Shown here in pieces: positions 1-64,000 of a stretch of DNA of 64,000 nucleotides; the first letter of the stretch is position 1; every line of letters begins with the position of its first letter. The stretch covers positions 151,799-215,798 of the forward strand of contig CAKZPV010000050.1 of assembly GCA_937139405.1 (NCBI GenBank). Reading direction: 5' to 3'. The notes under the pieces were generated by a model. The model did not search any database. It saw only the letters and a list, made by a program, of their open reading frames with translations, and was not told the origin of the DNA. Both the position numbers and the translations under genes were made by a program. This stretch comes from an uncultured Nitrospirota bacterium (GTDB lineage: Bacteria; Nitrospirota; Nitrospiria; Nitrospirales; UBA8639).

Positions 1-2
1 CC

Positions 3-953
3 ATGAAAACACTCGCCAGCTTCTGTTGCATTGTTCTCATAACCGCGATGCCTTTTGCGGCAGCGCAAGAAGCAAGTTTCAGCACCGGTACCGCGTCGGT
101 CACGGACAGCGGCCTGTTTGACTGCGGACCCCGAGCCCGTGTGAGTGCGGTTGGCATCATTACCGCTGAGGACAAAATGCCGTGGGTCGTTCCTGCAAAG
201 ACCCATTTCAAAACAGCGCCCAAAGCTGCCGACTTGTACAACGAATGTAGCGGCATTGAGATGGATAGCGTTTCGAAACTCGATCTGGCGTCGGTACCGC
301 TCATAGATGCAGGCGGGCACGAGGAGTTTGTGGCGTATATCTTCGCCGACAATTATTTCGAGTTCTACGCGAACGGAAAATTGCTCGCGGTCGATCCAGT
401 GCCGTTCACGCCCTTCAATTCAAACGTGATTCGCTTCAAGGTGGATCGGCCCGTCACTGTCGCGGTGATGATGGTGGATTGGGAAGAACATCTGGGGCTT
501 GGATCCGAGAAGAATCGCGCTAAGGCATTTCATCCAGGTGATGGCGGGTTTGTCGCGCACATTCATGACGCGGCCGGAAAGACGGTTGCACTGACGGATG
601 GGAGTTGGCACGCTCAGACCTTTTACATCGCGCCATTGAAAGACAGAGATTGCCTCAAGATCGACGGACAGGTGCGAGACAGCTCGGGTTGCGACGTCGC
701 CGGTGTCGATGATGGAATGGGCTATTCAGCCGCGCATTGGTCTCTGCCTCAGGATTGGGCTGACCCTACGTTCGACGACACCAATTGGCCTCATGCCTCC
801 ACCTTCTCCAACAATACAGTGGGCGTGGACAATAAGAAAGCGTTCACGAATTTCACCAGCGTCTTCGACACGCCGGGTGCAGATGCCGACTTCATCTGGT
901 CATCAAACCTGATTCTCGACAACCTCGTCCTGCTTCGCAAGACGATAAAGTGA
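3..953 (+). CDS. Secreted protein of unknown function with a galactose-binding-like C-terminal half
   Basis: The 316-residue protein begins with a clear signal peptide (MKTLASFCC...AAAQ, cleavage near residue 21), so it is exported. I recognise no catalytic motif. The C-terminal third has the W-A-D-P-x-F-D-D-x-x-W-P-x-A pattern common in carbohydrate-binding beta-sandwich (galactose-binding-like) modules. The ATG is two bases from the window edge, so its ribosome site cannot be seen, but the signal peptide right after it supports this start. By eye the gene is richer in G and C than its neighbours, with third-position C and G preferred, which may mean it was acquired. A role in binding surface sugars is only a guess. 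Confidence 0.75.
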   Translation: MKTLASFCCIVLITAMPFAAAQEASFSTGTASVTDSGLFDCGPRARVSAVGIITAEDKMPWVVPAKTHFKTAPKAADLYNECSGIEMDSVSKLDLASVPLIDAGGHEEFVAYIFADNYFEFYANGKLLAVDPVPFTPFNSNVIRFKVDRPVTVAVMMVDWEEHLGLGSEKNRAKAFHPGDGGFVAHIHDAAGKTVALTDGSWHAQTFYIAPLKDRDCLKIDGQVRDSSGCDVAGVDDGMGYSAAHWSLPQDWADPTFDDTNWPHASTFSNNTVGVDNKKAFTNFTSVFDTPGADADFIWSSNLILDNLVLLRKTIK

Positions 954-1292
954 ACACAGGTACAACTGTGCTTATCTTGCAAGCTCTGCTGCAGAATAAG
1001 GAAATAACACCAGGAAAGTCATTAGCCTCTCGCTCGGTCTGGCCAGTATGTTTCAAAAATGCCGCGATGATTGCCTGCGTTTTTCCTTCATTGGCACGCT
1101 CAAGGAAGTGACGTAACTCGATATCTTCATCTTTAATTAATATCACATATATCTTTAACACTATATACGTCCGCTTTGGGTTGTGAGTTCAACTGATCGC
1201 TGCACCACATGCCTTAAATTTCCCTGCTGGTGTGTCGTATTATGGAATTTTTTGTTGAGAGTTAAGACCGTCACAAAACCTATTTCTTTTTT
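954..1292. other. Intergenic stretch with a doubtful small minus-strand ORF
   Basis: No convincing gene lies here. A minus-strand reading frame from 1161 running into the end of the first gene encodes a helical stretch (ELRHFLERANEGKTQAI...) that looks more protein-like than chance. It has no ribosome site and runs antisense into the upstream gene, so it may be a relic. The 1130-1160 part is very AT-rich. Confidence 0.3.
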
Positions 1293-2069
1293 CTATCCTT
1301 CCGAAGTCGCGTTTTTTCCGAAGTCTCTGACGTTTAATTTTCGATGAAACAGCTCTAGGATCATGCTGTTGCTAATTTGTGTTGTTGCAGGATCGTAACG
1401 ATAGCCTTCATCTCGAAGAAACGCATGCGCGTTATTGAACTCGTGCCATTGAAAGTGGACGTCGTGGTCAGTGAGAGCCTTGTAGATTGCTGCACGGCCT
1501 TCAAGCGGGATATGAGGATCTTGACGTCCCCAACCCATGAGGAGTTCCCCTTTAATTTCTCCCACGCGGTCCAGCGTATCATCTTGTTTGCCTTTCCCTA
1601 AACTATGGGTGTGGATATCAGTGGCGTAAAAACATACTCCAGCTAATACATCCTGGTTCATGGCCGCGCGAAATGCTAAATGCCCTCCCAGGCAAATCCC
1701 CATAACTCCAAGTTTTCCTGTGCAATATGCGTTAGTGTGGAGGTAGTCCAATGCTGTGCGTGCATCGGCATCATAGCTTGAGAGCGTCTTCGTAATTTTG
1801 TGTTGATTGCCACGGTCGGTGTCAGGTTTATCATAGTTGAGCACCGTGCCCAGTGGTTCCAGCTCATGATAGACCTCAGGCGCGAGCACAACAAAACCAT
1901 GTCCGGCTAAGAAGGCGGCAATACGTCGAATGGGCCCAGTGACTTGATAAATCTCCGAATACAACACAATCCCAGGGTACCGACCTTCCGCCACCGGACG
2001 AAAAATATAGCTACGCATGCGGCCGGTCGCAGTGGGGAGGTCAACGGTTTCGGTCTCTGTAATCATCAT
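1293..2069 (-). CDS. Dienelactone hydrolase family protein
   Basis: This 258-residue cytoplasmic alpha/beta hydrolase belongs to the dienelactone hydrolase family, which opens lactone or ester bonds with a Cys-Asp-His triad. The nucleophile sits in G-I-C-L-G-G (Cys about 126), the acid in GRQDPHIP (Asp about 184) and the histidine in NNAHAF (His about 215). Length is normal for the family. No aromatic-degradation genes are nearby, so the true substrate is unknown. It stands alone on the minus strand, separated from the next minus-strand gene by about 110 bases. Confidence 0.88.
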   Translation of the reverse strand: MMITETETVDLPTATGRMRSYIFRPVAEGRYPGIVLYSEIYQVTGPIRRIAAFLAGHGFVVLAPEVYHELEPLGTVLNYDKPDTDRGNQHKITKTLSSYDADARTALDYLHTNAYCTGKLGVMGICLGGHLAFRAAMNQDVLAGVCFYATDIHTHSLGKGKQDDTLDRVGEIKGELLMGWGRQDPHIPLEGRAAIYKALTDHDVHFQWHEFNNAHAFLRDEGYRYDPATTQISNSMILELFHRKLNVRDFGKNATSEG

Positions 2070-2181
2070 AAGGCGTTCCCATTTTTAGAAAATTTATTGC
2101 CTCTTTAGTAACCATCATTATAGCTGATGATCGTGTTCACCACTGATAGAAGAGGGAGGAGGTAGTCAGAGTGATCTCGGT

Positions 2182-3777
2182 TTATCTTGCGCGATGCCAG
2201 TTCTCATATTTCAGACTATTGGCGCAACGTTCCCCATCCATAGCTGCGCTCATAATTCCACCTGCGTACCCGGCACCCTCTCCACAAGGAAAAAGGTTCA
2301 ATACCTGAGGATGATGCAGATGTTTTTGGTCACGTGGAATACGCACAGGGGTGGAGGTGCGAGATTCTACACCAACAACGACAGCCTCATGGCTCAGGTA
2401 TCCACGCATTTTATCACCAAATGCTTGAAAGCCTGCTTGTAAGGCCTCACTGATCATGGGAGTCAGCATCTGGTGCATATCAACAGATCTGATCCCGGGT
2501 TGATAGCTGCAACTGGGAAGTGACGAGCTGATTTTGCCGGTCATAAAATCAGTTAACCGTTGAGCAGGGGCGACTTGAGATTGACCACCGAGAATCCAGG
2601 ACTGATTTTCGAGTGTCTTCTGAAATTCCAGCCCAGCTAAGGGACCATGTTCTTTGAAGGGTTCAAAGTCTCCGAGTTCAAGCCCAACGACGATGCCGCT
2701 GTTGGCATAGGGATTGTTCCGTTTGCTGGGACTCCAGCCATTAGTGACCACCTCCTGCTGTGCTGTCGCGCAAGGGGCGATGATGCCACCTGGACACATA
2801 CAAAATGAATACACGCCTCTGCCAGGAATCTGTTGAGTCAGGCTGTAACTGGCTGCAGGAAGGTACTGGCGTGCGCTGTGCACGTCTGCCAGAGTGCGGC
2901 AATGATATTGGATATGATCGATGAGTTCTTGAGGATGTTCGACTCGTACGCCAACTGCAAAGGGCTTCGCCTCGACAAGAATGTGTTTGCTGTGCAGCAG
3001 TTCATAAATATCTCGCGCGGAATGACCTGTGGCCAAAATGAGATGCGTGATCGGCATCTCTTTTGTGTTTGTTTCGTTTTCGATCGTAATGCAATCGATC
3101 GTATGACCGCGTGATTGAAAATCGATAAATTTCGTGTTGAACAGAATTTCCCCACCATATTGTAAAATCGTTTTTCGGATATTCTGAATCAGTTGCGGTA
3201 ATTTATTGGTGCCGATATGAGGATGTGTATCAACCAAGATGTCTTCGCTGGCACCGTGAGCGACCAGAGTTTTTAGAATTTTTTTTATATCACCTCGTTT
3301 GTTGGATCGCGTGTACAGTTTGCCGTCGCTGTAGGTGCCTGCGCCGCCTTCGCCAAAACAATAATTACTTTCCGGGTTGACTCGGTGCTCCTTATGGATA
3401 GCCGTGAGATCACGGCGACGCCCTCTCACATCTTTACCTCTTTCGATCACAATCGGTTTGATGCCTAATTCCAAGCAGCGCAGGGCGGCGAATAAACCAC
3501 CTGGACCGGCTCCGATGATGTGGCATGTTCTTTTTGAAGAAGACACGTCCTGGTAATTCAATGAGAAATCTTCACGAGGAAGCTCTTCATCAACGGCGAC
3601 AAGAATTCTGAGATTGATCCGAATGGATCTGCCACGAGCGTCGATACTGCGTTTTAAGATCTTGTACTGAAGGGCGGAATCCTTTTTGAGAGAAAGGTGT
3701 GCTCTGATTTCTTCAGCAAGCAAAGGCGCATGTGAAGCAATGTGTGGAGATGTCTGAAGATGTAATGTTCTTTGCAT
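2182..3777 (-). CDS. FAD-dependent dehydrogenase of the COG2509 type
   Basis: The 531-residue protein has an N-terminal region of about 85 residues and then a dinucleotide-binding GAGPGG motif near residues 89-94. It then carries the family-typical NYCFGEGGAGTYSDGKLYTRS stretch and a C-terminal FAD-binding segment (PCGEGAGYAGGIMSAAMDG). It is a predicted cytosolic flavoprotein; the electron acceptor and substrate of this widespread family are not established. Family and length agree well. The start at 3777 gives a plausible N-terminus (MQRTLHLQTS), but the ribosome site is weak. Confidence 0.85.
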   Translation of the reverse strand: MQRTLHLQTSPHIASHAPLLAEEIRAHLSLKKDSALQYKILKRSIDARGRSIRINLRILVAVDEELPREDFSLNYQDVSSSKRTCHIIGAGPGGLFAALRCLELGIKPIVIERGKDVRGRRRDLTAIHKEHRVNPESNYCFGEGGAGTYSDGKLYTRSNKRGDIKKILKTLVAHGASEDILVDTHPHIGTNKLPQLIQNIRKTILQYGGEILFNTKFIDFQSRGHTIDCITIENETNTKEMPITHLILATGHSARDIYELLHSKHILVEAKPFAVGVRVEHPQELIDHIQYHCRTLADVHSARQYLPAASYSLTQQIPGRGVYSFCMCPGGIIAPCATAQQEVVTNGWSPSKRNNPYANSGIVVGLELGDFEPFKEHGPLAGLEFQKTLENQSWILGGQSQVAPAQRLTDFMTGKISSSLPSCSYQPGIRSVDMHQMLTPMISEALQAGFQAFGDKMRGYLSHEAVVVGVESRTSTPVRIPRDQKHLHHPQVLNLFPCGEGAGYAGGIMSAAMDGERCANSLKYENWHRAR

Positions 3778-4118
3778 GTCTAGGTCGAGGTCGATTTTTC
3801 AGTGAGAGGACTCTACTTCTGGGAATGTTGAAAATAGTCGCCAGCAGCGTTCTCGCCTCTTTGCTGTGCTCACGTGCTGAGAGTACGCTCCGCGTGCCAA
3901 AAGGGCTGCAGCTTTGCTGGACGAACTTTTTTGAAGATTCCCTTAAGGTAAGACAAAAGGCTACCCTTTGCAAATGGATCGTCTCAATGCTGCCTGTCAA
4001 TACACAAGATTTTTTTGAGGAGATGAGGGAGCAGTCTGCTGATGGTGGCTTCAGCTCATGAGAAAGCTGAAGCCATCACTGGATTTTGTTCCTGATCCGT
4101 CTAGAGGAGTGGATTTCA
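3778..4118. other. Intergenic region, no gene seen
   Basis: About 340 bases between two minus-strand genes. The ORF-track entries here (3732-4061 plus, 3713-4000 minus) have no ribosome site and no protein-like composition. The one clear structure is the hairpin at 4043-4078, listed separately. Confidence 0.5.
4043..4078 (-). terminator. Hairpin downstream of the peroxidase gene
   Basis: An 11-bp perfect inverted repeat (TGGCTTCAGCT / AGCTGAAGCCA, 4046-4056 and 4065-4075), extendable with a GU pair, lies 40 bases beyond the stop of the minus-strand peroxidase. It lacks a downstream T-run, so it could be a weak terminator, an mRNA-stabilising hairpin or a protein site. Confidence 0.45.
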
Positions 4119-5198
4119 TTACTTAGGAAATATAGTTGGAGGATTCATCTGCCACCCTTCGCCGTTCAAGGAATGTAAAAACTCTACAAGGTCCTCCTTT
4201 TCCTGATTCGATAATTTTAACGGTTGCATAAATGGATCCTTGTGTGGATTGGCAATGCCGCCTTGGTCGTAAAAATCCACCACCTGCCGCAGGGTGCCAA
4301 AGCGGCCATCATGCATGTAGGGAGCTGTGCGTGTGATTTCCCTGAGGGTCGGAGTTTTAAAGGCTCCCATATCCTTAGGTTTTTTGGTCACGCTATAACG
4401 CCCGAGATCCACATGATCAGAATCCCAATCAACACCCAGATTATGAAATTTTTCATCTGTGAAATTTGCTCCGGAATGGCACGTGAAACACAGAGCTTTC
4501 CCACGAAAAATCTCTAACCCTTTCTGAGCGTTGGCAGATAGTCCGTTTGGATCTTTGCCGGAATTAAATTTATCATAGGGGCTGTTTCCAGAAAGAAGTG
4601 TCCGCTGAAAGCTGGCTATGGCTTGCCCTATGCGGTCCTTGGTTATGGGACCTTGAAAGACCTGCTGAAAAAGCGCTTTGTATCCTTCGATGGTCTTGGT
4701 TTTAGCAACGAGTTCATCATGATTGGCAAAGCCATGTTCAATGAGATTGGCAAATGGGCCGGTCGATTGATCTTCCAATGTAGCCGCGCGACCATCCCAG
4801 AATTGAGCAGAGCTAAACAAGCGATTGATGGAGGCTGGTGCACTACGGCCTCCTTGTAAACGATGAATCCCTGTTGAGACCGGTTGCCCATCGGTAAAGG
4901 CTAAGCTTGGTATGTGACAACTTCCGCAGGCGATGGTGTTATTTTTGGAAAGGCGTTTGTCGAAGAAGAGGAGTTGCCCTAATTCGACTTTTTCTTTCGT
5001 CATGGGGTTATCTTTGGGAATCACAATAGCATTACTATCTAACCCCAACGGGGCCTCCCAGCCTTCTTCTCCCGGAAGGGATGCCCAGGACATGAAGGGA
5101 GTGCTGGCTATGAAGAAGAAGGTGATGATCATCAATGTGCCGAATGTCGCCTGCTTCCTACTTATACCTGGTGTCTGTAATGTCGTTAGTGGTGTCAT
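4119..5198 (-). CDS. Di-haem cytochrome c peroxidase / MauG family protein
   Basis: The 359-residue periplasmic protein has a hydrophobic export segment near residues 18-40 and two c-type haem sites, CGSCH (91-95) and CFTCH (237-241). It carries family landmarks such as FWDGRAATLEDQ and TAPYMHDGRFGTL. Family members reduce hydrogen peroxide or oxidise protein-bound substrates with two haems; which applies here cannot be told. The ATG is preceded by a strong AGGAGGG site on the minus strand. It appears to be a single-gene unit. Confidence 0.92.
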   Translation of the reverse strand: MTPLTTLQTPGISRKQATFGTLMIITFFFIASTPFMSWASLPGEEGWEAPLGLDSNAIVIPKDNPMTKEKVELGQLLFFDKRLSKNNTIACGSCHIPSLAFTDGQPVSTGIHRLQGGRSAPASINRLFSSAQFWDGRAATLEDQSTGPFANLIEHGFANHDELVAKTKTIEGYKALFQQVFQGPITKDRIGQAIASFQRTLLSGNSPYDKFNSGKDPNGLSANAQKGLEIFRGKALCFTCHSGANFTDEKFHNLGVDWDSDHVDLGRYSVTKKPKDMGAFKTPTLREITRTAPYMHDGRFGTLRQVVDFYDQGGIANPHKDPFMQPLKLSNQEKEDLVEFLHSLNGEGWQMNPPTIFPK

Positions 5199-5812
5199 GG
5201 TTACCCTCCTATATGGATGAATGTTGTATGATATTCCTGCTCAAAATAGTGACCTTAAGAGAACGGATGACTGTTTTTCGATCGGTTAATTTCTCATGTT
5301 GTGACAAGTTGGTGTTCCATCCCCCTTTGGTTTCTCTATATGATATAGGTATCGCAGGAATAGTGGGATAAGTACAATTCTTTTTTTCTATACCCTGATA
5401 GTTATTATCTATCAAAGAGGCAAGACGATGACCTTAACTCAAAGTGAATATATCTTGACGGTCGCGAAAGAGAAAATTTTTCGTGGTGCTGCGGATGTGC
5501 GTTTTGTGAGTCAACCGACTCTCAGTATGCCCTAACTGGGTCATGTTGGCCTTGTTACATCTCTACTCAAGCTATACTGCGTTGGTAAAATGAGAGGTTT
5601 TTCGAAATTTATAGGCGTAACTTACTGATTCTAGAGGATGGAGTTGTCAGAAATCTGTTTTTTAGGCCATTGTTCACGAGGCCTATTGAAAGTTTCTTGG
5701 CGTTCATTCTTGACTCCGTGAGAAGAGACTTTTTACAGTTTAAGAGTTGGTGATAAACCAACGATATTGAGATGTCCATTTTTTGAAGTGCGTGCGGATA
5801 GGGAGGTGTAAT
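5199..5812. other. Long intergenic region between divergent genes, one possible 35-codon ORF
   Basis: This stretch separates the minus-strand peroxidase from the plus-strand Pal-like gene and must hold both promoters. A 35-codon plus-strand ORF at 5428-5535 (MTLTQSEYILTVAKE...) has a purine-rich AAGAGGCAAG upstream and could be a tiny gene or the start of a decayed one. I recognise nothing else. Confidence 0.35.
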
Positions 5813-6805
5813 ATGAAGCTACGAGATCGAGGGTGTTGGGGACGAGAAGTCATTCAAATCGCTATTGTGAGTGGCTGCGTCATTGTTTTGTTGACTGGGT
5901 GTAGCTCTAGACTCCGCACGACTATTGTCTCTGGCGATCGCGCACAGAACGCTCGAGTGGCTCAGGTACAATCAGAACCTGTGGTTGTTGAAGAGCTTGT
6001 GCCTCAACCAATTCAGGAAGTGGAAAATCTGGCGAGTTCGACTATGGATATTCCTGTGGAAGAACCGGCGAGGCCAGTAATCAGGCGAGAGCCAGGATCG
6101 GAAATTTTTGCGACATCCAAAACTTCCGGTGTCCCAGCTGAAATTTCTACCCCTTCTGAGCCTGAGTCCGTACCTCTAGATGAACCAGTAGCATCATTTG
6201 TGCCTCAAGATTCCTTTGTCCAAGGGTCTGAAGCAGAGGTTCCTCCTATTTCTTTTGAGCCGGAATTGCCAGCTCTACCAACATTTCGTCACGAATCAGT
6301 TGCTCCAATTGTGCAAGAAGATTCGATCCAACCTGAATCAGAATCGCCAATAGTGGCTCAAGCCGATGTTCCCATAGAGCCCGAGCCTCCTGCCGAAAAA
6401 GAACCAATGTTGGTGGCTAAAGTGGTGCCGCAGGAACCTGAGCAGATTGAAATTACTACCGAAGCGTTAGAGGCCGCTCTCAGCGATATTTATTTTGATT
6501 ATGATCAGTTTGCCATTCGGGAAGATGCAGGTTCATTATTGAAAGCCAATGCTCAGTTATTATCAAAACAATTCGCTGAAAAGCAGATTGTGATTGAGGG
6601 CCATTGTGACGAACGAGGCACGGAAAGTTACAATATGGTTCTTGGAGAACGCCGAGCAAAAGCCGTGAAACATTTCTTGCAGGATCTTGGTGTGCCTGCG
6701 GAAAATCTTCAGGTGGTAAGCTATGGGAAAGAGAAGCCTTTTTGCACCGAACAATCGGAAGATTGTTGGCAAGAAAACCGACGTGGGCATTTTGTCATCA
6801 AATAA
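5813..6805 (+). CDS. pal: OmpA/Pal-type outer-membrane lipoprotein with a long acidic linker
   Basis: The start at 5813 is chosen because GGGAGGTG sits five bases upstream, rather than the ORF-track start at 5783. The protein (about 330 residues) has a lipoprotein signal ending in LLTGC. A 190-residue Pro/Glu/Val-rich spacer follows, then a C-terminal OmpA domain (IYFDYDQFAIR, IEGHCDERGTESYN, LGERRAKAVKHFL, NRRGHFVIK) that binds peptidoglycan. It would tether the outer membrane to the wall. The spacer is far longer than in classical Pal, and no tol genes are adjacent, so it may be a Pal paralogue rather than the Tol-Pal component. Confidence 0.88.
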   Translation: MKLRDRGCWGREVIQIAIVSGCVIVLLTGCSSRLRTTIVSGDRAQNARVAQVQSEPVVVEELVPQPIQEVENLASSTMDIPVEEPARPVIRREPGSEIFATSKTSGVPAEISTPSEPESVPLDEPVASFVPQDSFVQGSEAEVPPISFEPELPALPTFRHESVAPIVQEDSIQPESESPIVAQADVPIEPEPPAEKEPMLVAKVVPQEPEQIEITTEALEAALSDIYFDYDQFAIREDAGSLLKANAQLLSKQFAEKQIVIEGHCDERGTESYNMVLGERRAKAVKHFLQDLGVPAENLQVVSYGKEKPFCTEQSEDCWQENRRGHFVIK

Positions 6806-6928
6806 TAATCCACTTTTCTGCCTCATAATGCCTTGGGTTCTGTCATGACCTTGGCGTGGTTCTCTACCCGCTTCTAGAGGAGACTTCTGGGAAAAATTGT
6901 CGTTCGATGTGCTCTATTCTGCGCCACT

Positions 6929-7867
6929 GTGTGGGTGTTGAATTGGGGCTTCTATCCCAGTTTGAGCGTAGGAGAAGAATCTTCTCTTGCCACTTTTGAA
7001 GAGTTTTCTCTTCCTGATACGTCCCTTCTCTATGTATCAGATTATCTTTCCTTTGTAGGCGAAGATTCCCAGGGACGTGTCGCGTTTGCCTTAGACAATA
7101 ATCGAGGACAAGACGGAGAGACTTGGCAAGCAGAACATTTTGTCGTACTGCATGATGAGCACGAGGGATGGGTTTCATTACAGGGTTCTGGATCGTATGA
7201 GAACCCAACGCATGAATTACAAACTATTCCCCCTTCTTCTTTTTTTCACATTGAAGGCGTTCCTCGAACAGGAATGTCGATCTATAGCAGTCCAAATAAT
7301 CTGACGCTATCGATTAAGCCTATTCCGATTCGACTTTCCCGGGAACATGAGGGTGGCCGGTATTGGTTAGGATCGGCGGCGGCCCAATTACAGTGGAACG
7401 GTCGAACCTTACAAGGGCGGGTGATTTATGAATATTTCATGATGCCTGGGTTTAACCGTCTTTCCCGAACATATTGGGGCTTATGGAAACATTTTCAAGG
7501 ATTGTATGTCGTGGTCGAGGGACTGGGTGATCTCTATGTTCACTCACAAGAAAGTGACATGATGGCCCCGCTCGTTGGAACTGTGAGTGGATTTTTAGCG
7601 GTTCAGGGGAAAACGCAGTCTCTACAAGCGTTGCAAGTCACGCTTTTTGATCATAACCAGGCCTGGGGACTGTATCGATGGCCAAGTGCGTGGGGTTTGA
7701 ATTGGGTCAACAAATCGGGAGCAGGTCGTGCTCAATTAGAGATTCAAGAATTCAAGACAATGGGTAATTGGGGCATTGGAGGTTTTGGGATGGGAATCGT
7801 TCATGGAATTGTGCATTATAATGGGAAGGATTATCCGGCCTATGGGTTTGCTGAACTCATCATGTAG
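6929..7867 (+). CDS. Secreted lipocalin-like (AttH/CrtC-type) protein
   Basis: The Trp- and Tyr-rich protein of at least 312 residues resembles the two-barrel AttH/CrtC lipocalin-like family (SLQGSGSYENP, YEYFMMPGFNRLSRTYWGLW, AWGLYRWPSAWGLNW), which includes carotenoid hydratases and related export-associated proteins. The GTG at 6929 has no ribosome site. The frame is open back to 6878, where AGAGGAGA stands just before a CTG (6887) that would add a hydrophobic, signal-like segment (VVRCALFCATVWVLNW). A non-standard start upstream is therefore likely. Substrate unknown; no carotenoid genes nearby. Confidence 0.65.
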   Translation: MWVLNWGFYPSLSVGEESSLATFEEFSLPDTSLLYVSDYLSFVGEDSQGRVAFALDNNRGQDGETWQAEHFVVLHDEHEGWVSLQGSGSYENPTHELQTIPPSSFFHIEGVPRTGMSIYSSPNNLTLSIKPIPIRLSREHEGGRYWLGSAAAQLQWNGRTLQGRVIYEYFMMPGFNRLSRTYWGLWKHFQGLYVVVEGLGDLYVHSQESDMMAPLVGTVSGFLAVQGKTQSLQALQVTLFDHNQAWGLYRWPSAWGLNWVNKSGAGRAQLEIQEFKTMGNWGIGGFGMGIVHGIVHYNGKDYPAYGFAELIM

Positions 7868-7932
7868 GTCATGTGCAAATGATTGCCTCTGAAACATTCT
7901 CATATCCACTTTTTCATTGAAAAATTATCCAC

Positions 7933-8454
7933 ATGAATATTAATTCTCAGAGGTTCGTGAGTGTTACTGGAATCAGTATTGTTCTGACATGTGGGAGTGC
8001 GTGGGATGTGTTTTCAGAAAATTCTTTGTCATCCAGCAAGCAAGCAGCAGTGATAACATCTGCGGCAAAGCAGTGTCCTAGGGATCTCTCCTCCCTCCAG
8101 CCCAAGATGGAAAAAGCGTTGCAATTTATTAAATCTGCTTCCTTTCGCAACACGATCCTCACTTCATTGCACGCTTCTATTCCAGAGGCTATTGTGCGAG
8201 CGGATGGACTGGCTCAACAGATTGCTTTTCTCAAACAAGAAATTGTCAGTCAAGAACAGGAACGTGCTCATGCAGAAGAAGTGGCACGGGACGTTCTCAA
8301 GGATCCTTCTCAACCGCTCACGCCTTGCCGCCATGGAAAGGAAGGAGCCTATTGTCATGCGATGGACCAATATCTTGCTTCCATTGCCGCAAATCTTGCA
8401 AATCAAAGTTTTTTGAACGCACTGCAATGTTATCAGCAAGAAGGTGTGCGGTAA
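7933..8454 (+). CDS. Hypothetical exported helical protein
   Basis: A 173-residue protein with a signal-like start (MNINSQRFVSVTGISIVLTCGSAWD). The mature part is strongly helical with several glutamine- and glutamate-rich stretches (LKQEIVSQEQERAHAEEV) and four cysteines that could pair in the periplasm (CPRD, CRHGKEGAYCHAM, QCYQQ). I recognise no family. It is followed after only 5 bases by the cupin gene and probably shares its transcript. Confidence 0.65.
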   Translation: MNINSQRFVSVTGISIVLTCGSAWDVFSENSLSSSKQAAVITSAAKQCPRDLSSLQPKMEKALQFIKSASFRNTILTSLHASIPEAIVRADGLAQQIAFLKQEIVSQEQERAHAEEVARDVLKDPSQPLTPCRHGKEGAYCHAMDQYLASIAANLANQSFLNALQCYQQEGVR

Positions 8455-8459
8455 GGAAT

Positions 8460-8798
8460 GTGATAGATGAACTACCCACCAATATTTTTCAAGGCATTCC
8501 TGAAGAACTCAATCAGGAATTGGTGGAGAAATTAATAGAACAGGATTCTATCCGTATAGAAAGGATTGTGTCTCGGGGGCAGGTTTCACCGAATGGATTT
8601 TGGTACGATCAAGATGAGCATGAATGGGTCGTTGTCCTCGCGGGTGGCGCGCAACTTCAAATAGAAGGACGAGAGGAGCCGGTTCTGTTAAATCCGGGAG
8701 ATACCTACAATTTGCCGGCTCACATGAAACACCGCGTTGTTTGGACTTCGCCGAACCAAGAGACGATCTGGCTTGCCGTGTTTTGGAAGTCAACATGA
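8460..8798 (+). CDS. Small cupin-domain protein
   Basis: The true start is taken as GTG 8460 (VIDELPTNIF), just after the upstream stop and preceded by GTAAGGAAT. The longer ORF-track start at 8325 overlaps the preceding gene. The 112-residue protein is a single cupin barrel of the phosphoribosylaminoimidazole-independent type often annotated as cupin: EHEWVVVLAGGAQLQIEG is motif 1 and NPGDTYNLPAHMKHRVVW is motif 2. Motif 1 lacks the usual HxH pair but keeps E-H-E-W, so metal binding is plausible. Ligand unknown. Confidence 0.82.
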   Translation: MIDELPTNIFQGIPEELNQELVEKLIEQDSIRIERIVSRGQVSPNGFWYDQDEHEWVVVLAGGAQLQIEGREEPVLLNPGDTYNLPAHMKHRVVWTSPNQETIWLAVFWKST

Positions 8799-8951
8799 CG
8801 AAAAAGTGACCTTTATCTTATAGGAAAGATGCGATGCTGCAATTATTCTTTCACTTTCCTTATTGGTTGATCTTCTCAGAATCCTACCAAGAATTCTCAC
8901 GCCGCCATTCATTCTAAAATTTGAAATGAGTATTTTTATGGAGATACTTAT

Positions 8952-8980
8952 TTGACAATAGTTTAAGTTTAAACTATATA
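8952..8980 (+). promoter_or_regulatory. Sigma-70 promoter with an inverted repeat in the spacer, before the MarR gene
   Basis: TTGACA (8952-8957) and TATATA (8975-8980) are 17 bases apart, the ideal spacing. The spacer contains the inverted repeat AGTTTAA-GT-TTAAACT (8960-8975). Its position between the -35 and -10 boxes, 14 bases from the MarR start codon, suggests an autoregulatory operator. Confidence 0.75.
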
Positions 8981-8993
8981 TACAGAAATCATT

Positions 8994-9452
8994 ATGGAAG
9001 TGTTTGATCTGAAAGATGATCCCTATTTAAAAATCCTTCGTCCATTGGTCGAGGCCTATCAAGCGATTTTTCAAATGGGGGATCGACACATTCGTGCCAT
9101 GGGCCTTACTCCGCCTCAGTTTGATGTGATTGCTGAACTCGGGGGGATCCAGGGAATGACCTGTGTGGAATTGTCACAAGCGACATTGTTGGCGAAGGCC
9201 AGTCTCACAGGCATTATTGATCGCTTGGAGGCAAAAGGGCTGCTTGTGCGGCAGGCCGTGCTACATGACCGACGTGCCACCACTATCCGTTTGACGAAAA
9301 AAGGAGAGGTTCTCTATCGCAAAGTGTTCCCTGCACAGGCGAACTTGATGCGTCCGTATTTTGAACAGGCCCTCACGAAACAAGAAATAGTCATCATGAA
9401 GGATATGTTAGTTCGGTTAAGAGAGAGTTGTCGAAAGGAAACATCATCATGA
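8994..9452 (+). CDS. MarR family transcriptional regulator
   Basis: A 152-residue winged-helix regulator. The MarR landmarks are the LTPPQFDVIAEL helix, the recognition region CVELSQATLLAKASLTGIIDRLEAKGLL and the wing R-x-x-x-x-D-R-R (VLHDRRATTIRLTKKGE). Members are dimeric repressors released by small ligands or oxidants. It probably binds the palindrome in its own promoter. The stop codon overlaps the start of the next gene by four bases, so the regulator and the SDR protein are translationally coupled. The DsbA-like gene follows 53 bases later. Confidence 0.93.
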   Translation: MEVFDLKDDPYLKILRPLVEAYQAIFQMGDRHIRAMGLTPPQFDVIAELGGIQGMTCVELSQATLLAKASLTGIIDRLEAKGLLVRQAVLHDRRATTIRLTKKGEVLYRKVFPAQANLMRPYFEQALTKQEIVIMKDMLVRLRESCRKETSS

Positions 9453-10048
9453 AAATTATTGTGATAGGCGCCACAGGGACTATTGGGAGTGCAGTATCGA
9501 AAGAATTGGGAGAACGTCATGAGATCGTAAAGGTGGGCAGTACTCGAGGTGATGTGCAGGTAGATATGACTTCCCTTGATTCGATTCGTCAGATGTATCA
9601 AAAGATTGGAAAAATTGACGCTATGGTCTCTACCGCCGGCAATGCGCATTTCGGTCCGTTGGATCAACTGACTCAAAAAGAATTTGAGGTGGGCCTTGGG
9701 AGTAAATTTTTAGGACAAGTCAATTTGGTTCTCTTGGGGCAAGACTTCATGAATGATGGTGGATCATTTACCTTGACGAGTGGAATTTTAAGCCAGGACC
9801 CTATTCCAGGTGGAACAGCAGTGACTCCAATAAATGCAGCCGTTGAAGGATTTGTCTTGGGTGCGTCTATTGAAATGCCTCGAGGAATTAGGATAAATGC
9901 GGTGAGTCCAGGTGTTTTGGAGGAGTCCATGGAACAGATTGGTGCATTTTTCCAAGGGCATGTTCCGGTGCCAGGCTGGAAAGTGGCGAAGGCTTATAGT
10001 AAAAGTGTGGAAGGCCGTTTGAATGGGCAAGTGTTTCGTGTGTGGTAA
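9449..10048 (+). CDS. Short-chain dehydrogenase/reductase, atypical
   Basis: The ATG at 9449 overlaps the MarR stop (ATGA), so this start is preferred over TTG 9428. The 199-residue protein has the Rossmann motif GATGTIGSAV and STAGNAHFG in place of NNAG. The catalytic Tyr-x-x-x-Lys is missing: the corresponding stretch reads TPINAAVEGFV. A subgroup of compact SDRs shares this loss, so it may act on NAD(P) with another residue or only bind it. Being coupled to MarR, it is the likely regulated target. Confidence 0.85.
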   Translation: MKIIVIGATGTIGSAVSKELGERHEIVKVGSTRGDVQVDMTSLDSIRQMYQKIGKIDAMVSTAGNAHFGPLDQLTQKEFEVGLGSKFLGQVNLVLLGQDFMNDGGSFTLTSGILSQDPIPGGTAVTPINAAVEGFVLGASIEMPRGIRINAVSPGVLEESMEQIGAFFQGHVPVPGWKVAKAYSKSVEGRLNGQVFRVW

Positions 10049-10101
10049 GGTGAGGAGCTGGGGAACTCATCGTATGGTTCTGCTCGTTTGGAATATCTAA
10101 G

Positions 10102-10731
10102 ATGACCACTCCCACGCTGATTTATATTGCGGACCCAATGTGTTCCTGGTGTTGGGGTTTTGCGCCTGTGCTTGAAGAGGTTACTCAGCGGTATCAGGGT
10201 CGAGTGATATTTCAATTGATGTTAGGTGGATTGCGTCCAGGTAATACCGAACGATTTGATACATCCAGACGTGCGTATATTTTGCAACATTGGAAGGCGG
10301 TCCATCAGCGAACTGGCCAGCCCTTTAACTTCGACTTTGAGATGGGGGACACGTTTACGTATGATACAGAGCCAGCTTCCCGAGCAGTCGTGGTGACTCG
10401 ACAGCTCGTTCCACAGAAAGAATGGGAATATTTGAAACGTGTGCAGGAGGCATTTTACGTGCAGAATGCTGATGTGACCAAACTCGAGGTTCTCGAAGGT
10501 TTAGCGATTCAGTTGGGAATCGATGCTGCACCGTTTCGTGAAGGGTTTCAGGACACACAGATAAAACACGTGGTTTGGGAAGAATTTGATCAGGCTCGGG
10601 AGTTTGGCGTAGATGGTTTTCCCACTTTGCTTGGTAAGCAGGATCAATCAGTATTTACTCTTATGCATGGGTATCAAGATGTTGAGAGTGTAGTTCTATC
10701 AATAAATAAATTTCTCGAAAAAGTAGCATGA
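10102..10731 (+). CDS. DsbA family (FrnE/COG3531-like) thioredoxin-fold protein
   Basis: The 209-residue protein has a redox C-S-W-C motif at residues 14-17 (ADPMCSWCWGFAPV), a large helical insertion and the cis-proline loop GVDGFPTLL. There is no signal peptide, so it probably acts in the cytoplasm, like other FrnE/COG3531-type proteins linked to thiol or oxidative stress. It lies 53 bases after the SDR gene in the same orientation, which suggests one operon under MarR control. Confidence 0.88.
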   Translation: MTTPTLIYIADPMCSWCWGFAPVLEEVTQRYQGRVIFQLMLGGLRPGNTERFDTSRRAYILQHWKAVHQRTGQPFNFDFEMGDTFTYDTEPASRAVVVTRQLVPQKEWEYLKRVQEAFYVQNADVTKLEVLEGLAIQLGIDAAPFREGFQDTQIKHVVWEEFDQAREFGVDGFPTLLGKQDQSVFTLMHGYQDVESVVLSINKFLEKVA

Positions 10732-10768
10732 GGTTGCTGCTTTCTTTTTGTTCATAGGAGGTGACGTG

Positions 10769-11398
10769 ATGAGAGCGATGATGAAATGGGTAACGTGTCT
10801 TGGGTTCGTGAGTTGCGTGAGCGTGGGCATGGCCGCGATGGCATTTGGAGAAATGTCCAAGTGGAATTTAGATAAAGATCATACGACTCTTGGTTTCGAA
10901 GTGGTTCACATGGTGGTGTCCAAAACTAAAGGGAAGTTTACGGAGTATTCTGGAACGGTGGAAATGGATGCCGAGAAACAAGAATTTAAAACGTTTGATG
11001 CGGTCATTCAAACGGCCTCAGTGACAACGGATCACCAAAAACGAGATGACCATCTGCGTAGTGCTGATTTTTTTGATGTGAAAACCTTTCCGACGATGAC
11101 CTATAAGATGAAAAGCTATACGAAGTCAGGCGATCAATACACGGCGGTCGGTGATTTCACGTTGTTAGGCGTGACAAAAGAGCTGATCCTAGTTGGCACG
11201 TTTAATGGTGTGGCACAAGATCCCTGGGGCAATACCCGCGCTGGCTTCACTGCCGAAGGCACCTTAAATCGGAAAGACTTTGGTATGAAATTCAGTAAGT
11301 TGCTGGATAATGGCGGATTGATGGTCGGAGATGAGGTCAAGCTGAAGTTAGAAATTGAAGTCATCAAAGAAAAACAAGTGAAAAAAGTTAAGCATTAA
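10769..11398 (+). CDS. yceI: YceI family periplasmic protein
   Basis: The start at 10769 is favoured by AGGAGGTGA ending five bases upstream; the ORF-track TTG at 10748 lies before this site. After a signal peptide (MRAMMKWVTCLGF...AAMAFG) comes the YceI beta-barrel: WNLDKDHTTLGFEVVHMVVSKTKGKF, HLRSADFFDVKTFPTMTY, and NRKDFGMKF near the end. The family binds isoprenoid or amphiphilic molecules in the periplasm. Length and motifs are normal. It follows the DsbA-like gene by 37 bases and may belong to the same stress operon. Confidence 0.92.
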   Translation: MRAMMKWVTCLGFVSCVSVGMAAMAFGEMSKWNLDKDHTTLGFEVVHMVVSKTKGKFTEYSGTVEMDAEKQEFKTFDAVIQTASVTTDHQKRDDHLRSADFFDVKTFPTMTYKMKSYTKSGDQYTAVGDFTLLGVTKELILVGTFNGVAQDPWGNTRAGFTAEGTLNRKDFGMKFSKLLDNGGLMVGDEVKLKLEIEVIKEKQVKKVKH

Positions 11399-11486
11399 TC
11401 TTAGTTTTTTCAGAAGTCAGCCAAAGGATACTGGCGGCCCAATCAATGCGAAGAATATAAACCAAGATTCTAAGAAAGGAGATGTA

Positions 11487-11864
11487 ATGGACACCAAAGA
11501 AATCGGAATGGAATTACTCGCGCTATGCTGATAAACGAAAAAATCCGAAGCCATTGCAAAGTGTTATAGCTCAGATATCGTGCGTCTTGAACCTGTAGAG
11601 ATGTCAGGAATGGGACAGGCGCAAACCGGAATTGTAGCAATTAAAGGGAAAAATATATGGCTGATTGAAAATCATGAAATGCATGGCGGAGATACCCAAG
11701 GCCCCTTTCCTCATGAAAATCATTTTCTCGTGTATTTTAAATTCGATGTCACGCCTAAGCATACCGGCAAGCCGATGAGCATGGAAAAGATGAGCGTATT
11801 CACAGTCGAAAACGACAAAATCATCAAAGAAGAATTTTTCTATAGCATGGGAGAATGTCGCTGA
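11487..11864 (+). pseudogene. SnoaL-like (NTF2-fold) gene interrupted by two adjacent stop codons
   Basis: An ATG at 11487 with AAAGGAG upstream opens a frame MDTKEIGMELLALC, which stops at TGA TAA (11529-11534). The same frame then continues unbroken to 11864 with a SnoaL/NTF2-like body (MSGMGQAQTGIVAIKGKN, HEMHGGDTQGPFPHENHFLVYFKFDVTP, VENDKIIKEEFFY). No indel is needed. The two stops are each one C-to-T change from CGA and CAA. The ORF track shows only the part after the stops. I take this as a recent pseudogene; readthrough is a remote alternative. Confidence 0.8.
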
Positions 11865-11871
11865 GCTTGTC

Positions 11872-13671
11872 CTAATCTTCTGAATGCTTGCCTGACATTT
11901 TCACATTATGGAGCGGACGCGGTGCTAGATTTCCGTGAAGAGGTGAGTTGAGAAGTGGGGATATGGCTTGCAAAGACTTGCATGAGCCCGAGGTCTTCAT
12001 CTCATCCTGCTCGAGGACAGGAGTTAAAGCCAGGTCGGTATAAGATTTTTTGTGTGGGTCAGCCTTGACTCGTTTTGAAATCCTTTGAAATTTCCAGACG
12101 AGTAATCCCCATTGAAGGCCGGTTAGAAGAATCCTGAAGAATCGCTTTGGATAAAACCATAGCGGGCTTTCTCGTGAAAAAGTTGGGCGCCGCAACGTAC
12201 GAATCTTTCGGCGGAAGATCCCACCTTCTAATGGATGAACACCTTCAATCGTGGTGCATCCATAAAACCAAGTGAGTAACGATGTGACTTTGTTGATGTT
12301 TTGCCCTTTGGCTGCTGCCCGTCGAATGACCGTTTCCACATGTTCTAGTGTGTAATATTGTTCCCAAGCTGTTCGGTAGACCTGTTGCCAGGTTTCGTTG
12401 GACATGACGGGATGGTTCACGGTGACATGCTCTAAATCATAAGAATTCAAATCAGGTTCCATCCACACTTCGGTTTGGTTGAGCACTTTGTGATCTTCTG
12501 ATCCTGGAAGCGGAGTTAGACAGAAAAACTCCAGGCAATCCAACGGTATTTCTTTTTTAATAATTTCGATATCGCGAGCAATGGTTTCAGGTGTGTCACC
12601 GGGAAACCCCAGGATGTAGCCAGCCACTGTTGTGCAGCCGTGGTTTTTCCACATTTGCGCCATTTTGCGATATTCCCAAATTTTATTTTGATTCTTCTTG
12701 GCGCCGATCAAGGAGTCCGGATTAATATTTTCCAACCCAATGAACACATTGCGACATCCCGCTCGTGCGCATTTTTCTATAAATCTCGGAATCTTATGAC
12801 ACAATGTGTCGACTTGAATGCTAAATGATATTGGCAAGTGTTCATTTTCACGCATCGCAATAAAGCGATCGACAATAGCTTCCCAGTCTTTATTGCGAGC
12901 AAAATCATCGTCGGTAATAAAAAAACGACGGATCCCTTGGTTCAAATTCTCGCGAATGAGGGTTTCAATATCATCTGCTGACCGCCAACGAGATTTCCGG
13001 CCTTGCACATTGATAATCGTACAAAAGCTACATTGATATGGACAGCCGCGTCCCGCATCAAAACTCGACAGACGGCGCAATGTGTTCTTGATGATGTGCG
13101 CAGGAAGAAATGGGGAAGGAGCTTCTTCTAATCCAGGAAGTTGATCCATCACATTATAGAGCGGTTTGAGCCGATGGTGGTAGGCGTCTTGAAGTAGCGT
13201 GCCCAGGTGTTCTTCGGCTTCTCCAGCAAACAGCGTTATGCCTTTGTCCATAGCTTGTTGCATTTCTGGTGGTAGGGAAGGCAACATGGCCAAGCAACCA
13301 CTGACATGAAACCCCCCAATCACGACGGGAATATTTGCCTGCAAAAAGTGATCGGCCAAATCCATCGCATGAGGAAACTGGTTCGTTTGCACACCCACGA
13401 ATCCAACCAGGCCATTCCCCGTTTCTTGAATGGATTGAATGATTTTCTTGATGGGTAGTACCGTATTCGTTTCATCGTAAGGTTCAACAACTAACTCTAC
13501 ATCTTCCCCTAGGATGCGTCGTTTGGCGCAATCTAGAACTAACCCATATAGAGCCGCTAAAGTATTGGAGGGAATCGATGACCGAAGCCATTGGATGACG
13601 TACCCCTCGTCATCATAGTGAGATGGTTTAATGAGGACGAGCTGAAATGTTTTTGTCGAGGTGCTGAGCAA
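11872..13671 (-). CDS. B12-binding radical SAM protein
   Basis: The 599-residue protein has an N-terminal cobalamin-binding-like Rossmann domain (about residues 10-170, with PVVIGGFHVSG). A radical SAM core follows with the cluster motif C-P-Y-Q-C-S-F-C (about 215) and downstream AdoMet landmarks (GYILGFPGDTPETI), and then a basic C-terminal domain. It belongs to the BchE-like class that performs difficult methyl transfers or ring chemistry on unknown, often lipid-like, substrates. The start is a TTG at 13671 with no good ribosome site; the domain start at KTFQLVLIKPSH supports a start near there. Confidence 0.88.
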   Translation of the reverse strand: MLSTSTKTFQLVLIKPSHYDDEGYVIQWLRSSIPSNTLAALYGLVLDCAKRRILGEDVELVVEPYDETNTVLPIKKIIQSIQETGNGLVGFVGVQTNQFPHAMDLADHFLQANIPVVIGGFHVSGCLAMLPSLPPEMQQAMDKGITLFAGEAEEHLGTLLQDAYHHRLKPLYNVMDQLPGLEEAPSPFLPAHIIKNTLRRLSSFDAGRGCPYQCSFCTIINVQGRKSRWRSADDIETLIRENLNQGIRRFFITDDDFARNKDWEAIVDRFIAMRENEHLPISFSIQVDTLCHKIPRFIEKCARAGCRNVFIGLENINPDSLIGAKKNQNKIWEYRKMAQMWKNHGCTTVAGYILGFPGDTPETIARDIEIIKKEIPLDCLEFFCLTPLPGSEDHKVLNQTEVWMEPDLNSYDLEHVTVNHPVMSNETWQQVYRTAWEQYYTLEHVETVIRRAAAKGQNINKVTSLLTWFYGCTTIEGVHPLEGGIFRRKIRTLRRPTFSRESPLWFYPKRFFRILLTGLQWGLLVWKFQRISKRVKADPHKKSYTDLALTPVLEQDEMKTSGSCKSLQAISPLLNSPLHGNLAPRPLHNVKMSGKHSED

Positions 13672-13830
13672 CGAAGTATCGAGTTGTCTGGAGTTTGCGT
13701 TTCTAGAAAAAAGAAGGAATCATCGGCGTCTTGATATACCATACTAGGCTAGGACCATGAATGGGTCAATATCACCTCATGGTTATGCTAGAACGGTGTC
13801 GTCAAGCTGGAGAACTTGAAGGGGGGTGAG

Positions 13831-15000
13831 TTACGCGGATGGAGAAGAATCAGTAGGCAAGCGAGTTTCTGAAACAGCAAATGGTTCTGGTGTGCCAAAC
13901 GGGAGGGATTCCACATAGAGGGATGTAGAAGGAAACGCAAAGCTTGAGCCATGCCCCTCAACGATCTCCTTGATTGTATACGCCAGCTGTTCTTTGACGG
14001 CTAGCCATTCTCCCCAAATCGTAGTTTTAGTAAAACAGTATAAAAGAATATCCACGCTCGAGGCGCCGAAAGAATCTAAAAAGACAAAGGTCTTTGCCTT
14101 TGCAGGATCGGTTTCAAAGTTTGGGTTGTTGTGAAGATGGTCCCGGATGTCCTGAATGATCCCTCCAAGTTGTTCCTTCGTTGTTCGATATTCTACTCCT
14201 ATACGCCAGTAGATTCGTCGTTGTGTCATACGGGAAAAATTAATCAGTGCCTCATTAGCCAGTTTTGAATTTGGTATGGTCACTAAGGCTTTATCAAATT
14301 GGCGGACTTTGGTAGCCCGAAATCCGATCTCCTCAACATCGCCTTCAACTTCAGATGATTTAATCCAATTGCCTTTCTCAAACATCCGATCGAGAAAAAT
14401 GGTTAACCCTGCAAACATATTCTTGATGAAATCTTGTGCCCCAAGTGCGACGGCCATCCCTACTAATCCCAAACTGCCCAGAACGGCAGCGATATTAAAG
14501 CCCCATTCTTGGAACACCGCGGCAATGCCTAAGCACACCACGATCGCTTTCGTGACTTTAACGAAGAAACCTTTGATCGTTTCATGCATGCTTTCGCTGC
14601 CAAACAATCCGATTGCGCGATCGAACAAACTTGAGAGTGGATCGATCACTCGAAAGATGGCCCAAAAGATGGTAATGGCAATCATGGACCGGACAATTTG
14701 TGCAAGAATGTGCGCGAGAGTTTCAGACAATGGCACAAATTGGCCAGAGACGTAGAGTCCAACGACCACAAAGGCGAATTCTAATGGCTGTTTGATGGCT
14801 GCAAGAATTTGATCATCAAGAGTTGTCTTGGTTCTTCGAACCATTAATTGCAGAGATTTGACAGTGGTTTGGAAAAATATTTTTCGCGCAAATAGAAAAA
14901 CTAAGAAAATTCCCACTGCCAGAAAGATGTCACCTAGGCCGGTCCCCAAGATCCCTTCATCCCACACTTTTTGAACTTCTTTCCAAAATCCTTTAATCAT
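13831..15000 (-). CDS. Small-conductance mechanosensitive channel (MscS family)
   Basis: A 389-residue inner-membrane protein with about four transmembrane helices. The pore-lining helix is visible as the glycine/alanine-rich AAVLGSLGLVGMAVALGAQDFIKN, followed by the beta domain (FDRMFEKGNWIKSSEVEGDVEEIGFRATKVRQFDKALVTIPNSKLANEALINFSR). The C-terminal alpha/beta vestibule is present. Such channels release solutes during hypo-osmotic shock. The ATG start (MIKGFWKEV) is clear; no partner genes adjoin it. Confidence 0.94.
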   Translation of the reverse strand: MIKGFWKEVQKVWDEGILGTGLGDIFLAVGIFLVFLFARKIFFQTTVKSLQLMVRRTKTTLDDQILAAIKQPLEFAFVVVGLYVSGQFVPLSETLAHILAQIVRSMIAITIFWAIFRVIDPLSSLFDRAIGLFGSESMHETIKGFFVKVTKAIVVCLGIAAVFQEWGFNIAAVLGSLGLVGMAVALGAQDFIKNMFAGLTIFLDRMFEKGNWIKSSEVEGDVEEIGFRATKVRQFDKALVTIPNSKLANEALINFSRMTQRRIYWRIGVEYRTTKEQLGGIIQDIRDHLHNNPNFETDPAKAKTFVFLDSFGASSVDILLYCFTKTTIWGEWLAVKEQLAYTIKEIVEGHGSSFAFPSTSLYVESLPFGTPEPFAVSETRLPTDSSPSA

Positions 15001-15097
15001 CTAGGTTATTCTTTCTTAAGGGTTTCGTGCCTGACTACAGTGAGAGAAGGAGTACAATAGATTAATGGCAATTGCCCTTTATTTGGTCGAATGCGGC

Positions 15098-15979
15098 TTA
15101 TTTTTGAAGTTGTTGACGAAATGTCGCAAAAGATTGATGTTGAGCTTTGCTCACAGTGGGATAGTGTAGGTCAAGATTTTCCAAATTTTTCGCTATGATC
15201 TCGGCGACACACATTCGCATGAACGGCTTATCATCAGCGGGAATGGCATACCATGGGGCCCAGGTTCGAGATGTGGCATCGACTGCGTCTTCATAGGCAC
15301 TCATATATTGTTTCCAAAGTTTCCGTTCTTCAAGGTCTTTTTGTGAAAACTTCCAATATTTTTTTGGCTCAGTCAAGCGTGAAAGCAGTCGTCGACGTTG
15401 TTCGTTCTTTGAGACATGGAGCCAAAATTTCAAAATAATGGTTCCATTCTTGGCGAGATGAAGCTCGTGATTACGGATTGATTCGTAGCGTTCTTCCCAA
15501 ATATGAGGACTTATGGGCATGGGGAGTTTCTGGTGTTTGAGGTACTCGGGGTGTACGCGAACGACAAGAACCTCTTCGTAATAACTTCTGTTGAAAATGC
15601 CAATACGCCCTCGCTCTGGGAGATGGCGGGAAGTACGCCATAAAAAATCATGATCGAGCTCCAGGTGAGAAGGTTGTTTAAAAGAGAACACTTGGCAACC
15701 TGCGGGATTTACGCCTTGCATCACCGCGCGTATCGTGCCGTCTTTCCCCGCTGCATCCATAGCTTGGAAAATGAGTAAAACGGAAAAACGGTCATGAGCA
15801 TAAAGTCGGCGTTGTAAATCGTCTAATGCCTTGATGGATTTTTGTAATCGCTTTTCACAAGATTTTTTGCTCGGAGCTGATTTGGGAGGTTGCGTAGGCG
15901 CTTGTTCAGAACGAAATGACTGATCTGGAGGAACTAAATAGGCGTGAGGAATGGCGTCAAACATGGACGATTCATGCAA
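15098..15979 (-). CDS. ppk2: Polyphosphate kinase 2 family nucleotide phosphotransferase
   Basis: A 293-residue PPK2-fold kinase with Walker A AMDAAGKDG (about residue 73-81), the Walker B/lid region GRIGIFNRSYYEEVLVVRV, and a C-terminal KPFMRMCVAEII segment. These enzymes move phosphate between polyphosphate and nucleoside mono- or diphosphates. Substrate class (ADP or AMP) cannot be set from motifs alone. MFDAIPHAY, five codons later, is an alternative start. A hairpin with a T-run lies just upstream, between it and dodecin. Confidence 0.92.
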   Translation of the reverse strand: MHESSMFDAIPHAYLVPPDQSFRSEQAPTQPPKSAPSKKSCEKRLQKSIKALDDLQRRLYAHDRFSVLLIFQAMDAAGKDGTIRAVMQGVNPAGCQVFSFKQPSHLELDHDFLWRTSRHLPERGRIGIFNRSYYEEVLVVRVHPEYLKHQKLPMPISPHIWEERYESIRNHELHLAKNGTIILKFWLHVSKNEQRRRLLSRLTEPKKYWKFSQKDLEERKLWKQYMSAYEDAVDATSRTWAPWYAIPADDKPFMRMCVAEIIAKNLENLDLHYPTVSKAQHQSFATFRQQLQK

Positions 15980-16026
15980 AAAAATTGGTTGATGAAGGAG
16001 GACATCGAAGTGCCATGTCCTCCTTC
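15979..16026 (-). terminator. Hairpin plus T-run between the dodecin and PPK2 genes
   Basis: A perfect 12-bp stem (GAAGGAGGACAT / ATGTCCTCCTTC, 15994-16005 and 16015-16026) follows the dodecin stop on the minus strand. A seven-T stretch comes about ten bases after it, right at the PPK2 start. The arm contains an AGGAGG-like sequence, so it could also affect PPK2 translation. Confidence 0.6.
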
Positions 16027-16035
16027 TCTTTTCTC

Positions 16036-16242
16036 TTAATTAGCCAAGATGAATGTAATCTTCATCGTGACGCGATATTGTACAATCTTTCCTTTTTGGA
16101 TTTCGACAGATTGGTCCTTGACCCAAGCGCCAGACACGTTCTTCAATGTTTTATTGGCGCGTTTGACTCCTGCAGCCATAGCATCGTCAAAACTTTTGGG
16201 TGAACTTGCAATGATTTCTGTCACGCGGGCAATGGTCGCCAT
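16036..16242 (-). CDS. Dodecin family flavin-binding protein
   Basis: The 68-residue protein starts at 16242 with AAGGAGG upstream; the longer ORF-track start has no such site. It matches dodecin in length and motif order: MATIARVTEIIASSPKSFDDA, then the flavin-stacking tryptophan in SGAWVKDQSVEI and Q-Y-R-V-T-M-K-I at the end. Dodecins are small dodecameric shells that store riboflavin or FMN and protect it from light. It lies upstream of PPK2 on the same strand, with a terminator-like hairpin between. Confidence 0.95.
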   Translation of the reverse strand: MATIARVTEIIASSPKSFDDAMAAGVKRANKTLKNVSGAWVKDQSVEIQKGKIVQYRVTMKITFILAN

Positions 16243-16597
16243 CTGAACCTCCTTGGCAAGAAATAAATAAATGGCATTGATGGATAAAAGAAAGGATGAG
16301 ACTTCCTTGTACAATCATGCCTGAGGGGGTTGGGTACAACAGTATGAGGGAAATTCCAGAAGAGTTTCTATTGCCATCTCAAAATGAGATTTTTTAAATA
16401 CAAATGAGGGTAAAAGAAATCATGCCATAGGTCAATCAATTTCAAGAGGTCGAACAATGAAACGCCATGATTTGAAAAAATAGTTGTAAGACGTTCTTCG
16501 GGAAAGAGTATTGTCTCATGTAGTCTTCTGGACACCTCTAAGGATTGTGCTAGGATGAGACTGTCATTAATTCCCTCGAAGCAAAAGGAGTGAAAAT

Positions 16598-16978
16598 ATG
16601 AGATGGTTGAATGTAATCCTTTGTATCATGAGTGTGGTAGGGCTCACTGCGTGTGCAAGCCATATATCTGAGCCAACCTCGCATCAAGCGGCTCTTGGGC
16701 AAGGAATTGTCGAAGGCACAAAAGGCTATCAACAGTTGCAAGAAGACTCAATGATGAGGAATGGGGCCGTGACCAAAGTGCGAGGTCAAGTTCAAGCGAT
16801 TGAAGGGGCGGCTTATGTCGTTCATACGAACGGTCAGAACGAAGTCCGTCTCCCTTTTGATGAAAACACGGGAATTGACCGCCCGGCGCATAAAGGGGAT
16901 TGGATTGACGCCTATGTGAATGAATCTGGTCGAGCAATCGTTATCAGAAATGTAGATGACCAGGTTGAACTAGAATAA
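16598..16978 (+). CDS. Hypothetical small lipoprotein
   Basis: A 126-residue protein with a lipoprotein signal ending LTAC (about residue 20). A short helical linker follows, then a compact beta-rich C-terminal half (VTKVRGQVQAIEGAAYVVHTNGQNEVRLPFDENTG) that could be a small OB-like or DUF domain. AAAAGGAG lies seven bases before the ATG. It stands alone between dodecin and the nuclease gene. Function unknown; an envelope location is the only firm inference. Confidence 0.75.
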   Translation: MRWLNVILCIMSVVGLTACASHISEPTSHQAALGQGIVEGTKGYQQLQEDSMMRNGAVTKVRGQVQAIEGAAYVVHTNGQNEVRLPFDENTGIDRPAHKGDWIDAYVNESGRAIVIRNVDDQVELE

Positions 16979-17171
16979 GTATATCTTTCTCTTCCATCCC
17001 CTCTCAATATTCTGATTTTTTCACGTCTTGCGGGAAAACCATGGCTCCTTTTTCATGCCAATTCCAATTTAGCTTTGTTGCTATATAGAAATTCTTAGAT
17101 GAAGCTTTGGCGTCTGTCTAAATTTCCGCTAGGAAATGAAGGGCTTCGCTGAAGTATTTCTGCAAACCATT

Positions 17172-18569
17172 TCACATGTCGTGAGTGGAGTCAGGTTTTG
17201 GGACTTCCACTTCCATCCCAGGGAATTCGTCACGTAGCGTCATCGCAAAGGCGAGAGATTGGCGTTCTTCCCCATGCACCACAAAAACTTTCTGTGGCAA
17301 TGGATGAATCGCGCGAACATATGCCAATAAATCGTTTCGATCCGCATGGGCTGAAAACCCATTGAGCCGAACGACTTGTGCACGCCTTCTGGTTGGCTTA
17401 CCAAAGATGGGCACGGTATCCCATTCTTCTACGAGTTTCCGTCCTAGAGTATGTTCGGCTTGAAACCCCACCAAGACAATCACATTATCCTCATTTTCAA
17501 TGGCATGCTTGAGGTGATGGACCACTCGCCCACCTTCGCACATTCCAGAGGCTGAGATGATGACACAGGGCCCCTTCCGACGATTCAATAGCTTGCTGTC
17601 TTTGGCGGTCGAGACAAACTTAATGTATTTGGCTGCAAAAACATCACCTGTTGCGGTAAAGGTTCGATAGGTGTCTTTGTCATAGCATTCCGGATGTTGT
17701 CGAAAGACCTTTGTGGCTTTTAGCGCAAGAGGGGAATCAATAAAAATGGGAATGGGGTCCACTTCTCCATTTTTGACCAATGCCTTAATGCGCATGATGA
17801 TGTCTTGTGTGCGGCCCACGGAAAAGGCTGGAACGATAATTTTGCTCTTATGTTGAATAGCATGTTGAACGAGTTGTTTGGCGATGTCCTTGCGGCGATC
17901 TTCCTCATCACGATGGAGGCGGTCGCCGTAAGTCGATTCAATAATGAGGACATCACATGGCGGAGGCGGAGAGGGGTCACGGAGAATAGGCATATTGGCG
18001 CGGCCTAAGTCACCGGAAAAGAGCAGTGACGTTGAATTGCCACGATTGCGGTGTTGAAGCCAAATAGCAGAGGATCCAATAATGTGTCCCGCATCATGAA
18101 ATCTGGCTGTCACATTCGTAGCTAATGAAACTGCTTGTGTATAGCCTGCCCCCTGAAATTGCTTGACAATTTTTTGTGCATCATCGCTTGAATAGATCGG
18201 GCTTATACATTTTCGTCCTCGACGACGTTCCAGTTTATTCACGTATCGGCAATCACTCTCTTGAATGCGTGCGGAGTCGGCCAACAGAATCTCAGTTAAA
18301 TCGGCAGTTGCGCTCGTCATGTGGACGTTACCTTTAAATTTTCCTTTAGCCAACATGGGGAGCGCGCCGGAATGGTCAATATGTGCGTGGGAAAGACACA
18401 CCGCATTCACGGATTTTGGGTCGAAACCTAAATGCTGATTACGTTCTCGAGCGAGATCACGCCGGCCTTGGAACATGCCACAATCAAGTAAGATTCGAGT
18501 TTTGCCGGCATCGACCACATGTCGACTCCCTGTGACAGATCGAGCCGCGCCATGAAAGGAAATTTTCAT
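17172..18569 (-). CDS. MBL-fold beta-CASP RNA nuclease-like protein
   Basis: The 465-residue cytoplasmic protein has the metallo-beta-lactamase zinc motif SHAHIDHSGALP and the later ligands in HDAGHIIGSSA and SGDLGR. A beta-CASP insertion follows (AFSVGRTQDIIMRI, ASGMCEGGRVVHHL), then GFSAHADRNDLL. This is the set seen in CPSF73-like RNA-processing nucleases of bacteria. Its start overlaps the stop of the LOG-family gene by four bases (18566-18569), so the two are translationally coupled. A role in RNA turnover is inferred from the family. Confidence 0.93.
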   Translation of the reverse strand: MKISFHGAARSVTGSRHVVDAGKTRILLDCGMFQGRRDLARERNQHLGFDPKSVNAVCLSHAHIDHSGALPMLAKGKFKGNVHMTSATADLTEILLADSARIQESDCRYVNKLERRRGRKCISPIYSSDDAQKIVKQFQGAGYTQAVSLATNVTARFHDAGHIIGSSAIWLQHRNRGNSTSLLFSGDLGRANMPILRDPSPPPPCDVLIIESTYGDRLHRDEEDRRKDIAKQLVQHAIQHKSKIIVPAFSVGRTQDIIMRIKALVKNGEVDPIPIFIDSPLALKATKVFRQHPECYDKDTYRTFTATGDVFAAKYIKFVSTAKDSKLLNRRKGPCVIISASGMCEGGRVVHHLKHAIENEDNVIVLVGFQAEHTLGRKLVEEWDTVPIFGKPTRRRAQVVRLNGFSAHADRNDLLAYVRAIHPLPQKVFVVHGEERQSLAFAMTLRDEFPGMEVEVPKPDSTHDM

Positions 18570-19396
18570 GAGTCAGTCCCTTCGTGATGTTCTTGAACAA
18601 TAATTTCCCAAGCTTCTCTAGCCGTTTCCGCATAATGAAACAAAGATAAATCTCTTGGACTAATCAGACCAAACTCGACAAATTTTTTCCAATTAATCAG
18701 GTCTTCCCAATAGGCCTTTCCGATTAACACCACAGACACGTCCTGCACTTTCCCTGTTTGGAGAAGAGTCAGAGTTTCAAAGAGCTCATCCATGGTGCCA
18801 AACCCTCCAGGGAAGACCACTAGCGCTTTGGCTCGATACAGAAAATGCATTTTGCGAAGAGCAAAGTATCGGAATTTGAAGCAGAGACTTGGGGTGATAT
18901 ACGAATTAGGCATTTGTTCAAAAGGCAGATCAACATTCAGTCCGATGGATTTGGCCCCTACATCGGCTGCACCGCGATTGCCGGCCTCCATAATGCCTGG
19001 ACCTCCTCCCGTCACGACGACATATTCACAACGTCCGTCAAATTGACAAGCCGAAGATACAAGTCGGCCAAACTCTCGAGCTTCATTATAGTAGGGGGCT
19101 AGAGATAATTGGTTCTTGGCGATCTGAACAGCGCGTGTTTTTTCTGGATCATTGGGAGAATGTGTTAATTCCAATTCCGCTTGCTGTAGTTTGTCTTGGG
19201 CCGCAGCGGGTTCTAGTAAGCGTGCACTACCAAAAACGACGATCGTGGACTCAATGCCCTCCTCTTGATGAATCAGTTCTGACTTTAACCATTCCAGTTG
19301 GAGACGAGCTGCTCGCAACTCGTCTCGTTGAAGAAATGCTGGATCAGAATCTGCCCGCGTATAAGCTGATGAGGATGATTGAGGTGAATCTGACAT
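18566..19396 (-). CDS. LOG/TIGR00730 family Rossmann-fold protein
   Basis: The 276-residue protein has the family signatures GGGPGIMEAGNRGAAD and PGGFGTMDELFETLTLLQTGK. These mark the nucleotide 5'-monophosphate phosphoribohydrolase (LOG-like) fold, annotated variously as cytokinin riboside hydrolase or Rossmann nucleotide-binding protein. A helical N-terminal extension of about 110 residues precedes the core. It is first in a two-gene unit with the beta-CASP nuclease, a pairing that might reflect nucleotide salvage after RNA cleavage (inference). Confidence 0.9.
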   Translation of the reverse strand: MSDSPQSSSSAYTRADSDPAFLQRDELRAARLQLEWLKSELIHQEEGIESTIVVFGSARLLEPAAAQDKLQQAELELTHSPNDPEKTRAVQIAKNQLSLAPYYNEAREFGRLVSSACQFDGRCEYVVVTGGGPGIMEAGNRGAADVGAKSIGLNVDLPFEQMPNSYITPSLCFKFRYFALRKMHFLYRAKALVVFPGGFGTMDELFETLTLLQTGKVQDVSVVLIGKAYWEDLINWKKFVEFGLISPRDLSLFHYAETAREAWEIIVQEHHEGTDS

Positions 19397-19662
19397 TGAT
19401 GCCCGAGAAGCTGAAAGAGGAGAATGAGGGATTATAAAGATCTCATTCCAGAATAGGAACTGCTGAAGGCAACGTTCAGGAAAGTCTAGACATTGGGGCT
19501 GTTGATTATTTCACTTTTACCGGAAATATATGATGAGAGGGGCGTTCTGGCAGTAGGTGGTATGGCAAGAATGTCGTTGGCGGCAGTTTCCATATTATGG
19601 ATTGTTGCTTTGCTAAGTCTGAAGACTAGTGAAGTCCAGTCAATCTCATTACAATCCAGGAG

Positions 19663-20148
19663 ATGACTTTTTTTGATCTCATTCTTATTTGGCTTCATCT
19701 GATAGGAGCGACTTTTTGGCTTGGAGGAATGCTCTTTCTCTCTCTTGTTGCAGTTCCTCTCCTCAAGCAGTCCTCTGATCCCGCTTTTGCCCAACGTGAG
19801 TTTGTGAACCAGGCGTGTCGGTTTCGAATGTTTGTGTGGGTGGCTTTGTCGATCCTTCTTGTGACAGGGGCTATTCGGTTGCCCCATGTGGTGAACCTCT
19901 CCGAGTCAATCGTCAATTGGCCACCGGCAGTACTCAGTAAATTGGTTCTCGTTTTTTTGCTTATTGTCGTATCACTGGCTCATGATCGATTCATCGGCCC
20001 TAAAGTAAGAACCCTCAAAAACAAGCCAATTGCTGAATTGGTTATAACAGAAAAGTTCTTTCTCCGGATCTCTCCGCTCATAGGTCGTCTCACGATGTTG
20101 CTGGGTTTAGGAACTCTCTTAGCCGCTGCCTTCATGGTTCGTGCGTAA
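19663..20148 (+). CDS. CopD-like four-helix membrane protein
   Basis: A 161-residue integral membrane protein with four hydrophobic helices. The opening IWLHLIGATFWLGGMLFLSLVAVPLL is characteristic of the CopD/DUF4149-like group, with a histidine in the first helix that could bind metal or haem. Copper-related function is known for some relatives only. The ATG has CAGGAG upstream. It stands alone. Confidence 0.8.
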   Translation: MTFFDLILIWLHLIGATFWLGGMLFLSLVAVPLLKQSSDPAFAQREFVNQACRFRMFVWVALSILLVTGAIRLPHVVNLSESIVNWPPAVLSKLVLVFLLIVVSLAHDRFIGPKVRTLKNKPIAELVITEKFFLRISPLIGRLTMLLGLGTLLAAAFMVRA

Positions 20149-20233
20149 TCTTGTAGAAATAAAAAATCGAGAAAGATTAAGTTGACCTCTCCCGCTTTCA
20201 TCGCGGTATTCTATTTGGTTTCAGATTTAAAAT

Positions 20234-20300
20234 CGGCTGCGGCTTCTTCTTGCGAAGACATTCACACAAACTCGAGCTTGCAGGTTAGGCCGTGAAAAAT
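20234..20300 (-). pseudogene. Relic of an RRM RNA-binding protein gene
   Basis: Bases 20234-20261 match 27 of 28 positions of the RRM gene at 22248-22275 in the same (minus) orientation, and weaker similarity continues to about 20300. No open frame remains. This is a decayed second copy or a piece copied from the nearby gene. The rest of the 20149-20497 intergenic stretch shows nothing recognisable. Confidence 0.7.
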
Positions 20301-20497
20301 TAGGGAGTTAAAGTTGTAGTGTTTCTCTTCAGTGGCGGAATAGAGGGAAGAATCAAAGGCTTTATTGTTTCTAAAGCCTATAGTAGACCCGATAGTTTCT
20401 TCTATAATTTATGGGGCTGAGATTTGGTTTAAGTAGCCATAATTTGATAGCTTTGCTGTTTTCAAAAGGTTGAGCTTAACTAGAAGGTGAAACAGCG

Positions 20498-21892
20498 ATG
20501 AATGGGGATCAACAATTTTTGGATCATGTCATTGCTTTTGGCAGGGAAGGAGAAGCCCTAGACGTCAATACGTTAAGGCCCTATACGGACAGAAAATATT
20601 TCGATAGCCATATTCAACACATACTCTCAAAAATTCGAAAATTCCAAGACACGTCGCACTCTCATGGGGAAAAAACTTCCGTGTTATTTTATGTGCATGG
20701 CGCATTAAATACTCGCAAAAGAGCGAGGGCAAAGGCGGCACAAGAATATAAGAAGATCTTAGATGATGGGAAATACCCGATCTTTATTAATTGGGACGCA
20801 GGTATGTTGAGTGCCTATGGTGAACACCTTTTTTGGGTTCGACAAGGTCGAAAGACTGCGAAGTGGGGGATCGTCACTTCTCCCTTTTATTTTTTATACG
20901 ATATCGCCCATGCATTCATTAAATTTCCACTGACGTGGGGCTATCAAATTCGAAACAGAGTCTCTGGAGAATCAGGTTTCGGGGCATTTGAGCGAAATGC
21001 GGCTTGGAACAATGTCCGACTCCGGAAAATTTTCGAAACAGATTCCTCCCAAGAGGGAACGATTCAGATTTCTTCAGGTTCAATAGAGGATAGCCGAACC
21101 TTTTGGAAAAAGATTCAGGCGTTATCTATCAATATGTTAATGGCTCCTTTTCAACTCGCTATTTCTCCATTTTTGGCATCAGCAGGAACAAATGCATGGA
21201 ATATTTACAAAAGAAGAACATATAACTTATTTCGGATGCCGAGGGAGTTTGATGTTCGGCACGAACGAAAACATGATTCCGTCGATTTGCCAGCTTATAG
21301 ACGAACGGGGGATCTCGCGTATTTCCTCGATGCCATGGTGACGCAGTTAGTCGCCAAGTCAGGTCAGGACACTGTTCCGGATAGCACCCAACAAAGAACA
21401 TTTCAAAAGGAATTTTGTATCGAATTGGTGGGTCATAGTACTGGAGCCATTGTGCTGAATAATTTAATCACAGAATATCCTGATCTCGATTTTTCCAGAA
21501 TTGTCTATATGGGAGCCGCTTGCTCCATTCGAGATGTGTATCGGACTGTTATTCCCTATTTAATTGAAAATCAGAAGAGTCGGTTCTATGTGTTGGCGTT
21601 GGATCCTCGTGCTGAAATGAGAGAGATGCTCTCTCCTTGGCTCCCGGTCGTTCCGACGGGCTCTCTGTTAGCCTGGTTAGATATCTATTTTACCAACCCT
21701 CCTCAAAATCTTGATCGTACATTAGGACAATGGATTAACTTGATGGCGGCTCAACACATTTTTCCCAAAGAAGTTCGGAATAGGGTCACGCTAAAAAAAT
21801 TTGAATATGCTAACGACGGTCATCCCCAAAAGCATGGGGAATTTAATCATTTCGGTAATTTCCATAAAGAGGAGTTTTGGTCAGTTTCGTAA
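20498..21892 (+). CDS. Large alpha/beta hydrolase-like protein of unknown function
   Basis: The 464-residue protein has alpha/beta-hydrolase landmarks: an oxyanion-type strand FYVHGALNTRKRA near residue 69, a nucleophile elbow V-G-H-S-T-G-A (about residue 312), and a late histidine in HPQKHGEFNHFGNF. A long insertion (about 110-290) with two hydrophobic patches separates the first two, so membrane association is possible. There is no signal peptide. It is followed about 155 bases later by a strong bidirectional terminator. The substrate cannot be inferred. Confidence 0.78.
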   Translation: MNGDQQFLDHVIAFGREGEALDVNTLRPYTDRKYFDSHIQHILSKIRKFQDTSHSHGEKTSVLFYVHGALNTRKRARAKAAQEYKKILDDGKYPIFINWDAGMLSAYGEHLFWVRQGRKTAKWGIVTSPFYFLYDIAHAFIKFPLTWGYQIRNRVSGESGFGAFERNAAWNNVRLRKIFETDSSQEGTIQISSGSIEDSRTFWKKIQALSINMLMAPFQLAISPFLASAGTNAWNIYKRRTYNLFRMPREFDVRHERKHDSVDLPAYRRTGDLAYFLDAMVTQLVAKSGQDTVPDSTQQRTFQKEFCIELVGHSTGAIVLNNLITEYPDLDFSRIVYMGAACSIRDVYRTVIPYLIENQKSRFYVLALDPRAEMREMLSPWLPVVPTGSLLAWLDIYFTNPPQNLDRTLGQWINLMAAQHIFPKEVRNRVTLKKFEYANDGHPQKHGEFNHFGNFHKEEFWSVS

Positions 21893-22043
21893 AAAACGAA
21901 ACACGAGTCGTGTGTTGTCTTAAGCCCGAAGGGCATTCCCCATTCCAGATTGTTCACTTAGTAATTTAGCTCACACCGTTAGACCTCTGTGGCGAACATA
22001 GGTTCTTCACGAAATCGAAGATATCAAAATAGGATAAGCCAAT

Positions 22044-22084
22044 AAAAAAAAGGGAGAGGCTCATTGAGCCTCTCCCTTTTTTGT
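22044..22084. terminator. Bidirectional rho-independent terminator
   Basis: A GC-rich stem GGGAGAGGCTC / GAGCCTCTCCC (22052-22062 and 22066-22076) with a 3-base loop is flanked by an A-run on the left and a T-run on the right. It can end transcription from both the plus-strand hydrolase and the minus-strand RRM gene that converge here. Confidence 0.93.
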
Positions 22085-22104
22085 CAGATGTATTGGTTCT
22101 AGTT

Positions 22105-22425
22105 TTAGAAGCGGCTGCGGCGTTTGTCACCATATCCGCCTCCACCAAATCCACCACCGCCGCCGCCTGTTCGTGGGGCTTGGGGTCTGGCTTCATTGAC
22201 GGTTAATGTGCGGCCACCGAACTCCGTGGAGTTCAATGCCTCGATTGCGGCTGTGGCTTCTTCTTGCGAAGACATTTCCACAAATCCGAATCCGCGTGAT
22301 TGGCCGGTAAATTTGTCACTAATAATGTTGGCTGATTGAACGGTGCCGTGCGCCGCAAACAAATCAGTTAATTCGTCCTGGGTTGCTGAATACGGCAATC
22401 CCCCTACATACAGTTTTGAACCCAT
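22105..22425 (-). CDS. Glycine-rich RRM RNA-binding protein
   Basis: The start at 22425 is chosen because AAAAGGAGG lies just upstream. The 106-residue protein is one RNA-recognition motif with RNP2 (KLYVGGLPYS) and RNP1 (SRGFGFVEM), followed by a Gly-rich tail (GGGGGGFGGGGYGDKRRSRF). Such small bacterial RRM proteins resemble plant and cyanobacterial cold-induced RNA chaperones. It converges on a strong terminator. A decayed fragment of a paralogue lies at 20.2 kb. Confidence 0.96.
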   Translation of the reverse strand: MGSKLYVGGLPYSATQDELTDLFAAHGTVQSANIISDKFTGQSRGFGFVEMSSQEEATAAIEALNSTEFGGRTLTVNEARPQAPRTGGGGGGFGGGGYGDKRRSRF

Positions 22426-22838
22426 GGGGTTCCTCCTTTTGAAAAATGATATTGCTTTTAGCTCGAGATGCAACAATCATTGGGAAGGGGTCGGCCGCGG
22501 ACGCGAAATTGAGGCGACTGAGGTCTGGCACTTTCCAGGAAACTCTCGGGCAAAACAACACCGGTTATGGGCTTTCGTGATTGAATAGTGCAGAGCCAAG
22601 CCCCTCGCCCTACATTAGGAAAACCCTAGCATAACCCTTTTTGAAAAGATAGAAGGGGAAGTTTTTTATGATTTCCCAAATGGTTTTTTCTTATTGGGAA
22701 TGACCTGCAAGTAGTGCCGTTTGTTATTAACTAGTTCCCCCAACATTTAGATTTTGTATGAAAAGTCGCTCAGCCTTCCTCATTCTAGCTTAATTCTCAT
22801 CCTCAAAATAGTTATACTGATATGAAGGAATTTTCTGA
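22426..22838. other. Intergenic region between divergent genes, nothing recognised
   Basis: About 410 bases between the minus-strand RRM gene and the plus-strand Lon-like gene. It must hold both promoters and the RRM leader, but I see no clear -35/-10 pair, repeat or small gene. ORFs 22343-22588 and 22364-22561 overlap each other and lack support. Confidence 0.5.
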
Positions 22839-23534
22839 ATGATTAAGAAACGACAAAAATCCTTGGATATTATTCCAAGAGCCTGGTTGTTAGGCCTTGG
22901 ATTAGTGGGAATTCTCTGTTGGGGTACAGGGACTTGGGCTAAGCCATCTCCTAGTCAAATTTTACATCTGCAGGTTCCTATCTTAGGGACCTCGGTCAAC
23001 ACCCATCATTTGCCCATCGGACTTGTTTCGAATATTGTCATCGATCTCTATGAACGTCGGGATCAGGGGGGCTTACGGATTCAATTCCATACCGAGCCTG
23101 GGCAGTTTTCCTTGTTAGCTAGGCAAGCGATCCATGATGCAATCACTCGTGCATTGCATGCCGCGAATCTTCCGGTCGATTCATGGACGGTTCAACTCAA
23201 ATTTCCCTATGTTGGGTTAACTGTTTATGGAGAAAGTCTTTCAGCCATGGTGGCATTAAGTGTCGTTGCCATGGTCAAAGGCGATGGATTATTGGAGGGC
23301 CGGATTTTGACTGGTACGATTACCGATCAAGGACAGATTGGAGCAGTGGGTGGGTTGCAGCTCAAAATTCTTGCGGCTTACCAGCAACATTTTCAACGAG
23401 TCTTCGTTCCTAGCGCGTATGATGAACGGGATGGTGATTGGCAGACACCGTTTCTCATGCATGTGTCTCCCGTCAGTACAGTTCAAGAAGCCTATCAGGG
23501 TCTCACAGGGCGTCAGTTAATTTCTACACATTAG
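22839..23534 (+). CDS. Exported or membrane-anchored protein with a stand-alone Lon-type (S16) protease domain
   Basis: The 231-residue protein has an N-terminal hydrophobic segment (about 14-34, WLLGLGLVGILCWGTGTWA). The rest is colinear with the Lon protease domain. The GESLSAMVAL stretch aligns with Lon's catalytic-serine loop (Ser about 135), and IGAVGGLQLKILAA aligns with the catalytic-lysine loop GGLKEKLLAA (Lys about 176). There is no AAA+ module. If active, it would be a Ser-Lys dyad peptidase outside the cytoplasm, without an ATP-driven unfoldase. No partner gene is evident. Confidence 0.8.
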   Translation: MIKKRQKSLDIIPRAWLLGLGLVGILCWGTGTWAKPSPSQILHLQVPILGTSVNTHHLPIGLVSNIVIDLYERRDQGGLRIQFHTEPGQFSLLARQAIHDAITRALHAANLPVDSWTVQLKFPYVGLTVYGESLSAMVALSVVAMVKGDGLLEGRILTGTITDQGQIGAVGGLQLKILAAYQQHFQRVFVPSAYDERDGDWQTPFLMHVSPVSTVQEAYQGLTGRQLISTH

Positions 23535-23598
23535 TGATCTGTCGGTCGGAAAAATTAAGTGGGACTTTTCAAAGTCCTAGCCTCATCGTGTGTCGATT

Positions 23599-23946
23599 TT
23601 ATGCATCCGTGGAGTGGGATTCGTGGTTCGATAAGTGATGAACTTGTTGTTCCAGTTCTTCAATGCGTTCCAGTAATTCCAAGGCCACGGTGACACCTTG
23701 CCAATTAATTCCGAGATCGTGATGCAATCGAAGCCCCCGCTGTAGGCGGTCGAAGGCTTCCAACGGAAAAAGAATCGTTCCTTGAGAGTCGGGTTCTGGT
23801 AATTGAATGATTTCCCATCGTAAGCAGACTTCTAAGATATCATCTCCAATGCCTAATCGAGCACAGACTTCTTCTCGCCGCATCAGGCTTTTCGTGATGA
23901 TTTCTGCAGTCACCTGCTCCAAGGTCGGTTGTGATTCGTCATGCAT
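23599..23946 (-). CDS. cbpM: CbpM-like chaperone-modulator protein
   Basis: A roughly 115-residue protein, start at 23946 (MHDESQPTLEQ), overlapping the end of the CbpA gene by eight bases. It has a MerR-like helical start (SLMRREEVCARLGIGDDILEVCLRWEII) and a C-terminal coiled stretch (LELLERIEELEQQVHHL). This matches CbpM in size and position: CbpM binds the J domain of CbpA and inhibits it. The genomic pairing with a CbpA gene strongly supports the call. Confidence 0.88.
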   Translation of the reverse strand: MHDESQPTLEQVTAEIITKSLMRREEVCARLGIGDDILEVCLRWEIIQLPEPDSQGTILFPLEAFDRLQRGLRLHHDLGINWQGVTVALELLERIEELEQQVHHLSNHESHSTDA

Positions 23947-24901
23947 GGGTTGCCTCCCGAAGCAAGGATGAACGGGGATCAGGATGATCAAATGTGGCTA
24001 ATTGTTCGTAAAGCTGGTGTTCTTCTGGAGAAGAGTCTTTTGGCAGGACAATATTCAATACGACAAACTGATCGCCATGTCCGCCTTTCCGCTTAGGAAG
24101 GCCTTTCCCTTTTAGGCGCATGCGTTGTTGTGGTTGACTACCGGGCGGAATTTTGAGACGAACGGATCCTGATAATGTTGGCACTTCGACATCGGTGCCT
24201 AATGCAGCTTCCCAAGGCCATATGGGAAGGTTCACAATGATATCGGCATTTTTTCGTTGAAAGACTGGATGTGGGGCGATTTGGACATGAAAAAACAAAT
24301 CTCCGGATGGACCTCCACCACGTCCCGGTTCGCCTTTGCCTTTCACGCGAAGGCGTTCCCCGTTTCGTACTCCACCAGGAATGCGGACTTCAATTTGCCG
24401 GGAGGTTCCAGTTGCATCGGGTAATGACAAGGTACGACGAGTTCCGGTAAAGGCCTCTCGAAGGGAAACGGGTAAATCTGTTTCCAGATCTGCCCCGGCC
24501 ATGGCGAAGCCTCTGAAGGATGCGCCTTCCCGCTGACCCCCACGTGCAAACATCTGTTCAAACATGTCGCTAAAATCTCCACTGCCTTGAGAAAATCCAG
24601 GGTGAGGTTGTCCGCCAGGATAGCCTCTGCCTGCCTCTTGCCGTGCGCGCTCATATGCTTCGGCTTCTTTCCAGTTTGAGCCGTATTGATCGTATTTCTT
24701 TCGGTTTACGTCGTCACCGATCACTTCATACGCATCGTTCAGCTCTTGAAACTTCTTTTCCATCGCGGCTTTCTTCTCGCCTGGATGTAAATCAGGATGA
24801 TACTTGCGGGCTAGCCGTCGATAGGCTTTCTTGATTTCTTTCTGCTCAGCGGTCTTAGGCACGCCTAAAATGCTGTAAAAGTCTTGGGTGGTGTTGGCCA
24901 T
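23939..24901 (-). CDS. cbpA: CbpA-type J-domain co-chaperone
   Basis: The 320-residue protein has an N-terminal J domain with the H-P-D motif (RKYHPDLHPG), then a Gly/Phe/Arg-rich linker. Two C-terminal substrate-binding domains follow (DLETDLPVSLREAFTG, KGKGEPGRGGGPSGDLFFHV), without the zinc finger of DnaJ. This is the class B (CbpA) architecture that works with DnaK under stress and may bind DNA. It is translationally coupled to CbpM. Confidence 0.95.
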   Translation of the reverse strand: MANTTQDFYSILGVPKTAEQKEIKKAYRRLARKYHPDLHPGEKKAAMEKKFQELNDAYEVIGDDVNRKKYDQYGSNWKEAEAYERARQEAGRGYPGGQPHPGFSQGSGDFSDMFEQMFARGGQREGASFRGFAMAGADLETDLPVSLREAFTGTRRTLSLPDATGTSRQIEVRIPGGVRNGERLRVKGKGEPGRGGGPSGDLFFHVQIAPHPVFQRKNADIIVNLPIWPWEAALGTDVEVPTLSGSVRLKIPPGSQPQQRMRLKGKGLPKRKGGHGDQFVVLNIVLPKDSSPEEHQLYEQLATFDHPDPRSSLLREATHA

Positions 24902-25059
24902 AATAGATCCAAGGGTTTTAAATGTGTCTCAAGATCTTATGATACCGAAATGTCATGGGATGATGAAATGGTTTTCTGCAAGGAGATGGGTGCTATCTTC
25001 CCCACTGATGATCAACAGGAAACACAGGCATGGGCCAGTCAAATAGGATAGCTCAATTT

Positions 25060-26070
25060 TTATGAAGAAGAGGAAACATGGAGAACCGCTGCGCCTTGAA
25101 CAGTTCCCGACTTGAGATCTTGGAGTGCGGCGTTAGCCTGTTCAAGGGGATATGGAGTGGTATGTGTACGAATAGGAATGGAGGCCGCCTCCTTGAACAA
25201 ATCCAGTCCGTCCTGTCGGGTGTTGGCCGTGACACTTTGGAGCGTGCGTTCATGAAAAAGATCGAGGGTATAGTCCAACAACGGAATCGGTGTCATGTAA
25301 ATACCAGCTAAGGCCAGTGTCCCGCCTTTTTCTAACGCCCGCAAGGCTAGTGGGACAAGTTCTCCAGCTGGTGCGAAGAGAATGGCGGAATGAAGGGTGC
25401 GGGGCGGCATGTCCGCAGCTTCACCAACCCAAGCGGCCCCTAATTGCTGAGCTAGGTTGCGATGTTCTTCGTGAAGCGAGCAGACATAAACTTCACACCC
25501 CCTATGAAGCGCGATTTGAATCGTAATGTGGGCTGAAGCCCCAAATCCGTATAGTCCCAACCGTTGGCCTGGCCTAACTTGGCTACGCTGCAGCGCACGA
25601 TAGCCGATAATACCAGCACATAAGAGGGGAGCCGCTTCCTCGTTGCTAAAAATATCGGGAATGGGATAGGCAAAGCGTTCGGACACTAATGCATATTCGG
25701 CATAGCCGCCGTTCACATGGTAGCCGGTAAACATGGCGCGTTCGCAAAGATTCTCACGTCCACTTTGGCAGAAATGACAGGTTTGGCAAGTGGCCTGTAT
25801 CCACGCGATGCCCACACGATCACCTTCTTTAAGCTGCGAAACTCCTGATCCCAGTTGATCAATGATCCCCACGGTTTCATGTCCAGGAATGATGGGACGA
25901 GTGACTGGAGGCAATTCCCCTTCGATGACATGCAAATCAGTTCGACAAACACCGCATACATGCACTTTCACGCGCACTTGTCCTGGGCCTGGCTGGGGGA
26001 TCGGGATTTCACGAAACTTCAGCGGGCTTGTGGTGACATCGCCGTCGTGTTCGAGCACCATGGCTTTCAT
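25060..26070 (-). CDS. Zinc-dependent alcohol dehydrogenase
   Basis: The 336-residue medium-chain dehydrogenase has catalytic-zinc ligands in VCGVCRTDLH and PGHETVG, four structural-zinc cysteines in CQTCHFCQSGRENLC, and a Rossmann site near GLYGFGASAHI. It resembles the NAD(P)-dependent AdhP/YjgB-like group acting on primary alcohols or aldehydes. The start at 26070 (MKAMVLEHDGDV) is typical. It lies 42 bases after the HEAT-repeat gene on the same strand. Confidence 0.93.
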   Translation of the reverse strand: MKAMVLEHDGDVTTSPLKFREIPIPQPGPGQVRVKVHVCGVCRTDLHVIEGELPPVTRPIIPGHETVGIIDQLGSGVSQLKEGDRVGIAWIQATCQTCHFCQSGRENLCERAMFTGYHVNGGYAEYALVSERFAYPIPDIFSNEEAAPLLCAGIIGYRALQRSQVRPGQRLGLYGFGASAHITIQIALHRGCEVYVCSLHEEHRNLAQQLGAAWVGEAADMPPRTLHSAILFAPAGELVPLALRALEKGGTLALAGIYMTPIPLLDYTLDLFHERTLQSVTANTRQDGLDLFKEAASIPIRTHTTPYPLEQANAALQDLKSGTVQGAAVLHVSSSS

Positions 26071-26112
26071 AATATTCAGTGCAGAAACTGAGAGTTCATT
26101 ATTCCATTTCGG

Positions 26113-27195
26113 TTATTGAACAATAAAATCTTTATTTGTCTCCGGCATGGGCAGAGTCTTATGCTGAACGACATACAGATGGATATCCACAGTCGAATGT
26201 TCATCACAGTAAGGTCGTTGGGATTCAATGAGTCGAATGGCGAGCTTCGCGGCGGATCGGACTTCAGGATTGCCCTCTTTTTCCATTAATTTGGCTAGAG
26301 GAGAGAGGAACGACGAATCGCCAATTTTGCCAAGTTGAGTCAGGGCTGCCACGCGCTCATTGGCTTGCGCCTTACTGGCGATGGCCCAAAGGGCTTCTTG
26401 TGCTTCAGGCGTATGAAACACGCCTTTCCCCAGTTCCTGAATGATATTCAGTCGGGCACGTTGTTGGACGATTGCCTGGTTTGCCCCTCGTGCTCCTGCA
26501 GAATTGACCAAATTCTGTCGGGTTAAGGGGCGCAGTAATACCTCGAGCAGGATGTCTTGTGCATTCTGGCCCTGATGGATCTGTCCCCAGATGAGATCTC
26601 CTACAAAGCAATAATAGGGATCTTCCTCCAGATTCGCGATGGCGTCCCAATACAGACTCTTCAGGGGAATTGGGTTCGGTTGAGCTTCAAAGTCATGTGA
26701 AAAGATCTCTCCTCTACCTTCATGCATCAACTGCATTCGATAACGGATGGCCGTTCCCTGTTCCAATACTTTAAACTGCCCGTTGGGTATTTCTTCATAC
26801 TGAATTCGGAGATTTGCATCATGCGGTTGGCTGGGGTGAAAAACTACTTGAAACCCCGCATCTTCCAGTTTGATTTTCAAGGTCACTCCGACTTTGTAAG
26901 GCGGGGTTGGTGCATCCAACCAGGTTCGAGCGGTACCCGTCACGAGTATGGTGTGAATGTCCTGTAAGGATTTCTGATCTTCCTGGGATATCTGCTGGTT
27001 ATCCAGCGCGAGAAGTGAACTCGGTCGTATCATTGCCAGCACCAACGTGAGGAACAGGACGATCCAGCGATATGAAGCCTTTCGGCGCTGGTTTGCAGTC
27101 CACGGCAGTGGCGGAGCCCCTTCATTTTCCACATTCTGAGGTGGCAAGGGAGAGTAGGTAGCGATCCTGATCGGTGGGCTTAGGAGATGAAGCAT
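26113..27195 (-). CDS. Membrane-anchored HEAT-repeat protein of unknown function
   Basis: The protein (about 360 residues) has one hydrophobic segment (WIVLFLTLVLAMI) about 45 residues in, probably a signal anchor. A domain with beta character follows, and then helical HEAT-like repeats in the C-terminal third (ARLNIIQELGKGVF, NERVAALTQLGKIGDSSFLSPLAKLMEKEGNPEVRSAAKLAI). Such repeats bind protein partners. The start is uncertain: ATG 27195 and TTG 27207 both lack a ribosome site. It may be co-transcribed with the dehydrogenase downstream, without obvious functional link. Confidence 0.7.
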   Translation of the reverse strand: MLHLLSPPIRIATYSPLPPQNVENEGAPPLPWTANQRRKASYRWIVLFLTLVLAMIRPSSLLALDNQQISQEDQKSLQDIHTILVTGTARTWLDAPTPPYKVGVTLKIKLEDAGFQVVFHPSQPHDANLRIQYEEIPNGQFKVLEQGTAIRYRMQLMHEGRGEIFSHDFEAQPNPIPLKSLYWDAIANLEEDPYYCFVGDLIWGQIHQGQNAQDILLEVLLRPLTRQNLVNSAGARGANQAIVQQRARLNIIQELGKGVFHTPEAQEALWAIASKAQANERVAALTQLGKIGDSSFLSPLAKLMEKEGNPEVRSAAKLAIRLIESQRPYCDEHSTVDIHLYVVQHKTLPMPETNKDFIVQ

Positions 27196-27444
27196 AGCCG
27201 GATCCAAAGAGTTCGGGGTGATGAAAGATCAACGTTCTTTCTTAATACCTGTTTAAGGGGTATTTCATCATTCAAACATGGTGTTCGAGCAACATGATTT
27301 TCATTCTCGCGTTGGCTTTCTCTGAACAAAAAAAGGCATGGTTTCATCCTGATGGAACAGCTGAAAAACGAGAGTCGCCATTTTTTTAATGCTTCATCAT
27401 AGCGAATTCCTGAGACCGAGTGAAGTTGATGCCAAGGAGAGCGA

Positions 27445-28236
27445 GTGAGTAATGCCTCAGGAAAGCGGAAGGGAGTTCGTCCTAACCGTCCACTCTGGAA
27501 TTTTGGTCAACGTCCCAAAGGGCGTACTCATCGCAATAGACGGTTGAGTTGGATTCGAAAAACTCCTTTTAAGATGATCTTGGGTATCATCTGTGTGTTT
27601 CTTCTGTTCGAAATCTTCACGCTTCCCATTTTTTCCATTTTCAGTCTTGATACGGATAATCCAAAGAGGACGGCGCTCATGCAACAGCGCATGGAAGAGG
27701 CCAAGGAACAAGGCAAGAGCATGCGCATCAAGCACCGCTGGGTGCCCTTATCAAAAATCCCTAAGCATGTCAGAATGGCAGTCTTAGTAGCAGAAGATGG
27801 CGCATTCTTTTCTCATGCTGGAGTGGATTGGCATGAAGTCGGGGAATCGTTGGAAACTAACTGGGAACAGGGGAGAATTGTCAGGGGGGGCTCAACAATT
27901 ACGCAACAGTTGGCAAAAAATCTTTATCTTTCGACTTCACGCGATCCTATCCGAAAATTGAAGGAACTCCTGATCACCTGGATGTTGGAAGCCCGGTTGA
28001 AAAAGAATCGAATTCTCGAACTGTACCTGAACATTATTGAATGGGGGCCAGGGGTGTTCGGCATCGAAGCCGCCGCGCAACGCCACTTTCACAAACCGGC
28101 TGTCCAACTCACGAGAAAAGAAGGCGCCCGGCTGGCAGCCGTCATTCCCAGCCCGCTCCGGCGTCGTCCCACGGACGACAACGACTACGTGAATAACAAA
28201 GCTCAACTAATCCTCAAACGCATGTCCACCCGCTGA
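27445..28236 (+). CDS. mtgA: Monofunctional peptidoglycan glycosyltransferase
   Basis: The 263-residue protein has one N-terminal transmembrane helix (FKMILGIICVFLLFEIFTLPIF) and a GT51 domain. Its motifs are VAEDGAFFSHAGVDW (with the catalytic Glu), GGSTITQQLAKNLYL, and RKLKELLITWMLEARLKKNRILELYLNIIEWG. It polymerises lipid II into glycan strands without a transpeptidase domain. The GTG start at 27445 has AAGGAGA upstream. The N-terminal 35 residues are unusually basic. Confidence 0.95.
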   Translation: MSNASGKRKGVRPNRPLWNFGQRPKGRTHRNRRLSWIRKTPFKMILGIICVFLLFEIFTLPIFSIFSLDTDNPKRTALMQQRMEEAKEQGKSMRIKHRWVPLSKIPKHVRMAVLVAEDGAFFSHAGVDWHEVGESLETNWEQGRIVRGGSTITQQLAKNLYLSTSRDPIRKLKELLITWMLEARLKKNRILELYLNIIEWGPGVFGIEAAAQRHFHKPAVQLTRKEGARLAAVIPSPLRRRPTDDNDYVNNKAQLILKRMSTR

Positions 28237-28577
28237 GCCAGGAGTTTTTCCCCTTTTGTCAAAGGGGGATTTGACCATTTCCGTGAAAAACTCTCGATAA
28301 CCCCGTTCCCTAACCACAGACTCCCTGGTTGACTTATTTCATCAATTTGCCAAGAATCCGCTTGGTCCATTCCTGTCCAAGCAGATTACCCTTGATATGA
28401 GGCAATTGGGTTAATAATCCCTCGGCGATAAACTCTGGGGGGTGTTATACGGATAGAAACTCTAGGATCCACAGCTTAGGCGGATCCATCTAATCATTGT
28501 TAGGTGTCTGTAATAGCGGATTCCATATCTAGCGGATTGGCGTTCCTTGAAAGAGGAGTAAAAAACGGGGGAGGCAA
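28237..28577. repeat. Intergenic region with a nested inverted repeat
   Basis: Just after mtgA a 9-bp outer stem (GAGTTTTTC / GAAAAACTC, 28242-28250 and 28285-28293) encloses an inner CCCCTTT / AAAGGGG hairpin (28250-28267). It may stop transcription or be a mobile palindromic element. The remaining 280 bases show only a GTTAGGT at 28499 and a GGGGGAGG ribosome site for the next gene. Confidence 0.6.
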
Positions 28578-30533
28578 ATGGCGTTACCGGGTGAGCCATG
28601 TGAGATCGAACCGCAATCAAGCTGGACTGAACCGGAGCGGTGGGTTTGGAAGAAGGTTTGCGAAGGTAGAATTGCCAACTTCAATGACGGTGAGAAATAC
28701 GGTGGAAAATGCGACCCGACGCTACTCAAGGCGTGGCAGCAGGACCGAATGCTTCGAAATGGGTTCCTAGAGACGATTCTGCTCCATGAACCCTTTCGGA
28801 GCTGCTTGCCTCGGCAGGGCGTGCAAATAGTCGGGGCTTGGTTTAAAGAACTTTTAGACTTATCCCATGCGATACTTGCTCATCAATTGTCTTTAGAAGG
28901 TTGCCGCTTTGAGATGGGCGCTGATCTCAGTTTTTTTCGAACATCGAAGGTTTTTCTCCTCAAAGGCTCCGTATTCGAAGCTGAGGTCAATCTAATTGGG
29001 GCCAGAGTCGGTGGCTATTTTGATTTGAGCGGCTCCACCTTTAAAGCCAACCTAAATATGAACGCCTTACTCGTCAATCTTTCACTTTTAATGCGTAAAG
29101 TCACAGCACATGGCGAGGTGGATCTGCATGGCGGCAATATCATGGGTCAAATCAGTATGATCGGTGCCCACTTTAAGCGCAAGCTGAACATGAATGGCTT
29201 GCGGGTCAGTGAGCTCCTCTCAATGCGTGACGGAGCCGAGTTTGCAGCCGTAGATTTGACGAGCGCCAATATCGGAGCTGGTCTTGACATGGTCAATTCA
29301 AATTTTACGGATAGCCTGATTTTGGATGGTGCGACAGTCGGCGGGTCTCTTTTTATGAAGGAAGGATCAAGATTTGAAAAAGAGGTCAGCCTTATTAAGG
29401 CTAAGATTGAGGACGACCTAAATATGATCGGCTCCCACTTTAAAGGCGACCTGAACATGAACGGTGCAAGGATAGGTGGGAGTCTCCTAATGCGTGAGAA
29501 GGCTTCGTTTGCAAAGGTAAGTCTTGGCTCGGCGCAAATTTTGGGCAGTGTTGATATGAGAGGATCATGTTTTAAGCGTGCCCTGGAAATGCGTGGCGTA
29601 AATGTCGGTGGGATGCTCACAATGGGCTATGAGGCCAGTTTTAGGGATGCGAATCTTTCTGGGGCAAAGATAGAAGGGGCACTCGAGTTAAGTGGTTCAT
29701 CGATTAATGGCAGGCTGAATATGTTCGGCCTTCGTGTTGGCCAAACCATGCTTGCGGGAAATACACAGTTTGTAGGTGGAGCTGAGGTACAACTGATCTA
29801 TGCCGACATTTCTGGAAATCTTGACATTGCAGGTAGCACCCTTCCTTCCTTCAATCTTACGGGAACTAAGGTCCGAGGGGAGTTTAGGCTCAGTTCAGAA
29901 GAGCATCCCACAATTAAATGGGAACAGAATGCAACTCTGACCCTTCAAAACACGGAAGTAGGAGCTTTGCAAGACAGAATTGGTGCATGGCCTAGTAAAT
30001 TGGAACTTGATGGTTTTAAATATATATCTTTTAGCAGGTTATCCCGCCGTAAAGTTTGCAGTCTTATCGAATGGTTAAAAAAACAGCCGCTATATTCACC
30101 ACAACCGTACGAACAACTAGCAAGCGTTCTTAGGAAAGCAGGTCAGCAGGACAAGGCAAATGAAATTCTTTACGCTGCCTCGGAGAGGGTACGCGATGGT
30201 GCTCGATGGTCCCGTTGGCTCTGGCTGACAATGCTTAAGATATTCATTGGTTATGGATACCGAGTCCTTACTCGTATTTCCTTCTGGGCGTTTACCTTCA
30301 CTGTTCTTGGAATAATTGTGTTAAGGGCATCAGCTGAAGGACCAGCTCATGGGATGCCTTATGGCATTTTCTACAGCTTGGACACGCTATTGCCGATCAT
30401 AGAAATCCGTAAATATCACTCCGGCGTCGATCTTTCGGGCTGGGCGAGATATTACTTTTACTTTCATAAGCTCATGGGTTGGCTCCTGGCGTCGTTCCTG
30501 GTTGCAGGTTTATCGGGTCTCACAAAGAAGTAG
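28578..30533 (+). CDS. Membrane protein with a long beta-helix repeat domain
   Basis: The 651-residue protein starts with ATG after GGGGGAGG. Residues 110-450 consist of about eight units of roughly 44 residues, each with the pattern LNMNGxRVGGSLLMR-x-ASF-x-x-VxLxxAxIxGxLDMxGSxF, which should fold as a right-handed beta-helix. The C-terminal 120 residues hold two membrane helices (FWAFTFTVLGIIVLRA, LMGWLLASFLVAGL) separated by a GIFYSLDTLLPIIEI segment. Similar proteins are poorly characterised. The helix would display a long ordered surface in the cytoplasm. It is preceded by GTTAGGT and followed by an attC-like site, so it may sit on a cassette. Confidence 0.8.
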   Translation: MALPGEPCEIEPQSSWTEPERWVWKKVCEGRIANFNDGEKYGGKCDPTLLKAWQQDRMLRNGFLETILLHEPFRSCLPRQGVQIVGAWFKELLDLSHAILAHQLSLEGCRFEMGADLSFFRTSKVFLLKGSVFEAEVNLIGARVGGYFDLSGSTFKANLNMNALLVNLSLLMRKVTAHGEVDLHGGNIMGQISMIGAHFKRKLNMNGLRVSELLSMRDGAEFAAVDLTSANIGAGLDMVNSNFTDSLILDGATVGGSLFMKEGSRFEKEVSLIKAKIEDDLNMIGSHFKGDLNMNGARIGGSLLMREKASFAKVSLGSAQILGSVDMRGSCFKRALEMRGVNVGGMLTMGYEASFRDANLSGAKIEGALELSGSSINGRLNMFGLRVGQTMLAGNTQFVGGAEVQLIYADISGNLDIAGSTLPSFNLTGTKVRGEFRLSSEEHPTIKWEQNATLTLQNTEVGALQDRIGAWPSKLELDGFKYISFSRLSRRKVCSLIEWLKKQPLYSPQPYEQLASVLRKAGQQDKANEILYAASERVRDGARWSRWLWLTMLKIFIGYGYRVLTRISFWAFTFTVLGIIVLRASAEGPAHGMPYGIFYSLDTLLPIIEIRKYHSGVDLSGWARYYFYFHKLMGWLLASFLVAGLSGLTKK

Positions 30534-30578
30534 TCTCACTGTAGGAAGAAAAAGGACATCCAGTTCCTGGATAAGAGC

Positions 30579-30637
30579 GGTTATCAAATTGTTGTACCGG
30601 ACCGCCTGACGGTAGCCGGTGAAATCAACCGTTAGGC
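30579..30637 (+). repeat. attC-like site (integron cassette recombination site), degenerate
   Basis: The right end reads TCAACC-GTTAGGC, matching the R' core consensus GTTRRRY. Left of it is a stepped hairpin (ACCGG-ACCG-CCTGA-CGGT-AG-CCGGT, 30596-30620) with an outer CGGTT/AACCG pairing. The next gene begins 11 bases after GTTAGGC, as is usual for cassettes. The left R'' end is not recognisable and no integrase is in the window. Confidence 0.5.
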
Positions 30638-30648
30638 ATCACTCGATA

Positions 30649-31014
30649 ATGCGCTATTTGGGATGGGCTTTCGCAATTCTCCTTATACTGCTTGCACCAA
30701 ATCTCCTCTGGCTTGGCACATCTACGCTGAGGATTCAGAACGTCTCTAACTTGCCTGTTGATTCAATCGCATACATAGTATGCGAGACCATTCATCCTGT
30801 TGGCGCGCTAGCGCCTCATCAATCAATCTTCCGCTTCTTGCCTTCCTGTGGAGACGATACTCTGGAAATAGTGATAGGAGAATCAAAGTTTTGCCAGATG
30901 TACGTTGAAGGCGAGCTTTACCACGTGGATGCGATGATCGATACTGTTGGTAGTGTGAAGTGCACATACGATGATCTATTGTCTAGCCTCTTAGTTGTAA
31001 CGGTGTTGTGGTAA
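30649..31014 (+). CDS. Hypothetical membrane-anchored protein
   Basis: The start is taken as ATG 30649 (MRYLGWAFAILLILLAPNLLWLG). The ORF-track GTG at 30619 lies inside the attC-like hairpin. The 121-residue protein has one N-terminal membrane helix and an extracytoplasmic beta-rich domain with four cysteines (IVCETIH, LPSCGDD, SKFCQMY, VKCTYDD), suggesting disulfides. No family is recognised. It looks like a cassette gene because of its position directly after the attC-like site. Confidence 0.65.
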   Translation: MRYLGWAFAILLILLAPNLLWLGTSTLRIQNVSNLPVDSIAYIVCETIHPVGALAPHQSIFRFLPSCGDDTLEIVIGESKFCQMYVEGELYHVDAMIDTVGSVKCTYDDLLSSLLVVTVLW

Positions 31015-31253
31015 TTCCTTACCGACTGATAGTTCGAGCCACAACTCCTCAAGGGAGTATTACACCTCCATTCGAAAATTTAAGGAATAGCAAACAACCC
31101 GTTCTAGAATTACTGAATGGGCCCGTACTCTCTTTTTAATCTTCGTTCCTCAACGTTATCCACATACTTCTCTATGACCTTCAGGCTGTCGCAATTTTGG
31201 CCGATGAATTCCATGGATGATTGGAGATAAGCGGTTTATTAGAGGAATTCACT

Positions 31254-31781
31254 ATGCCTCCTAATGATCAACATCAGGATCTCTATTTCCCCTCCAAGCG
31301 GGACTGGTGGATTGTTGGGTTGATTTGGTTTGGTGTTATCGTGAGTGTGGTGGGCGGAATTGTGCCATTGGTGCTTGGCGGAGCCTTTTGGGTCGAATTG
31401 ATTTTCACGGCAAGTCTGATTGTAGGAATGGATGTGTTGATGTTGTGGGTATTGTACGGCACCGGCTATAGAATCACTTCTGATCGACTTTTGATTCGAT
31501 GCGGACCTTTTACCTTTCCTGTGAACTTAAATAGTATCGATTCTATCACGCCGACGAGGAGCCCTTGGTCTAGCCCCGCCTGTTCCTTAGATCGTTTAAA
31601 AATTGTGTATGGGGTATCTCACCAGAGCATGATGATTTCTCCTGAAGATAAATCCGGCTTTCTAACCGCTATTGTGCAACATTGCCCTTCTTTGATGGTA
31701 TTTCATGGTGGAGTTCGAAAAAAGTTTGATACTACTTCGACTTCGTTCGCTCAGGCGATTCAACCGCAGACGATCATCTAA
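31254..31781 (+). CDS. Membrane protein with a bacterial PH-like domain
   Basis: The start at 31254 (MPPNDQHQDL) is preferred because AGAGGA lies eight bases upstream. The protein (175 residues) has two membrane helices (WWIVGLIWFGVIVSVVGGIVPLVL, LIFTASLIVGMDVLMLWVLYG). A C-terminal PH-like fold follows (YRITSDRLLIRCGPFTFPVNLNSIDSITPTRSPWSSPACSLDRLKI), as in the bPH/YdbT-related group. Function unknown; these proteins often sit in membrane complexes. It is a single gene on the plus strand. Confidence 0.78.
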   Translation: MPPNDQHQDLYFPSKRDWWIVGLIWFGVIVSVVGGIVPLVLGGAFWVELIFTASLIVGMDVLMLWVLYGTGYRITSDRLLIRCGPFTFPVNLNSIDSITPTRSPWSSPACSLDRLKIVYGVSHQSMMISPEDKSGFLTAIVQHCPSLMVFHGGVRKKFDTTSTSFAQAIQPQTII

Positions 31782-31818
31782 GCCAATTCGTTTCCTTCAC
31801 TTTTCCCTTCTTTACTCG

Positions 31819-32010
31819 TTAATCGTTGGGACATGTGCGGTCTAGAATGTAATAGACCGGACAAAATCCTGTGAATCCGCTTTGCAATAGAGTGATGCCT
31901 AAGATTCCTGGTAGCAACAGCCAGAGTGGATTCACATAATAGCCCAGTGCGACGCCTGCAGTGATAAGGGCTCCGGCAATACCATCATGGATTTGTCGTT
32001 TTCGATTCAT
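31819..32010 (-). CDS. DUF2892 small membrane protein
   Basis: The start at 32010 (MNRKRQIHDGIAG) is set by AAAGGAGA upstream. The 63-residue protein has two helices with the DUF2892 pattern: RxIHDGIAGALITAGVALGYY, then WLLLPGILGITLLQSGFTGFCPVYYIL. In other bacteria the domain occurs alone or fused to rhodanese. It contains the conserved G-F-C-P motif. Confidence 0.88.
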   Translation of the reverse strand: MNRKRQIHDGIAGALITAGVALGYYVNPLWLLLPGILGITLLQSGFTGFCPVYYILDRTCPND

Positions 32011-32181
32011 TGAGAAATCTCCTTTGAATGAAGGGATAGGGAAGGGCCAAATCTCTATGGATCTCAACTGGCCTAGTGCATTGAACGTTCAAAGGCACAT
32101 AATGATGCTGGGGGATTTTCTCCTATGTGGCCCCTCAGAGGAGTACACTTTTTGGTGAAGAATTTCTTCAAGGTTTGATGC

Positions 32182-32460
32182 TCATTCCTGAATCAGGAGT
32201 GGTTTATGAAGGAGACGGCGAATCTCTAGTTGCTTGGTTTTTTCCGGAGTCATTGTGTAATTAAAACCGGTATACATGATGATCGGCAAATTGAGATTTA
32301 GGCGATGTCATTCAGTGGATAGATTTTCTCCGGTGATTTTTTGCATGGTTTGATCTGTGATCACGGCATGAAATTGTTAAGGATTGGATTGTAAGGCTTC
32401 TAACGCCATGATGCCGCTGTTACAGACCGTAACGGTATATCCTAAATGTTCGAGAAAATA
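32182..32460 (-). pseudogene. Receiver domain of the adjacent histidine kinase, cut off by in-frame stops
   Basis: Reading on in the kinase frame past its stop gives an intact receiver-domain sequence: YFLEHLGYTVTVCNSGIMALEALQSNP, FHAVITDQTM, LPIIMYTGFN, LLHKPLLIQE, ending at TGA 32182-32184. It is broken only by stops at 32461-32463 (TAA), 32377-32379 (TAA) and 32308-32310 (TGA). The acidic pair (in the kinase C-terminus), phospho-acceptor Asp, Thr and Lys are all kept. There is no frameshift. Each stop is one C-to-T step from CAA or CGA. Confidence 0.88.
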
Positions 32461-34647
32461 TTATCCCATTGTGGAGAGGGACTCTTCGTCATCTACGAAG
32501 AGAATATGCCCCTCTTGTTTTTTGCACTCAGGACGTTCCTGTTTGTTGGAGAAAACAGCTGGGCTGGAATCGAGATAGGGTAGGAATATGTGAAAGGTCG
32601 TTCCTGCTCCCAATTGACTTTCAACTGTCATGGTTCCGTGGTGGGTGACAAGGATGCCATGAGCGACGGATAGGCCCATGCCAGTTCCCTCACCGACGTC
32701 CTTGGTCGTGGAAAAAGGATCAAAAATTCGTGAGAGAGCATGAGACGGCATACCCATTCCGGTATCGGCGATGCTGAGACGGAAATAGGGACCCGGGGTG
32801 AGGTCTGGAAGTTTGCTGATGCTTTCGGTATCTAACAAAAGATGTTCAAGTTTCACCGAAATACTCCCTGGTTTCCCTCGCATGGCATGTTCCGCATTCG
32901 CAAACACACTGATTAAGACCTGATGCAATTGAGTAGGGTCTGCGAGGATCATACTAGGGTCGTCCGAGATGTCAGTGCGGATTTCAATGGTTGTAGGCAA
33001 CGTTGCCCGCATGAGCTCTAGTACTTCCTCAAGAATGGCACGTAGTCGAACCGGTTGATGTATGAGATTGGTTGGTCGACTGAATGTGAGAATTTGTCGG
33101 ATCAGTTCTTTGGCGCGATCGCCGGCCTTGTGGATCTGATTAAGATAAGCCTGAGTGGGATCATCCGGAGCGATTTTGAGTTGGGCTAATTGGCTAAATC
33201 CCAGCATTGTGGTCAAAATATTGTTGAAGTCATGGGCGATTTCACCGGCTAAGGTCCCCATCGCTTCCATTTTTCTGGCCTGCCGTAGCTTCGTGTCACT
33301 TTCCTGTATTGTGTTTTCGGCTTCTTGGCGCCTGGTAATATCGGAAAAGCTGATGACCGCGCCCACAATTTTCCCATGTTCATGAATAGGCGTACAGATA
33401 TAGTCTATAGGAAAGGAAGTTCCGTCTTTACGCCACACTAATTCATTCTCTCCCTGATGTGATTGACCTCGTAAGAATTTCCCATGGAGGGGGCATTCGG
33501 CTCGGATATAGAGCCTGCCATCTTCCTGGGTATGGTGCATGGTTTCATGCATGGGTTTGCCTAAAAGTTCATCAATGTCATAGCCCAGCATTGTTGCGCC
33601 GGCTGGGTTGATAAAAGTGACTTTTCCATGAAGATCTATGCCATAGATCCCTTCGCCGGCAGCATTTAAAATTACTTGCACCTGCCGCCCAACTTTTTCT
33701 AGTTGCTCCGTCGCTAATTTGCGTACTTGGATTTCTGCTTCAAGAGATTGCTTGGTTTCTCGTAAGGTCATTGTTCGTTCTTCAACTGTTTGCTCAAGGG
33801 TTGATGCCGAATTTTGTAAGGCGTGAGATTGCGTCGTGAGAAGGCCAATGGTTTGCGTCACGGTCTGTTCTAACCGTTCCAAATGTCCGTGAGCTTTTGT
33901 GGTTTCGGGTGCTGAATGAGGAACGGGAAGTGTTGCGTTAGGGACATGTGGGTCCGACGTTTCTCGGCCGGTAAGTGTGCCGGGGAGCTCATTGCTGACG
34001 GATTGTAAAATGGAGGGAATATTATTTTTTGACCAATATAAACTGAGAATGCCGGCTCCAATGAGGAGGATTGTCATCAGCGTCATAGTCAAGAACAATT
34101 CCATGTCCTGCTGCTGGACGTTTGCCATTGAAAAGGTCACGCGAATCCAAGCCTCGGCTTCTGCTTGACCCTGGAGGGGTGCTACTATGATGAGGAGCGG
34201 TTCTCCTCTTCCGTTCTCTATATAGCGAGCGACTTTTTCTTGTTGTTGTTTCATCTCCAACCATTGCAGATTCTCAAGGACGAGACCAATGCGGTCGGGA
34301 TGTTTCGAGGCCATGACCATGTTGTCGTTATCGACGATATCTATGCCAAGAATATCCTGACCTTCCGGATAGCTCATGAGTGCTTCTTGAACTTGGTATA
34401 GATTATTTTGGATGGCCGTCGACCCTCCGATAGCAAAAGCCTGTGTGAAGGCTAATCCTTTCGTTTCTGCCGCGTGGTAGAGCATGCTCCGTTGTTTCGA
34501 GAGCATGATGCCCGCTAACACCATCATGATGATGAGAATGATCCCAGATAACAGGAATGTATAACGAAAGCGAAGGCTTCCCTTCCACTTTTCGCGAAGG
34601 CGCGTCAATACAGACAAAGGGGCTTGAGAATGATCCGAATGAGGCAT
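32461..34647 (-). CDS. PAS-containing sensor histidine kinase (former hybrid kinase)
   Basis: The 728-residue inner-membrane kinase has two membrane helices (about 28-50 and 186-206) around a periplasmic sensor. Then come a coiled coil, a PAS domain (about 320-440, with FINPAGATMLGYDIDELLGKPM), an H-box GEIAHDFNNILTTMLGFSQLA, and a catalytic ATPase domain (DPTQLHQVLISVFANAEHAM, DTGMGMPSHALSRIFDPFSTT, GTGMGLSVAHGIL). The end, GHILFVDDEESLSTMG, is the first strand of a receiver domain that the stop codon amputates. The start at 34647 is an ATG. Signal and partner unknown. Confidence 0.92.
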   Translation of the reverse strand: MPHSDHSQAPLSVLTRLREKWKGSLRFRYTFLLSGIILIIMMVLAGIMLSKQRSMLYHAAETKGLAFTQAFAIGGSTAIQNNLYQVQEALMSYPEGQDILGIDIVDNDNMVMASKHPDRIGLVLENLQWLEMKQQQEKVARYIENGRGEPLLIIVAPLQGQAEAEAWIRVTFSMANVQQQDMELFLTMTLMTILLIGAGILSLYWSKNNIPSILQSVSNELPGTLTGRETSDPHVPNATLPVPHSAPETTKAHGHLERLEQTVTQTIGLLTTQSHALQNSASTLEQTVEERTMTLRETKQSLEAEIQVRKLATEQLEKVGRQVQVILNAAGEGIYGIDLHGKVTFINPAGATMLGYDIDELLGKPMHETMHHTQEDGRLYIRAECPLHGKFLRGQSHQGENELVWRKDGTSFPIDYICTPIHEHGKIVGAVISFSDITRRQEAENTIQESDTKLRQARKMEAMGTLAGEIAHDFNNILTTMLGFSQLAQLKIAPDDPTQAYLNQIHKAGDRAKELIRQILTFSRPTNLIHQPVRLRAILEEVLELMRATLPTTIEIRTDISDDPSMILADPTQLHQVLISVFANAEHAMRGKPGSISVKLEHLLLDTESISKLPDLTPGPYFRLSIADTGMGMPSHALSRIFDPFSTTKDVGEGTGMGLSVAHGILVTHHGTMTVESQLGAGTTFHIFLPYLDSSPAVFSNKQERPECKKQEGHILFVDDEESLSTMG

Positions 34648-34790
34648 GGAATGAAAAGGATAAAGCAGATGTCATAGGAAGTAAATACGAGCTTGATTAT
34701 AGGTGTATCTTGACCGTCTTACGGTCGGGAGATAGACTCAAATCATTCGTGATTTCATAGACTGTCGCTTGAGGGCGAGAGAATTAAGAC

Positions 34791-35612
34791 ATGTTCCAAG
34801 ATACAGAAGAACGCCTCATTAAAATTCATTTCACAGGGTCGACACAGAAACTGCATTTGCGTTTGTGTCGGTTGGTTGGGCAAGCGGTGGCTGATTTTTC
34901 GATGATCGAAGATGGGGACACGGTCATGGTCTGTCTGTCCGGAGGAAAAGATAGCTATGGGATGCTGGATATTTTATTGTCCATGCAAGCTCGTGCTCCG
35001 ATTTCTTATACATTGATTGCCGTCAATCTTGATCAAAAACAACCGGGATTTCCTGAGCATATTCTTCCAAGCTATTTGACGAAATTAGGCGTGCCTTTTC
35101 ATATTGAAGAGCAGGATACCTATTCGATTGTGAAAGAGTTGATCCCCGAAGGAAAGACGACGTGTTCCCTCTGTTCGCGATTGCGTCGAGGGATTCTCTA
35201 TGGCCTAGCGGAAAAACTTGGTGCGACCAAAATCGCTTTAGGACATCATCGGGACGATATGATGGAAACTGCCCTCTTAAACTTGCTATTCAATGGGGCG
35301 TTAAAGGCGATGCCACCAAAATTGCGTTCTGATGATGGCAAACATGTAGTAATTCGTCCGTTGGCCTATGTTCGCGAAAGCGATTTAGCTCGATATGGCG
35401 AGCTTCGAGACTTTCCCATCATTCCGTGCGATCTCTGTGGTTCGCAAGAAAATTTAAAACGGCAAGAAGTGAAAGCGCTGCTTAAGGATTGGGGAAATCG
35501 CTATCCTGGTTCTGGGGATAGTATGTTTGCGGCGTTAACAAATGTGAGGCCTAGCCATCTTCTCGACCGGCAATTATTTGATTTTTCCTCGATAGATCGA
35601 TCCGTTCAGTAA
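34791..35612 (+). CDS. ttcA: tRNA 2-thiocytidine biosynthesis protein
   Basis: The 273-residue protein has the ATP PP-loop [13 protein letters not shown], the cluster-ligand CxxC in [12 protein letters not shown], and a later cysteine in IIPCDLCGS. This is the TtcA arrangement that thiolates cytidine 32 of tRNAs with an iron-sulfur cluster. Length is slightly below the E. coli enzyme. It stands alone on the plus strand, divergent from the kinase. Confidence 0.93.
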
Positions 35613-35725
35613 CTTAGATTTTCGGTATTTTGGTATACCGGACCTCGGTGCTTCCTTCAATTCTTGAGTCAATCCCCTCTATCGTTTCTCACTGTGGGTG
35701 TATTCGATAGGGAGGGTAATCCCCC

Positions 35726-36205
35726 ATGATTTACCTTCAATTACTTTTCTTGATCATTGTAGCAAATGGTTCGCCCATCATTGGACGGCGCCTTTTGAGG
35801 AATCATTGGGCAAATCCCATTGATGGTGGGATTATCTTCATTGACGGTCTTCCACTTTTGGGAACATCCAAAACCTATCGTGGTGTGCTGTGTTCATTTG
35901 TGGCTACGCCTATTGCGGCCATCGTAATTGGGTTGTCATGGGACGTGGGTCTAATTGTGGCTATTGGGGCGATGACCGGGGATTGTCTTTCAAGTTTTGT
36001 GAAACGTCGTTTGAACTTGCCTTCTTCTGCCATGGCATTAGGTATCGATCAGATTCCAGAAAGTCTCTTCCCCTTGCTGGGAGTGTGGAATCAGCTTTCT
36101 TTAGCATTAGAGGGAATAGCATCAATAGTGATTGGGTTTTTCATCCTAGAGCTGGCACTGTCGATGATATTGTACAAACTTCATATTCGCAGGCATCCCT
36201 ATTAA
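35726..36205 (+). CDS. CDP-archaeol synthase-like membrane protein
   Basis: A 159-residue integral membrane protein with four or five helices. The motifs ANGSPIIGRRL, GLPLLGTSKTYRGV and GDCLSSFVKRRLNL match the bacterial homologues of archaeal CDP-archaeol synthase (CTP-dependent cytidylyltransferase fold). In bacteria the true lipid substrate is unknown. GGGAGGG lies upstream of the ATG. The next gene follows after 15 bases and probably shares the transcript. Confidence 0.9.
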   Translation: MIYLQLLFLIIVANGSPIIGRRLLRNHWANPIDGGIIFIDGLPLLGTSKTYRGVLCSFVATPIAAIVIGLSWDVGLIVAIGAMTGDCLSSFVKRRLNLPSSAMALGIDQIPESLFPLLGVWNQLSLALEGIASIVIGFFILELALSMILYKLHIRRHPY

Positions 36206-36220
36206 CACTCATATAATGTT

Positions 36221-36649
36221 ATGACAGGCGATCCCTCTTCAGACTCGTCTAATACACCACTTATTTCCATTGGCGTGGCTATTGTGGTGGTGTTACTGGT
36301 GCCCGTCGTGCTCTATTCCGTCGGACCAGAAGGGCCATTGAAAGTGGGGGATGTGGTGTTTGCGACAGACCGGCATCGTGTGAAGTTTAGCGATCCCCAA
36401 ATTCCACAACCCCAAGGGTACCGAGGGTTTTGTATTCTGGAGTCGAGAGTGCAGTTGATGATACAGAAAATTGACGCCGTGTCACGGCATGTGATGGTTG
36501 CCGAGCCTATTGGTGTTGAGAAAATCGATATACCGTTTTGTCCTCCTCGAACATCGGTTCTTCTAAAGCCTTATCAGGTAACATTAAAAGCCGACCTCTG
36601 GGGTGGCTTGCGGGATACGCTTTCAAATTTAGTACCTCTGCGAAGATAG
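36221..36649 (+). CDS. Hypothetical single-helix membrane protein
   Basis: A 142-residue protein with one N-terminal membrane helix (ISIGVAIVVVLLVPVVLYSVG). Its extracytoplasmic domain begins LKVGDVVFATDRHRVKF and contains two cysteines (GFCILES, PFCPPR). The opening recalls signal-peptidase-like or OB-fold proteins, but catalytic residues cannot be placed, so I make no functional call. It is 15 bases downstream of the CDP-archaeol synthase-like gene. Confidence 0.65.
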   Translation: MTGDPSSDSSNTPLISIGVAIVVVLLVPVVLYSVGPEGPLKVGDVVFATDRHRVKFSDPQIPQPQGYRGFCILESRVQLMIQKIDAVSRHVMVAEPIGVEKIDIPFCPPRTSVLLKPYQVTLKADLWGGLRDTLSNLVPLRR

Positions 36650-36674
36650 AGGAATGAGGCGGAAAACCGTCAAT

Positions 36675-37238
36675 TTAGGATTTCAGTTTCCCCGAAAATT
36701 GCTGACGGAATTTAGCAACTTTGGGTCCGATAAGGTAGGCACAGTATGGTTGAGAAGGATTCTGAACAAAATATTCTTGGTGATATTGTTCAGCAACATA
36801 GAATGTCGAAGCTGGAACAACTTCCGTTACAATGGGAGAGTCGAAGATTTGGTCTTTCGTTATTTTTTCTATCACTTCTTTGGCTGTGGTTTCTTGTTCA
36901 GGCGAATGATAAAAAATGCCTGAACGATATTGAGTGCCGGAATCGTTTCCCTGTCGGTTTAATGTTGTTGGATCGTGAATGCCGAAAAATATTTCCAGCA
37001 GTTCCCGAAAAGAAATAATTTTTGGATCAAAGCGAATTTGGATGATTTCTGCATACCCCGTCGTTCCTGTGCAGACCGCTTCATAAGTAGGATTAGGACG
37101 ACCTCCTCCCATGTATCCTGACTCTACAGATTCCACACCCTTGACCTGATCAAACACCGCTTCTAAACACCAAAAACAGCCTCCACCTAATGTCGCGATT
37201 TCATTTCCGGATGTTGCTGCTTGAGCTATATCTGTCAT
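36675..37238 (-). CDS. msrA: Peptide methionine-S-sulfoxide reductase
   Basis: The 187-residue enzyme has the catalytic motif GGGCFWCLEAVFDQVKGV. Other MsrA landmarks are YMGGGRPNPTYEAVCTGTTGYAE, FFGIHDPTTLNRQGNDSGTQYRSGIF and PASTFYVAEQYHQEYF. It repairs oxidised methionine in proteins. The start at 37238 is favoured because GGAG lies 7 bases upstream; ATG 37250 is the alternative. It is divergent from the metallophosphoesterase. Confidence 0.95.
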   Translation of the reverse strand: MTDIAQAATSGNEIATLGGGCFWCLEAVFDQVKGVESVESGYMGGGRPNPTYEAVCTGTTGYAEIIQIRFDPKIISFRELLEIFFGIHDPTTLNRQGNDSGTQYRSGIFYHSPEQETTAKEVIEKITKDQIFDSPIVTEVVPASTFYVAEQYHQEYFVQNPSQPYCAYLIGPKVAKFRQQFSGKLKS

Positions 37239-37429
37239 GGGTGACTCCATTCGTATGTGGTTGTCGTTGAAAATTCACATTCATTCCTTAAGCTAAATGG
37301 TTATACCATGGCATGTTTCCTTCGGCTACTGAACGTCGTATACGTAGCAGCTGTGTGCTTTGGAAGTGAACATGTTGGTTGTTTAATCACTGAGCAGTTT
37401 CCTGGGTTTTTTGCTAAGGTAGGCATCAA

Positions 37430-38227
37430 ATGAGAATCGTTTGGGCCACAGATATCCATTTGAACTTTCTGCGTCCGCGTAAGCGTGCAGATTTCTTTGA
37501 GAGCATTCGAAGTGAACATTCTGATGCCGTCTTCATCTCTGGTGATATTGCGGAAGCGCCGTGCTTACAGGAACTTCTACGTGAAATGCAGCAAGCGATT
37601 GATGTACCGTTGTATTTTGTGTTGGGGAACCATGATTTTTATCATGGGTCTATTGAAACAGTTCGACGGGAAATTCAAGCTTGGTGCCTGACTCAATCTG
37701 GGCTTCATTATCTATCTGCCTTAGGGCCTATTGAACTTACACCGAAGACCGTTCTTGTTGGACATGATGGATGGGGCGATGGACGATTCGGAAACTACGA
37801 GCAGTCTCCCGTTAGACTCACCGATCAAGAATTGATACGAGATTTTCAGGGTCTGAATCGTGACGCCGTTCTTGCCAAGCTGCATGCTTTGGGAGAGGAA
37901 TCTGCCACTTATCTCCGTGCAGTGTTAAGCGAGGCGTTGGAATCATATGACCAGGTCATCTGTCTGACTCACGTGCCACCTTTTAAAGAAGCTTGCTGGT
38001 ATCAAGGGAAGATGGGTAATGACGATTGGTTGCCATTTTTTTCCTGTAAAGCTGTAGGTGACGTCTTAATGGAAGTGACGCAAGAGAAATCAGCCACTAA
38101 GGTGACGGTGCTCTGTGGGCATACGCATCATTCTGGAACCGTCGATATGTTACCAAGCCTTCGGGTTATTACAGGCTCTGCCGAATACGGAGATCCCTGT
38201 ATTTCTGATGTCCTAGAAATTTCCTGA
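37430..38227 (+). CDS. Calcineurin-like metallophosphoesterase
   Basis: The 265-residue cytoplasmic protein carries all five metal-binding blocks of the family: ATDIHLNF, SGDIAEAP, LGNHDFYHGS, LTHVPPF and CGHTHHSG. It should hydrolyse phosphoester bonds with two metal ions; the substrate is unknown. It lies about 40 bases upstream of the translocase-like carrier on the same strand, so a shared transcript is possible. Confidence 0.93.
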   Translation: MRIVWATDIHLNFLRPRKRADFFESIRSEHSDAVFISGDIAEAPCLQELLREMQQAIDVPLYFVLGNHDFYHGSIETVRREIQAWCLTQSGLHYLSALGPIELTPKTVLVGHDGWGDGRFGNYEQSPVRLTDQELIRDFQGLNRDAVLAKLHALGEESATYLRAVLSEALESYDQVICLTHVPPFKEACWYQGKMGNDDWLPFFSCKAVGDVLMEVTQEKSATKVTVLCGHTHHSGTVDMLPSLRVITGSAEYGDPCISDVLEIS

Positions 38228-38268
38228 AATATCGCACTGAACATTTTCTTCAGCAAGATATATGTTGG

Positions 38269-39603
38269 TTGAATCCTTTCAGCCGCCTTGGAAAAAGAGA
38301 AAATCTTGAGACTCGCATGTACGAGCTGATCCGATGGGTGGTGCCAGTACAGCGCCATGAGCTTCCAGCTCTGCTCTGGTCGTTTCTCTATTTCTTTTGT
38401 GTTCTGGCAGCTTACTATATTCTGCGCCCGGTTCGAGATGAGATGGGGGTGTTATTAGGAGCGCATAAACTTCCCTGGTTGTTTTCTACCGTATTTCTCA
38501 CGATGCTTGCCATCATTCCTCTGTTTGGATGGGTGGCAGGGCATTTTCCTATTCGTCGACTCTTGCCAACAGTCTATGGGTTTTTCATCATAAACTTGTT
38601 GGCATTTTTTGTGGCGTTGCACAGTGGAATTGCGTTGCAGGCGATTGGGCCAGTTTTTTTCGTATGGTTAAGCGTGTTTAATCTTTTTGTGGTTTCGGTT
38701 TTTTGGAGTTTTATGGCCGATGTGTTCTCCACCGATGCGGCTCGTCGTTTGTTCGGGTGTATTTCCGCTGGAGGCAGCCTTGGTGCGATGACCGGTCCTT
38801 TCATCACGGCGATGGCAGTGAAGGGTGTCGGAATTCAAGGACTCATTTTGGTATCGGGGATGTTTTTGTTTTTTGCTATTGGATGTATCGTGGCCTTGCT
38901 GAAGTGGTATCACGCTCATCATGGAATTGATCTGGGCGGGACACATCTGTCTTCTTCGAAGGGCCCTAGTGCGACTTCTCCTAGCCTATGGATAGGGGCC
39001 GTGCGTATTCTTCGTTCTCCATATTTGAGAGGCATTGCCTTGTATCTGATGTGTTATTCCGTTCTTTCGACCTTTTTGTATGCGCAACAAACTATCCTGA
39101 TTCCCGAAGTCATGCCAAGTTCTGAGGATCGAATTCAATTGTTCGCGTCTGTAGATCTTGGGATCAATGTGTTGGCCTTTACGCTGCAGTTTTTCGCAAT
39201 AGGCTGGTTGCTGACACGGTTTGGGGTCATGCTCATGTTAGTAGTGATGCCAATTGTGTCATTCGTTGGCTTTGGTGTGTTTGGATTAGCAACAGTATTG
39301 CCGGTACTGATTGGATTTGGTGTGTTACGACGAGCCGGAGAATTTTCCATTACCAAACCGACGCGTGAAACGCTGTTTACCGTAGTGCCTCGTGAGGAAA
39401 AATACCAAGCCAAAAACGTGATTGATACTGTCGTCCATCGAGGGGCTGATGCGACCGGTACGGGGATAGTCTCGTTGTTACATACCTGGGGAATTGGATT
39501 GTCTCAGATGGCATTCGCGGCTATGCCGATTGCCGCTTTATGGATAGGGACTGGTTTATGGTTGGGGCGACGACATGAATACATCCGCCGAAATCAGTCA
39601 TGA
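38269..39603 (+). CDS. ATP/ADP-translocase-like MFS transporter
   Basis: A 444-residue membrane protein with about twelve helices. The segment AAYYILRPVRDEMGVLLGAHKLPWLFSTVFLTMLA is typical of the COG3202 carriers related to nucleotide translocases of intracellular bacteria. In free-living bacteria these are usually labelled MFS transporters with unknown substrate. The TTG start at 38269 is weak; ATG 38317 (MYELIRWVVPV) is an alternative. A roughly 15-residue soluble N-terminus precedes the first helix. Confidence 0.87.
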   Translation: MNPFSRLGKRENLETRMYELIRWVVPVQRHELPALLWSFLYFFCVLAAYYILRPVRDEMGVLLGAHKLPWLFSTVFLTMLAIIPLFGWVAGHFPIRRLLPTVYGFFIINLLAFFVALHSGIALQAIGPVFFVWLSVFNLFVVSVFWSFMADVFSTDAARRLFGCISAGGSLGAMTGPFITAMAVKGVGIQGLILVSGMFLFFAIGCIVALLKWYHAHHGIDLGGTHLSSSKGPSATSPSLWIGAVRILRSPYLRGIALYLMCYSVLSTFLYAQQTILIPEVMPSSEDRIQLFASVDLGINVLAFTLQFFAIGWLLTRFGVMLMLVVMPIVSFVGFGVFGLATVLPVLIGFGVLRRAGEFSITKPTRETLFTVVPREEKYQAKNVIDTVVHRGADATGTGIVSLLHTWGIGLSQMAFAAMPIAALWIGTGLWLGRRHEYIRRNQS

Positions 39604-39691
39604 ACTCCCTAAGTTTTCCTTGGAGCATGATAATCTATGAGGATGTTGCGTCTCTAAGGGTAATCCTAATGTTTGCATAACTTTGATTCTC

Positions 39692-40105
39692 ATGAAGACC
39701 TCTAAGACAACATTGATGCTGAGTATGCTTATCATTCTTGCACTTTTCGGAGGCGCGTTGATCTATTTCACAATGGAGTATCTATCAGCCGTGACGCAAG
39801 GTGATGTATCACCAACACCAGCGACCATTGATCAAATTGGGCTAATTTTTTTGATCGTCACAATGATGGCTGGGTTTCCTGCCGTAGGGATGGGAGCGTA
39901 TGTGATGTATATCGGGTCAAGAATTAAGGCTACGAGACAATGGCCGCCCGCAGGGATGGGTTTTCAGTCTCAATCACCCCTCATGTTAGGTGCCAGGAGT
40001 AACCTTGTTGGATTCAGTACAATGGGCTTGGGTGGCATCCTCGCGATTACTGGATTGCTCTTACCTTTGTTGGGATGGCGAATGATGAACATATTTGGCG
40101 TATAA
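39692..40105 (+). CDS. Hypothetical membrane protein
   Basis: A protein of about 137 residues with three hydrophobic helices (LMLSMLIILALFGGALIYF, IGLIFLIVTMMAGFPAVGMGAYVMYI, MGLGGILAITGLLLPLLGW). The ATG at 39692 is preferred to TTG 39683; neither has a good ribosome site. No family recognised. It lies 64 bases upstream of the symporter gene on the same strand. Confidence 0.65.
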   Translation: MKTSKTTLMLSMLIILALFGGALIYFTMEYLSAVTQGDVSPTPATIDQIGLIFLIVTMMAGFPAVGMGAYVMYIGSRIKATRQWPPAGMGFQSQSPLMLGARSNLVGFSTMGLGGILAITGLLLPLLGWRMMNIFGV

Positions 40106-40169
40106 AAGGTTTCCTTTTCTTTTTTCTTCTTAAAAAGTCAGCTCGTTATCAATTCCAGGAGCACACACG

Positions 40170-42080
40170 ATGACTAAGTGGGACTGGGCCATTTTACTAG
40201 CCTTTATTGTGTATGCTCTTTATGCCGGATTTCGTGAACGAGGGCAGGCCTCAAAAAATCTTGACGAGTATTTCTTGGCAGGTCGGAGTCTTTCGGGGTG
40301 GAAAGCGGGGTTGAGCATGGCGGCTACGCAGTTCGCTGCCGATACACCTCTTCTCGTCACGGGTTTGGTGGCAACCGCAGGGATTTTTGCGTTGTGGCGT
40401 TTATGGATATATGCCTTGGCCTTTCTCCTTATGGGGTTTTTGTTGGCACCAAGTTGGCGTCGCGTGGGTGTGTTGACCGATGCAGAATTAACTGAGGTGC
40501 GTTATGGCCATGGTGCCGCTGCGGCACTACGTGGAATCAAAGCCATTTATTTTGGCACGGTTATCAATTGTACCGTCTTGGCTATGGTTCTTTTGGCTGC
40601 GACTCGTCTGGCTGAGCCATTTTTGCTTTGGGATCAATGGCTCCCTTCTGCCATTTTTGAAGCATGTATTCACATGGTGCATTGGGCTGGTGTGCCGTTT
40701 GCTGTTGGAGGGTTGGAAGCAGACACGATTTGGATTCGTTCCACCAACAATTTATTTTCCATTGGTGCCATTATGTTGGTGACGATGTTGTATTCCACAA
40801 CCGGTGGATTGCGAAGTGTTGTCGCAACGGATTTAGTGCAATTGGCTATTGGTCTGGTGGCCAGTGCGGGATTTGCTTGGGTGGTTGTGGATCATGTGGG
40901 TGGCTTGTCCGTACTCACTGAGCGTATTCACGAGCAGTTCAACACGTCTGCAGGTTACCCTTTAACTGGCAATGAGCTCTTGGCATTTACACCGTTTGGT
41001 GCCAAAGATGTGACCATGATGGTCCTCTTGGTTTATGGATTTCAATGGTTGTTGCAGATGAACGCGGATGGCACTGGGTATCTGGCACAGCGCTCTATGG
41101 CTTGCAAAAGCGATCATGATGCACGCTTAGCGGCTGTTGTGTTTACGGTGACACAAGTTCTATTGCGAAGTTTCATTTGGTTGCCCCTAGCCCTGGGCTT
41201 ATTAGTTGTTTTTCCTCCACTCCCAGGCTCTATTGATATGGCAACTCGCGAGTTTACGTTTATCCAAGGCATGGATGAACTCTTACCTGCTGGTTTGAAA
41301 GGGTTGATGTTGGTTGGCATGTTCGCCGCTTTAGCCTCGACAGTGGATACGCATTTAAATTGGGGGGCATCCTATTGGACGAATGATGTGTATCGCCGCT
41401 TCATTTGCCAAAGTTGGTTACGACGCGCGCCGTCAAATCGAGTCCTCGTGTGGGTGGCGCGAGCGAGCAATCTGCTGATTTTAGGTATTGCTCTCTGTAT
41501 TCTCCCATGGTTGTCGTCGATTCAAATGGCGTGGCAAGTGAGTCTGTTATTGGGTGCAGGAATGGGAATGTTGCTTGTGTTGAGATGGATCTGGTGGCGT
41601 ATCACAGCATGGGGCGAATTAGCCTGTATATTGGCATCGATCATCATGGCACCCTTGTTATTGTGGGGTTTGCCTGATCAAGACGCTTTGCGGTTGCTTA
41701 TCATGGGTTTTGGTTCTGGGCTAATTGGAATAGGGGTCTCGTTATTCACTGGCCCTGAAGATTATGATCGCTTAGAAAAATTTTATCAGCGAGCGAACCC
41801 GCCAGGCTTTTGGAAGCCCATTGAGCAACGCGTTTCTCCTCATCATGCAGATGGTTCTCAACGGTTTTGGAAAGCCATGTTGGCAATTGGATTTGCAGCT
41901 TTGTCGATTTTTTGTTTGTTGACAGGCGTTGGTTCCTGGTTAGTTGGTAGTCCAGCACCGCCATGGATACCGTGGCGTGGAGGGTGGATTGTGGGTCTTC
42001 TCTTAGTTGGAATACTGTTATGCCCCGTATGGATCAAGCTTGGTTTTCAACAGTCTGATTCTGTGAAACAACTGAGTTAA
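40170..42080 (+). CDS. Sodium:solute symporter family protein
   Basis: A 636-residue membrane protein with 13 or more helices. The opening DEYFLAGRSLSGWKAGLSMAATQFAADTPLLVTG and the later GLKGLMLVGMFAALASTVDTHLNWGASYWTNDVYRRF are diagnostic of the SSF (SLC5-like) family, which brings in solutes with sodium. The C-terminal part is extended by two or three helices. CAGGAG precedes the ATG. The substrate cannot be inferred; neighbours give no hint. Confidence 0.93.
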   Translation: MTKWDWAILLAFIVYALYAGFRERGQASKNLDEYFLAGRSLSGWKAGLSMAATQFAADTPLLVTGLVATAGIFALWRLWIYALAFLLMGFLLAPSWRRVGVLTDAELTEVRYGHGAAAALRGIKAIYFGTVINCTVLAMVLLAATRLAEPFLLWDQWLPSAIFEACIHMVHWAGVPFAVGGLEADTIWIRSTNNLFSIGAIMLVTMLYSTTGGLRSVVATDLVQLAIGLVASAGFAWVVVDHVGGLSVLTERIHEQFNTSAGYPLTGNELLAFTPFGAKDVTMMVLLVYGFQWLLQMNADGTGYLAQRSMACKSDHDARLAAVVFTVTQVLLRSFIWLPLALGLLVVFPPLPGSIDMATREFTFIQGMDELLPAGLKGLMLVGMFAALASTVDTHLNWGASYWTNDVYRRFICQSWLRRAPSNRVLVWVARASNLLILGIALCILPWLSSIQMAWQVSLLLGAGMGMLLVLRWIWWRITAWGELACILASIIMAPLLLWGLPDQDALRLLIMGFGSGLIGIGVSLFTGPEDYDRLEKFYQRANPPGFWKPIEQRVSPHHADGSQRFWKAMLAIGFAALSIFCLLTGVGSWLVGSPAPPWIPWRGGWIVGLLLVGILLCPVWIKLGFQQSDSVKQLS

Positions 42081-42172
42081 GGTATGGAAGGAAATCAGCT
42101 ATTATGGTTTCTTTTGGAGAGGAGCTTTTCTCAAAAGGATGGAAAGCAAAAGACAATTTACCCTAGCGATGT

Positions 42173-43351
42173 ATGTTGGGAAAGAATCAAGGCTTTATGC
42201 TAAGTCGCACTCGTGACCAACATTTGTTTGATCCCGGTCCTAAACGTATTCTGGCCTTAGATGGTGGGGGAGTCCGTGGAATTCTAACTTTGCAATATTT
42301 AAAGCGAGTGGAAGAGCTTTTACGTAAACGGGCTGGCAATGATCCCCATTTTCGACTATCTCAATATTTTGATCTGATTGGTGGGACCTCGACGGGGTCG
42401 ATTATTGCCGCAGGACTTGCCTTAGGCTGGTCGGTAGAAAAACTGGAGAGGCTTTATAACGAACTCGCAAAGCTCGTCTTTCAGAAGTCTGTGTGGCGCT
42501 GGGGAATTTTGCAGGCCAAATTTCCACGGACCCCGCTCATGAAAATTTTGACTGAACAGTTTGGAGACCGTACTTTGGGAACCGAAGATTTGCAAACGGG
42601 TTTGATGATTATGACAAAACGATTAGATACGGGAAGCGCGTGGCCATTGATGAATAATCCCAAGGGCCGTTACTTTGAGCCTATATCCAAAAAAGAAACG
42701 GCAATGCCCAATAAAAATTTTCTGCTTCGCGATATCATACGAGCCAGTACGGCGGCTCCTCATTATTTTAATCCCGAGCGATTGCGAATTGGAAAAGGTG
42801 GCGATGGGGCGTTTGTAGATGGTGGAGTGAGCCCACACAATAATCCGGCCCTTCAGTTATTACTTATGGCAACGACTCAGGGTTTTGGATTGCAATGGGC
42901 CACGGGGGCTGATCATCTCTTGTTGGTATCGGTGGGTACGGGTACGCAGGAAATGCGTATGTCAGCGAATGAGGTGATGGCCATGTCCTCGGCGAAAGTC
43001 TCTCTCCAAGCCTTAACTTCTTTGATGAATGATTGCGATGTGATGAATCAAACCATACTACAATGGATGTCTTGTAGTCCGACGGCTTTGACCGTGAACC
43101 CTGAAATTGGAAATTTACAAGGGGATGTCTTTAGCGGGAGGGAAGTGTTTTCCTACTTACGATACAACGTCGTGTTGGAGCGTGATTGGTTGCAGAATAA
43201 CGTAGGCGTAGAACTTAAAGCGAAAGAAGTGAAAGGGCTTCAGGAAATGGATAAACCACAAAACATGAGTAAGTTAGCCTTGCTTGGTGCGACTGCTTCG
43301 CATGTCCAAGTCCAACCCGATCATTTTTCCGCACGATTTGATATTGAGTGA
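42173..43351 (+). CDS. Patatin-like phospholipase
   Basis: The 392-residue protein has the patatin oxyanion motif LDGGGVRGILTLQYL, the nucleophile motif GGTSTGSIIAAGLA and the catalytic aspartate in FVDGGVSPHNNP. There is no signal peptide, so it acts in the cytoplasm unless secreted by another route. ATG 42197 (MLSRTRDQ) is an alternative start. It stands alone; no CBASS-type cyclase is adjacent, so a defence role is not indicated. Confidence 0.93.
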   Translation: MLGKNQGFMLSRTRDQHLFDPGPKRILALDGGGVRGILTLQYLKRVEELLRKRAGNDPHFRLSQYFDLIGGTSTGSIIAAGLALGWSVEKLERLYNELAKLVFQKSVWRWGILQAKFPRTPLMKILTEQFGDRTLGTEDLQTGLMIMTKRLDTGSAWPLMNNPKGRYFEPISKKETAMPNKNFLLRDIIRASTAAPHYFNPERLRIGKGGDGAFVDGGVSPHNNPALQLLLMATTQGFGLQWATGADHLLLVSVGTGTQEMRMSANEVMAMSSAKVSLQALTSLMNDCDVMNQTILQWMSCSPTALTVNPEIGNLQGDVFSGREVFSYLRYNVVLERDWLQNNVGVELKAKEVKGLQEMDKPQNMSKLALLGATASHVQVQPDHFSARFDIE

Positions 43352-43412
43352 AAGAGACCCAAAATGAGGCATGTTTGAGAATGGAAACTCAATAAGGTAT
43401 TAGTGAGGCTCG

Positions 43413-43592
43413 TTAAAGCGAATCGCCGAATAGCGATTGCGCATCAGCCCACACCATGCCATCCGGTAATCCTTCAATCCAATCTCCTGCTTCATTGGCT
43501 AGTCGATAGGCATATTCCCTGTCAATTTTCTTGAGGATGACTTCCCCACCATTCACCCAGGTTTGAACGGTTTCTTTGTCTTCTACCCACAT
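43413..43592 (-). CDS. Small hypothetical protein missed by the ORF track
   Basis: A 59-codon ORF just under the track's size limit. ATG 43592 has GGAGGGG seven bases upstream, and the product (MWVEDKETVQTWVNGGEVILKKIDREYAYRLANEAGDWIEG...) has normal acidic/aromatic composition. It encodes no signal peptide or membrane segment. I recognise no family, but codon use and ribosome site make it a credible gene. Confidence 0.75.
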   Translation of the reverse strand: MWVEDKETVQTWVNGGEVILKKIDREYAYRLANEAGDWIEGLPDGMVWADAQSLFGDSL

Positions 43593-43836
43593 AGTCCCCT
43601 CCGTATGCTTTTGTTGGAATATCTATAATTTACTGCAACAACATCTTGACTAACCATTCCTCAAAAGGCCTAGTCAGGACCTCAGCTCTCTAAAGAATCT
43701 CATCCGTAGTTGATGCAAAATTTGAAATATTTATTTCGTTTCAGTTCTAGAGGTATATCAATTGGAAGCATGAGGAGACAGGATGATTGACGATGCAACA
43801 ATAGTTCTTACGCTCGATAATAAGAGACTCGTTGTT

Positions 43837-43854
43837 CAGCAATCATGATTGCTG
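43837..43854. repeat. Perfect 18-bp palindrome
   Basis: CAGCAATCATGATTGCTG reads the same on both strands and lies between the CpsD-like gene and the small ORF at 43.5 kb. There is no T-run, so it is more likely a protein-binding site than a terminator. The rest of 43593-43902 shows no gene. Confidence 0.7.
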
Positions 43855-43902
43855 GGGATGGAAGGCTTTTTCAACTTTCCGACAGTAGGATAGAGAAAAA
43901 GA

Positions 43903-44661
43903 CTAGAGAAAATTGTAGATCGATTTGGGAATGTGGAATTTCTTTTTTGTGTACACAATGCCGAGGATATGACCTTCTCGTGCAAGAATTTGATTTTTCA
44001 CGTTTTGCACGATAGCAGATCGGGTCTGTTGGGCTGCAACTACGAGGATCACCCCATTCACAGATTTGCAAAGCGCAAGGCTGTCTGCTGAGACGTTCAC
44101 CGGTGCTGAATCAATAAGAATAAGGGAAAACTGGCTCCGTGCGGCTTTCCACATATCAGTCGAATGGGAAAAACTGCGTTCAGGAAGAGATCGAAAAAAA
44201 TAAGGAGACAATGTAGCCAGAAACATGTTTGATTGTTCAATCTGAGAAATAACTCCGTTAAGGGGATTTCCTTCCTTTAAGGCATAATCTAAAGGAGGTT
44301 TCGCTTGAAGAGAAAACGCGTGAGCCTGAGACGGCTGCTGGGAATCAGCCTCGACTAAAAGAACGGGCTTACTACTGTGCTGCGCGACGGTCAACGCAAA
44401 TTCTCGAATAAGAGTAGAAGTCCCTTCGCCTGCTTGCGAACTAATAAATTGAATCACATTTTGATCAGGGTTCGGAAGGCGTGCTGCAATGTTTTGAGCT
44501 AATGCTAGCAGTTCTGAATTTTCATGAAACCGTGGAATAGGTAGATGATTGTGGCATGTTTGAGATGAAAGGGATGAAGGTCTGTGATCATCGATCAGTT
44601 CATTGCCCGAGGGTAACCTTCCTCCCTGAACCGATTGTAAGGTTTCGTAGAGGTTACTCAT
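43903..44661 (-). CDS. CpsD/CapB-like P-loop protein with altered Walker A motif
   Basis: The 252-residue cytoplasmic protein resembles the kinase domain of exopolysaccharide BY-kinases: SSQAGEGTSTLIREFALTVAQ (Walker A region), PVLLVEADSQQP (Walker A') and FSLILIDSAP (Walker B). The invariant lysine of GEGKST is replaced by threonine (GEGTST), and there is no C-terminal tyrosine cluster. Related GEGTST proteins occur in polysaccharide clusters and may bind rather than use nucleotide. No Wzz or glycosyltransferase gene is nearby, so it is an orphan. Confidence 0.82.
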   Translation of the reverse strand: MSNLYETLQSVQGGRLPSGNELIDDHRPSSLSSQTCHNHLPIPRFHENSELLALAQNIAARLPNPDQNVIQFISSQAGEGTSTLIREFALTVAQHSSKPVLLVEADSQQPSQAHAFSLQAKPPLDYALKEGNPLNGVISQIEQSNMFLATLSPYFFRSLPERSFSHSTDMWKAARSQFSLILIDSAPVNVSADSLALCKSVNGVILVVAAQQTRSAIVQNVKNQILAREGHILGIVYTKKKFHIPKSIYNFL

Positions 44662-45364
44662 TGGAATTCCTTAATACTATGCGACTCGGTTAGTACAATA
44701 GAACGATTTGGCAGAAAAATAACTCTGGCTAATCTCATATTCTAGAGAGACAGTATGACGCCCGAGACAAGGGTTAGCCACCAACAGATGTTCTGAGAAG
44801 ATTCTTCTCCCACACTTTTCCAGTCAACATGGCTATTCATTGATCGTATGCCTCCGTTTGTCTAAAGAAAGTCTACGGAGGCACGTCCATACTCACCATT
44901 CCTCTATTGGGGAATACTCGATGACCTGAGTGCTCTGGGCAAGATATTCCGTTTCCTGAGTACGTTCGGAATATCCCTCACTCCGTTGGAGGTGACCCTG
45001 GAATTCTAGGATATCTGTTAACAACTCAAGCAGTATGACCATACGAAATGCCAGACACGTGTTTGAGTGTTTAGTAAGTGGTGCTGGACAAAAGGAGAAT
45101 TTTTCCCATGAATAGGCTAGTTTGTGGGCCGTGTTTTTTGAGGGTTTGAGGGTTTTGAGACAAGGAGTAGACTTCCAAGCTGTTAACCATTGACTTTTAT
45201 TATGGAGTCTATGATGATTGTGTTCGTGTGTAATTGTTCGTTATGTAGATGGTTTTAACGCCAATAGCCATGTTGATTCGTTTGAAGAATTCTGAAAGTT
45301 GTCAAGGTGACTTAAGAAGACGAAAACGACAGGATGGCAATTGGCAACTAAGGATGAAAACGAT
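44662..45364. other. Long gene-free stretch with two inverted repeats
   Basis: I see no gene in these 700 bases. There are two clear inverted repeats: TGCCTCCGT / ACGGAGGCA (44849-44857 and 44875-44883, 17-base loop) and GATATTCCG / CGGAATATC (44943-44951 and 44967-44975, 15-base spacer). Either could be a regulator site for the divergent genes on each side. Confidence 0.6.
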
Positions 45365-46180
45365 ATGAAAACTCAAATGTCGGGTACAGCCATTCACCGT
45401 GTTAGTCTCATTCTTTTGCCTTCTTTGCTTTTCTTGCAAGGAGGTGTCTGTCTCGCAGAACTTCAGGGCCTGTCATCTGATTTTTATCAAGAAGAACAAA
45501 GTATAGAAAATCTAGTTATTGATACAAAGGATATGGCCGGAAAGAGCCGTCTTGATCCTTATAGTCAATGGATTCACAAAATTGAGCTTTCCGAAGACAC
45601 TGCGGTATGGAATCAGCGAATGCGGAGGAATTGGAACACGGGTGACACAGCATTATCCGGCCAAGACTGCTCGAAAGGTTCCCCCTGTTCATCGATAGCC
45701 ATAGGGAAGGGAGCCAAGGCCACAACCGGGACCGTCACGGTGGACGGCCCGAAGATCACGGGCACAGTGGGGACCAAATCCCGTGTTACTCAGTCGTCCA
45801 ATATGGCCATTGGCAAAGAGGCCACGGCCAATATGGGAAATGTCACGGTGCACGGCTCAAAAATTAAGGGTATGGTGACCAATCAATCTCACGTTAAGCA
45901 GTCGACCAATAAGGCTATCGGGAAAGGGGCTACAGCTAATATGGGGTCTGTGACCGTGCAAGGCTCGAGAATCAAGGGCATGGTGACCAACCAATCTCGC
46001 GTCAAGCAGTCAATTAACCAAGCCCGCAGCGAAGGCGCCACGGCCAACATGGGGTCTGTGACCGTCGAGGATTCGAAAATCAAAGGGACGGTGACGAACC
46101 AGTCTCGTGTGACGCAGTCGGCTAATAGGGCGATTGGCAAAGGGGCCACGGCCAATATGGGGTCTGTGGGGATCGATTGA
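45365..46180 (+). CDS. Secreted repeat protein with 36-residue tandem units
   Basis: The start is taken as ATG 45365 (MKTQMSGTAIHR), giving a signal peptide ending near VCLAE. After about 90 residues come four and a third copies of a 36-residue unit (108 bp; starts at 45695, 45803, 45911, 46019, 46127). The pattern is A-I-G-K-G-A-T-A-N-M-G-S-V-T-V-x-x-S-x-I-K-G-x-V-T-N-Q-S-R-V-x-Q-S. The A-I-G-x-x-A-x-A phrase recalls trimeric-adhesin head repeats. It is probably an exported beta-helical or fibrous protein; no export partner gene is nearby. Confidence 0.8.
   Translation: MKTQMSGTAIHRVSLILLPSLLFLQGGVCLAELQGLSSDFYQEEQSIENLVIDTKDMAGKSRLDPYSQWIHKIELSEDTAVWNQRMRRNWNTGDTALSGQDCSKGSPCSSIAIGKGAKATTGTVTVDGPKITGTVGTKSRVTQSSNMAIGKEATANMGNVTVHGSKIKGMVTNQSHVKQSTNKAIGKGATANMGSVTVQGSRIKGMVTNQSRVKQSINQARSEGATANMGSVTVEDSKIKGTVTNQSRVTQSANRAIGKGATANMGSVGID
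45695..46176 (+). repeat. Tandem 108-bp repeat inside the secreted repeat protein gene
   Basis: Five unit starts are spaced exactly 108 bases apart. Units 2 to 4 are most alike, while unit 1 is diverged (TTGTVTVDGPKITGTV) and unit 5 is partial. Copy number could change by slippage or recombination. Confidence 0.9.
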
Positions 46181-46513
46181 TTTTAAATAGCTAAAGAACC
46201 AGTGTATGCAACCTTTCGGAGCACTGATGAAAAGCCTGCTTGGCTTGGATGAGTCCTATAACCGGTTCAATTATTTATGCTCATAAGCACTTATCCAACA
46301 GCCAGTTGATTCTCCCCAAGGAATTCCGCCATCTTGTTAGTAGTACCTGGTTAGGTCAACAGACAAGCTATTGGTTGAGTCAATGTCGTCCTGAACAAGT
46401 GTACATCTGATTATATCTTGTCGATTTAATTCTCACTTCAACTGCCAAATACGCCCGTTTACTTTTTAGAACGATGGGGGTTCTAAATGGGCATCCAAAG
46501 TAATATCCAGAGC
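46181..46513. other. Intergenic region, nothing recognised
   Basis: About 330 bases between convergent genes. A weak 7-bp hairpin (TTAGAAC / GTTCTAA, 46466-46486) lies near the end of the minus-strand gene without a T-run. No small gene or repeat is evident. Confidence 0.5.
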
Positions 46514-47098
46514 TTAAAAGTCTTTCTGGTGCTGGGCATCGAGCGCTTCTTTGACGGCTGGTTTGTGGGCCAGGCTTTTATATGTGACACCGTGCGTAAT
46601 TTCGTATTTATCTCCATGCAGAGCATGTTCGATGCTCGTTGATTTGGTATGCCATGTTGCTACCAATTTTAACTGCCCTGTGGCAATCGCCGTTCGGCGA
46701 AGATCAGGTCGACCTTTAAGGGAATCGTTCAGCCAGGTTTCTTGCTCGTCGCTCGGCGTCCCATATTTTTTTTTGAGAATCGTGTGAATTTTTTCATAGT
46801 CTTTGAGGTATAGGGCATTTTCTGAGTGCCTGTCGGTGAAAAGATAGAGGCTATTAACCAATTTATCGTCTAGAAATACGTAGACAACTCTGACGGGAGA
46901 GCTAGCAACCCAGCGTTCATACGTGAGGACCGTCTGTACCAAGGTTTCGTCCACGAGGTCCTGACTATTTTCGCCCTCAATGGCTTTGACCTCCTCTGTG
47001 CTCATTCCCCAGGATGTTTGTCGAAAGTTAGTTTCGGCTGCATACGTGCTTATGGTCGAAATCAAGAGAATCCCTATCGCCAATGAAAGAATCTTCAT
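46514..47098 (-). CDS. Hypothetical exported protein
   Basis: The start at 47098 (MKILSLAIGILLISTISTYAAE) is set by a GAGGGA site upstream; the longer ORF-track start adds nothing. The 194-residue protein has a signal peptide and a mature domain with WGMSTEEVKAIEG, VYVFLDDKLVNSLYLF and KKKYGTPSDEQETWLND. This pattern is seen in many small periplasmic proteins of unknown function that resemble lysozyme-inhibitor-like folds. No partner gene adjoins. Confidence 0.75.
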   Translation of the reverse strand: MKILSLAIGILLISTISTYAAETNFRQTSWGMSTEEVKAIEGENSQDLVDETLVQTVLTYERWVASSPVRVVYVFLDDKLVNSLYLFTDRHSENALYLKDYEKIHTILKKKYGTPSDEQETWLNDSLKGRPDLRRTAIATGQLKLVATWHTKSTSIEHALHGDKYEITHGVTYKSLAHKPAVKEALDAQHQKDF

Positions 47099-47629
47099 AA
47101 ATTGTTCCCTCCTAATTGTACTATGTGTATAGATGTACTTGCTTATCATGGTCCAGAGGCAAATGGTAATTGTCTTCGCATGAACCAGCTCTTATTTTTT
47201 TATTATGCCGTATGTCTTTTGGTGCGTACCCTATAAAATTCTCCGAATTAAGGGAAGCCGATACCTAAGAAAGACGAAGAATGAGAACTTTTGCATAAGG
47301 GTTCTATTGTTATTCACCACTTCTTGGATGCGAAAATGCGAGAACTATGCCATTAGTTGAACTCATTCATATTTTCGGTCAGATAGTCTGATTTATCCTA
47401 AAATCCGAGAAGGATCTTGGTGTGGATGAGTCCAATTTACATAGAGGCTGTTAAGAATTCCTCCCTCCTTCTTTCTCCCCTGGCGCGTTAGCTAGATCTA
47501 TTTCAAAATTTTTCTTTGTGGAAATCTAAATCGTTTGCTCAATTTCCCGATCCTCTTGGATAGCCTGACTCTTGAGAGGTAAAGCAATACGATTTGAAAT
47601 GTCTCAAACTGAATTTGCTCTTTTTGAAA
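47099..47629. other. Gene-free stretch upstream of the first GATAC module
   Basis: About 530 bases with no credible ORF. It is AT-rich with several short T-runs. The only clear structure is the motif that begins at 47630. ORF 47539-47721 on the minus strand overlaps that motif and lacks a ribosome site. Confidence 0.5.
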
Positions 47630-47663
47630 TGAGATACGATTGTGTATCTGCTCGGATACTTTG
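47630..47663 (+). promoter_or_regulatory. GATAC module, copy 1
   Basis: TGAGATACGA-N5-TATC-N6-GATAC-N2-TG, with the same spacing as the copies at 51622 and 56076. The two GATAC units are 22 bases apart, about two helical turns. It lies 190 bases upstream of the 28-residue membrane miniprotein gene. A TCAATCAATCAAG stretch follows, recalling the leader of the other copies. Confidence 0.7.
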
Positions 47664-47848
47664 TCTGACATAAATAAGGTATTCCCTCCCTGCCGGTAAC
47701 CTTTCTCGTTCTCTCAATCAATCAAGAAAGCAGTTGGCAGTATGGGAAAATAGGACTCTCGGGTGCAATACCTTATCTGGCACTAAGATTGCTTTATCAA
47801 GAACTAACGGCAAAACGGAAATGATATCTAGACAAGGAGGTCGCTATT

Positions 47849-47935
47849 ATGGATGGGATATTATTAGGCATTACCATTTTCCTAGTTCTTGTTGGCATCC
47901 TCTCTCTTTCTCTTATATGGGGTGACCATCATTGA
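47849..47935 (+). CDS. 28-residue single-helix membrane miniprotein
   Basis: ATG 47849 has AAGGAGG eight bases upstream. The product MDGILLGITIFLVLVGILSLSLIWGDHH is one hydrophobic helix with a His-His end, similar in size to small subunits such as KdpF or CydX, but no such complex is encoded nearby. It sits at the same distance from a GATAC module as the secreted protein gene at 51837. The zinc-ribbon gene follows 36 bases later, so they may form an operon. Confidence 0.7.
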   Translation: MDGILLGITIFLVLVGILSLSLIWGDHH

Positions 47936-47971
47936 AGTGCAGTTCAATTGCTCAAGAAAGGACGGGAATCA

Positions 47972-48190
47972 ATGCATACGAACACCTTTCTCAAATTTCC
48001 CATTGAAACAGTTGATCATGAGGCATTTGCTCCTATCTATCCTTTTCGCTTTAACGGTCCAGGGGATCTCTATTGTGGCTGGTGTTTACATGACCTTCGT
48101 TTGGTGAGTCGAACTAAGACGGGAGTAAGCTGTGCAGATTGTGGACAAAACTTAGACATTGCCCCTCAATCTTTCCTTCATGATGATTAA
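47972..48190 (+). CDS. Small zinc-ribbon-like protein
   Basis: The start at 47972 (MHTNTFLKFPIETVDH) follows GAAAGGACGGG. The 72-residue protein carries two CxxC pairs (LYCGWCLHD and VSCADCGQNL) spaced as in a zinc ribbon. No other domain is present. It lies just downstream of the membrane miniprotein gene. Function unknown; a nucleic-acid or protein-binding role is possible but unproven. Confidence 0.7.
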   Translation: MHTNTFLKFPIETVDHEAFAPIYPFRFNGPGDLYCGWCLHDLRLVSRTKTGVSCADCGQNLDIAPQSFLHDD

Positions 48191-48229
48191 TAACAAAAAT
48201 TTAAATACGAACTTAATAATTCTCTTGAT

Positions 48230-48796
48230 CTAGTTTTCAAGTAAAGGAGGGAACGGTGAGACAAGTGTATGGTGAAATGGCGAAATATCGATGGTATAAA
48301 AATAATCCTTTTCTCCCCATGCACCAAAGGAGGCTTTGGCAGGAAAATATCCTTTGGGACAAGGCGGCGTCCATTTCTTGATAAATTCACTGGTGCTTAG
48401 GTCATCTTGTGCACTGGTCTCTCGAAATCCTTCAGGATGAACGCATATTTGTGAAAGCTTGGCTTTCACAATAGATTTCTCAGGGCCCTCCGCGTTAAAG
48501 ACGATATTTCCAAACGTCCCTGCCTTATCTTCGTAAAAGAATGCTGTGACCACATCGGACATATCACCAGGGGTGACGTCACGACAGTTGCTAGGCTCAA
48601 TGGAAAACAGTCCTTGAATGATCCCACTGTCCGACCAAAAACTCTCCCGCACGCCGAGGCTTGCAAAAAAGACTTCCACGTTTCCTTGATTGCAGACGTT
48701 TACGGTTTCTCCCCCAAACGCAGGAGCATTCCAATACATCAATGTTCCGAAACCCAAGCTGATAATGCCGAGTAGATTTCTCATTTTCCACAACAA
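48230..48796 (-). CDS. Secreted DUF1036-like protein
   Basis: The TTG start at 48796 is chosen because AAGGAGGA lies seven bases upstream; ATG 48784 would be 19 bases away. The 188-residue protein has a signal peptide (ending AFGGE) and a mature domain with VNVCNQGNVEVFFASLGVR, FWSDSGIIQGLFSIEPSNCRDV and QICVHPEGFR. This cysteine/tryptophan pattern is seen in DUF1036 proteins, small exported beta-sandwich proteins of unknown role. Confidence 0.75.
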   Translation of the reverse strand: MLWKMRNLLGIISLGFGTLMYWNAPAFGGETVNVCNQGNVEVFFASLGVRESFWSDSGIIQGLFSIEPSNCRDVTPGDMSDVVTAFFYEDKAGTFGNIVFNAEGPEKSIVKAKLSQICVHPEGFRETSAQDDLSTSEFIKKWTPPCPKGYFPAKASFGAWGEKDYFYTIDISPFHHTLVSPFPPLLEN

Positions 48797-48971
48797 CAGG
48801 AGATCCTCCTTAAAGTATAGAAAGGCTTATTGCAGAAATTCTCCCAAAGTAGGTGATGAAAACAGAAAATTCCTATATCTCTAACTCTCACGAGCTTTCT
48901 TGATGAAGAAAAGTATGAGGATAACTATTAAAAATTGTCAATGGAAAGGAATGTCAGATCTGATGAAAAGG

Positions 48972-49035
48972 CCTAGGTGCTCGCTTCAGGCATCTTGTTC
49001 GTAGACGACTTATACCCCATCTAAATGGTCTGGAC
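48972..49035 (-). pseudogene. Short relic of the KMPEANA gene family
   Basis: This stretch resembles the 3' end of the gene at 59240-59594 (the part encoding WGKQAADKMPEANA), with AAGATGCCTGA conserved and the frame destroyed. A further decayed copy lies at 55813-56030. Nothing else in 48797-49133 is recognisable, apart from an imperfect AAACGAAA...TTTCGTTT hairpin (49093-49135). Confidence 0.5.
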
Positions 49036-49133
49036 TATAAAGTTCGCTGAGCACTAGAGGGTACTAAATTCGAGTCTAGCAAGCTCGACACAAAACGAAA
49101 AACCTCTCATCCGTCAGGACAAGAGGCTTTCGT

Positions 49134-49440
49134 TTAGAATGTATATGCGGTGTGCCTCAAGTTTTTTCTGTGTTCCACCACTGCCAGCCGGTTAACCATC
49201 ATTCCAGTATGGAACAGCAACATGGCTGAAGGTGTCGGAACAGAAGCTACCTGAATATTCGAAGCTAACGGGCGCTCTGGTCTGTGCCATAGTCGTTGTG
49301 CTGATAAAACATTCTGGATCTGAGTGACGGTGGAGACCCCATTGCTATAAAAATCAGTAAGGTCCGGTGGGCAGGTGTCTATAATATAGTCTAAGGGCCG
49401 ATTACTTGGTTTATCATATAGATTCCCGTTTGCTAGGCTT
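49134..49440 (-). pseudogene. C-terminal relic of a PEP-CTERM protein
   Basis: An open minus-strand frame ending TAA 49134-49136 encodes DTCPPDLTDFYSNGVSTVTQIQNVLSAQ and then VPTPSAMLLFHTGMMVNRLAVVEHRKNLRH. The tail keeps the order of a PEP-CTERM sorting signal (V-P-x-P-S, hydrophobic helix, basic end), but a histidine, asparagine and arginine break the helix. No start codon or N-terminal part is left in this frame. Confidence 0.55.
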
Positions 49441-49964
49441 GATTGGCGATTGACAGGAAGCTCGGAAGAAGTTGAAGACCCTCTGTGTCAGTTCCCAGAA
49501 TGAGGTGAAGTATTGAACTATGCTTTCGTCGATGATGTGAGAAAAAATACGAATGGGCCAAGAATGGAGGGTGGATCGGACCGTGAAGGATGATCTTCGT
49601 GATCTCAATCAACGTCATGACTGACAGACGTGTAGTTGAGATGGGATTTTCGCTTGAATCTGAGATGTCGCTGCTGGTTCCGTTGATGGAACAAGTCCAG
49701 GTAATTCGGAAGTACTCGATCTTGTAAACAATACTGCCCAAGGGATGGCCAATGGCTTCGCCGTCCACGAAATAGCTTGCTTGCCAGAAGTACGAAGGTC
49801 ACAATTACCATAAACCACAACCACGCCAGGATTAATTCCAGAACTATAGAGAGTGGGAGGGGTTGCCATACATACAGAATCGCCCCCCAGAAAATCACGA
49901 CCAACCAGCCAACACTGGTTGAGAATTTTTTTCCTTTATATTGATAACTATACCGTCTGCCCAT
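49433..49964 (-). pseudogene. Small two-helix membrane protein, probably frameshifted
   Basis: ATG 49964 with AAGGAG upstream starts MGRRYSYQYKGKKFSTSVGWLVVIFWGAILYVWQPLPL, followed by a second helix (LELILAWLWFMVIVTFVLLAS). At 49776-49784 the sequence GCAAGCAAGC contains a four-base duplication. Without it, the frame would continue into YFVDGEAIGHPLGSIVYKIEYFRITW and end at 49433, a more protein-like tail than the basic one read now (stop 49605). If the tail now read is real, the gene is simply 49605-49964. Function unknown. Confidence 0.45.
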
Positions 49965-50160
49965 GTTGTGACTCCTTTGATGAGAGTCTTCATAGTACCC
50001 ATGTGTGTCCAGTCTCAACCATTCCTCAAAGGAACGAGACGGTATTCACTCAAATTTGTTTAGGCCATGGTGCTGAAGTAACAGATACATGAAGGACTCC
50101 CTGCCTCATTCGAGGGGGTAGTGTCTGAGAGGAGAAAATCGCAGAGTTTCAGTTGTGTTG

Positions 50161-50242
50161 CTGACTCTTGAGTTGGGAAGCTGCCCACCCAAGACAGTGA
50201 GACCCCTGGGTTGTGACCTCCACAAGCGTCGTGGTGTTTCTG
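50161..50242. repeat. Dispersed palindromic element, copy A (degenerate)
   Basis: GACCCCTGG-N-TGTGACCTCCACA-N-GTCGTGGTGTTTC, upstream flank ACTCTTGAGT. It is related to copies at 53826 and 59744. The palindromic arms are partly worn here. It lies just beyond the stop of the STAS gene. Confidence 0.55.
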
Positions 50243-50256
50243 GAAAGGGCCCAGGG

Positions 50257-50607
50257 CTAACTATGTACAGAATAGACGTATTCTGCGGCTTCGTGTTCAG
50301 AATCATAAATCGGGATGATCTCGGAGATATGTGACCAATCTAACTGATTCCGAATATGATCCTGTGGTTTCACAATACTGATCTGTATTCGGAGAAGTCG
50401 CGTGTGATGATACCAGAGAAACAACTCTCCTAGGCCGGTTGAATCAATATCAGTGACGCCTGAGAAATCGAGAACAATATGACGACAGCCTATTTTGGGA
50501 GCTCCAACAATCTGGGCTTGTATGCCGCGTGTGGTGTGACAATTAAATTGCCCTGTGAGGTTGAAAATTCTGGTGTGAGGGTGCTGTTGTTCACGAACCT
50601 GAAGCAT
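50257..50607 (-). CDS. STAS-domain anti-sigma factor antagonist
   Basis: The 116-residue protein is a single STAS domain. Its phosphorylatable serine is in the conserved loop VTDIDSTGLGELFLW, preceded by the IVLDFSGV strand. Such proteins switch between bound and free forms by serine phosphorylation and control partner-switching regulators. No RsbW-like kinase is in the window, so its partner is elsewhere. Confidence 0.92.
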   Translation of the reverse strand: MLQVREQQHPHTRIFNLTGQFNCHTTRGIQAQIVGAPKIGCRHIVLDFSGVTDIDSTGLGELFLWYHHTRLLRIQISIVKPQDHIRNQLDWSHISEIIPIYDSEHEAAEYVYSVHS

Positions 50608-50716
50608 AGGATCTACCTCCTGGTTATGAAAAGAGTGTAGGTCCTAGTGAATGCCTTTCTGCCTGGAGGCACAATTCATCAAAAGGAGTAGGGAGGAATC
50701 ACGTACAAAATCTTCT

Positions 50717-51280
50717 TCATTGACTAGCTTTTAATTCTTTTATCAAGTCTTCTCTTATCAGCTTGATATCAGAAAGTGCTGTTAACACATTTGGATGGAA
50801 GTCTTTAGGCCATCTCTTCCCTTCTATATGTGCTGTTGATATATTGAGTTCCTTCTCTATTCTCTTCTGAAATAATTCTTGGGTAGAATGTTCTAAGTAT
50901 TCTTTTATGCTTGAAGCAACTTTTTGATCATCAACTAAATAAAACTTAACTTTTATCAGATCTCGAATTTCGTCATGAAGTGGCAAGAAATACTCTTTCC
51001 ATACAAATTCATCAATTTTACCCCTGCACTTGTTATCGACCTTATTGAAAATTATTTCTCGGATACGCCATACATTAAAAATTAACTCCATTCGACTAAG
51101 CAAAGGACCGTAAAATTCTTCTATTTGCCGCTCAATTTTATTGATCGTGGATTCGATTCTAAGAGTACGATCCTCTCTCTTCTTCGCGAGGTAGTGAGAA
51201 ACATTCCAACCAACCACGGTCACAATGACCGCTATTCCTGCTATTCCGGCTGTCACCATGGTGACTGAAGAATCCGCCAT
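50717..51280 (-). CDS. Hypothetical membrane-anchored coiled-coil protein
   Basis: The 187-residue protein has one N-terminal helix (VTAGIAGIAVIVTVVGWNVSHYLAKKRE) and then a long charged helical region (ESTINKIERQIEEFYGPLLSRMELIFN). The IERQIEEFYGPL phrase is common to a family of short membrane-anchored proteins of unknown function found in accessory regions. The gene is visibly AT-richer than its neighbours, which suggests recent arrival. No partner gene is seen. Confidence 0.75.
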   Translation of the reverse strand: MADSSVTMVTAGIAGIAVIVTVVGWNVSHYLAKKREDRTLRIESTINKIERQIEEFYGPLLSRMELIFNVWRIREIIFNKVDNKCRGKIDEFVWKEYFLPLHDEIRDLIKVKFYLVDDQKVASSIKEYLEHSTQELFQKRIEKELNISTAHIEGKRWPKDFHPNVLTALSDIKLIREDLIKELKASQ

Positions 51281-51621
51281 TAATAATTGATCCTTTCCCT
51301 ATGCCGAACGAGAAATAGGCGATGTCATCTCAGGTTTTCTTATAGGGCACAAAGTCATAAAATCGAAAAGCTTTCGGATGTTGTAACTATTCCTCTCTAT
51401 TTTCCCACCCTATAAAAAACGCGCAATAAAGTAAACGTCACTGCGCTTCCCCTATCGTTGAAATTGATGGGCGATGATGTTCACTTTTATGAGTGCATCT
51501 CCTATAAGGGGAAGACAAATTCCTAAGCATCTAGCGAATTTTTTCGTCACGAAGATCTTTCTGCCGATCATTTGATCAATCTCGATCTTTTGCTCTCACT
51601 CAGTCAACATACTTTATCCAA

Positions 51622-51655
51622 TGAGATACGATTAAATATCGGTTTAGATACGTTG
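51622..51655 (+). promoter_or_regulatory. GATAC module, copy 2
   Basis: TGAGATACGA-N5-TATC-N6-GATAC-N2-TG, 186 bases before the secreted protein gene at 51837. It shares the run TATCGGTTTAGATACGTTG with copy 3. Confidence 0.72.
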
Positions 51656-51673
51656 CTGTTCATGGTGTATGAA

Positions 51674-51786
51674 TGCTCAAACTTTTTCTTCCTTCCCATC
51701 TTCCTATTTCTTCCTATCAATCAAGCAGTTTTCTGAATGTTTGTGAGTCAGTCCAATGCCAGAAAAGACCTGGCATTGAGTTTGCT
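51674..51786 (+). repeat. 113-bp leader repeat with hairpin, copy 1
   Basis: Identical over all 113 bases to 56129-56241. It holds a pyrimidine-rich left part, TATCAATCAAGCAG, and a hairpin CAATGCCAG-AAAAGAC-CTGGCATTG (51754-51778). It lies between a GATAC module and a gene start in both places, so it is probably a transcribed 5' leader. The rest of the 51281-51836 gap shows nothing recognisable. Confidence 0.9.
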
Positions 51787-51836
51787 GTTCCATTATGAAG
51801 AGCAAATAGAGGACAACTCAAAAACAAGGAGGATCT

Positions 51837-52589
51837 ATGAGCATGATCAATTACATCAAGATTGCGGTCATGAGCGTCGTGATGTTCTGTGCCTTGAGTG
51901 ACATGAGTGTTGCGCAGCAATGGACAGGATCGGCCAATGCCAACGGTAAAATCTGGCGACCGGGAAACGTGGTGATCGGCTTGCAACCGAAAACCAATAG
52001 GATAAAAGACACCGATGCCATACTTGAACTGAGTCGCCCCATAGCCGGGTCAGGTATTCCGTTGATCAGTGCGAAAACCACCTACCAAGACAATATCAGC
52101 ACGATTTTTCAGGTTGATACGAAGGGCGTCTATGTTGGGGGGGCTGTGTCAAAAACCTCGCGATTACCATCGGGCGTCTACGACTTCGCGGTGGGCCGGG
52201 GGGCGGTCATTGGGCTAAATAACATTTCGGAGAAGCTTCCAACAGATTATAAGCTGGCGGTAGGAGGAAAAATCATCGCTGAAGAGGTCCGCGTGAAGCC
52301 GATAGCAGATTGGGCTGACTACGTCTTTGACCCAGACTATTCGCTACGAAGTCTGCCTGAACTGGAAAACTATATCCACACACACCATCATCTTCCAGAC
52401 ATGCCCAGTGCGTCCGAAGTGAAACGAGAGGGTATTCATCTTGGGGAAATGCAGGCAACGCTGCTTCTCAAAATTGAAGAGCTGACTCTCCATATGATCG
52501 AACAGCACAAGACCATTGAGACGTTGCAGCATCAACTTGCCAGCTTGGAACAAAACGAGGATCTCCATCCATCTTCGGATCTTCACTGA
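51837..52589 (+). CDS. Secreted protein with a tail-fibre/chaperone-like C-terminus
   Basis: ATG 51837 has AAGGAGG upstream. The 250-residue protein has a signal peptide (ending SVAQQ) and a beta-rich middle (VVIGLQPKTN, LAVGGKIIAEEVRV). Its C-terminal module WADYVFDPDYSLRSLPELENYIHTHHHLPDMPSASEVKREGIHLGEMQATLLLKIEELTLHMIEQ is very like those ending many secreted Bacteroidota proteins and tail-fibre-like proteins, probably a trimerising coiled coil. It is first in a two-gene unit under a GATAC module and the 113-bp leader. Confidence 0.82.
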   Translation: MSMINYIKIAVMSVVMFCALSDMSVAQQWTGSANANGKIWRPGNVVIGLQPKTNRIKDTDAILELSRPIAGSGIPLISAKTTYQDNISTIFQVDTKGVYVGGAVSKTSRLPSGVYDFAVGRGAVIGLNNISEKLPTDYKLAVGGKIIAEEVRVKPIADWADYVFDPDYSLRSLPELENYIHTHHHLPDMPSASEVKREGIHLGEMQATLLLKIEELTLHMIEQHKTIETLQHQLASLEQNEDLHPSSDLH

Positions 52590-52621
52590 CTGTCGATCCG
52601 TATGGAAGAAAGGACGAACCC

Positions 52622-53560
52622 ATGAAAACTACCCAACCATGGCTACTCACTGTCTTGCTATTGGCCATCAGTGTTCCCTCCGTTTCTGGAGAATCTGGAT
52701 TGGGAATTAACGAAGTGGTGAAAGCCGGCGGCCAAAAAACCTATTCCCACCCTGAAATGGTTGTTCTCACCGACGGGTTTTGGGCAAAAACGGGATCCAA
52801 TGTCACCGTGAGAACCGCTTTGTCTCTTCTTCAGATGTCAAACGAGCCACCTCCGAGTCCACCACGGGACCCCAATATTACACATGATCGTTCTCCAATT
52901 CCTTTTCATGCGGAGTATTCGGGAGTGCCGGGGACCAAATCTGTTGAAGTCGATATTGGGCTGAACGCGAAGCTTACCAATCCAGCCAACTACTATGCGA
53001 TTAACGCGATTGAGGTCAGCGAGATGGGCAACAACAATCCTTGTTTGCTGAGACTGTGGGGCAATATGGTGGATCCGCGTTATTCGAAGGACCAAGAGAG
53101 ATTACTAGTGGCTCGCTATGAGCTCGATAAATGCTCGCCAGTAATCACAACTATTGACCACAAATTGGTTGGGTTCCAACCCTCCCAAAAGCGATTCATT
53201 CGAGCCCTTCAAGTCTGCATTGGTCACACTTTTGCTTTACCTCAAGAGTTGTATGTTGGGGGGAAATGGGAAATTAAGGGGCTCCGGGTTCGACCTGGCA
53301 GCGTACAATCCAATAGAGAGGGGGTCACGTCCGTGAACAAGGTTCATGAATTTAAACGCCCTAACTGTCTAAAACAAGATGCTATTCCCGGGCCAGGGGA
53401 TTTGAGTCAACCTGGCTGGAGCGCTTGGAACTCTTGTGGTCCAGACCAACTGGCTACCGGTGTGACTCTCTATATCTGGAAAGACAAATTCTTTTCTGGA
53501 ATGGCTATTAAATGTAAGTATGTTCGGCAACTTTCAGGGTCTGCTCCGGCAGAGTTTTGA
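52622..53560 (+). CDS. Hypothetical secreted protein, partner of the preceding gene
   Basis: The 312-residue protein has a signal peptide (MKTTQPWLLTVLLLAISVPSVSGE). A short beta segment follows (EMVVLTDGFWAKTGSNVTVRTAL), common near the start of secreted surface proteins. The rest has several tryptophans and cysteines and ends with ATGVTLYIWKDKFFSGMAIKCKYV, lectin-like in look. It begins 32 bases after the preceding secreted protein with GAAAGGAC upstream, so the pair is probably one operon. Function unknown. Confidence 0.75.
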   Translation: MKTTQPWLLTVLLLAISVPSVSGESGLGINEVVKAGGQKTYSHPEMVVLTDGFWAKTGSNVTVRTALSLLQMSNEPPPSPPRDPNITHDRSPIPFHAEYSGVPGTKSVEVDIGLNAKLTNPANYYAINAIEVSEMGNNNPCLLRLWGNMVDPRYSKDQERLLVARYELDKCSPVITTIDHKLVGFQPSQKRFIRALQVCIGHTFALPQELYVGGKWEIKGLRVRPGSVQSNREGVTSVNKVHEFKRPNCLKQDAIPGPGDLSQPGWSAWNSCGPDQLATGVTLYIWKDKFFSGMAIKCKYVRQLSGSAPAEF

Positions 53561-53825
53561 TGATTCAGCGCCAAAGGGGTACTCCATGAAAAGAATGACT
53601 ACTAACTGTCCGGGCTTTCAGCTATCTCGTAAACTCGCCATAGATAGGACCAAAGAATCTCGCGGCTCTGTAAGAACGGGATGGCAGGTGAGGAGGACAA
53701 GAGGTATTTTTTACTGCAGCTGGTTTACCTTTTCCGGAAGGTGGTGGCTGGCGAACATCTGCCTTAGTCTCTTCTTCATAAAAAATTTTCTTCTGTAAGT
53801 GAAGAAATTCATCATGAGGTCATGG

Positions 53826-53857
53826 CGACCCCTGGGAGTAGATCTCCACAGGGGTCG
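53826..53857. repeat. Dispersed palindromic element, copy B (best preserved)
   Basis: Perfect arms CGACCCCTG / CAGGGGTCG (53826-53834 and 53849-53857) with a 14-base spacer, followed by TCGTGTGTTTG. It is related to copies at 50161 and 59744. The surrounding 53561-53943 stretch holds no credible gene; the short frame from 53586 (MKRMTTNCPGF...) lacks family and clear ribosome site. Confidence 0.65.
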
Positions 53858-53943
53858 TCGTGTGTTTGAATCAGATATCACCATAGGGCCTGTAAGATTA
53901 AATGTGTAACTGGTTATCATGAGAGTTTTTTCATAACGAGAAA

Positions 53944-54116
53944 ATGAGGACCAAGCCAGACACGAAAACGGATGCGTTATTAGATCATGTATTGAAGGAC
54001 TGTGAGGTGCCCGAAGACATTTCAGGGGAGCATGATCTCTTGAAAATTTAACAAAGCCGCTGGTGGAACGCGCATGGGCAGCGAATTAACTCCCCATCTT
54101 GGCATGCCCCTCATAT
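53944..54116 (+). pseudogene. N-terminal relic of an IS256-family transposase
   Basis: ATG 53944 opens MRTKPDTKTDALLDHVLKDCEVPEDISGEHDLLK and then stops. After small frame changes the sequence continues as TKPLVERAWAAELTPHLGMP. This matches the start of IS256-type transposases (D-x-L-L-D-x-L-L-K...E-D-L-x-G-x-x-G-L-L-K-x-L-T-K-x-L-V-E-R-A-L-x-A-E-L-x-x-H-L-G). The rest of the element and its ends are gone. Confidence 0.75.
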
Positions 54117-54165
54117 CCGGGCCACTTCTCAGGAAAGAATACTCGTAATGACCCTAGCTCAAAAA

Positions 54166-54406
54166 CTATTCAGATGGACCATACGTGCAGATGACCGTGG
54201 CGTCTGAGTCAACGACATTAGCTTTTGTACGGGGAGATACTCTGGGGCGACCATCTCCTTGAGGTGTACGTCGAGGAAATTATGCCGATCTCAGTTTTCC
54301 GTCCCTTGGGACACCACCCACCATGAGAGAGGCCACAGCGAACAACTGCATCAAGTCCACCACGGTCGGCTCCGGTTTAGCCGTCTGAAATGATTTTGAT
54401 GATCAT
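54166..54406 (-). pseudogene. Decayed copy of the putative molybdenum-carrier gene
   Basis: Read on the minus strand from ATG 54406: MIIKIISDG-stop-TGADRGGLDAVVRCGLSHGGWCPKGR. After frameshifts it goes on as HLKEMVAPEYLP and RTKANVVDSDATVICTYGP, ending TAG 54166-54168. It parallels the gene at 58550-58813 throughout. The first lesion is a TAA where the paralogue has Gln (CAA). Confidence 0.85.
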
Positions 54407-54440
54407 GACAGGAGTCTACTATTCTGAGCCAGAAATTTCT

Positions 54441-55031
54441 TTACAATTTCCCAGCCTGTTGCAGGTCAAACAATAACAACAAGATGACTTGTTCGACGAC
54501 GGCATCAAAAGCATCACTGATGGTCATAGGCTTTAAACCCTCAGGGGCACTCGCGCTACCAATAGTCGAGTGAATGGCGTGTTGGTACTCCTTGGTGATG
54601 GGCTGAGAGTCTGCATGCTCGTAGGCAGCAGAGATGAGATAAGGATCGATCGTTCCCGTTCCAATAGCCCCGAATGTGACACCAGTGGCAACAGGGCTCC
54701 CCTTTGTTTTTCCGCGGGTATTATTGATTACGACTTTCAGCCTTGCCTCTGTCTTGATAGAGAAAACACCTCGCTTAACCGACGAGAAGACATTCGCTTT
54801 GTTCAACACTCGTAAAACTGTTTCTCGTGCCTGTTCCGTCACCGGCGTGAACGGTTGCCCAGATCTTTGAAACTCAACGAATACACCAAGCTCAGGACCC
54901 TTTTGTGTAGTACTCAGATCTTTATAGCTAACAGATTTCAACTGGGGATCTACATAGCCTGTCATGCTGATGCAACCCGAAAGGGTACCGAGAAAGAACA
55001 GCCCAACAATGATGCCCGACGATGATTTCAT
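54441..55031 (-). CDS. DUF4410-like lipoprotein
   Basis: The start at 55031 (MKSSSGIIVGLFFLGTLSGC) gives a lipoprotein signal ending LSGC; the longer ORF-track N-terminus is not needed. The 196-residue mature region (GVFVEFQRSGQPFTPVTEQARETVLRVLNKANVF, ARLKVVINNTRGK, VTFGAIGTGTIDPYLISAAYEH) resembles the DUF4410/DUF4136-like group of outer-membrane lipoproteins. Role unknown. No partner genes adjoin it. Confidence 0.75.
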   Translation of the reverse strand: MKSSSGIIVGLFFLGTLSGCISMTGYVDPQLKSVSYKDLSTTQKGPELGVFVEFQRSGQPFTPVTEQARETVLRVLNKANVFSSVKRGVFSIKTEARLKVVINNTRGKTKGSPVATGVTFGAIGTGTIDPYLISAAYEHADSQPITKEYQHAIHSTIGSASAPEGLKPMTISDAFDAVVEQVILLLLFDLQQAGKL

Positions 55032-55224
55032 GATGATATTTCCCTTTTTATTCCTTGCTGTGATGGACCAAGTTGACCAGCAAGACCCGGATACGATTCT
55101 TTTTTTAGGAGTCATAGCAAAATCGGAAAAAAAAGAAATCTAGTCTAGGAGATAGATCTAGACATTTGCCTCGGGCAGCTTCGGTAAAGAATTCCAGTGG
55201 TGGGAGACCTGATGCCGCTGTAGG

Positions 55225-55710
55225 CTATACACCTTCTTCAATGATTAGCTGAGTGAGCCTATCATTGAGTTCGGAGTAAAGGACTTCTTTGGCTACGTCA
55301 CCCTGGAACACCTCATAAATTATTTCAATCTCTTCATGAGCAAGCTGTGCCACCTCCTCCAAGTGTTCCATAATGGGATCAATCCACTCTCGCTCAAGGT
55401 CAAATGTGGATACGTCTCTCGACAGTCGAATCGCAAAAAAAGCCTTAAACTGGCTAATCTTAAATTCAAAATTGGTCTGTCGAAATTGCTCGAGTAAGTC
55501 TAAGGATTTTTCGGAAATGTCTCCCGACAGTATTGGTCTTATGCAAGGCAACTGAGGGGCATCATCGAGAGTCGGCCAAGGGTCTCCGAGTTCGTAAATT
55601 CTCGCAACTCGATCCAGAGGCAATAGGGTCTGTTCCGAAATGAATTGAACCGCTCCCTCCATACTTAGTAACTCCGTCATACGGGCATTAATTTTTTCAA
55701 TAGTTTTCAT
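55225..55710 (-). CDS. Hypothetical cytoplasmic protein
   Basis: The 161-residue product from ATG 55710 (MKTIEKINARMTELLSMEGAVQF) is acidic and mostly helical (IDPIMEHLEEVAQLAHEEIEIIYEVF). No signal or membrane segment. No family recognised. ATG 55710 lacks a good ribosome site; the frame extends to 55782 without improving it. A short CATTTGCCTCGGGCAGCTT at 55154-55172 nearby may be a further relic of the KMPEANA family. Confidence 0.65.
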   Translation of the reverse strand: MKTIEKINARMTELLSMEGAVQFISEQTLLPLDRVARIYELGDPWPTLDDAPQLPCIRPILSGDISEKSLDLLEQFRQTNFEFKISQFKAFFAIRLSRDVSTFDLEREWIDPIMEHLEEVAQLAHEEIEIIYEVFQGDVAKEVLYSELNDRLTQLIIEEGV

Positions 55711-55812
55711 GATCAGTACTTGGGGAAATATTTCCCTTTCTAAAAGACAAGGATTCATTCCAATTTTACAAAAACTTTTCAATAAACGGAATAGAGAACC
55801 TAAACGACCTCC

Positions 55813-56030
55813 TAGGCATTCGCCTCAGGTATCTTGTTCACGGTCTGCTTGTCTATTCGAATAGCTGGATAGTCCGCCCTAAAAGCACCTTGGGGTGAGC
55901 CGCTGAAAGCCCATGGTGAAGGGTTACTTCCATGAGTTCTTCAATGACCGCGTTCTCTTGAGCGATGAAACGTTGTGATGATGGGGATTTGGTTGAGGTG
56001 AGGCAGCCTTCTGTTTCAGCACTGTGCCAG
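55813..56030 (-). pseudogene. Decayed copy of the 59240-59594 gene
   Basis: On the minus strand this resembles the C-terminal two thirds of the gene at 59240-59594. TTCATGGAAG-type sequence for ELMEVVL is intact over about 45 bases (CCATGAGTTCTTCAATGACC region), followed by LSAAHPKVLLGRTIQLFE and then a TAG where the paralogue has Trp. The 3' KMPEANA end is recognisable but out of frame. There is no intact start. Confidence 0.8.
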
Positions 56031-56075
56031 GGTAATTATCTTTTACTCGTTACTCTTCCAGTATACTTTATCGAT

Positions 56076-56109
56076 TGAGATACGACCGTATATCGGTTTA
56101 GATACGTTG
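56076..56109 (+). promoter_or_regulatory. GATAC module, copy 3
   Basis: TGAGATACGA-N5-TATC-N6-GATAC-N2-TG, followed 19 bases later by the 113-bp leader repeat. It lies 350 bases upstream of the small gene at 56455. Confidence 0.72.
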
Positions 56110-56128
56110 TCGGTCCTTTGTTCATGGG

Positions 56129-56241
56129 TGCTCAAACTTTTTCTTCCTTCCCATCTTCCTATTTCTTCCTATCAATCAAGCAGTTTTCTGAATGTTTGTG
56201 AGTCAGTCCAATGCCAGAAAAGACCTGGCATTGAGTTTGCT
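56129..56241 (+). repeat. 113-bp leader repeat with hairpin, copy 2
   Basis: Identical to 51674-51786, including the hairpin CAATGCCAG / CTGGCATTG (56209-56217 and 56225-56233). Sequence similarity stops abruptly at both ends of the 113 bases, but the GATAC module just upstream is also shared. Confidence 0.9.
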
Positions 56242-56304
56242 ATTTCTATTTGTTTATGAAGAACATTAAAAATATTTGATCTTTGCAACCCTGCATTCAT
56301 CATT

Positions 56305-56395
56305 AAGGGCTAGCCCCATCCGGCAGGATGGAGACAAAGGGACTCAAGGTTAGTGAAGGACGAGTCCCAGCAGGGATTGACCACGTGAAGGAATG
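56305..56395 (+). ncRNA. Structured leader resembling a c-di-GMP-I (GEMM) riboswitch
   Basis: The order of elements is AAGGGCTAGCC, a CCATCC-GGCA-GGATGG hairpin, GAGACAAAG, a second stem GGGACTC...GAGTCCC, and then AGCAGGGATTGACC. This parallels the GEMM-I layout (GGGCAAACC, GNRA hairpin, GACGCAAAG, P3, AGCCGGGTTGCC). Key bases differ: GACAAAG lacks the GC, and the loop is GGCA. It is therefore degenerate or a variant. It ends 60 bases before the 56455 gene. Confidence 0.5.
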
Positions 56396-56454
56396 CTGAC
56401 ACGAGGGAAAAGAAACAGGATTCACCTGACTGGAAAAAGTTATAGGAGAATACC

Positions 56455-56691
56455 ATGATTCAACAATCTATCACCGTTGTCACAAAGTGGATGAAAAAAG
56501 ATAAACTCCTGCTCATAGGATCAGCTGTTAGTGCTTATGGGCAATGGGTTTACACGGAATGTAATTGGGAATGCGAGGATAGTGAATTGAATAAATTGCG
56601 TTCGGGTCGTCCTCTTGAGCAACTTCCTGCATTGATGAAGGAAGTAGAGGCATGGGCAGAAAACAACGGCTTCAAACAAACACCTGTTTAG
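56455..56691 (+). CDS. Small hypothetical protein under a GATAC module
   Basis: ATG 56455 has TAGGAG seven bases upstream. The 78-residue product (MIQQSITVVTKWMKKDKLLLIGSAVSAYGQWVYTECNWECEDSELNKL...) has one weakly hydrophobic stretch, two cysteines and an acidic C-terminal helix (ALMKEVEAWAENNGF). No family is recognised. Upstream lie a GATAC module, the 113-bp leader and a GEMM-like structure, so it is probably tightly controlled. Confidence 0.72.
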   Translation: MIQQSITVVTKWMKKDKLLLIGSAVSAYGQWVYTECNWECEDSELNKLRSGRPLEQLPALMKEVEAWAENNGFKQTPV

Positions 56692-56709
56692 GATGTGTAC
56701 TTTTTTTAA

Positions 56710-57381
56710 TTACTGCCAAGCTTTCACGCAGTCCGAAGTATCATTTCTTGGATTATTTACCATCGGACCTACGAAATGCGCTTCCATTTCCTCCGGCAGA
56801 TAGGGTTGAAGCAGCGACGACAGTATTGTGGGGTCCTGAATACTGGAGTCCAACCACGTATCATAGTCCTTCGGATGAAGAATCACGGGCATTCGGTGAT
56901 GGATGGGTTCAATCACGGCATTGGGACCAATGGTCAACATGGCGCAGGTTTCCAGTGGACTGTTATTACCGTGATCCCAGCGTTCCCACAATCCAGCAAA
57001 ACAAAACATGTGCTGGTCCTTGAATTGTACATAGTAGGGTTGCTTAGCTTTGCCTTCACGTTTCCATTCGTAATACCCATCCGCTAATACCACACAGCGT
57101 TGTTGCTTGAAGGCTTTCCTGAAAGATGGTTTCTCCGCCACCGTCTCACTGCGTGCATTAATCATTTTATTGCCAATGCTGACATCCTTGGTCCATGAGG
57201 GGACCAGACCCCATTTCAATTCAACGTACTCACGATTGGTTGATTCTGCATGAGAACGTACACAGGCAACCATCTGAGATGGGGCAATGTTGTAGTGAGG
57301 TGGACTATCTCGCGGGAAGATAGTGTTCAATGCCTCCGCGAGGTCTCGGTCCTTTCCTTTTCGCGTGAAGCGGCGACACAT
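56710..57381 (-). CDS. SRAP (YedK/HMCES-like) protein, copy 1
   Basis: The 223-residue protein has the SRAP layout: catalytic Cys2 in MCRRFT, PPHYNIAPSQMVACVR, KWGLVPSWTKDVSIGNKMINARSETVAEKPSF, YYEWKR (Glu) and HHRMPVIL (His). SRAP proteins form a covalent crosslink with abasic sites in single-stranded DNA. The usual MCGRF start is MCRRF here, a Gly-to-Arg change next to the active cysteine. A second, close copy lies at 61021-61695. Confidence 0.93.
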   Translation of the reverse strand: MCRRFTRKGKDRDLAEALNTIFPRDSPPHYNIAPSQMVACVRSHAESTNREYVELKWGLVPSWTKDVSIGNKMINARSETVAEKPSFRKAFKQQRCVVLADGYYEWKREGKAKQPYYVQFKDQHMFCFAGLWERWDHGNNSPLETCAMLTIGPNAVIEPIHHRMPVILHPKDYDTWLDSSIQDPTILSSLLQPYLPEEMEAHFVGPMVNNPRNDTSDCVKAWQ

Positions 57382-57400
57382 GGGAGATCACAAAATGAAT

Positions 57401-57844
57401 TTATTCGGATACGGGTGCGACAAAATAGTTGTAGTAGCCCCACATCGGTAGCGGAGGAAACGCAGAAAACTCAGCTTGATGAATCTCTATGCCCCTTTTG
57501 AGAACTGTAGCTTTTGATGAACTCGAAATAAGGGTGCATGCTTCAGAGGTTTTCATGTCCTCAACGTCCGTCTCATCTGTGATTTCATGTAAGAGTTTGG
57601 ACCCCGTCAAATTATCCTTCCCTTTCGCCGCTGTAAGAAAAGCCTTCATGGACTCTTCCGTCACACAAATGGCCAATCCCTCAGGGTATCTTACTTGGTC
57701 TAGTTGGTAGGTTTTGCCAACGACAGGGAAAGGATTCGGAGCTGTCGTTGTAGCCTCTTTGGGCGAACCGAAATAAATCGTGAGAAAAAAGGCTAAGAAA
57801 AAGAAGAAGACTCCAAGGAGAAGAAGGTTGAAAAGTGTCTTCAT
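57401..57844 (-). CDS. Hypothetical membrane-anchored protein
   Basis: A 147-residue protein with one N-terminal helix (MKTLFNLLLLGVFFFFLAFFLTIYFG) and an outward domain containing VGKTYQLDQVRYPEGLAICVTEESMKAFLTAA and TLISSSSKATVLKRGIEIHQAEF. Two cysteines may pair. No family recognised. It ends 20 bases upstream of the SRAP start on the same strand, so the two may be co-transcribed. Confidence 0.72.
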   Translation of the reverse strand: MKTLFNLLLLGVFFFFLAFFLTIYFGSPKEATTTAPNPFPVVGKTYQLDQVRYPEGLAICVTEESMKAFLTAAKGKDNLTGSKLLHEITDETDVEDMKTSEACTLISSSSKATVLKRGIEIHQAEFSAFPPLPMWGYYNYFVAPVSE

Positions 57845-58014
57845 TCCCGTAACCTCTCGATCATAAGGCGTGAATAATCTGGTTTCCGTTCATGATGAAG
57901 AGACGCGAGATTACTTCTTCTTGGGCAACAGCCCCTTCTTTTCCATGATCTTCAGGGAAGGGGTTGTGGTCCTGTACCTAGAACGCCGATTGGGCGATTT
58001 CGCTCAATATTCGC

Positions 58015-58412
58015 TTACCAACAAGGATCCACGTACACCGCACTATAACCACGCTGACTCCTCAACTCCCAGTCGAGCAGTGGAAGATAGGGATTGATCG
58101 GGATGACTCCCATATACGCCCTGCCACGATAGATTAGAGGGGGCCTCGTGGTGTAAGCCGTCTGGATACGGTTGTTGTTGTAGGGACGGCCAGATCGACG
58201 AAATTGGCTTTGGGGGTTCAGACGGCTGGCCCGACGAAATGTGTTACTGCTGGGGGGGTGTACAGATTGTTAACACGGCTAAATTGGTGTTTGGTGATAT
58301 TCATCGGCGCATCGGTCGAACACGTAAGACACCGCAAGTATGTCGGCTCCGCCCAAGCACTGGTCATCAAGAGCGTGGCAGTGATGAGCATTGTGAATAA
58401 GCCTGTCTTCAT
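58015..58412 (-). pseudogene. Secreted cysteine-pair protein, copy 1, frameshifted in a C-tract
   Basis: From ATG 58412 it begins MKTGLFTMLITATLLMTSAWAEPTYLRCLTCSTDAP, nearly the same as the intact gene at 62824-63222. After VNNLYT a run of seven C (seven G on the plus strand, near 58250) is one base shorter than the paralogue's sequence. The frame therefore shifts and ends early at 58218. In the right frame the rest is still recognisable (YMGVIPINPYLPLLDWELRSQRGYSAV) to 58015. The tract could be phase-variable. Confidence 0.85.
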
Positions 58413-58549
58413 GGCGTGACCCTCCTTTGGTGTTGGGCATTTCCATCATCATACACTAGTTTTCATCTCCGAATCTTTCTAATCACGATTTGTGGAGCAT
58501 GAGTGAACCAATTCATTCATTTTTCGAAAGACCCACGACGAGACGAGAA

Positions 58550-58813
58550 TTACTTCTCCTGCAGCAATAGGCCCTTCTGTCCTAGCGGTCCATACATGAA
58601 GATGACCGTGGAATCAGAGTCAATCACATTGGCTTTGGTGCGGGGGAGATACTCTGGAGAGACCATCTCGTTGAGGCGATATTTGACCGGGATAACCTCA
58701 GCTATGCGCCCATTCGGACACCAACTACCATGAGGCAGACCAGAGTGCATGGTTGCATCAAGTCCCCCACGGTCAGCACCCGTTTGGCCGTCTGAGATAA
58801 GTTTGGTGATCAT
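58550..58813 (-). CDS. Short putative molybdenum-carrier-like (YpsA-related) protein
   Basis: The 87-residue protein has the family start MITKLISDGQTGADRGGLDATMHSGLPHGSWCPNGR and the YLPRTKANVIDSDSTVIF strand. It then ends with GQKGLLLQEK, where family members usually go on for another 60 or so residues. It is therefore half-length. The Rossmann-like nucleotide or cofactor site is in the kept half. Two decayed relatives lie at 54166-54406 and 63360-63440. Confidence 0.78.
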   Translation of the reverse strand: MITKLISDGQTGADRGGLDATMHSGLPHGSWCPNGRIAEVIPVKYRLNEMVSPEYLPRTKANVIDSDSTVIFMYGPLGQKGLLLQEK

Positions 58814-58848
58814 GACAAAGAAGATTGAAATCTCTATCGAATGATCTC

Positions 58849-59139
58849 TTACCTCTTTGGGGCTGTTGAGGTTTTGGGATCTGAGGAACTCCCTGAAGGA
58901 GAGTGAGAATCAATAATCGTTCCTTTCAGAAGTTCTCCTTGCAGATGCTGCTCTCGATGTTCCAATGCCTGGTTGATACAAAACCGCAAACGTTCTAATT
59001 CTTGAAACGCTAAACTCTCGGGATTCTCGCTGAATTTGTTAGCCAAGTTGAGACACTGGTCATCCGGAGGCTCTTGTGCGGAAACCAAGCCACCACTGAA
59101 GATGATTCCAAGGAGCAAGCTGGTCAATAGGTATCTCAT
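58849..59139 (-). CDS. Small secreted protein
   Basis: The 96-residue protein has a signal peptide (MRYLLTSLLLGIIFSGGLVSAQ) and a helical mature part with two cysteines (DQCLNLANKFSENPESLAFQELERLRFCINQALEHREQHL), then a Ser/Pro tail. GGAGGTG lies upstream of the ATG. The mature part resembles lysozyme-inhibitor-like or DUF small periplasmic proteins only loosely. It follows the carrier-like gene on the same strand. Confidence 0.75.
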   Translation of the reverse strand: MRYLLTSLLLGIIFSGGLVSAQEPPDDQCLNLANKFSENPESLAFQELERLRFCINQALEHREQHLQGELLKGTIIDSHSPSGSSSDPKTSTAPKR

Positions 59140-59239
59140 AGTTCACCTCCTAGGCGCGAAAGCCAAGACGAGTTATCGTGTGACCATCTACCCTACAAAA
59201 ACTTGTGAAAAAAGGAAATAGATAATCAAGAAGGAAGGG

Positions 59240-59594
59240 TTAAGCATTCGCCTCAGGCATCTTATCGGCTGCCTGCTTGCCCCATTCTAACAACTGGATG
59301 GTGCGGCCTAAATAGTACCTCGGCTTGGTTGGCAGAGAGGCCATGCTTTAGAACCACTTCCATGAGTTCTTCAATGACCGCGTTCTCTTGCGCGGTGAAG
59401 CGTTGTGATGAGGAGTCGGTGGTGTTGGAAGAATCAGCTTTCTGTTTAAGCTGTTTAGCAAGAGTAATGATTTCTTCCTTTGTAATGAGGCCTTTTTGTT
59501 CCAGTAATTTGCCAAGTGCTTCCAGCTCATACATGTTATCAATAGAGAGGTCACAGAGGTTCTTAAAGTCTTCGGGGTCGATGGGGTCAGGCAT
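59240..59594 (-). CDS. Hypothetical cytoplasmic protein with a frameshifted C-terminus
   Basis: ATG 59594 starts MPDPIDPEDFKNLCDLSIDNMYELEALGKLLEQKGLITKEEIITLAKQLKQK, helical and acidic. The reading frame as it stands ends at 59262 (VLFRPHHPVVRMGQAGSR). Removing one base near GTACTATTTAGG (about 59310) restores VLLGRTIQLLEWGKQAADKMPEANA with a stop at 59240-59242. The decayed paralogue at 55813-56030 also has VLLGRTIQL, so the frame was lost here. Function unknown. Confidence 0.65.
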
Positions 59595-59743
59595 GGGAAT
59601 AGCCTATAGCGAGGTTAACGGGGATGCAATGATAGGTCGCTCTAAATCTTTGGAGGGGTGGCAGTCTATAGGGTTATGAGGCAGGCTGAGAATTCATAAT
59701 ACGAACTCTTGAGTGGGGAGTAGTCGCCCGACTCTAGGCAATG

Positions 59744-59782
59744 CGAGCCCTGGAAATTGTGACCGCCACAGGGATCGTGGTA
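59744..59782. repeat. Dispersed palindromic element, copy C
   Basis: CGAGCCCTG-N-TGTGACCGCCACAGGGATCG followed by TGGTATTTC, with ACTCTTGAGT about 40 bases to the left, as in copy A. The arms are imperfect. It lies between the SGNH hydrolase and the KMPEANA gene. Confidence 0.55.
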
Positions 59783-59883
59783 TTTCGTGGCAGATTCTTT
59801 CCAATGAATACAGATGGTGGACTCAGTCTAATCTGAAGAAGCCCAGTAACAGGTTTTACGACATCGGCTACCGATTTCGGTGC

Positions 59884-60819
59884 TCAAGGTGTGTCTGCTG
59901 CCTCCACGGCGTTGGCAAACTTCTTGGCTACGAGTTCAAACCCTCTATCTGTTGGATGAAGCTCATTGTCCCACCACTTCTTGTAGGTCGAATCATTTGG
60001 TAATGTCGTGCGAAAATCTACGTGTGACACGTGTTTGAAGTCCGAAATCTTGCTTACGCCCAGTAACATGTTGTTTAAACGGTCAATGAGGTCTTGAACC
60101 ATAGCTATTCTCTGATTCATATTTTGGTATCCTTTTTCTCGGAACCCTGGCTCAAGCCATGGGCCGAACCACAAATACCCACGACCGTCAGGCACCGCAT
60201 AGTCATACCCATGAAGTAGAATCGGAATCCTCTGGCCTAACCGCTTCTTACATACCTGGGTCACAGCACTGATGATGGTCACATAAGCGTCTTTAATTCG
60301 CTCCTCAACGATCTCCTTTACCAAGGGAATATTCAAACCTGGTTTTGGTGCACTCGCGTGGTTGAGTAAGACCGCAAATTCTTTTCCTGCTACGTCATTT
60401 CCACCACCCGAAAGCAAGATGGCCTTGGGCATGTTACCGCCTCGAATGACCTTTTCAATTTTTCGAGTAAATTTCTCAAGTTGCCCTTCGTTGTAAGCCA
60501 TATCCTGAATACGATCTCCAGGGCTCGCGACATCCTCCACTTCGTATCCATAATTACGTTCTAATAAGGAAAGTATGTCTGGTCCTGGGTAGTCGAACCA
60601 TGAATCCCCCTCAGCTACAAGCACCCCATTATGTTCTGGACCTCCTACTGCTGCAAGTAATTTAGGTGAAACGGTGGACGGAAGCTTTTTTGAAACCGCC
60701 GAATGTTTTCTCAAGACGGCTGCTCGTATTTTCAAAGCCTTATCTCGTTCCGCCAAGACCTCCATAGCTTGTCGATTCCCTATGACCATCGCTCGATTCG
60801 TGGACGGATCCTTCTTCAT
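59884..60819 (-). CDS. SGNH/GDSL hydrolase
   Basis: The 311-residue protein has block I VAEGDSWFDYPG (Ser), block II VASPGDRI (Gly), block III LSGGGNDVAG (Asn) and block V WDNELHPTDRG (Asp/His), the full SGNH catalytic set. It has a basic N-terminal helix of about 50 residues and no signal peptide. Likely substrates are esters, for example acylated sugars or lipids, but this is not determinable. It stands between repeats and the second SRAP gene. Confidence 0.92.
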   Translation of the reverse strand: MKKDPSTNRAMVIGNRQAMEVLAERDKALKIRAAVLRKHSAVSKKLPSTVSPKLLAAVGGPEHNGVLVAEGDSWFDYPGPDILSLLERNYGYEVEDVASPGDRIQDMAYNEGQLEKFTRKIEKVIRGGNMPKAILLSGGGNDVAGKEFAVLLNHASAPKPGLNIPLVKEIVEERIKDAYVTIISAVTQVCKKRLGQRIPILLHGYDYAVPDGRGYLWFGPWLEPGFREKGYQNMNQRIAMVQDLIDRLNNMLLGVSKISDFKHVSHVDFRTTLPNDSTYKKWWDNELHPTDRGFELVAKKFANAVEAADTP

Positions 60820-61020
60820 CGCACACTCCTTTCTGTAAAGGTGAATAGCCCGAGGCCATGAATCCCCTTGACGTTCCTTCTTGTAAAGGACTGCTCCACG
60901 TCAAAGACCATCACGCCTCCAGAAAGAGACTGTCAAAGAGATTTTATGTATTCCTTAGAAATAAAGGAATAGACGTCGGAGTATACCCACTCCTTTTTTT
61001 TCTTTTAGATAGTCGTGGAA

Positions 61021-61695
61021 TCAGCGGAATGTCTGAATACAGGCCTCACTATCATTCCTCGGATTATTCACCATCGTACTCACCGGATAGGCTTCCATTT
61101 CTTCCGGTGGATAGGGTTGTAATAAGGATGAGAGTAACTCTGGAGTCTGAATGCTCGGGTTCAACCACGTATCATAGTCACACGTCTGAAGAATCACGGG
61201 CATTCGATGATGGATGCGTTCCATGATAGTGTTTGGTCCAGTAGTTAGCATGGCACACGTTTCCAATGGTGGGCCGTTATTGTCTTTTGTCCATCGTTTC
61301 CATAACCCCGCAAAACAAAACATGCGCTGGTCCTTGAACTGAATGTAATAAGGCTGTTTATTCTTGCCCTCCCGCTTCCATTCATAATAGCCATCGGCTA
61401 ACACCACACAGCGATGGTATTTTAAGGCTTTTCGGTAGGAAGGTTTTTCAGCCACCGTTTCTGCACGGGCGTTTATCATCTTGTGGCCTATACTGACATC
61501 CTTAGCCCAGGACGGGACGAGGCCCCACTTCAATTCAACGTAATCACGTGTGGGTGATTCGGGGTTATTACGGACACAGGCCACCATTTGGGATGGCGCG
61601 ATGTTATAACGTGGTGGATTATCGAGGGGAAAGATGGTGTTTAACGCCTGGGCGAGCTGTCGATTCTTTTCTTTGTGCGTGAAGCGGCCACACAT
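61021..61695 (-). CDS. SRAP (YedK/HMCES-like) protein, copy 2
   Basis: The start is set at 61695 because Cys must be residue 2 (MCGRFTHKEKN); the ORF-track N-terminus would block the active site. The 224-residue protein keeps all SRAP motifs (PPRYNIAPSQMVACVR, MINARAETVAEKPSY, YYEWKR, HHRMPVIL) and is very similar to copy 1. The lipoprotein gene upstream stops 10 bases before it. Its N-terminal motif is the canonical MCGRF, so this is the more likely active copy. Confidence 0.95.
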   Translation of the reverse strand: MCGRFTHKEKNRQLAQALNTIFPLDNPPRYNIAPSQMVACVRNNPESPTRDYVELKWGLVPSWAKDVSIGHKMINARAETVAEKPSYRKALKYHRCVVLADGYYEWKREGKNKQPYYIQFKDQRMFCFAGLWKRWTKDNNGPPLETCAMLTTGPNTIMERIHHRMPVILQTCDYDTWLNPSIQTPELLSSLLQPYPPEEMEAYPVSTMVNNPRNDSEACIQTFR

Positions 61696-61705
61696 GGGGG
61701 AGGCG

Positions 61706-62191
61706 CTACGCTCCCTCCTCCAGTTCGCGCGTGGTTTGATAAGTGCCAAAGGCTAGTCGAATCCGATGCTCCAACTGCTGTACCCACAGCAGGGCCTCTT
61801 CATGAATGCGCTCTCCATCGAATTTAATGTTTTTCCCCTCGACAATCGTCAACCACCACTCGCTTTCCGTGTACGAAATGTTGACCGCGACATAATGTTT
61901 GGAGCGTCGAAGGGTGGATGCGCGAATTTGGCCTGGCTCAATTTTTTCCGAGTTCCATCCAGTATAGCCGCGGAGTGCCCCAAAGATTTCCCCCGCCACC
62001 ATTTGCCCAGTGGACTGGGGGTTATCCCATTGGGTTTTATGGCTATTTTGAAGAGATTTCAGAATGATTGGTTTTACCTGATCTAGAGGAATATTCGGGG
62101 GGATGAGGTTTTTGGTGGGTGCAGGAATAACGGATGTATTGCAGGCGCTCAACACGAGCGCGGCAAGGATAAGACCTAGGGATCTGTTCAT
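61706..62191 (-). CDS. Hypothetical lipoprotein
   Basis: A 161-residue protein with the lipoprotein signal MNRSLGLILAALVLSAC and GGGAGGA upstream. The mature part (PLDQVKPIILKSLQNSHKTQWD, MVAGEIFGALRGYTGWN, HYVAVNISYTESEWWLTIVEGKNIKF) has beta-sheet character like several outer-membrane-associated lipoproteins of unknown function. It ends 10 bases before the second SRAP gene, suggesting co-transcription, although the functional link is unclear. Confidence 0.78.
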   Translation of the reverse strand: MNRSLGLILAALVLSACNTSVIPAPTKNLIPPNIPLDQVKPIILKSLQNSHKTQWDNPQSTGQMVAGEIFGALRGYTGWNSEKIEPGQIRASTLRRSKHYVAVNISYTESEWWLTIVEGKNIKFDGERIHEEALLWVQQLEHRIRLAFGTYQTTRELEEGA

Positions 62192-62333
62192 TTTGGTATC
62201 CTCCCAATCCCAATTTGTGAATTACGGTATTCAGGGCTGACGTTTATTAATAATTTTCGAAAAAAGAATCAGCTGCCCCCATGGAAGCAACTTAGCCTGA
62301 GCAGTGAGGGGTGGAACTGTCAGGCATACAGCC

Positions 62334-62648
62334 TTAAAAGCCAGTATTCGACCGCTGTTTATACTCGTCCAGAAGATCCCTTCGTTCCAGTTCCTTCAGA
62401 ACGTCCTGATTGACCCGAGAATCCTGGAATTGTCGATTGGGCTGTAAATCACTTTGGATGCCTTGTTGGATACGATCCACGGTATTAAGAGGTGGATTCA
62501 CCAGGTCATTGGGGTTAGGAGCCGGTACGTTCAATTGTGGTATCGGTGCAATGGCAGGCACATTATTTAAGGCCTGATCTGGGTAACCCTGCCCAAAGGC
62601 AAAACTGGTTGAAAGAATAACGCATCCTGTCAAAAGAAGTGTTTTCAT
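62334..62648 (-). CDS. Small secreted proline- and asparagine-rich protein
   Basis: The 104-residue protein has a signal peptide (MKTLLLTGCVILSTSFAFGQ). A Pro/Asn-rich segment follows (AIAPIPQLNVPAPNPNDLVNPPLN), then a charged helical end (DVLKELERRDLLDEYKQRSNTGF). GGAAGGGT lies upstream of the ATG. No family recognised. It is on the same strand as the lipoprotein and cysteine-pair genes around it. Confidence 0.75.
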   Translation of the reverse strand: MKTLLLTGCVILSTSFAFGQGYPDQALNNVPAIAPIPQLNVPAPNPNDLVNPPLNTVDRIQQGIQSDLQPNRQFQDSRVNQDVLKELERRDLLDEYKQRSNTGF

Positions 62649-62823
62649 GGTTGTACCCTTCCTATCACAATACGTGAATTGATCTATTGCAGCAGCATAC
62701 CAGAATAGTTGATAGATTATTTCCCCTTCGGCAACAGCCCCTTCCTATCCATGACCTTCACGGAAGGAGGGGGTATGGTCCTATACTTTGATCGTCTATC
62801 GGGGGATTTCGCTCAACACTCCC

Positions 62824-63222
62824 TTACCAACAAAGATTCCCACACACCGCACTATAGCCACGCAGACTCCTCAACTCCCAATCGAGCAGTGGACGATAGG
62901 GATTGGTCGGGATGACTCCCATATACCCCCAGCCAGGATAGGCGAGAGGAAACCTCATGATGTAAGGCGTCAGGAAGCGGTTGTTGTAGTCAGGACGGCC
63001 GGGCCGACGAAATGGGTTTTGGGGGTTCAGACGGCCGGGCCGACGAAAGGTGTTACTGCTGGGGGTGGTGTACAGATTGTTAACACGGCTAAATTGGTGT
63101 TTGGTGATATCCGTCGGCGCATCGGTCGAACAGGTGAGACACCGTAAGTATGTCGGCTCCGCCCAAGCGCTGGTCATCAAGAGCGTGGCAGTAAGGAGTA
63201 TTGTGAATAAGCCTGTCTTCAT
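62824..63222 (-). CDS. Secreted cysteine-pair protein, copy 2 (intact)
   Basis: The 132-residue protein starts MKTGLFTILLTATLLMTSAWAEPTYLRCLTCSTDAP, with AAAGGAGGG upstream. The mature part has a CLTC motif near the N-terminus, and a repeat FRRPGRLNPQNPFRRPGRPD. It ends with YMGVIPTNPYRPLLDWELRSLRGYSAVCGNLCW, which carries a second cysteine pair. It is the intact partner of the frameshifted copy at 58015-58412. Function unknown. Confidence 0.8.
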   Translation of the reverse strand: MKTGLFTILLTATLLMTSAWAEPTYLRCLTCSTDAPTDITKHQFSRVNNLYTTPSSNTFRRPGRLNPQNPFRRPGRPDYNNRFLTPYIMRFPLAYPGWGYMGVIPTNPYRPLLDWELRSLRGYSAVCGNLCW

Positions 63223-63359
63223 GGTGTGACCCTCCTTTGGTGTTGGGCATTTCGATCATCATATATTCGCTTTCATCGCCGAATCTTTCTGATCACGATT
63301 TGTGGAGCTTTAGTCAACCAATTCATTCATTTTGCGAAAGACCTACGACGAGACGAGAA

Positions 63360-63440
63360 TTACTTCGTCTTCAGCAACAGGCCCTTCTTTCCTAGCGGTC
63401 TATTGACGATAGACATAGTCGATGAATCTACAGCCAGATA
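63360..63440 (-). pseudogene. 3' relic of a molybdenum-carrier-like gene
   Basis: Minus-strand frame VDSSTMSIVNRPLGKKGLLLKTK, stop at 63360-63362, parallels the C-terminus VIDSDSTVIFMYGPLGQKGLLLQEK of the gene at 58550. The upstream two thirds is missing. It keeps the same position relative to the cysteine-pair gene as in the other block. Confidence 0.7.
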
Positions 63441-63928
63441 CCTTACAAAATTCCCCGAATAAACGGAAGGTCTGGAAGCTCAGTGATCGTTCCTCTGGCC
63501 AGGGAAATCTCCAGCGCTAACGGTCTGGCCTACGTATGATTGTACTTTTCCACAGAAAATTTCCGACAAAAATTTTGGCAGACTCAATGCGTTTCATTTT
63601 CCCAAAAACCCACTAAAATTTTTCGCATGGGTTATGAACGCCCTGGTAGGAGTCCCACGTTTTTTACCCTCCACCCCCTTTGGTGCAGGATGAGCGGCGA
63701 TGGAATATTAATGTCCTCTCCATCTGGGCTCAGATGGCACCCTGACCGAGGCGAATAAATTGGAGTCATTCAATTATGTGGTGATTATTTGCTTGGCGCT
63801 GGGTCGTCTTACAACTGCGAGGGGAGCCGCAATTGAGGAGGGGAAAGTTGCTGGTGGTACGGCGAAAATACGGCCGCAATTAATATAGTAGGTGAATTTC
63901 TTTTCGGAATTCGAGGCTTACGGAAGGA
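63441..63928. other. Gene-free stretch before the tRNA
   Basis: About 490 bases with no credible gene. ORF 63540-63758 has no ribosome site or family. Two AAAATTT-rich stretches near 63557 and 63612 form a loose inverted repeat. This is the right flank of the repeat-rich region. Confidence 0.45.
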
Positions 63929-64000
63929 TGGTGCCGAAGGCGGGATTTGAACCCGCACACCCCGGAGGGCGCCAGACCCTGAATCTGGTGCGTCTGCCGT
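63929..64000 (-). tRNA. tRNA-Leu (CAG), 5' end beyond the window
   Basis: The minus strand ends GCGGGTTCAAATCCCGC (T arm), then the acceptor strand CTTCGGCACCA with an encoded CCA. The anticodon arm is CCAGA-TTCAGGG-TCTGG (anticodon CAG), and the long variable arm GCGCCCTCCGGGGTGT is typical of class II tRNA-Leu. The first 15 or so bases are outside the window. Confidence 0.95.

Follow-up and report, generated by a model that had tools for sequence, protein, structure and literature searches.

The open reading frame at positions 22839-23534 of the window, a 64,000-nucleotide stretch of DNA from an uncultured Nitrospirota bacterium, encodes a predicted signal peptide and one complete Lon P domain, and nothing else. 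Textbooks describe Lon as an ATP-dependent protease of the cytoplasm. The best explanation for the 231-residue product, and one that we consider probable from its sequence, is a Sec-exported, ATP-independent Lon-type Ser/Lys endopeptidase that would work in the periplasm.

The gene and its surroundings

The putative exported Lon-type protease gene (22839..23534, + strand, 231 aa) was characterized by Pfam, PDB, and family searches and by dN/dS analysis. The coordinates of the open reading frame are exact, with an ATG start codon at 22839-22841 and a TAG stop codon at 23532-23534. The sequence AAGGA (22825..22829, + strand), located 9 nt before the ATG, was read as the ribosome-binding site. 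The mature part was compared with six orthologues (L001-L006) by the NG86 method, which gave dN values of 0.10-0.18 and near-saturated dS values of ~1.7-2.2. The low dN against this near-saturated dS shows that the open reading frame is a real gene and that purifying selection acts on its mature part.

The gene stands by itself: an upstream RRM gene is divergent from it, and a CbpM-DnaJ pair is convergent with it. The CbpM-like and DnaJ/CbpA-like genes of the pair (window 23599-24901, - strand) overlap each other. The arrangement of the RRM, CbpM, and DnaJ neighbors is kept in close relatives only, and therefore no function was inferred from the neighborhood. A promoter scan around the gene was uninformative.

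The mature protein is a Lon P domain

The Pfam Lon_C model (PF05362) matches the protein with E=4.8e-7 and 30 bits, above its cut-off of 21.1. A phmmer search of the PDB with the 231-residue protein matched the Archaeoglobus fulgidus LonB P domain (E=4e-7), and a 24-sequence family profile matched the PDB entries 1z0e (E=6e-19) and Escherichia coli Lon (E=3e-15). NCBIfam matches also link the protein to Lon families. The alignment with LonA P domains is co-linear: G61-L-V lies on the GxVxGLA strand, a long helix spans residues ~92-108, Ser133 falls on the catalytic Ser, T158-G159 on the TGE motif, and Lys176 on the catalytic Lys. No AAA+ module was found in the 231-residue chain by alignment, structure model, or Foldseek, and the 197-residue mature part (residues 35-231; 22941..23531, + strand) is filled by the complete P domain. 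The Pfam search returned Lon_C and a weak ChlI match only, and no PDZ domain. The first-pass annotation of this DNA had described a Lon protease domain without an ATPase and without PDZ and had named PF05362 and structure prediction as checks; the Pfam match above its cut-off bears out the domain, and the composition of the chain bears out both absences.

An AlphaFold2 model computed with LonA P domains from viral contigs in the alignment has a pLDDT of 86.9 and a pTM of 0.87; with LonA rows in its input the model depends in part on the homology, whereas the sequence statistics do not. A first AlphaFold2 model, computed from just nine close sequences, was of poor quality, with a pLDDT of 48.5, and was discarded. 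Foldseek matched the later model over its whole length to Lon P domains of known crystal structure, with E values of 1e-12 to 1e-10 for E. coli Lon, AfLonB, and MtaLonC. Among the matches listed, 50/50 are Lon proteases with query-normalized TM scores of 0.63-0.73, and they include E. coli Lon, AfLonB, Methanocaldococcus jannaschii Lon, human Lon, BsLonBA, and MtaLonC. The predicted structure, for which LonA rows were in the alignment, is thus consistent with the P-domain fold of family S16, the fold that the annotation had anticipated.

Three types of putatively exported Lon

A maximum-likelihood tree of 80 P domains was calculated and rooted at its midpoint only. All exported Nitrospirales Lons form one clade (99/95), apart from LonA, the Bacillota LonB-like sequences, and the YlbL/SepM-like sequences. 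The nine Bacillota YlbL/SepM-like sequences, two of which score above the NF041438 cut-off, form a clade of their own (99/98). The Ser-Lys offset is 43 in all exported types and in LonA, and 45 in the YlbL/SepM-like rows. We labeled the exported types I, II, and III; these names are descriptive and were coined in this analysis. Type I (24 rows, support 100/100) includes the protein encoded by 22839-23534. Type II consists of short proteins, mostly with the motif GPSA[GS], and its support is weak (91/49). Type III proteins (100/99) are ~300 aa long and carry an N-terminal cysteine-bearing DUF4124-like segment before the Lon domain; the DUF4124 match of one protein, at 21.0 bits, is under the cut-off of 22. 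The ~300-aa exported Lons L112-L115, L125, and L127 have this cysteine-bearing segment together with a linker.

A paralogous subgroup of the exported Lons, from Nitrospira-like genomes of family f3 (L122, L143-L155, and L162; for example G188:C1:791319-791945), carries Thr at the position of the catalytic Ser (motif TAEAA[LM]AIG) in 15/15 sequences read, and the Lys is retained with unchanged spacing. An active-looking GPSAG paralogue is also present in at least six genomes with this subgroup. The Thr may serve as a nucleophile, or the subgroup may be a pseudoprotease partner.

Distribution

The genome under study has two LonA genes, one RadA-like gene, and two exported-type Lons, the present one and C8:61174-61821. 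Matches with E < 1e-50, often in several copies, occur in 35 of the 37 genomes of its family, itself included; the remaining two (G021 and G029) gave no matches at the sensitivity of that search. Elsewhere in the order Nitrospirales, family f3 shows up to six Lon-domain matches per genome, a count that takes in LonA. A further 31 genomes consisted of 30 sampled Nitrospirota from outside the order and one reduced genome from inside it. The matches listed for them lie in frames of 480-1218 aa, which by size are LonA-type, with the exception of a single 115-aa piece close to the end of a contig. The annotation had considered an exported Lon-like peptidase unusual for a Gram-negative bacterium. 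That view stands for the sampled Nitrospirota outside Nitrospirales and fails within the order, where such proteins are normal. The family searches detected no relatives on viral contigs or on plasmids.

The second copy in the same genome (G000:C8:61174-61821) and L041, L043, L049, and L057 keep their neighbors across genera. These neighbors, named by eye from their sequences, are HD-GYP-like, hydroxyisobutyrate-dehydrogenase-like, and small HAD-like phosphatase genes. A six-frame search also located a copy with four in-frame stops (L059 4384-5022; G028:C60:88374-89021) that is probably a decayed gene.

The active site is not standard

The putative catalytic serine, Ser133 (codon 23235-23237, + strand), lies in the motif YGESLSAM (23226..23249, + strand), and the putative catalytic lysine, Lys176 (codon 23364..23366, + strand), lies in GGLQLK. 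Neither residue varies in the type I alignment of 24 sequences, though overall identity drops to ~40%. Their offset of 43 leaves 42 residues between them, as in LonA and LonB, and a Ser-Lys dyad with 42 intervening residues is a criterion of the Lon family (PMC9569914). Thr158 (codon 23310..23312, + strand) corresponds to the conserved T in the TG motif that Lons have close to the active site; this position is T in 24/24 type I rows and in 25/26 LonA rows. The Ser and Lys loops are therefore as recognizable as the annotation had maintained.

The residues that flank the serine are another matter. The type I motif is [YF]G[E/D/K/N]SL[ST][AG], typically [YF]G[E/D]SL[ST]AM. The residue before the serine is E132 in this protein and E/D/K/N across type I, and residue 134 after it is Leu in 24/24 type I rows compared to Ala in nearly all other rows. 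True Lons have Pro or Asp before the serine and Ala after it, and this protein has Glu and Leu. The motif matches neither the A (PSAG) nor the B (DSA[ST]) active-center type, and a recent structural study of the MEROPS Lon groups found no variants besides these two (PMC9569914). The invariant Leu after the serine and the E/D/K/N before it mean that the active site is not standard.

Predicted export

Residues 1-34 (22839..22940, + strand) were predicted as a signal peptide by a simple rule, not SignalP. The layout is a KKRQK n-region, a LLGLGLVGIL h-region, and a cleavage site between TWA and KP (residues 34/35), and no lipobox was read in these 34 residues. In 40/45 relatives the same rule found an AxA-type site downstream of a hydrophobic segment, while the N-terminus itself diverges. 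The annotation had proposed a signal or anchor helix, and the AxA-type pattern favors reading residues 1-34 as a Sec-type signal peptide. BamA-type Omp85 proteins are encoded in the genome, which therefore belongs to a diderm with an outer membrane and a periplasm. The Lon-type product would be expected in that periplasm.

Proposed function

In the proposed mechanism, the signal peptide would guide the chain through the inner membrane, and signal-peptide removal would occur after Ala34. The mature 197-residue P domain is predicted to fold alone. It probably assembles into a ring, by analogy with isolated Lon P domains, which form hexamers in crystals (PMC9569914). Ser133, activated by Lys176, would cleave periplasmic polypeptides that, being unstructured or small, need no unfoldase to reach the site. 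The role could be that of a periplasmic clean-up protease, or of a processing protease with few specific substrates. Three points weigh against this reading: the active site is not standard, the model obtained without LonA rows was poor, and YlbL purified without its membrane anchor had no activity in vitro (PMC6051672), so that a Lon domain lacking an ATPase can be inactive by itself.

The N-terminal helix could instead remain uncleaved and tether the P domain to the inner membrane on its outer side, where the protein would act like YlbL/SepM as a processing protease whose targets are one or a few peptides, either secreted or in the membrane. YlbL does so without an ATPase (PMC6051672), and the low-confidence model of the full-length protein (pLDDT 48.5) has a helix at residues 12-28. 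However, most relatives have an AxA-type signal peptidase site after the helix, the tree and the Ser-Lys spacing set the protein apart from the YlbL group, and it has no PDZ domain. We regard a tethered protease as unlikely. The idea that the protein is an exported Lon-fold pseudoprotease, a binding or scaffold protein without protease activity, is slightly less likely again. Non-peptidase Lon homologues exist (PMC9569914), Thr replaces the Ser in the sister subgroup of Nitrospira-like genomes, and the type I motif fits neither of the known active-center types. These points are set against the invariance of Ser133 and Lys176 in all type I members at identities down to ~40%. A non-Lon member of the same fold superfamily (a RadA C-terminal or ChlI domain), suggested by weak ChlI and RadA matches, is highly improbable and was rejected: these matches fall well short of the Lon_C score, the protein carries the Ser/Lys dyad, and the genome encodes its RadA in a different gene, which the tree places apart.

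AAA-less Lon relatives are already known, as are extracytoplasmic ones in Gram-positive bacteria. No published description of this protein group was found in a search of open-access literature. As far as this literature shows, two features appear new: the exported Lon stands alone and forms a multi-copy group across a whole order of a diderm lineage, and its active-center motif belongs to neither the A nor the B type. A broader scheme is tentative, and we give it somewhat less than even chances: periplasmic proteolysis by stand-alone Lon P domains would extend across Nitrospirales, with a third kind of active center, several diversified paralogues per genome, a Ser->Thr sister subgroup, and an ATP-free extracytoplasmic ring. 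If true, a motor-less periplasmic Lon group, with its proteolytic domain complete and several copies spread over an order of nitrifying and related bacteria, would show how P domains select substrates without an unfoldase.

Comparison with known systems

The archaeal predicted S16 proteases of COG1750 have a Lon-type domain without an ATPase and with a signal peptide. ATPase-less Lon homologues are also known in MEROPS (PMC9569914). The E. coli-type LonA P domain shares the fold and the dyad spacing, but LonA is cytoplasmic, is fused to AAA+, and has the PSAG motif; two LonA proteins are encoded in this genome as well. The P domain of archaeal LonB (AfLonB, 1z0e) is the best PDB sequence match and has the acidic residue before the Ser and the offset of 43, whereas LonB is a membrane-bound AAA+ protease with the motif DSA[ST] compared to [E/D]SLS here. 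CalpL, the CRISPR-associated SAVED-Lon protein, is likewise a Lon-type peptidase without AAA. It differs in its SAVED sensor and its role in type III CRISPR signaling; the 231-residue protein has no SAVED domain, and the profile match is weak (E=0.06).

LonC (MtaLonC/TTC1975) offers a precedent for the ATP-independent Lon-type proteolysis proposed here, since Meiothermus LonC degrades unfolded protein without ATP (PMC3391209). LonC is cytoplasmic and has a large degenerate AAA-like N-terminal region (PMC3391209). The present protein has no such region: only the signal peptide precedes the P domain, which leaves no room for one.

YlbL/SepM, the PDZ-Lon proteins of Gram-positive bacteria (NF041438), share an extracytoplasmic Lon P domain (predicted here), the Ser/Lys dyad, and the lack of an ATPase. 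YlbL requires its Ser and Lys outside the cytoplasm and has no ATPase (PMC6051672). These proteins differ in having a PDZ domain and a membrane anchor, in their Ser-Lys offset of 45 compared to 43, and in forming a separate clade, and the 231-residue protein scores 33 bits against the NF041438 cut-off of 200. The annotation had named the secreted PDZ-Lon proteins as the nearest known parallel. They are that as a parallel in function; given the separate clade and the different Ser-Lys spacing, the exported Nitrospirales protein is not simply a YlbL without PDZ.
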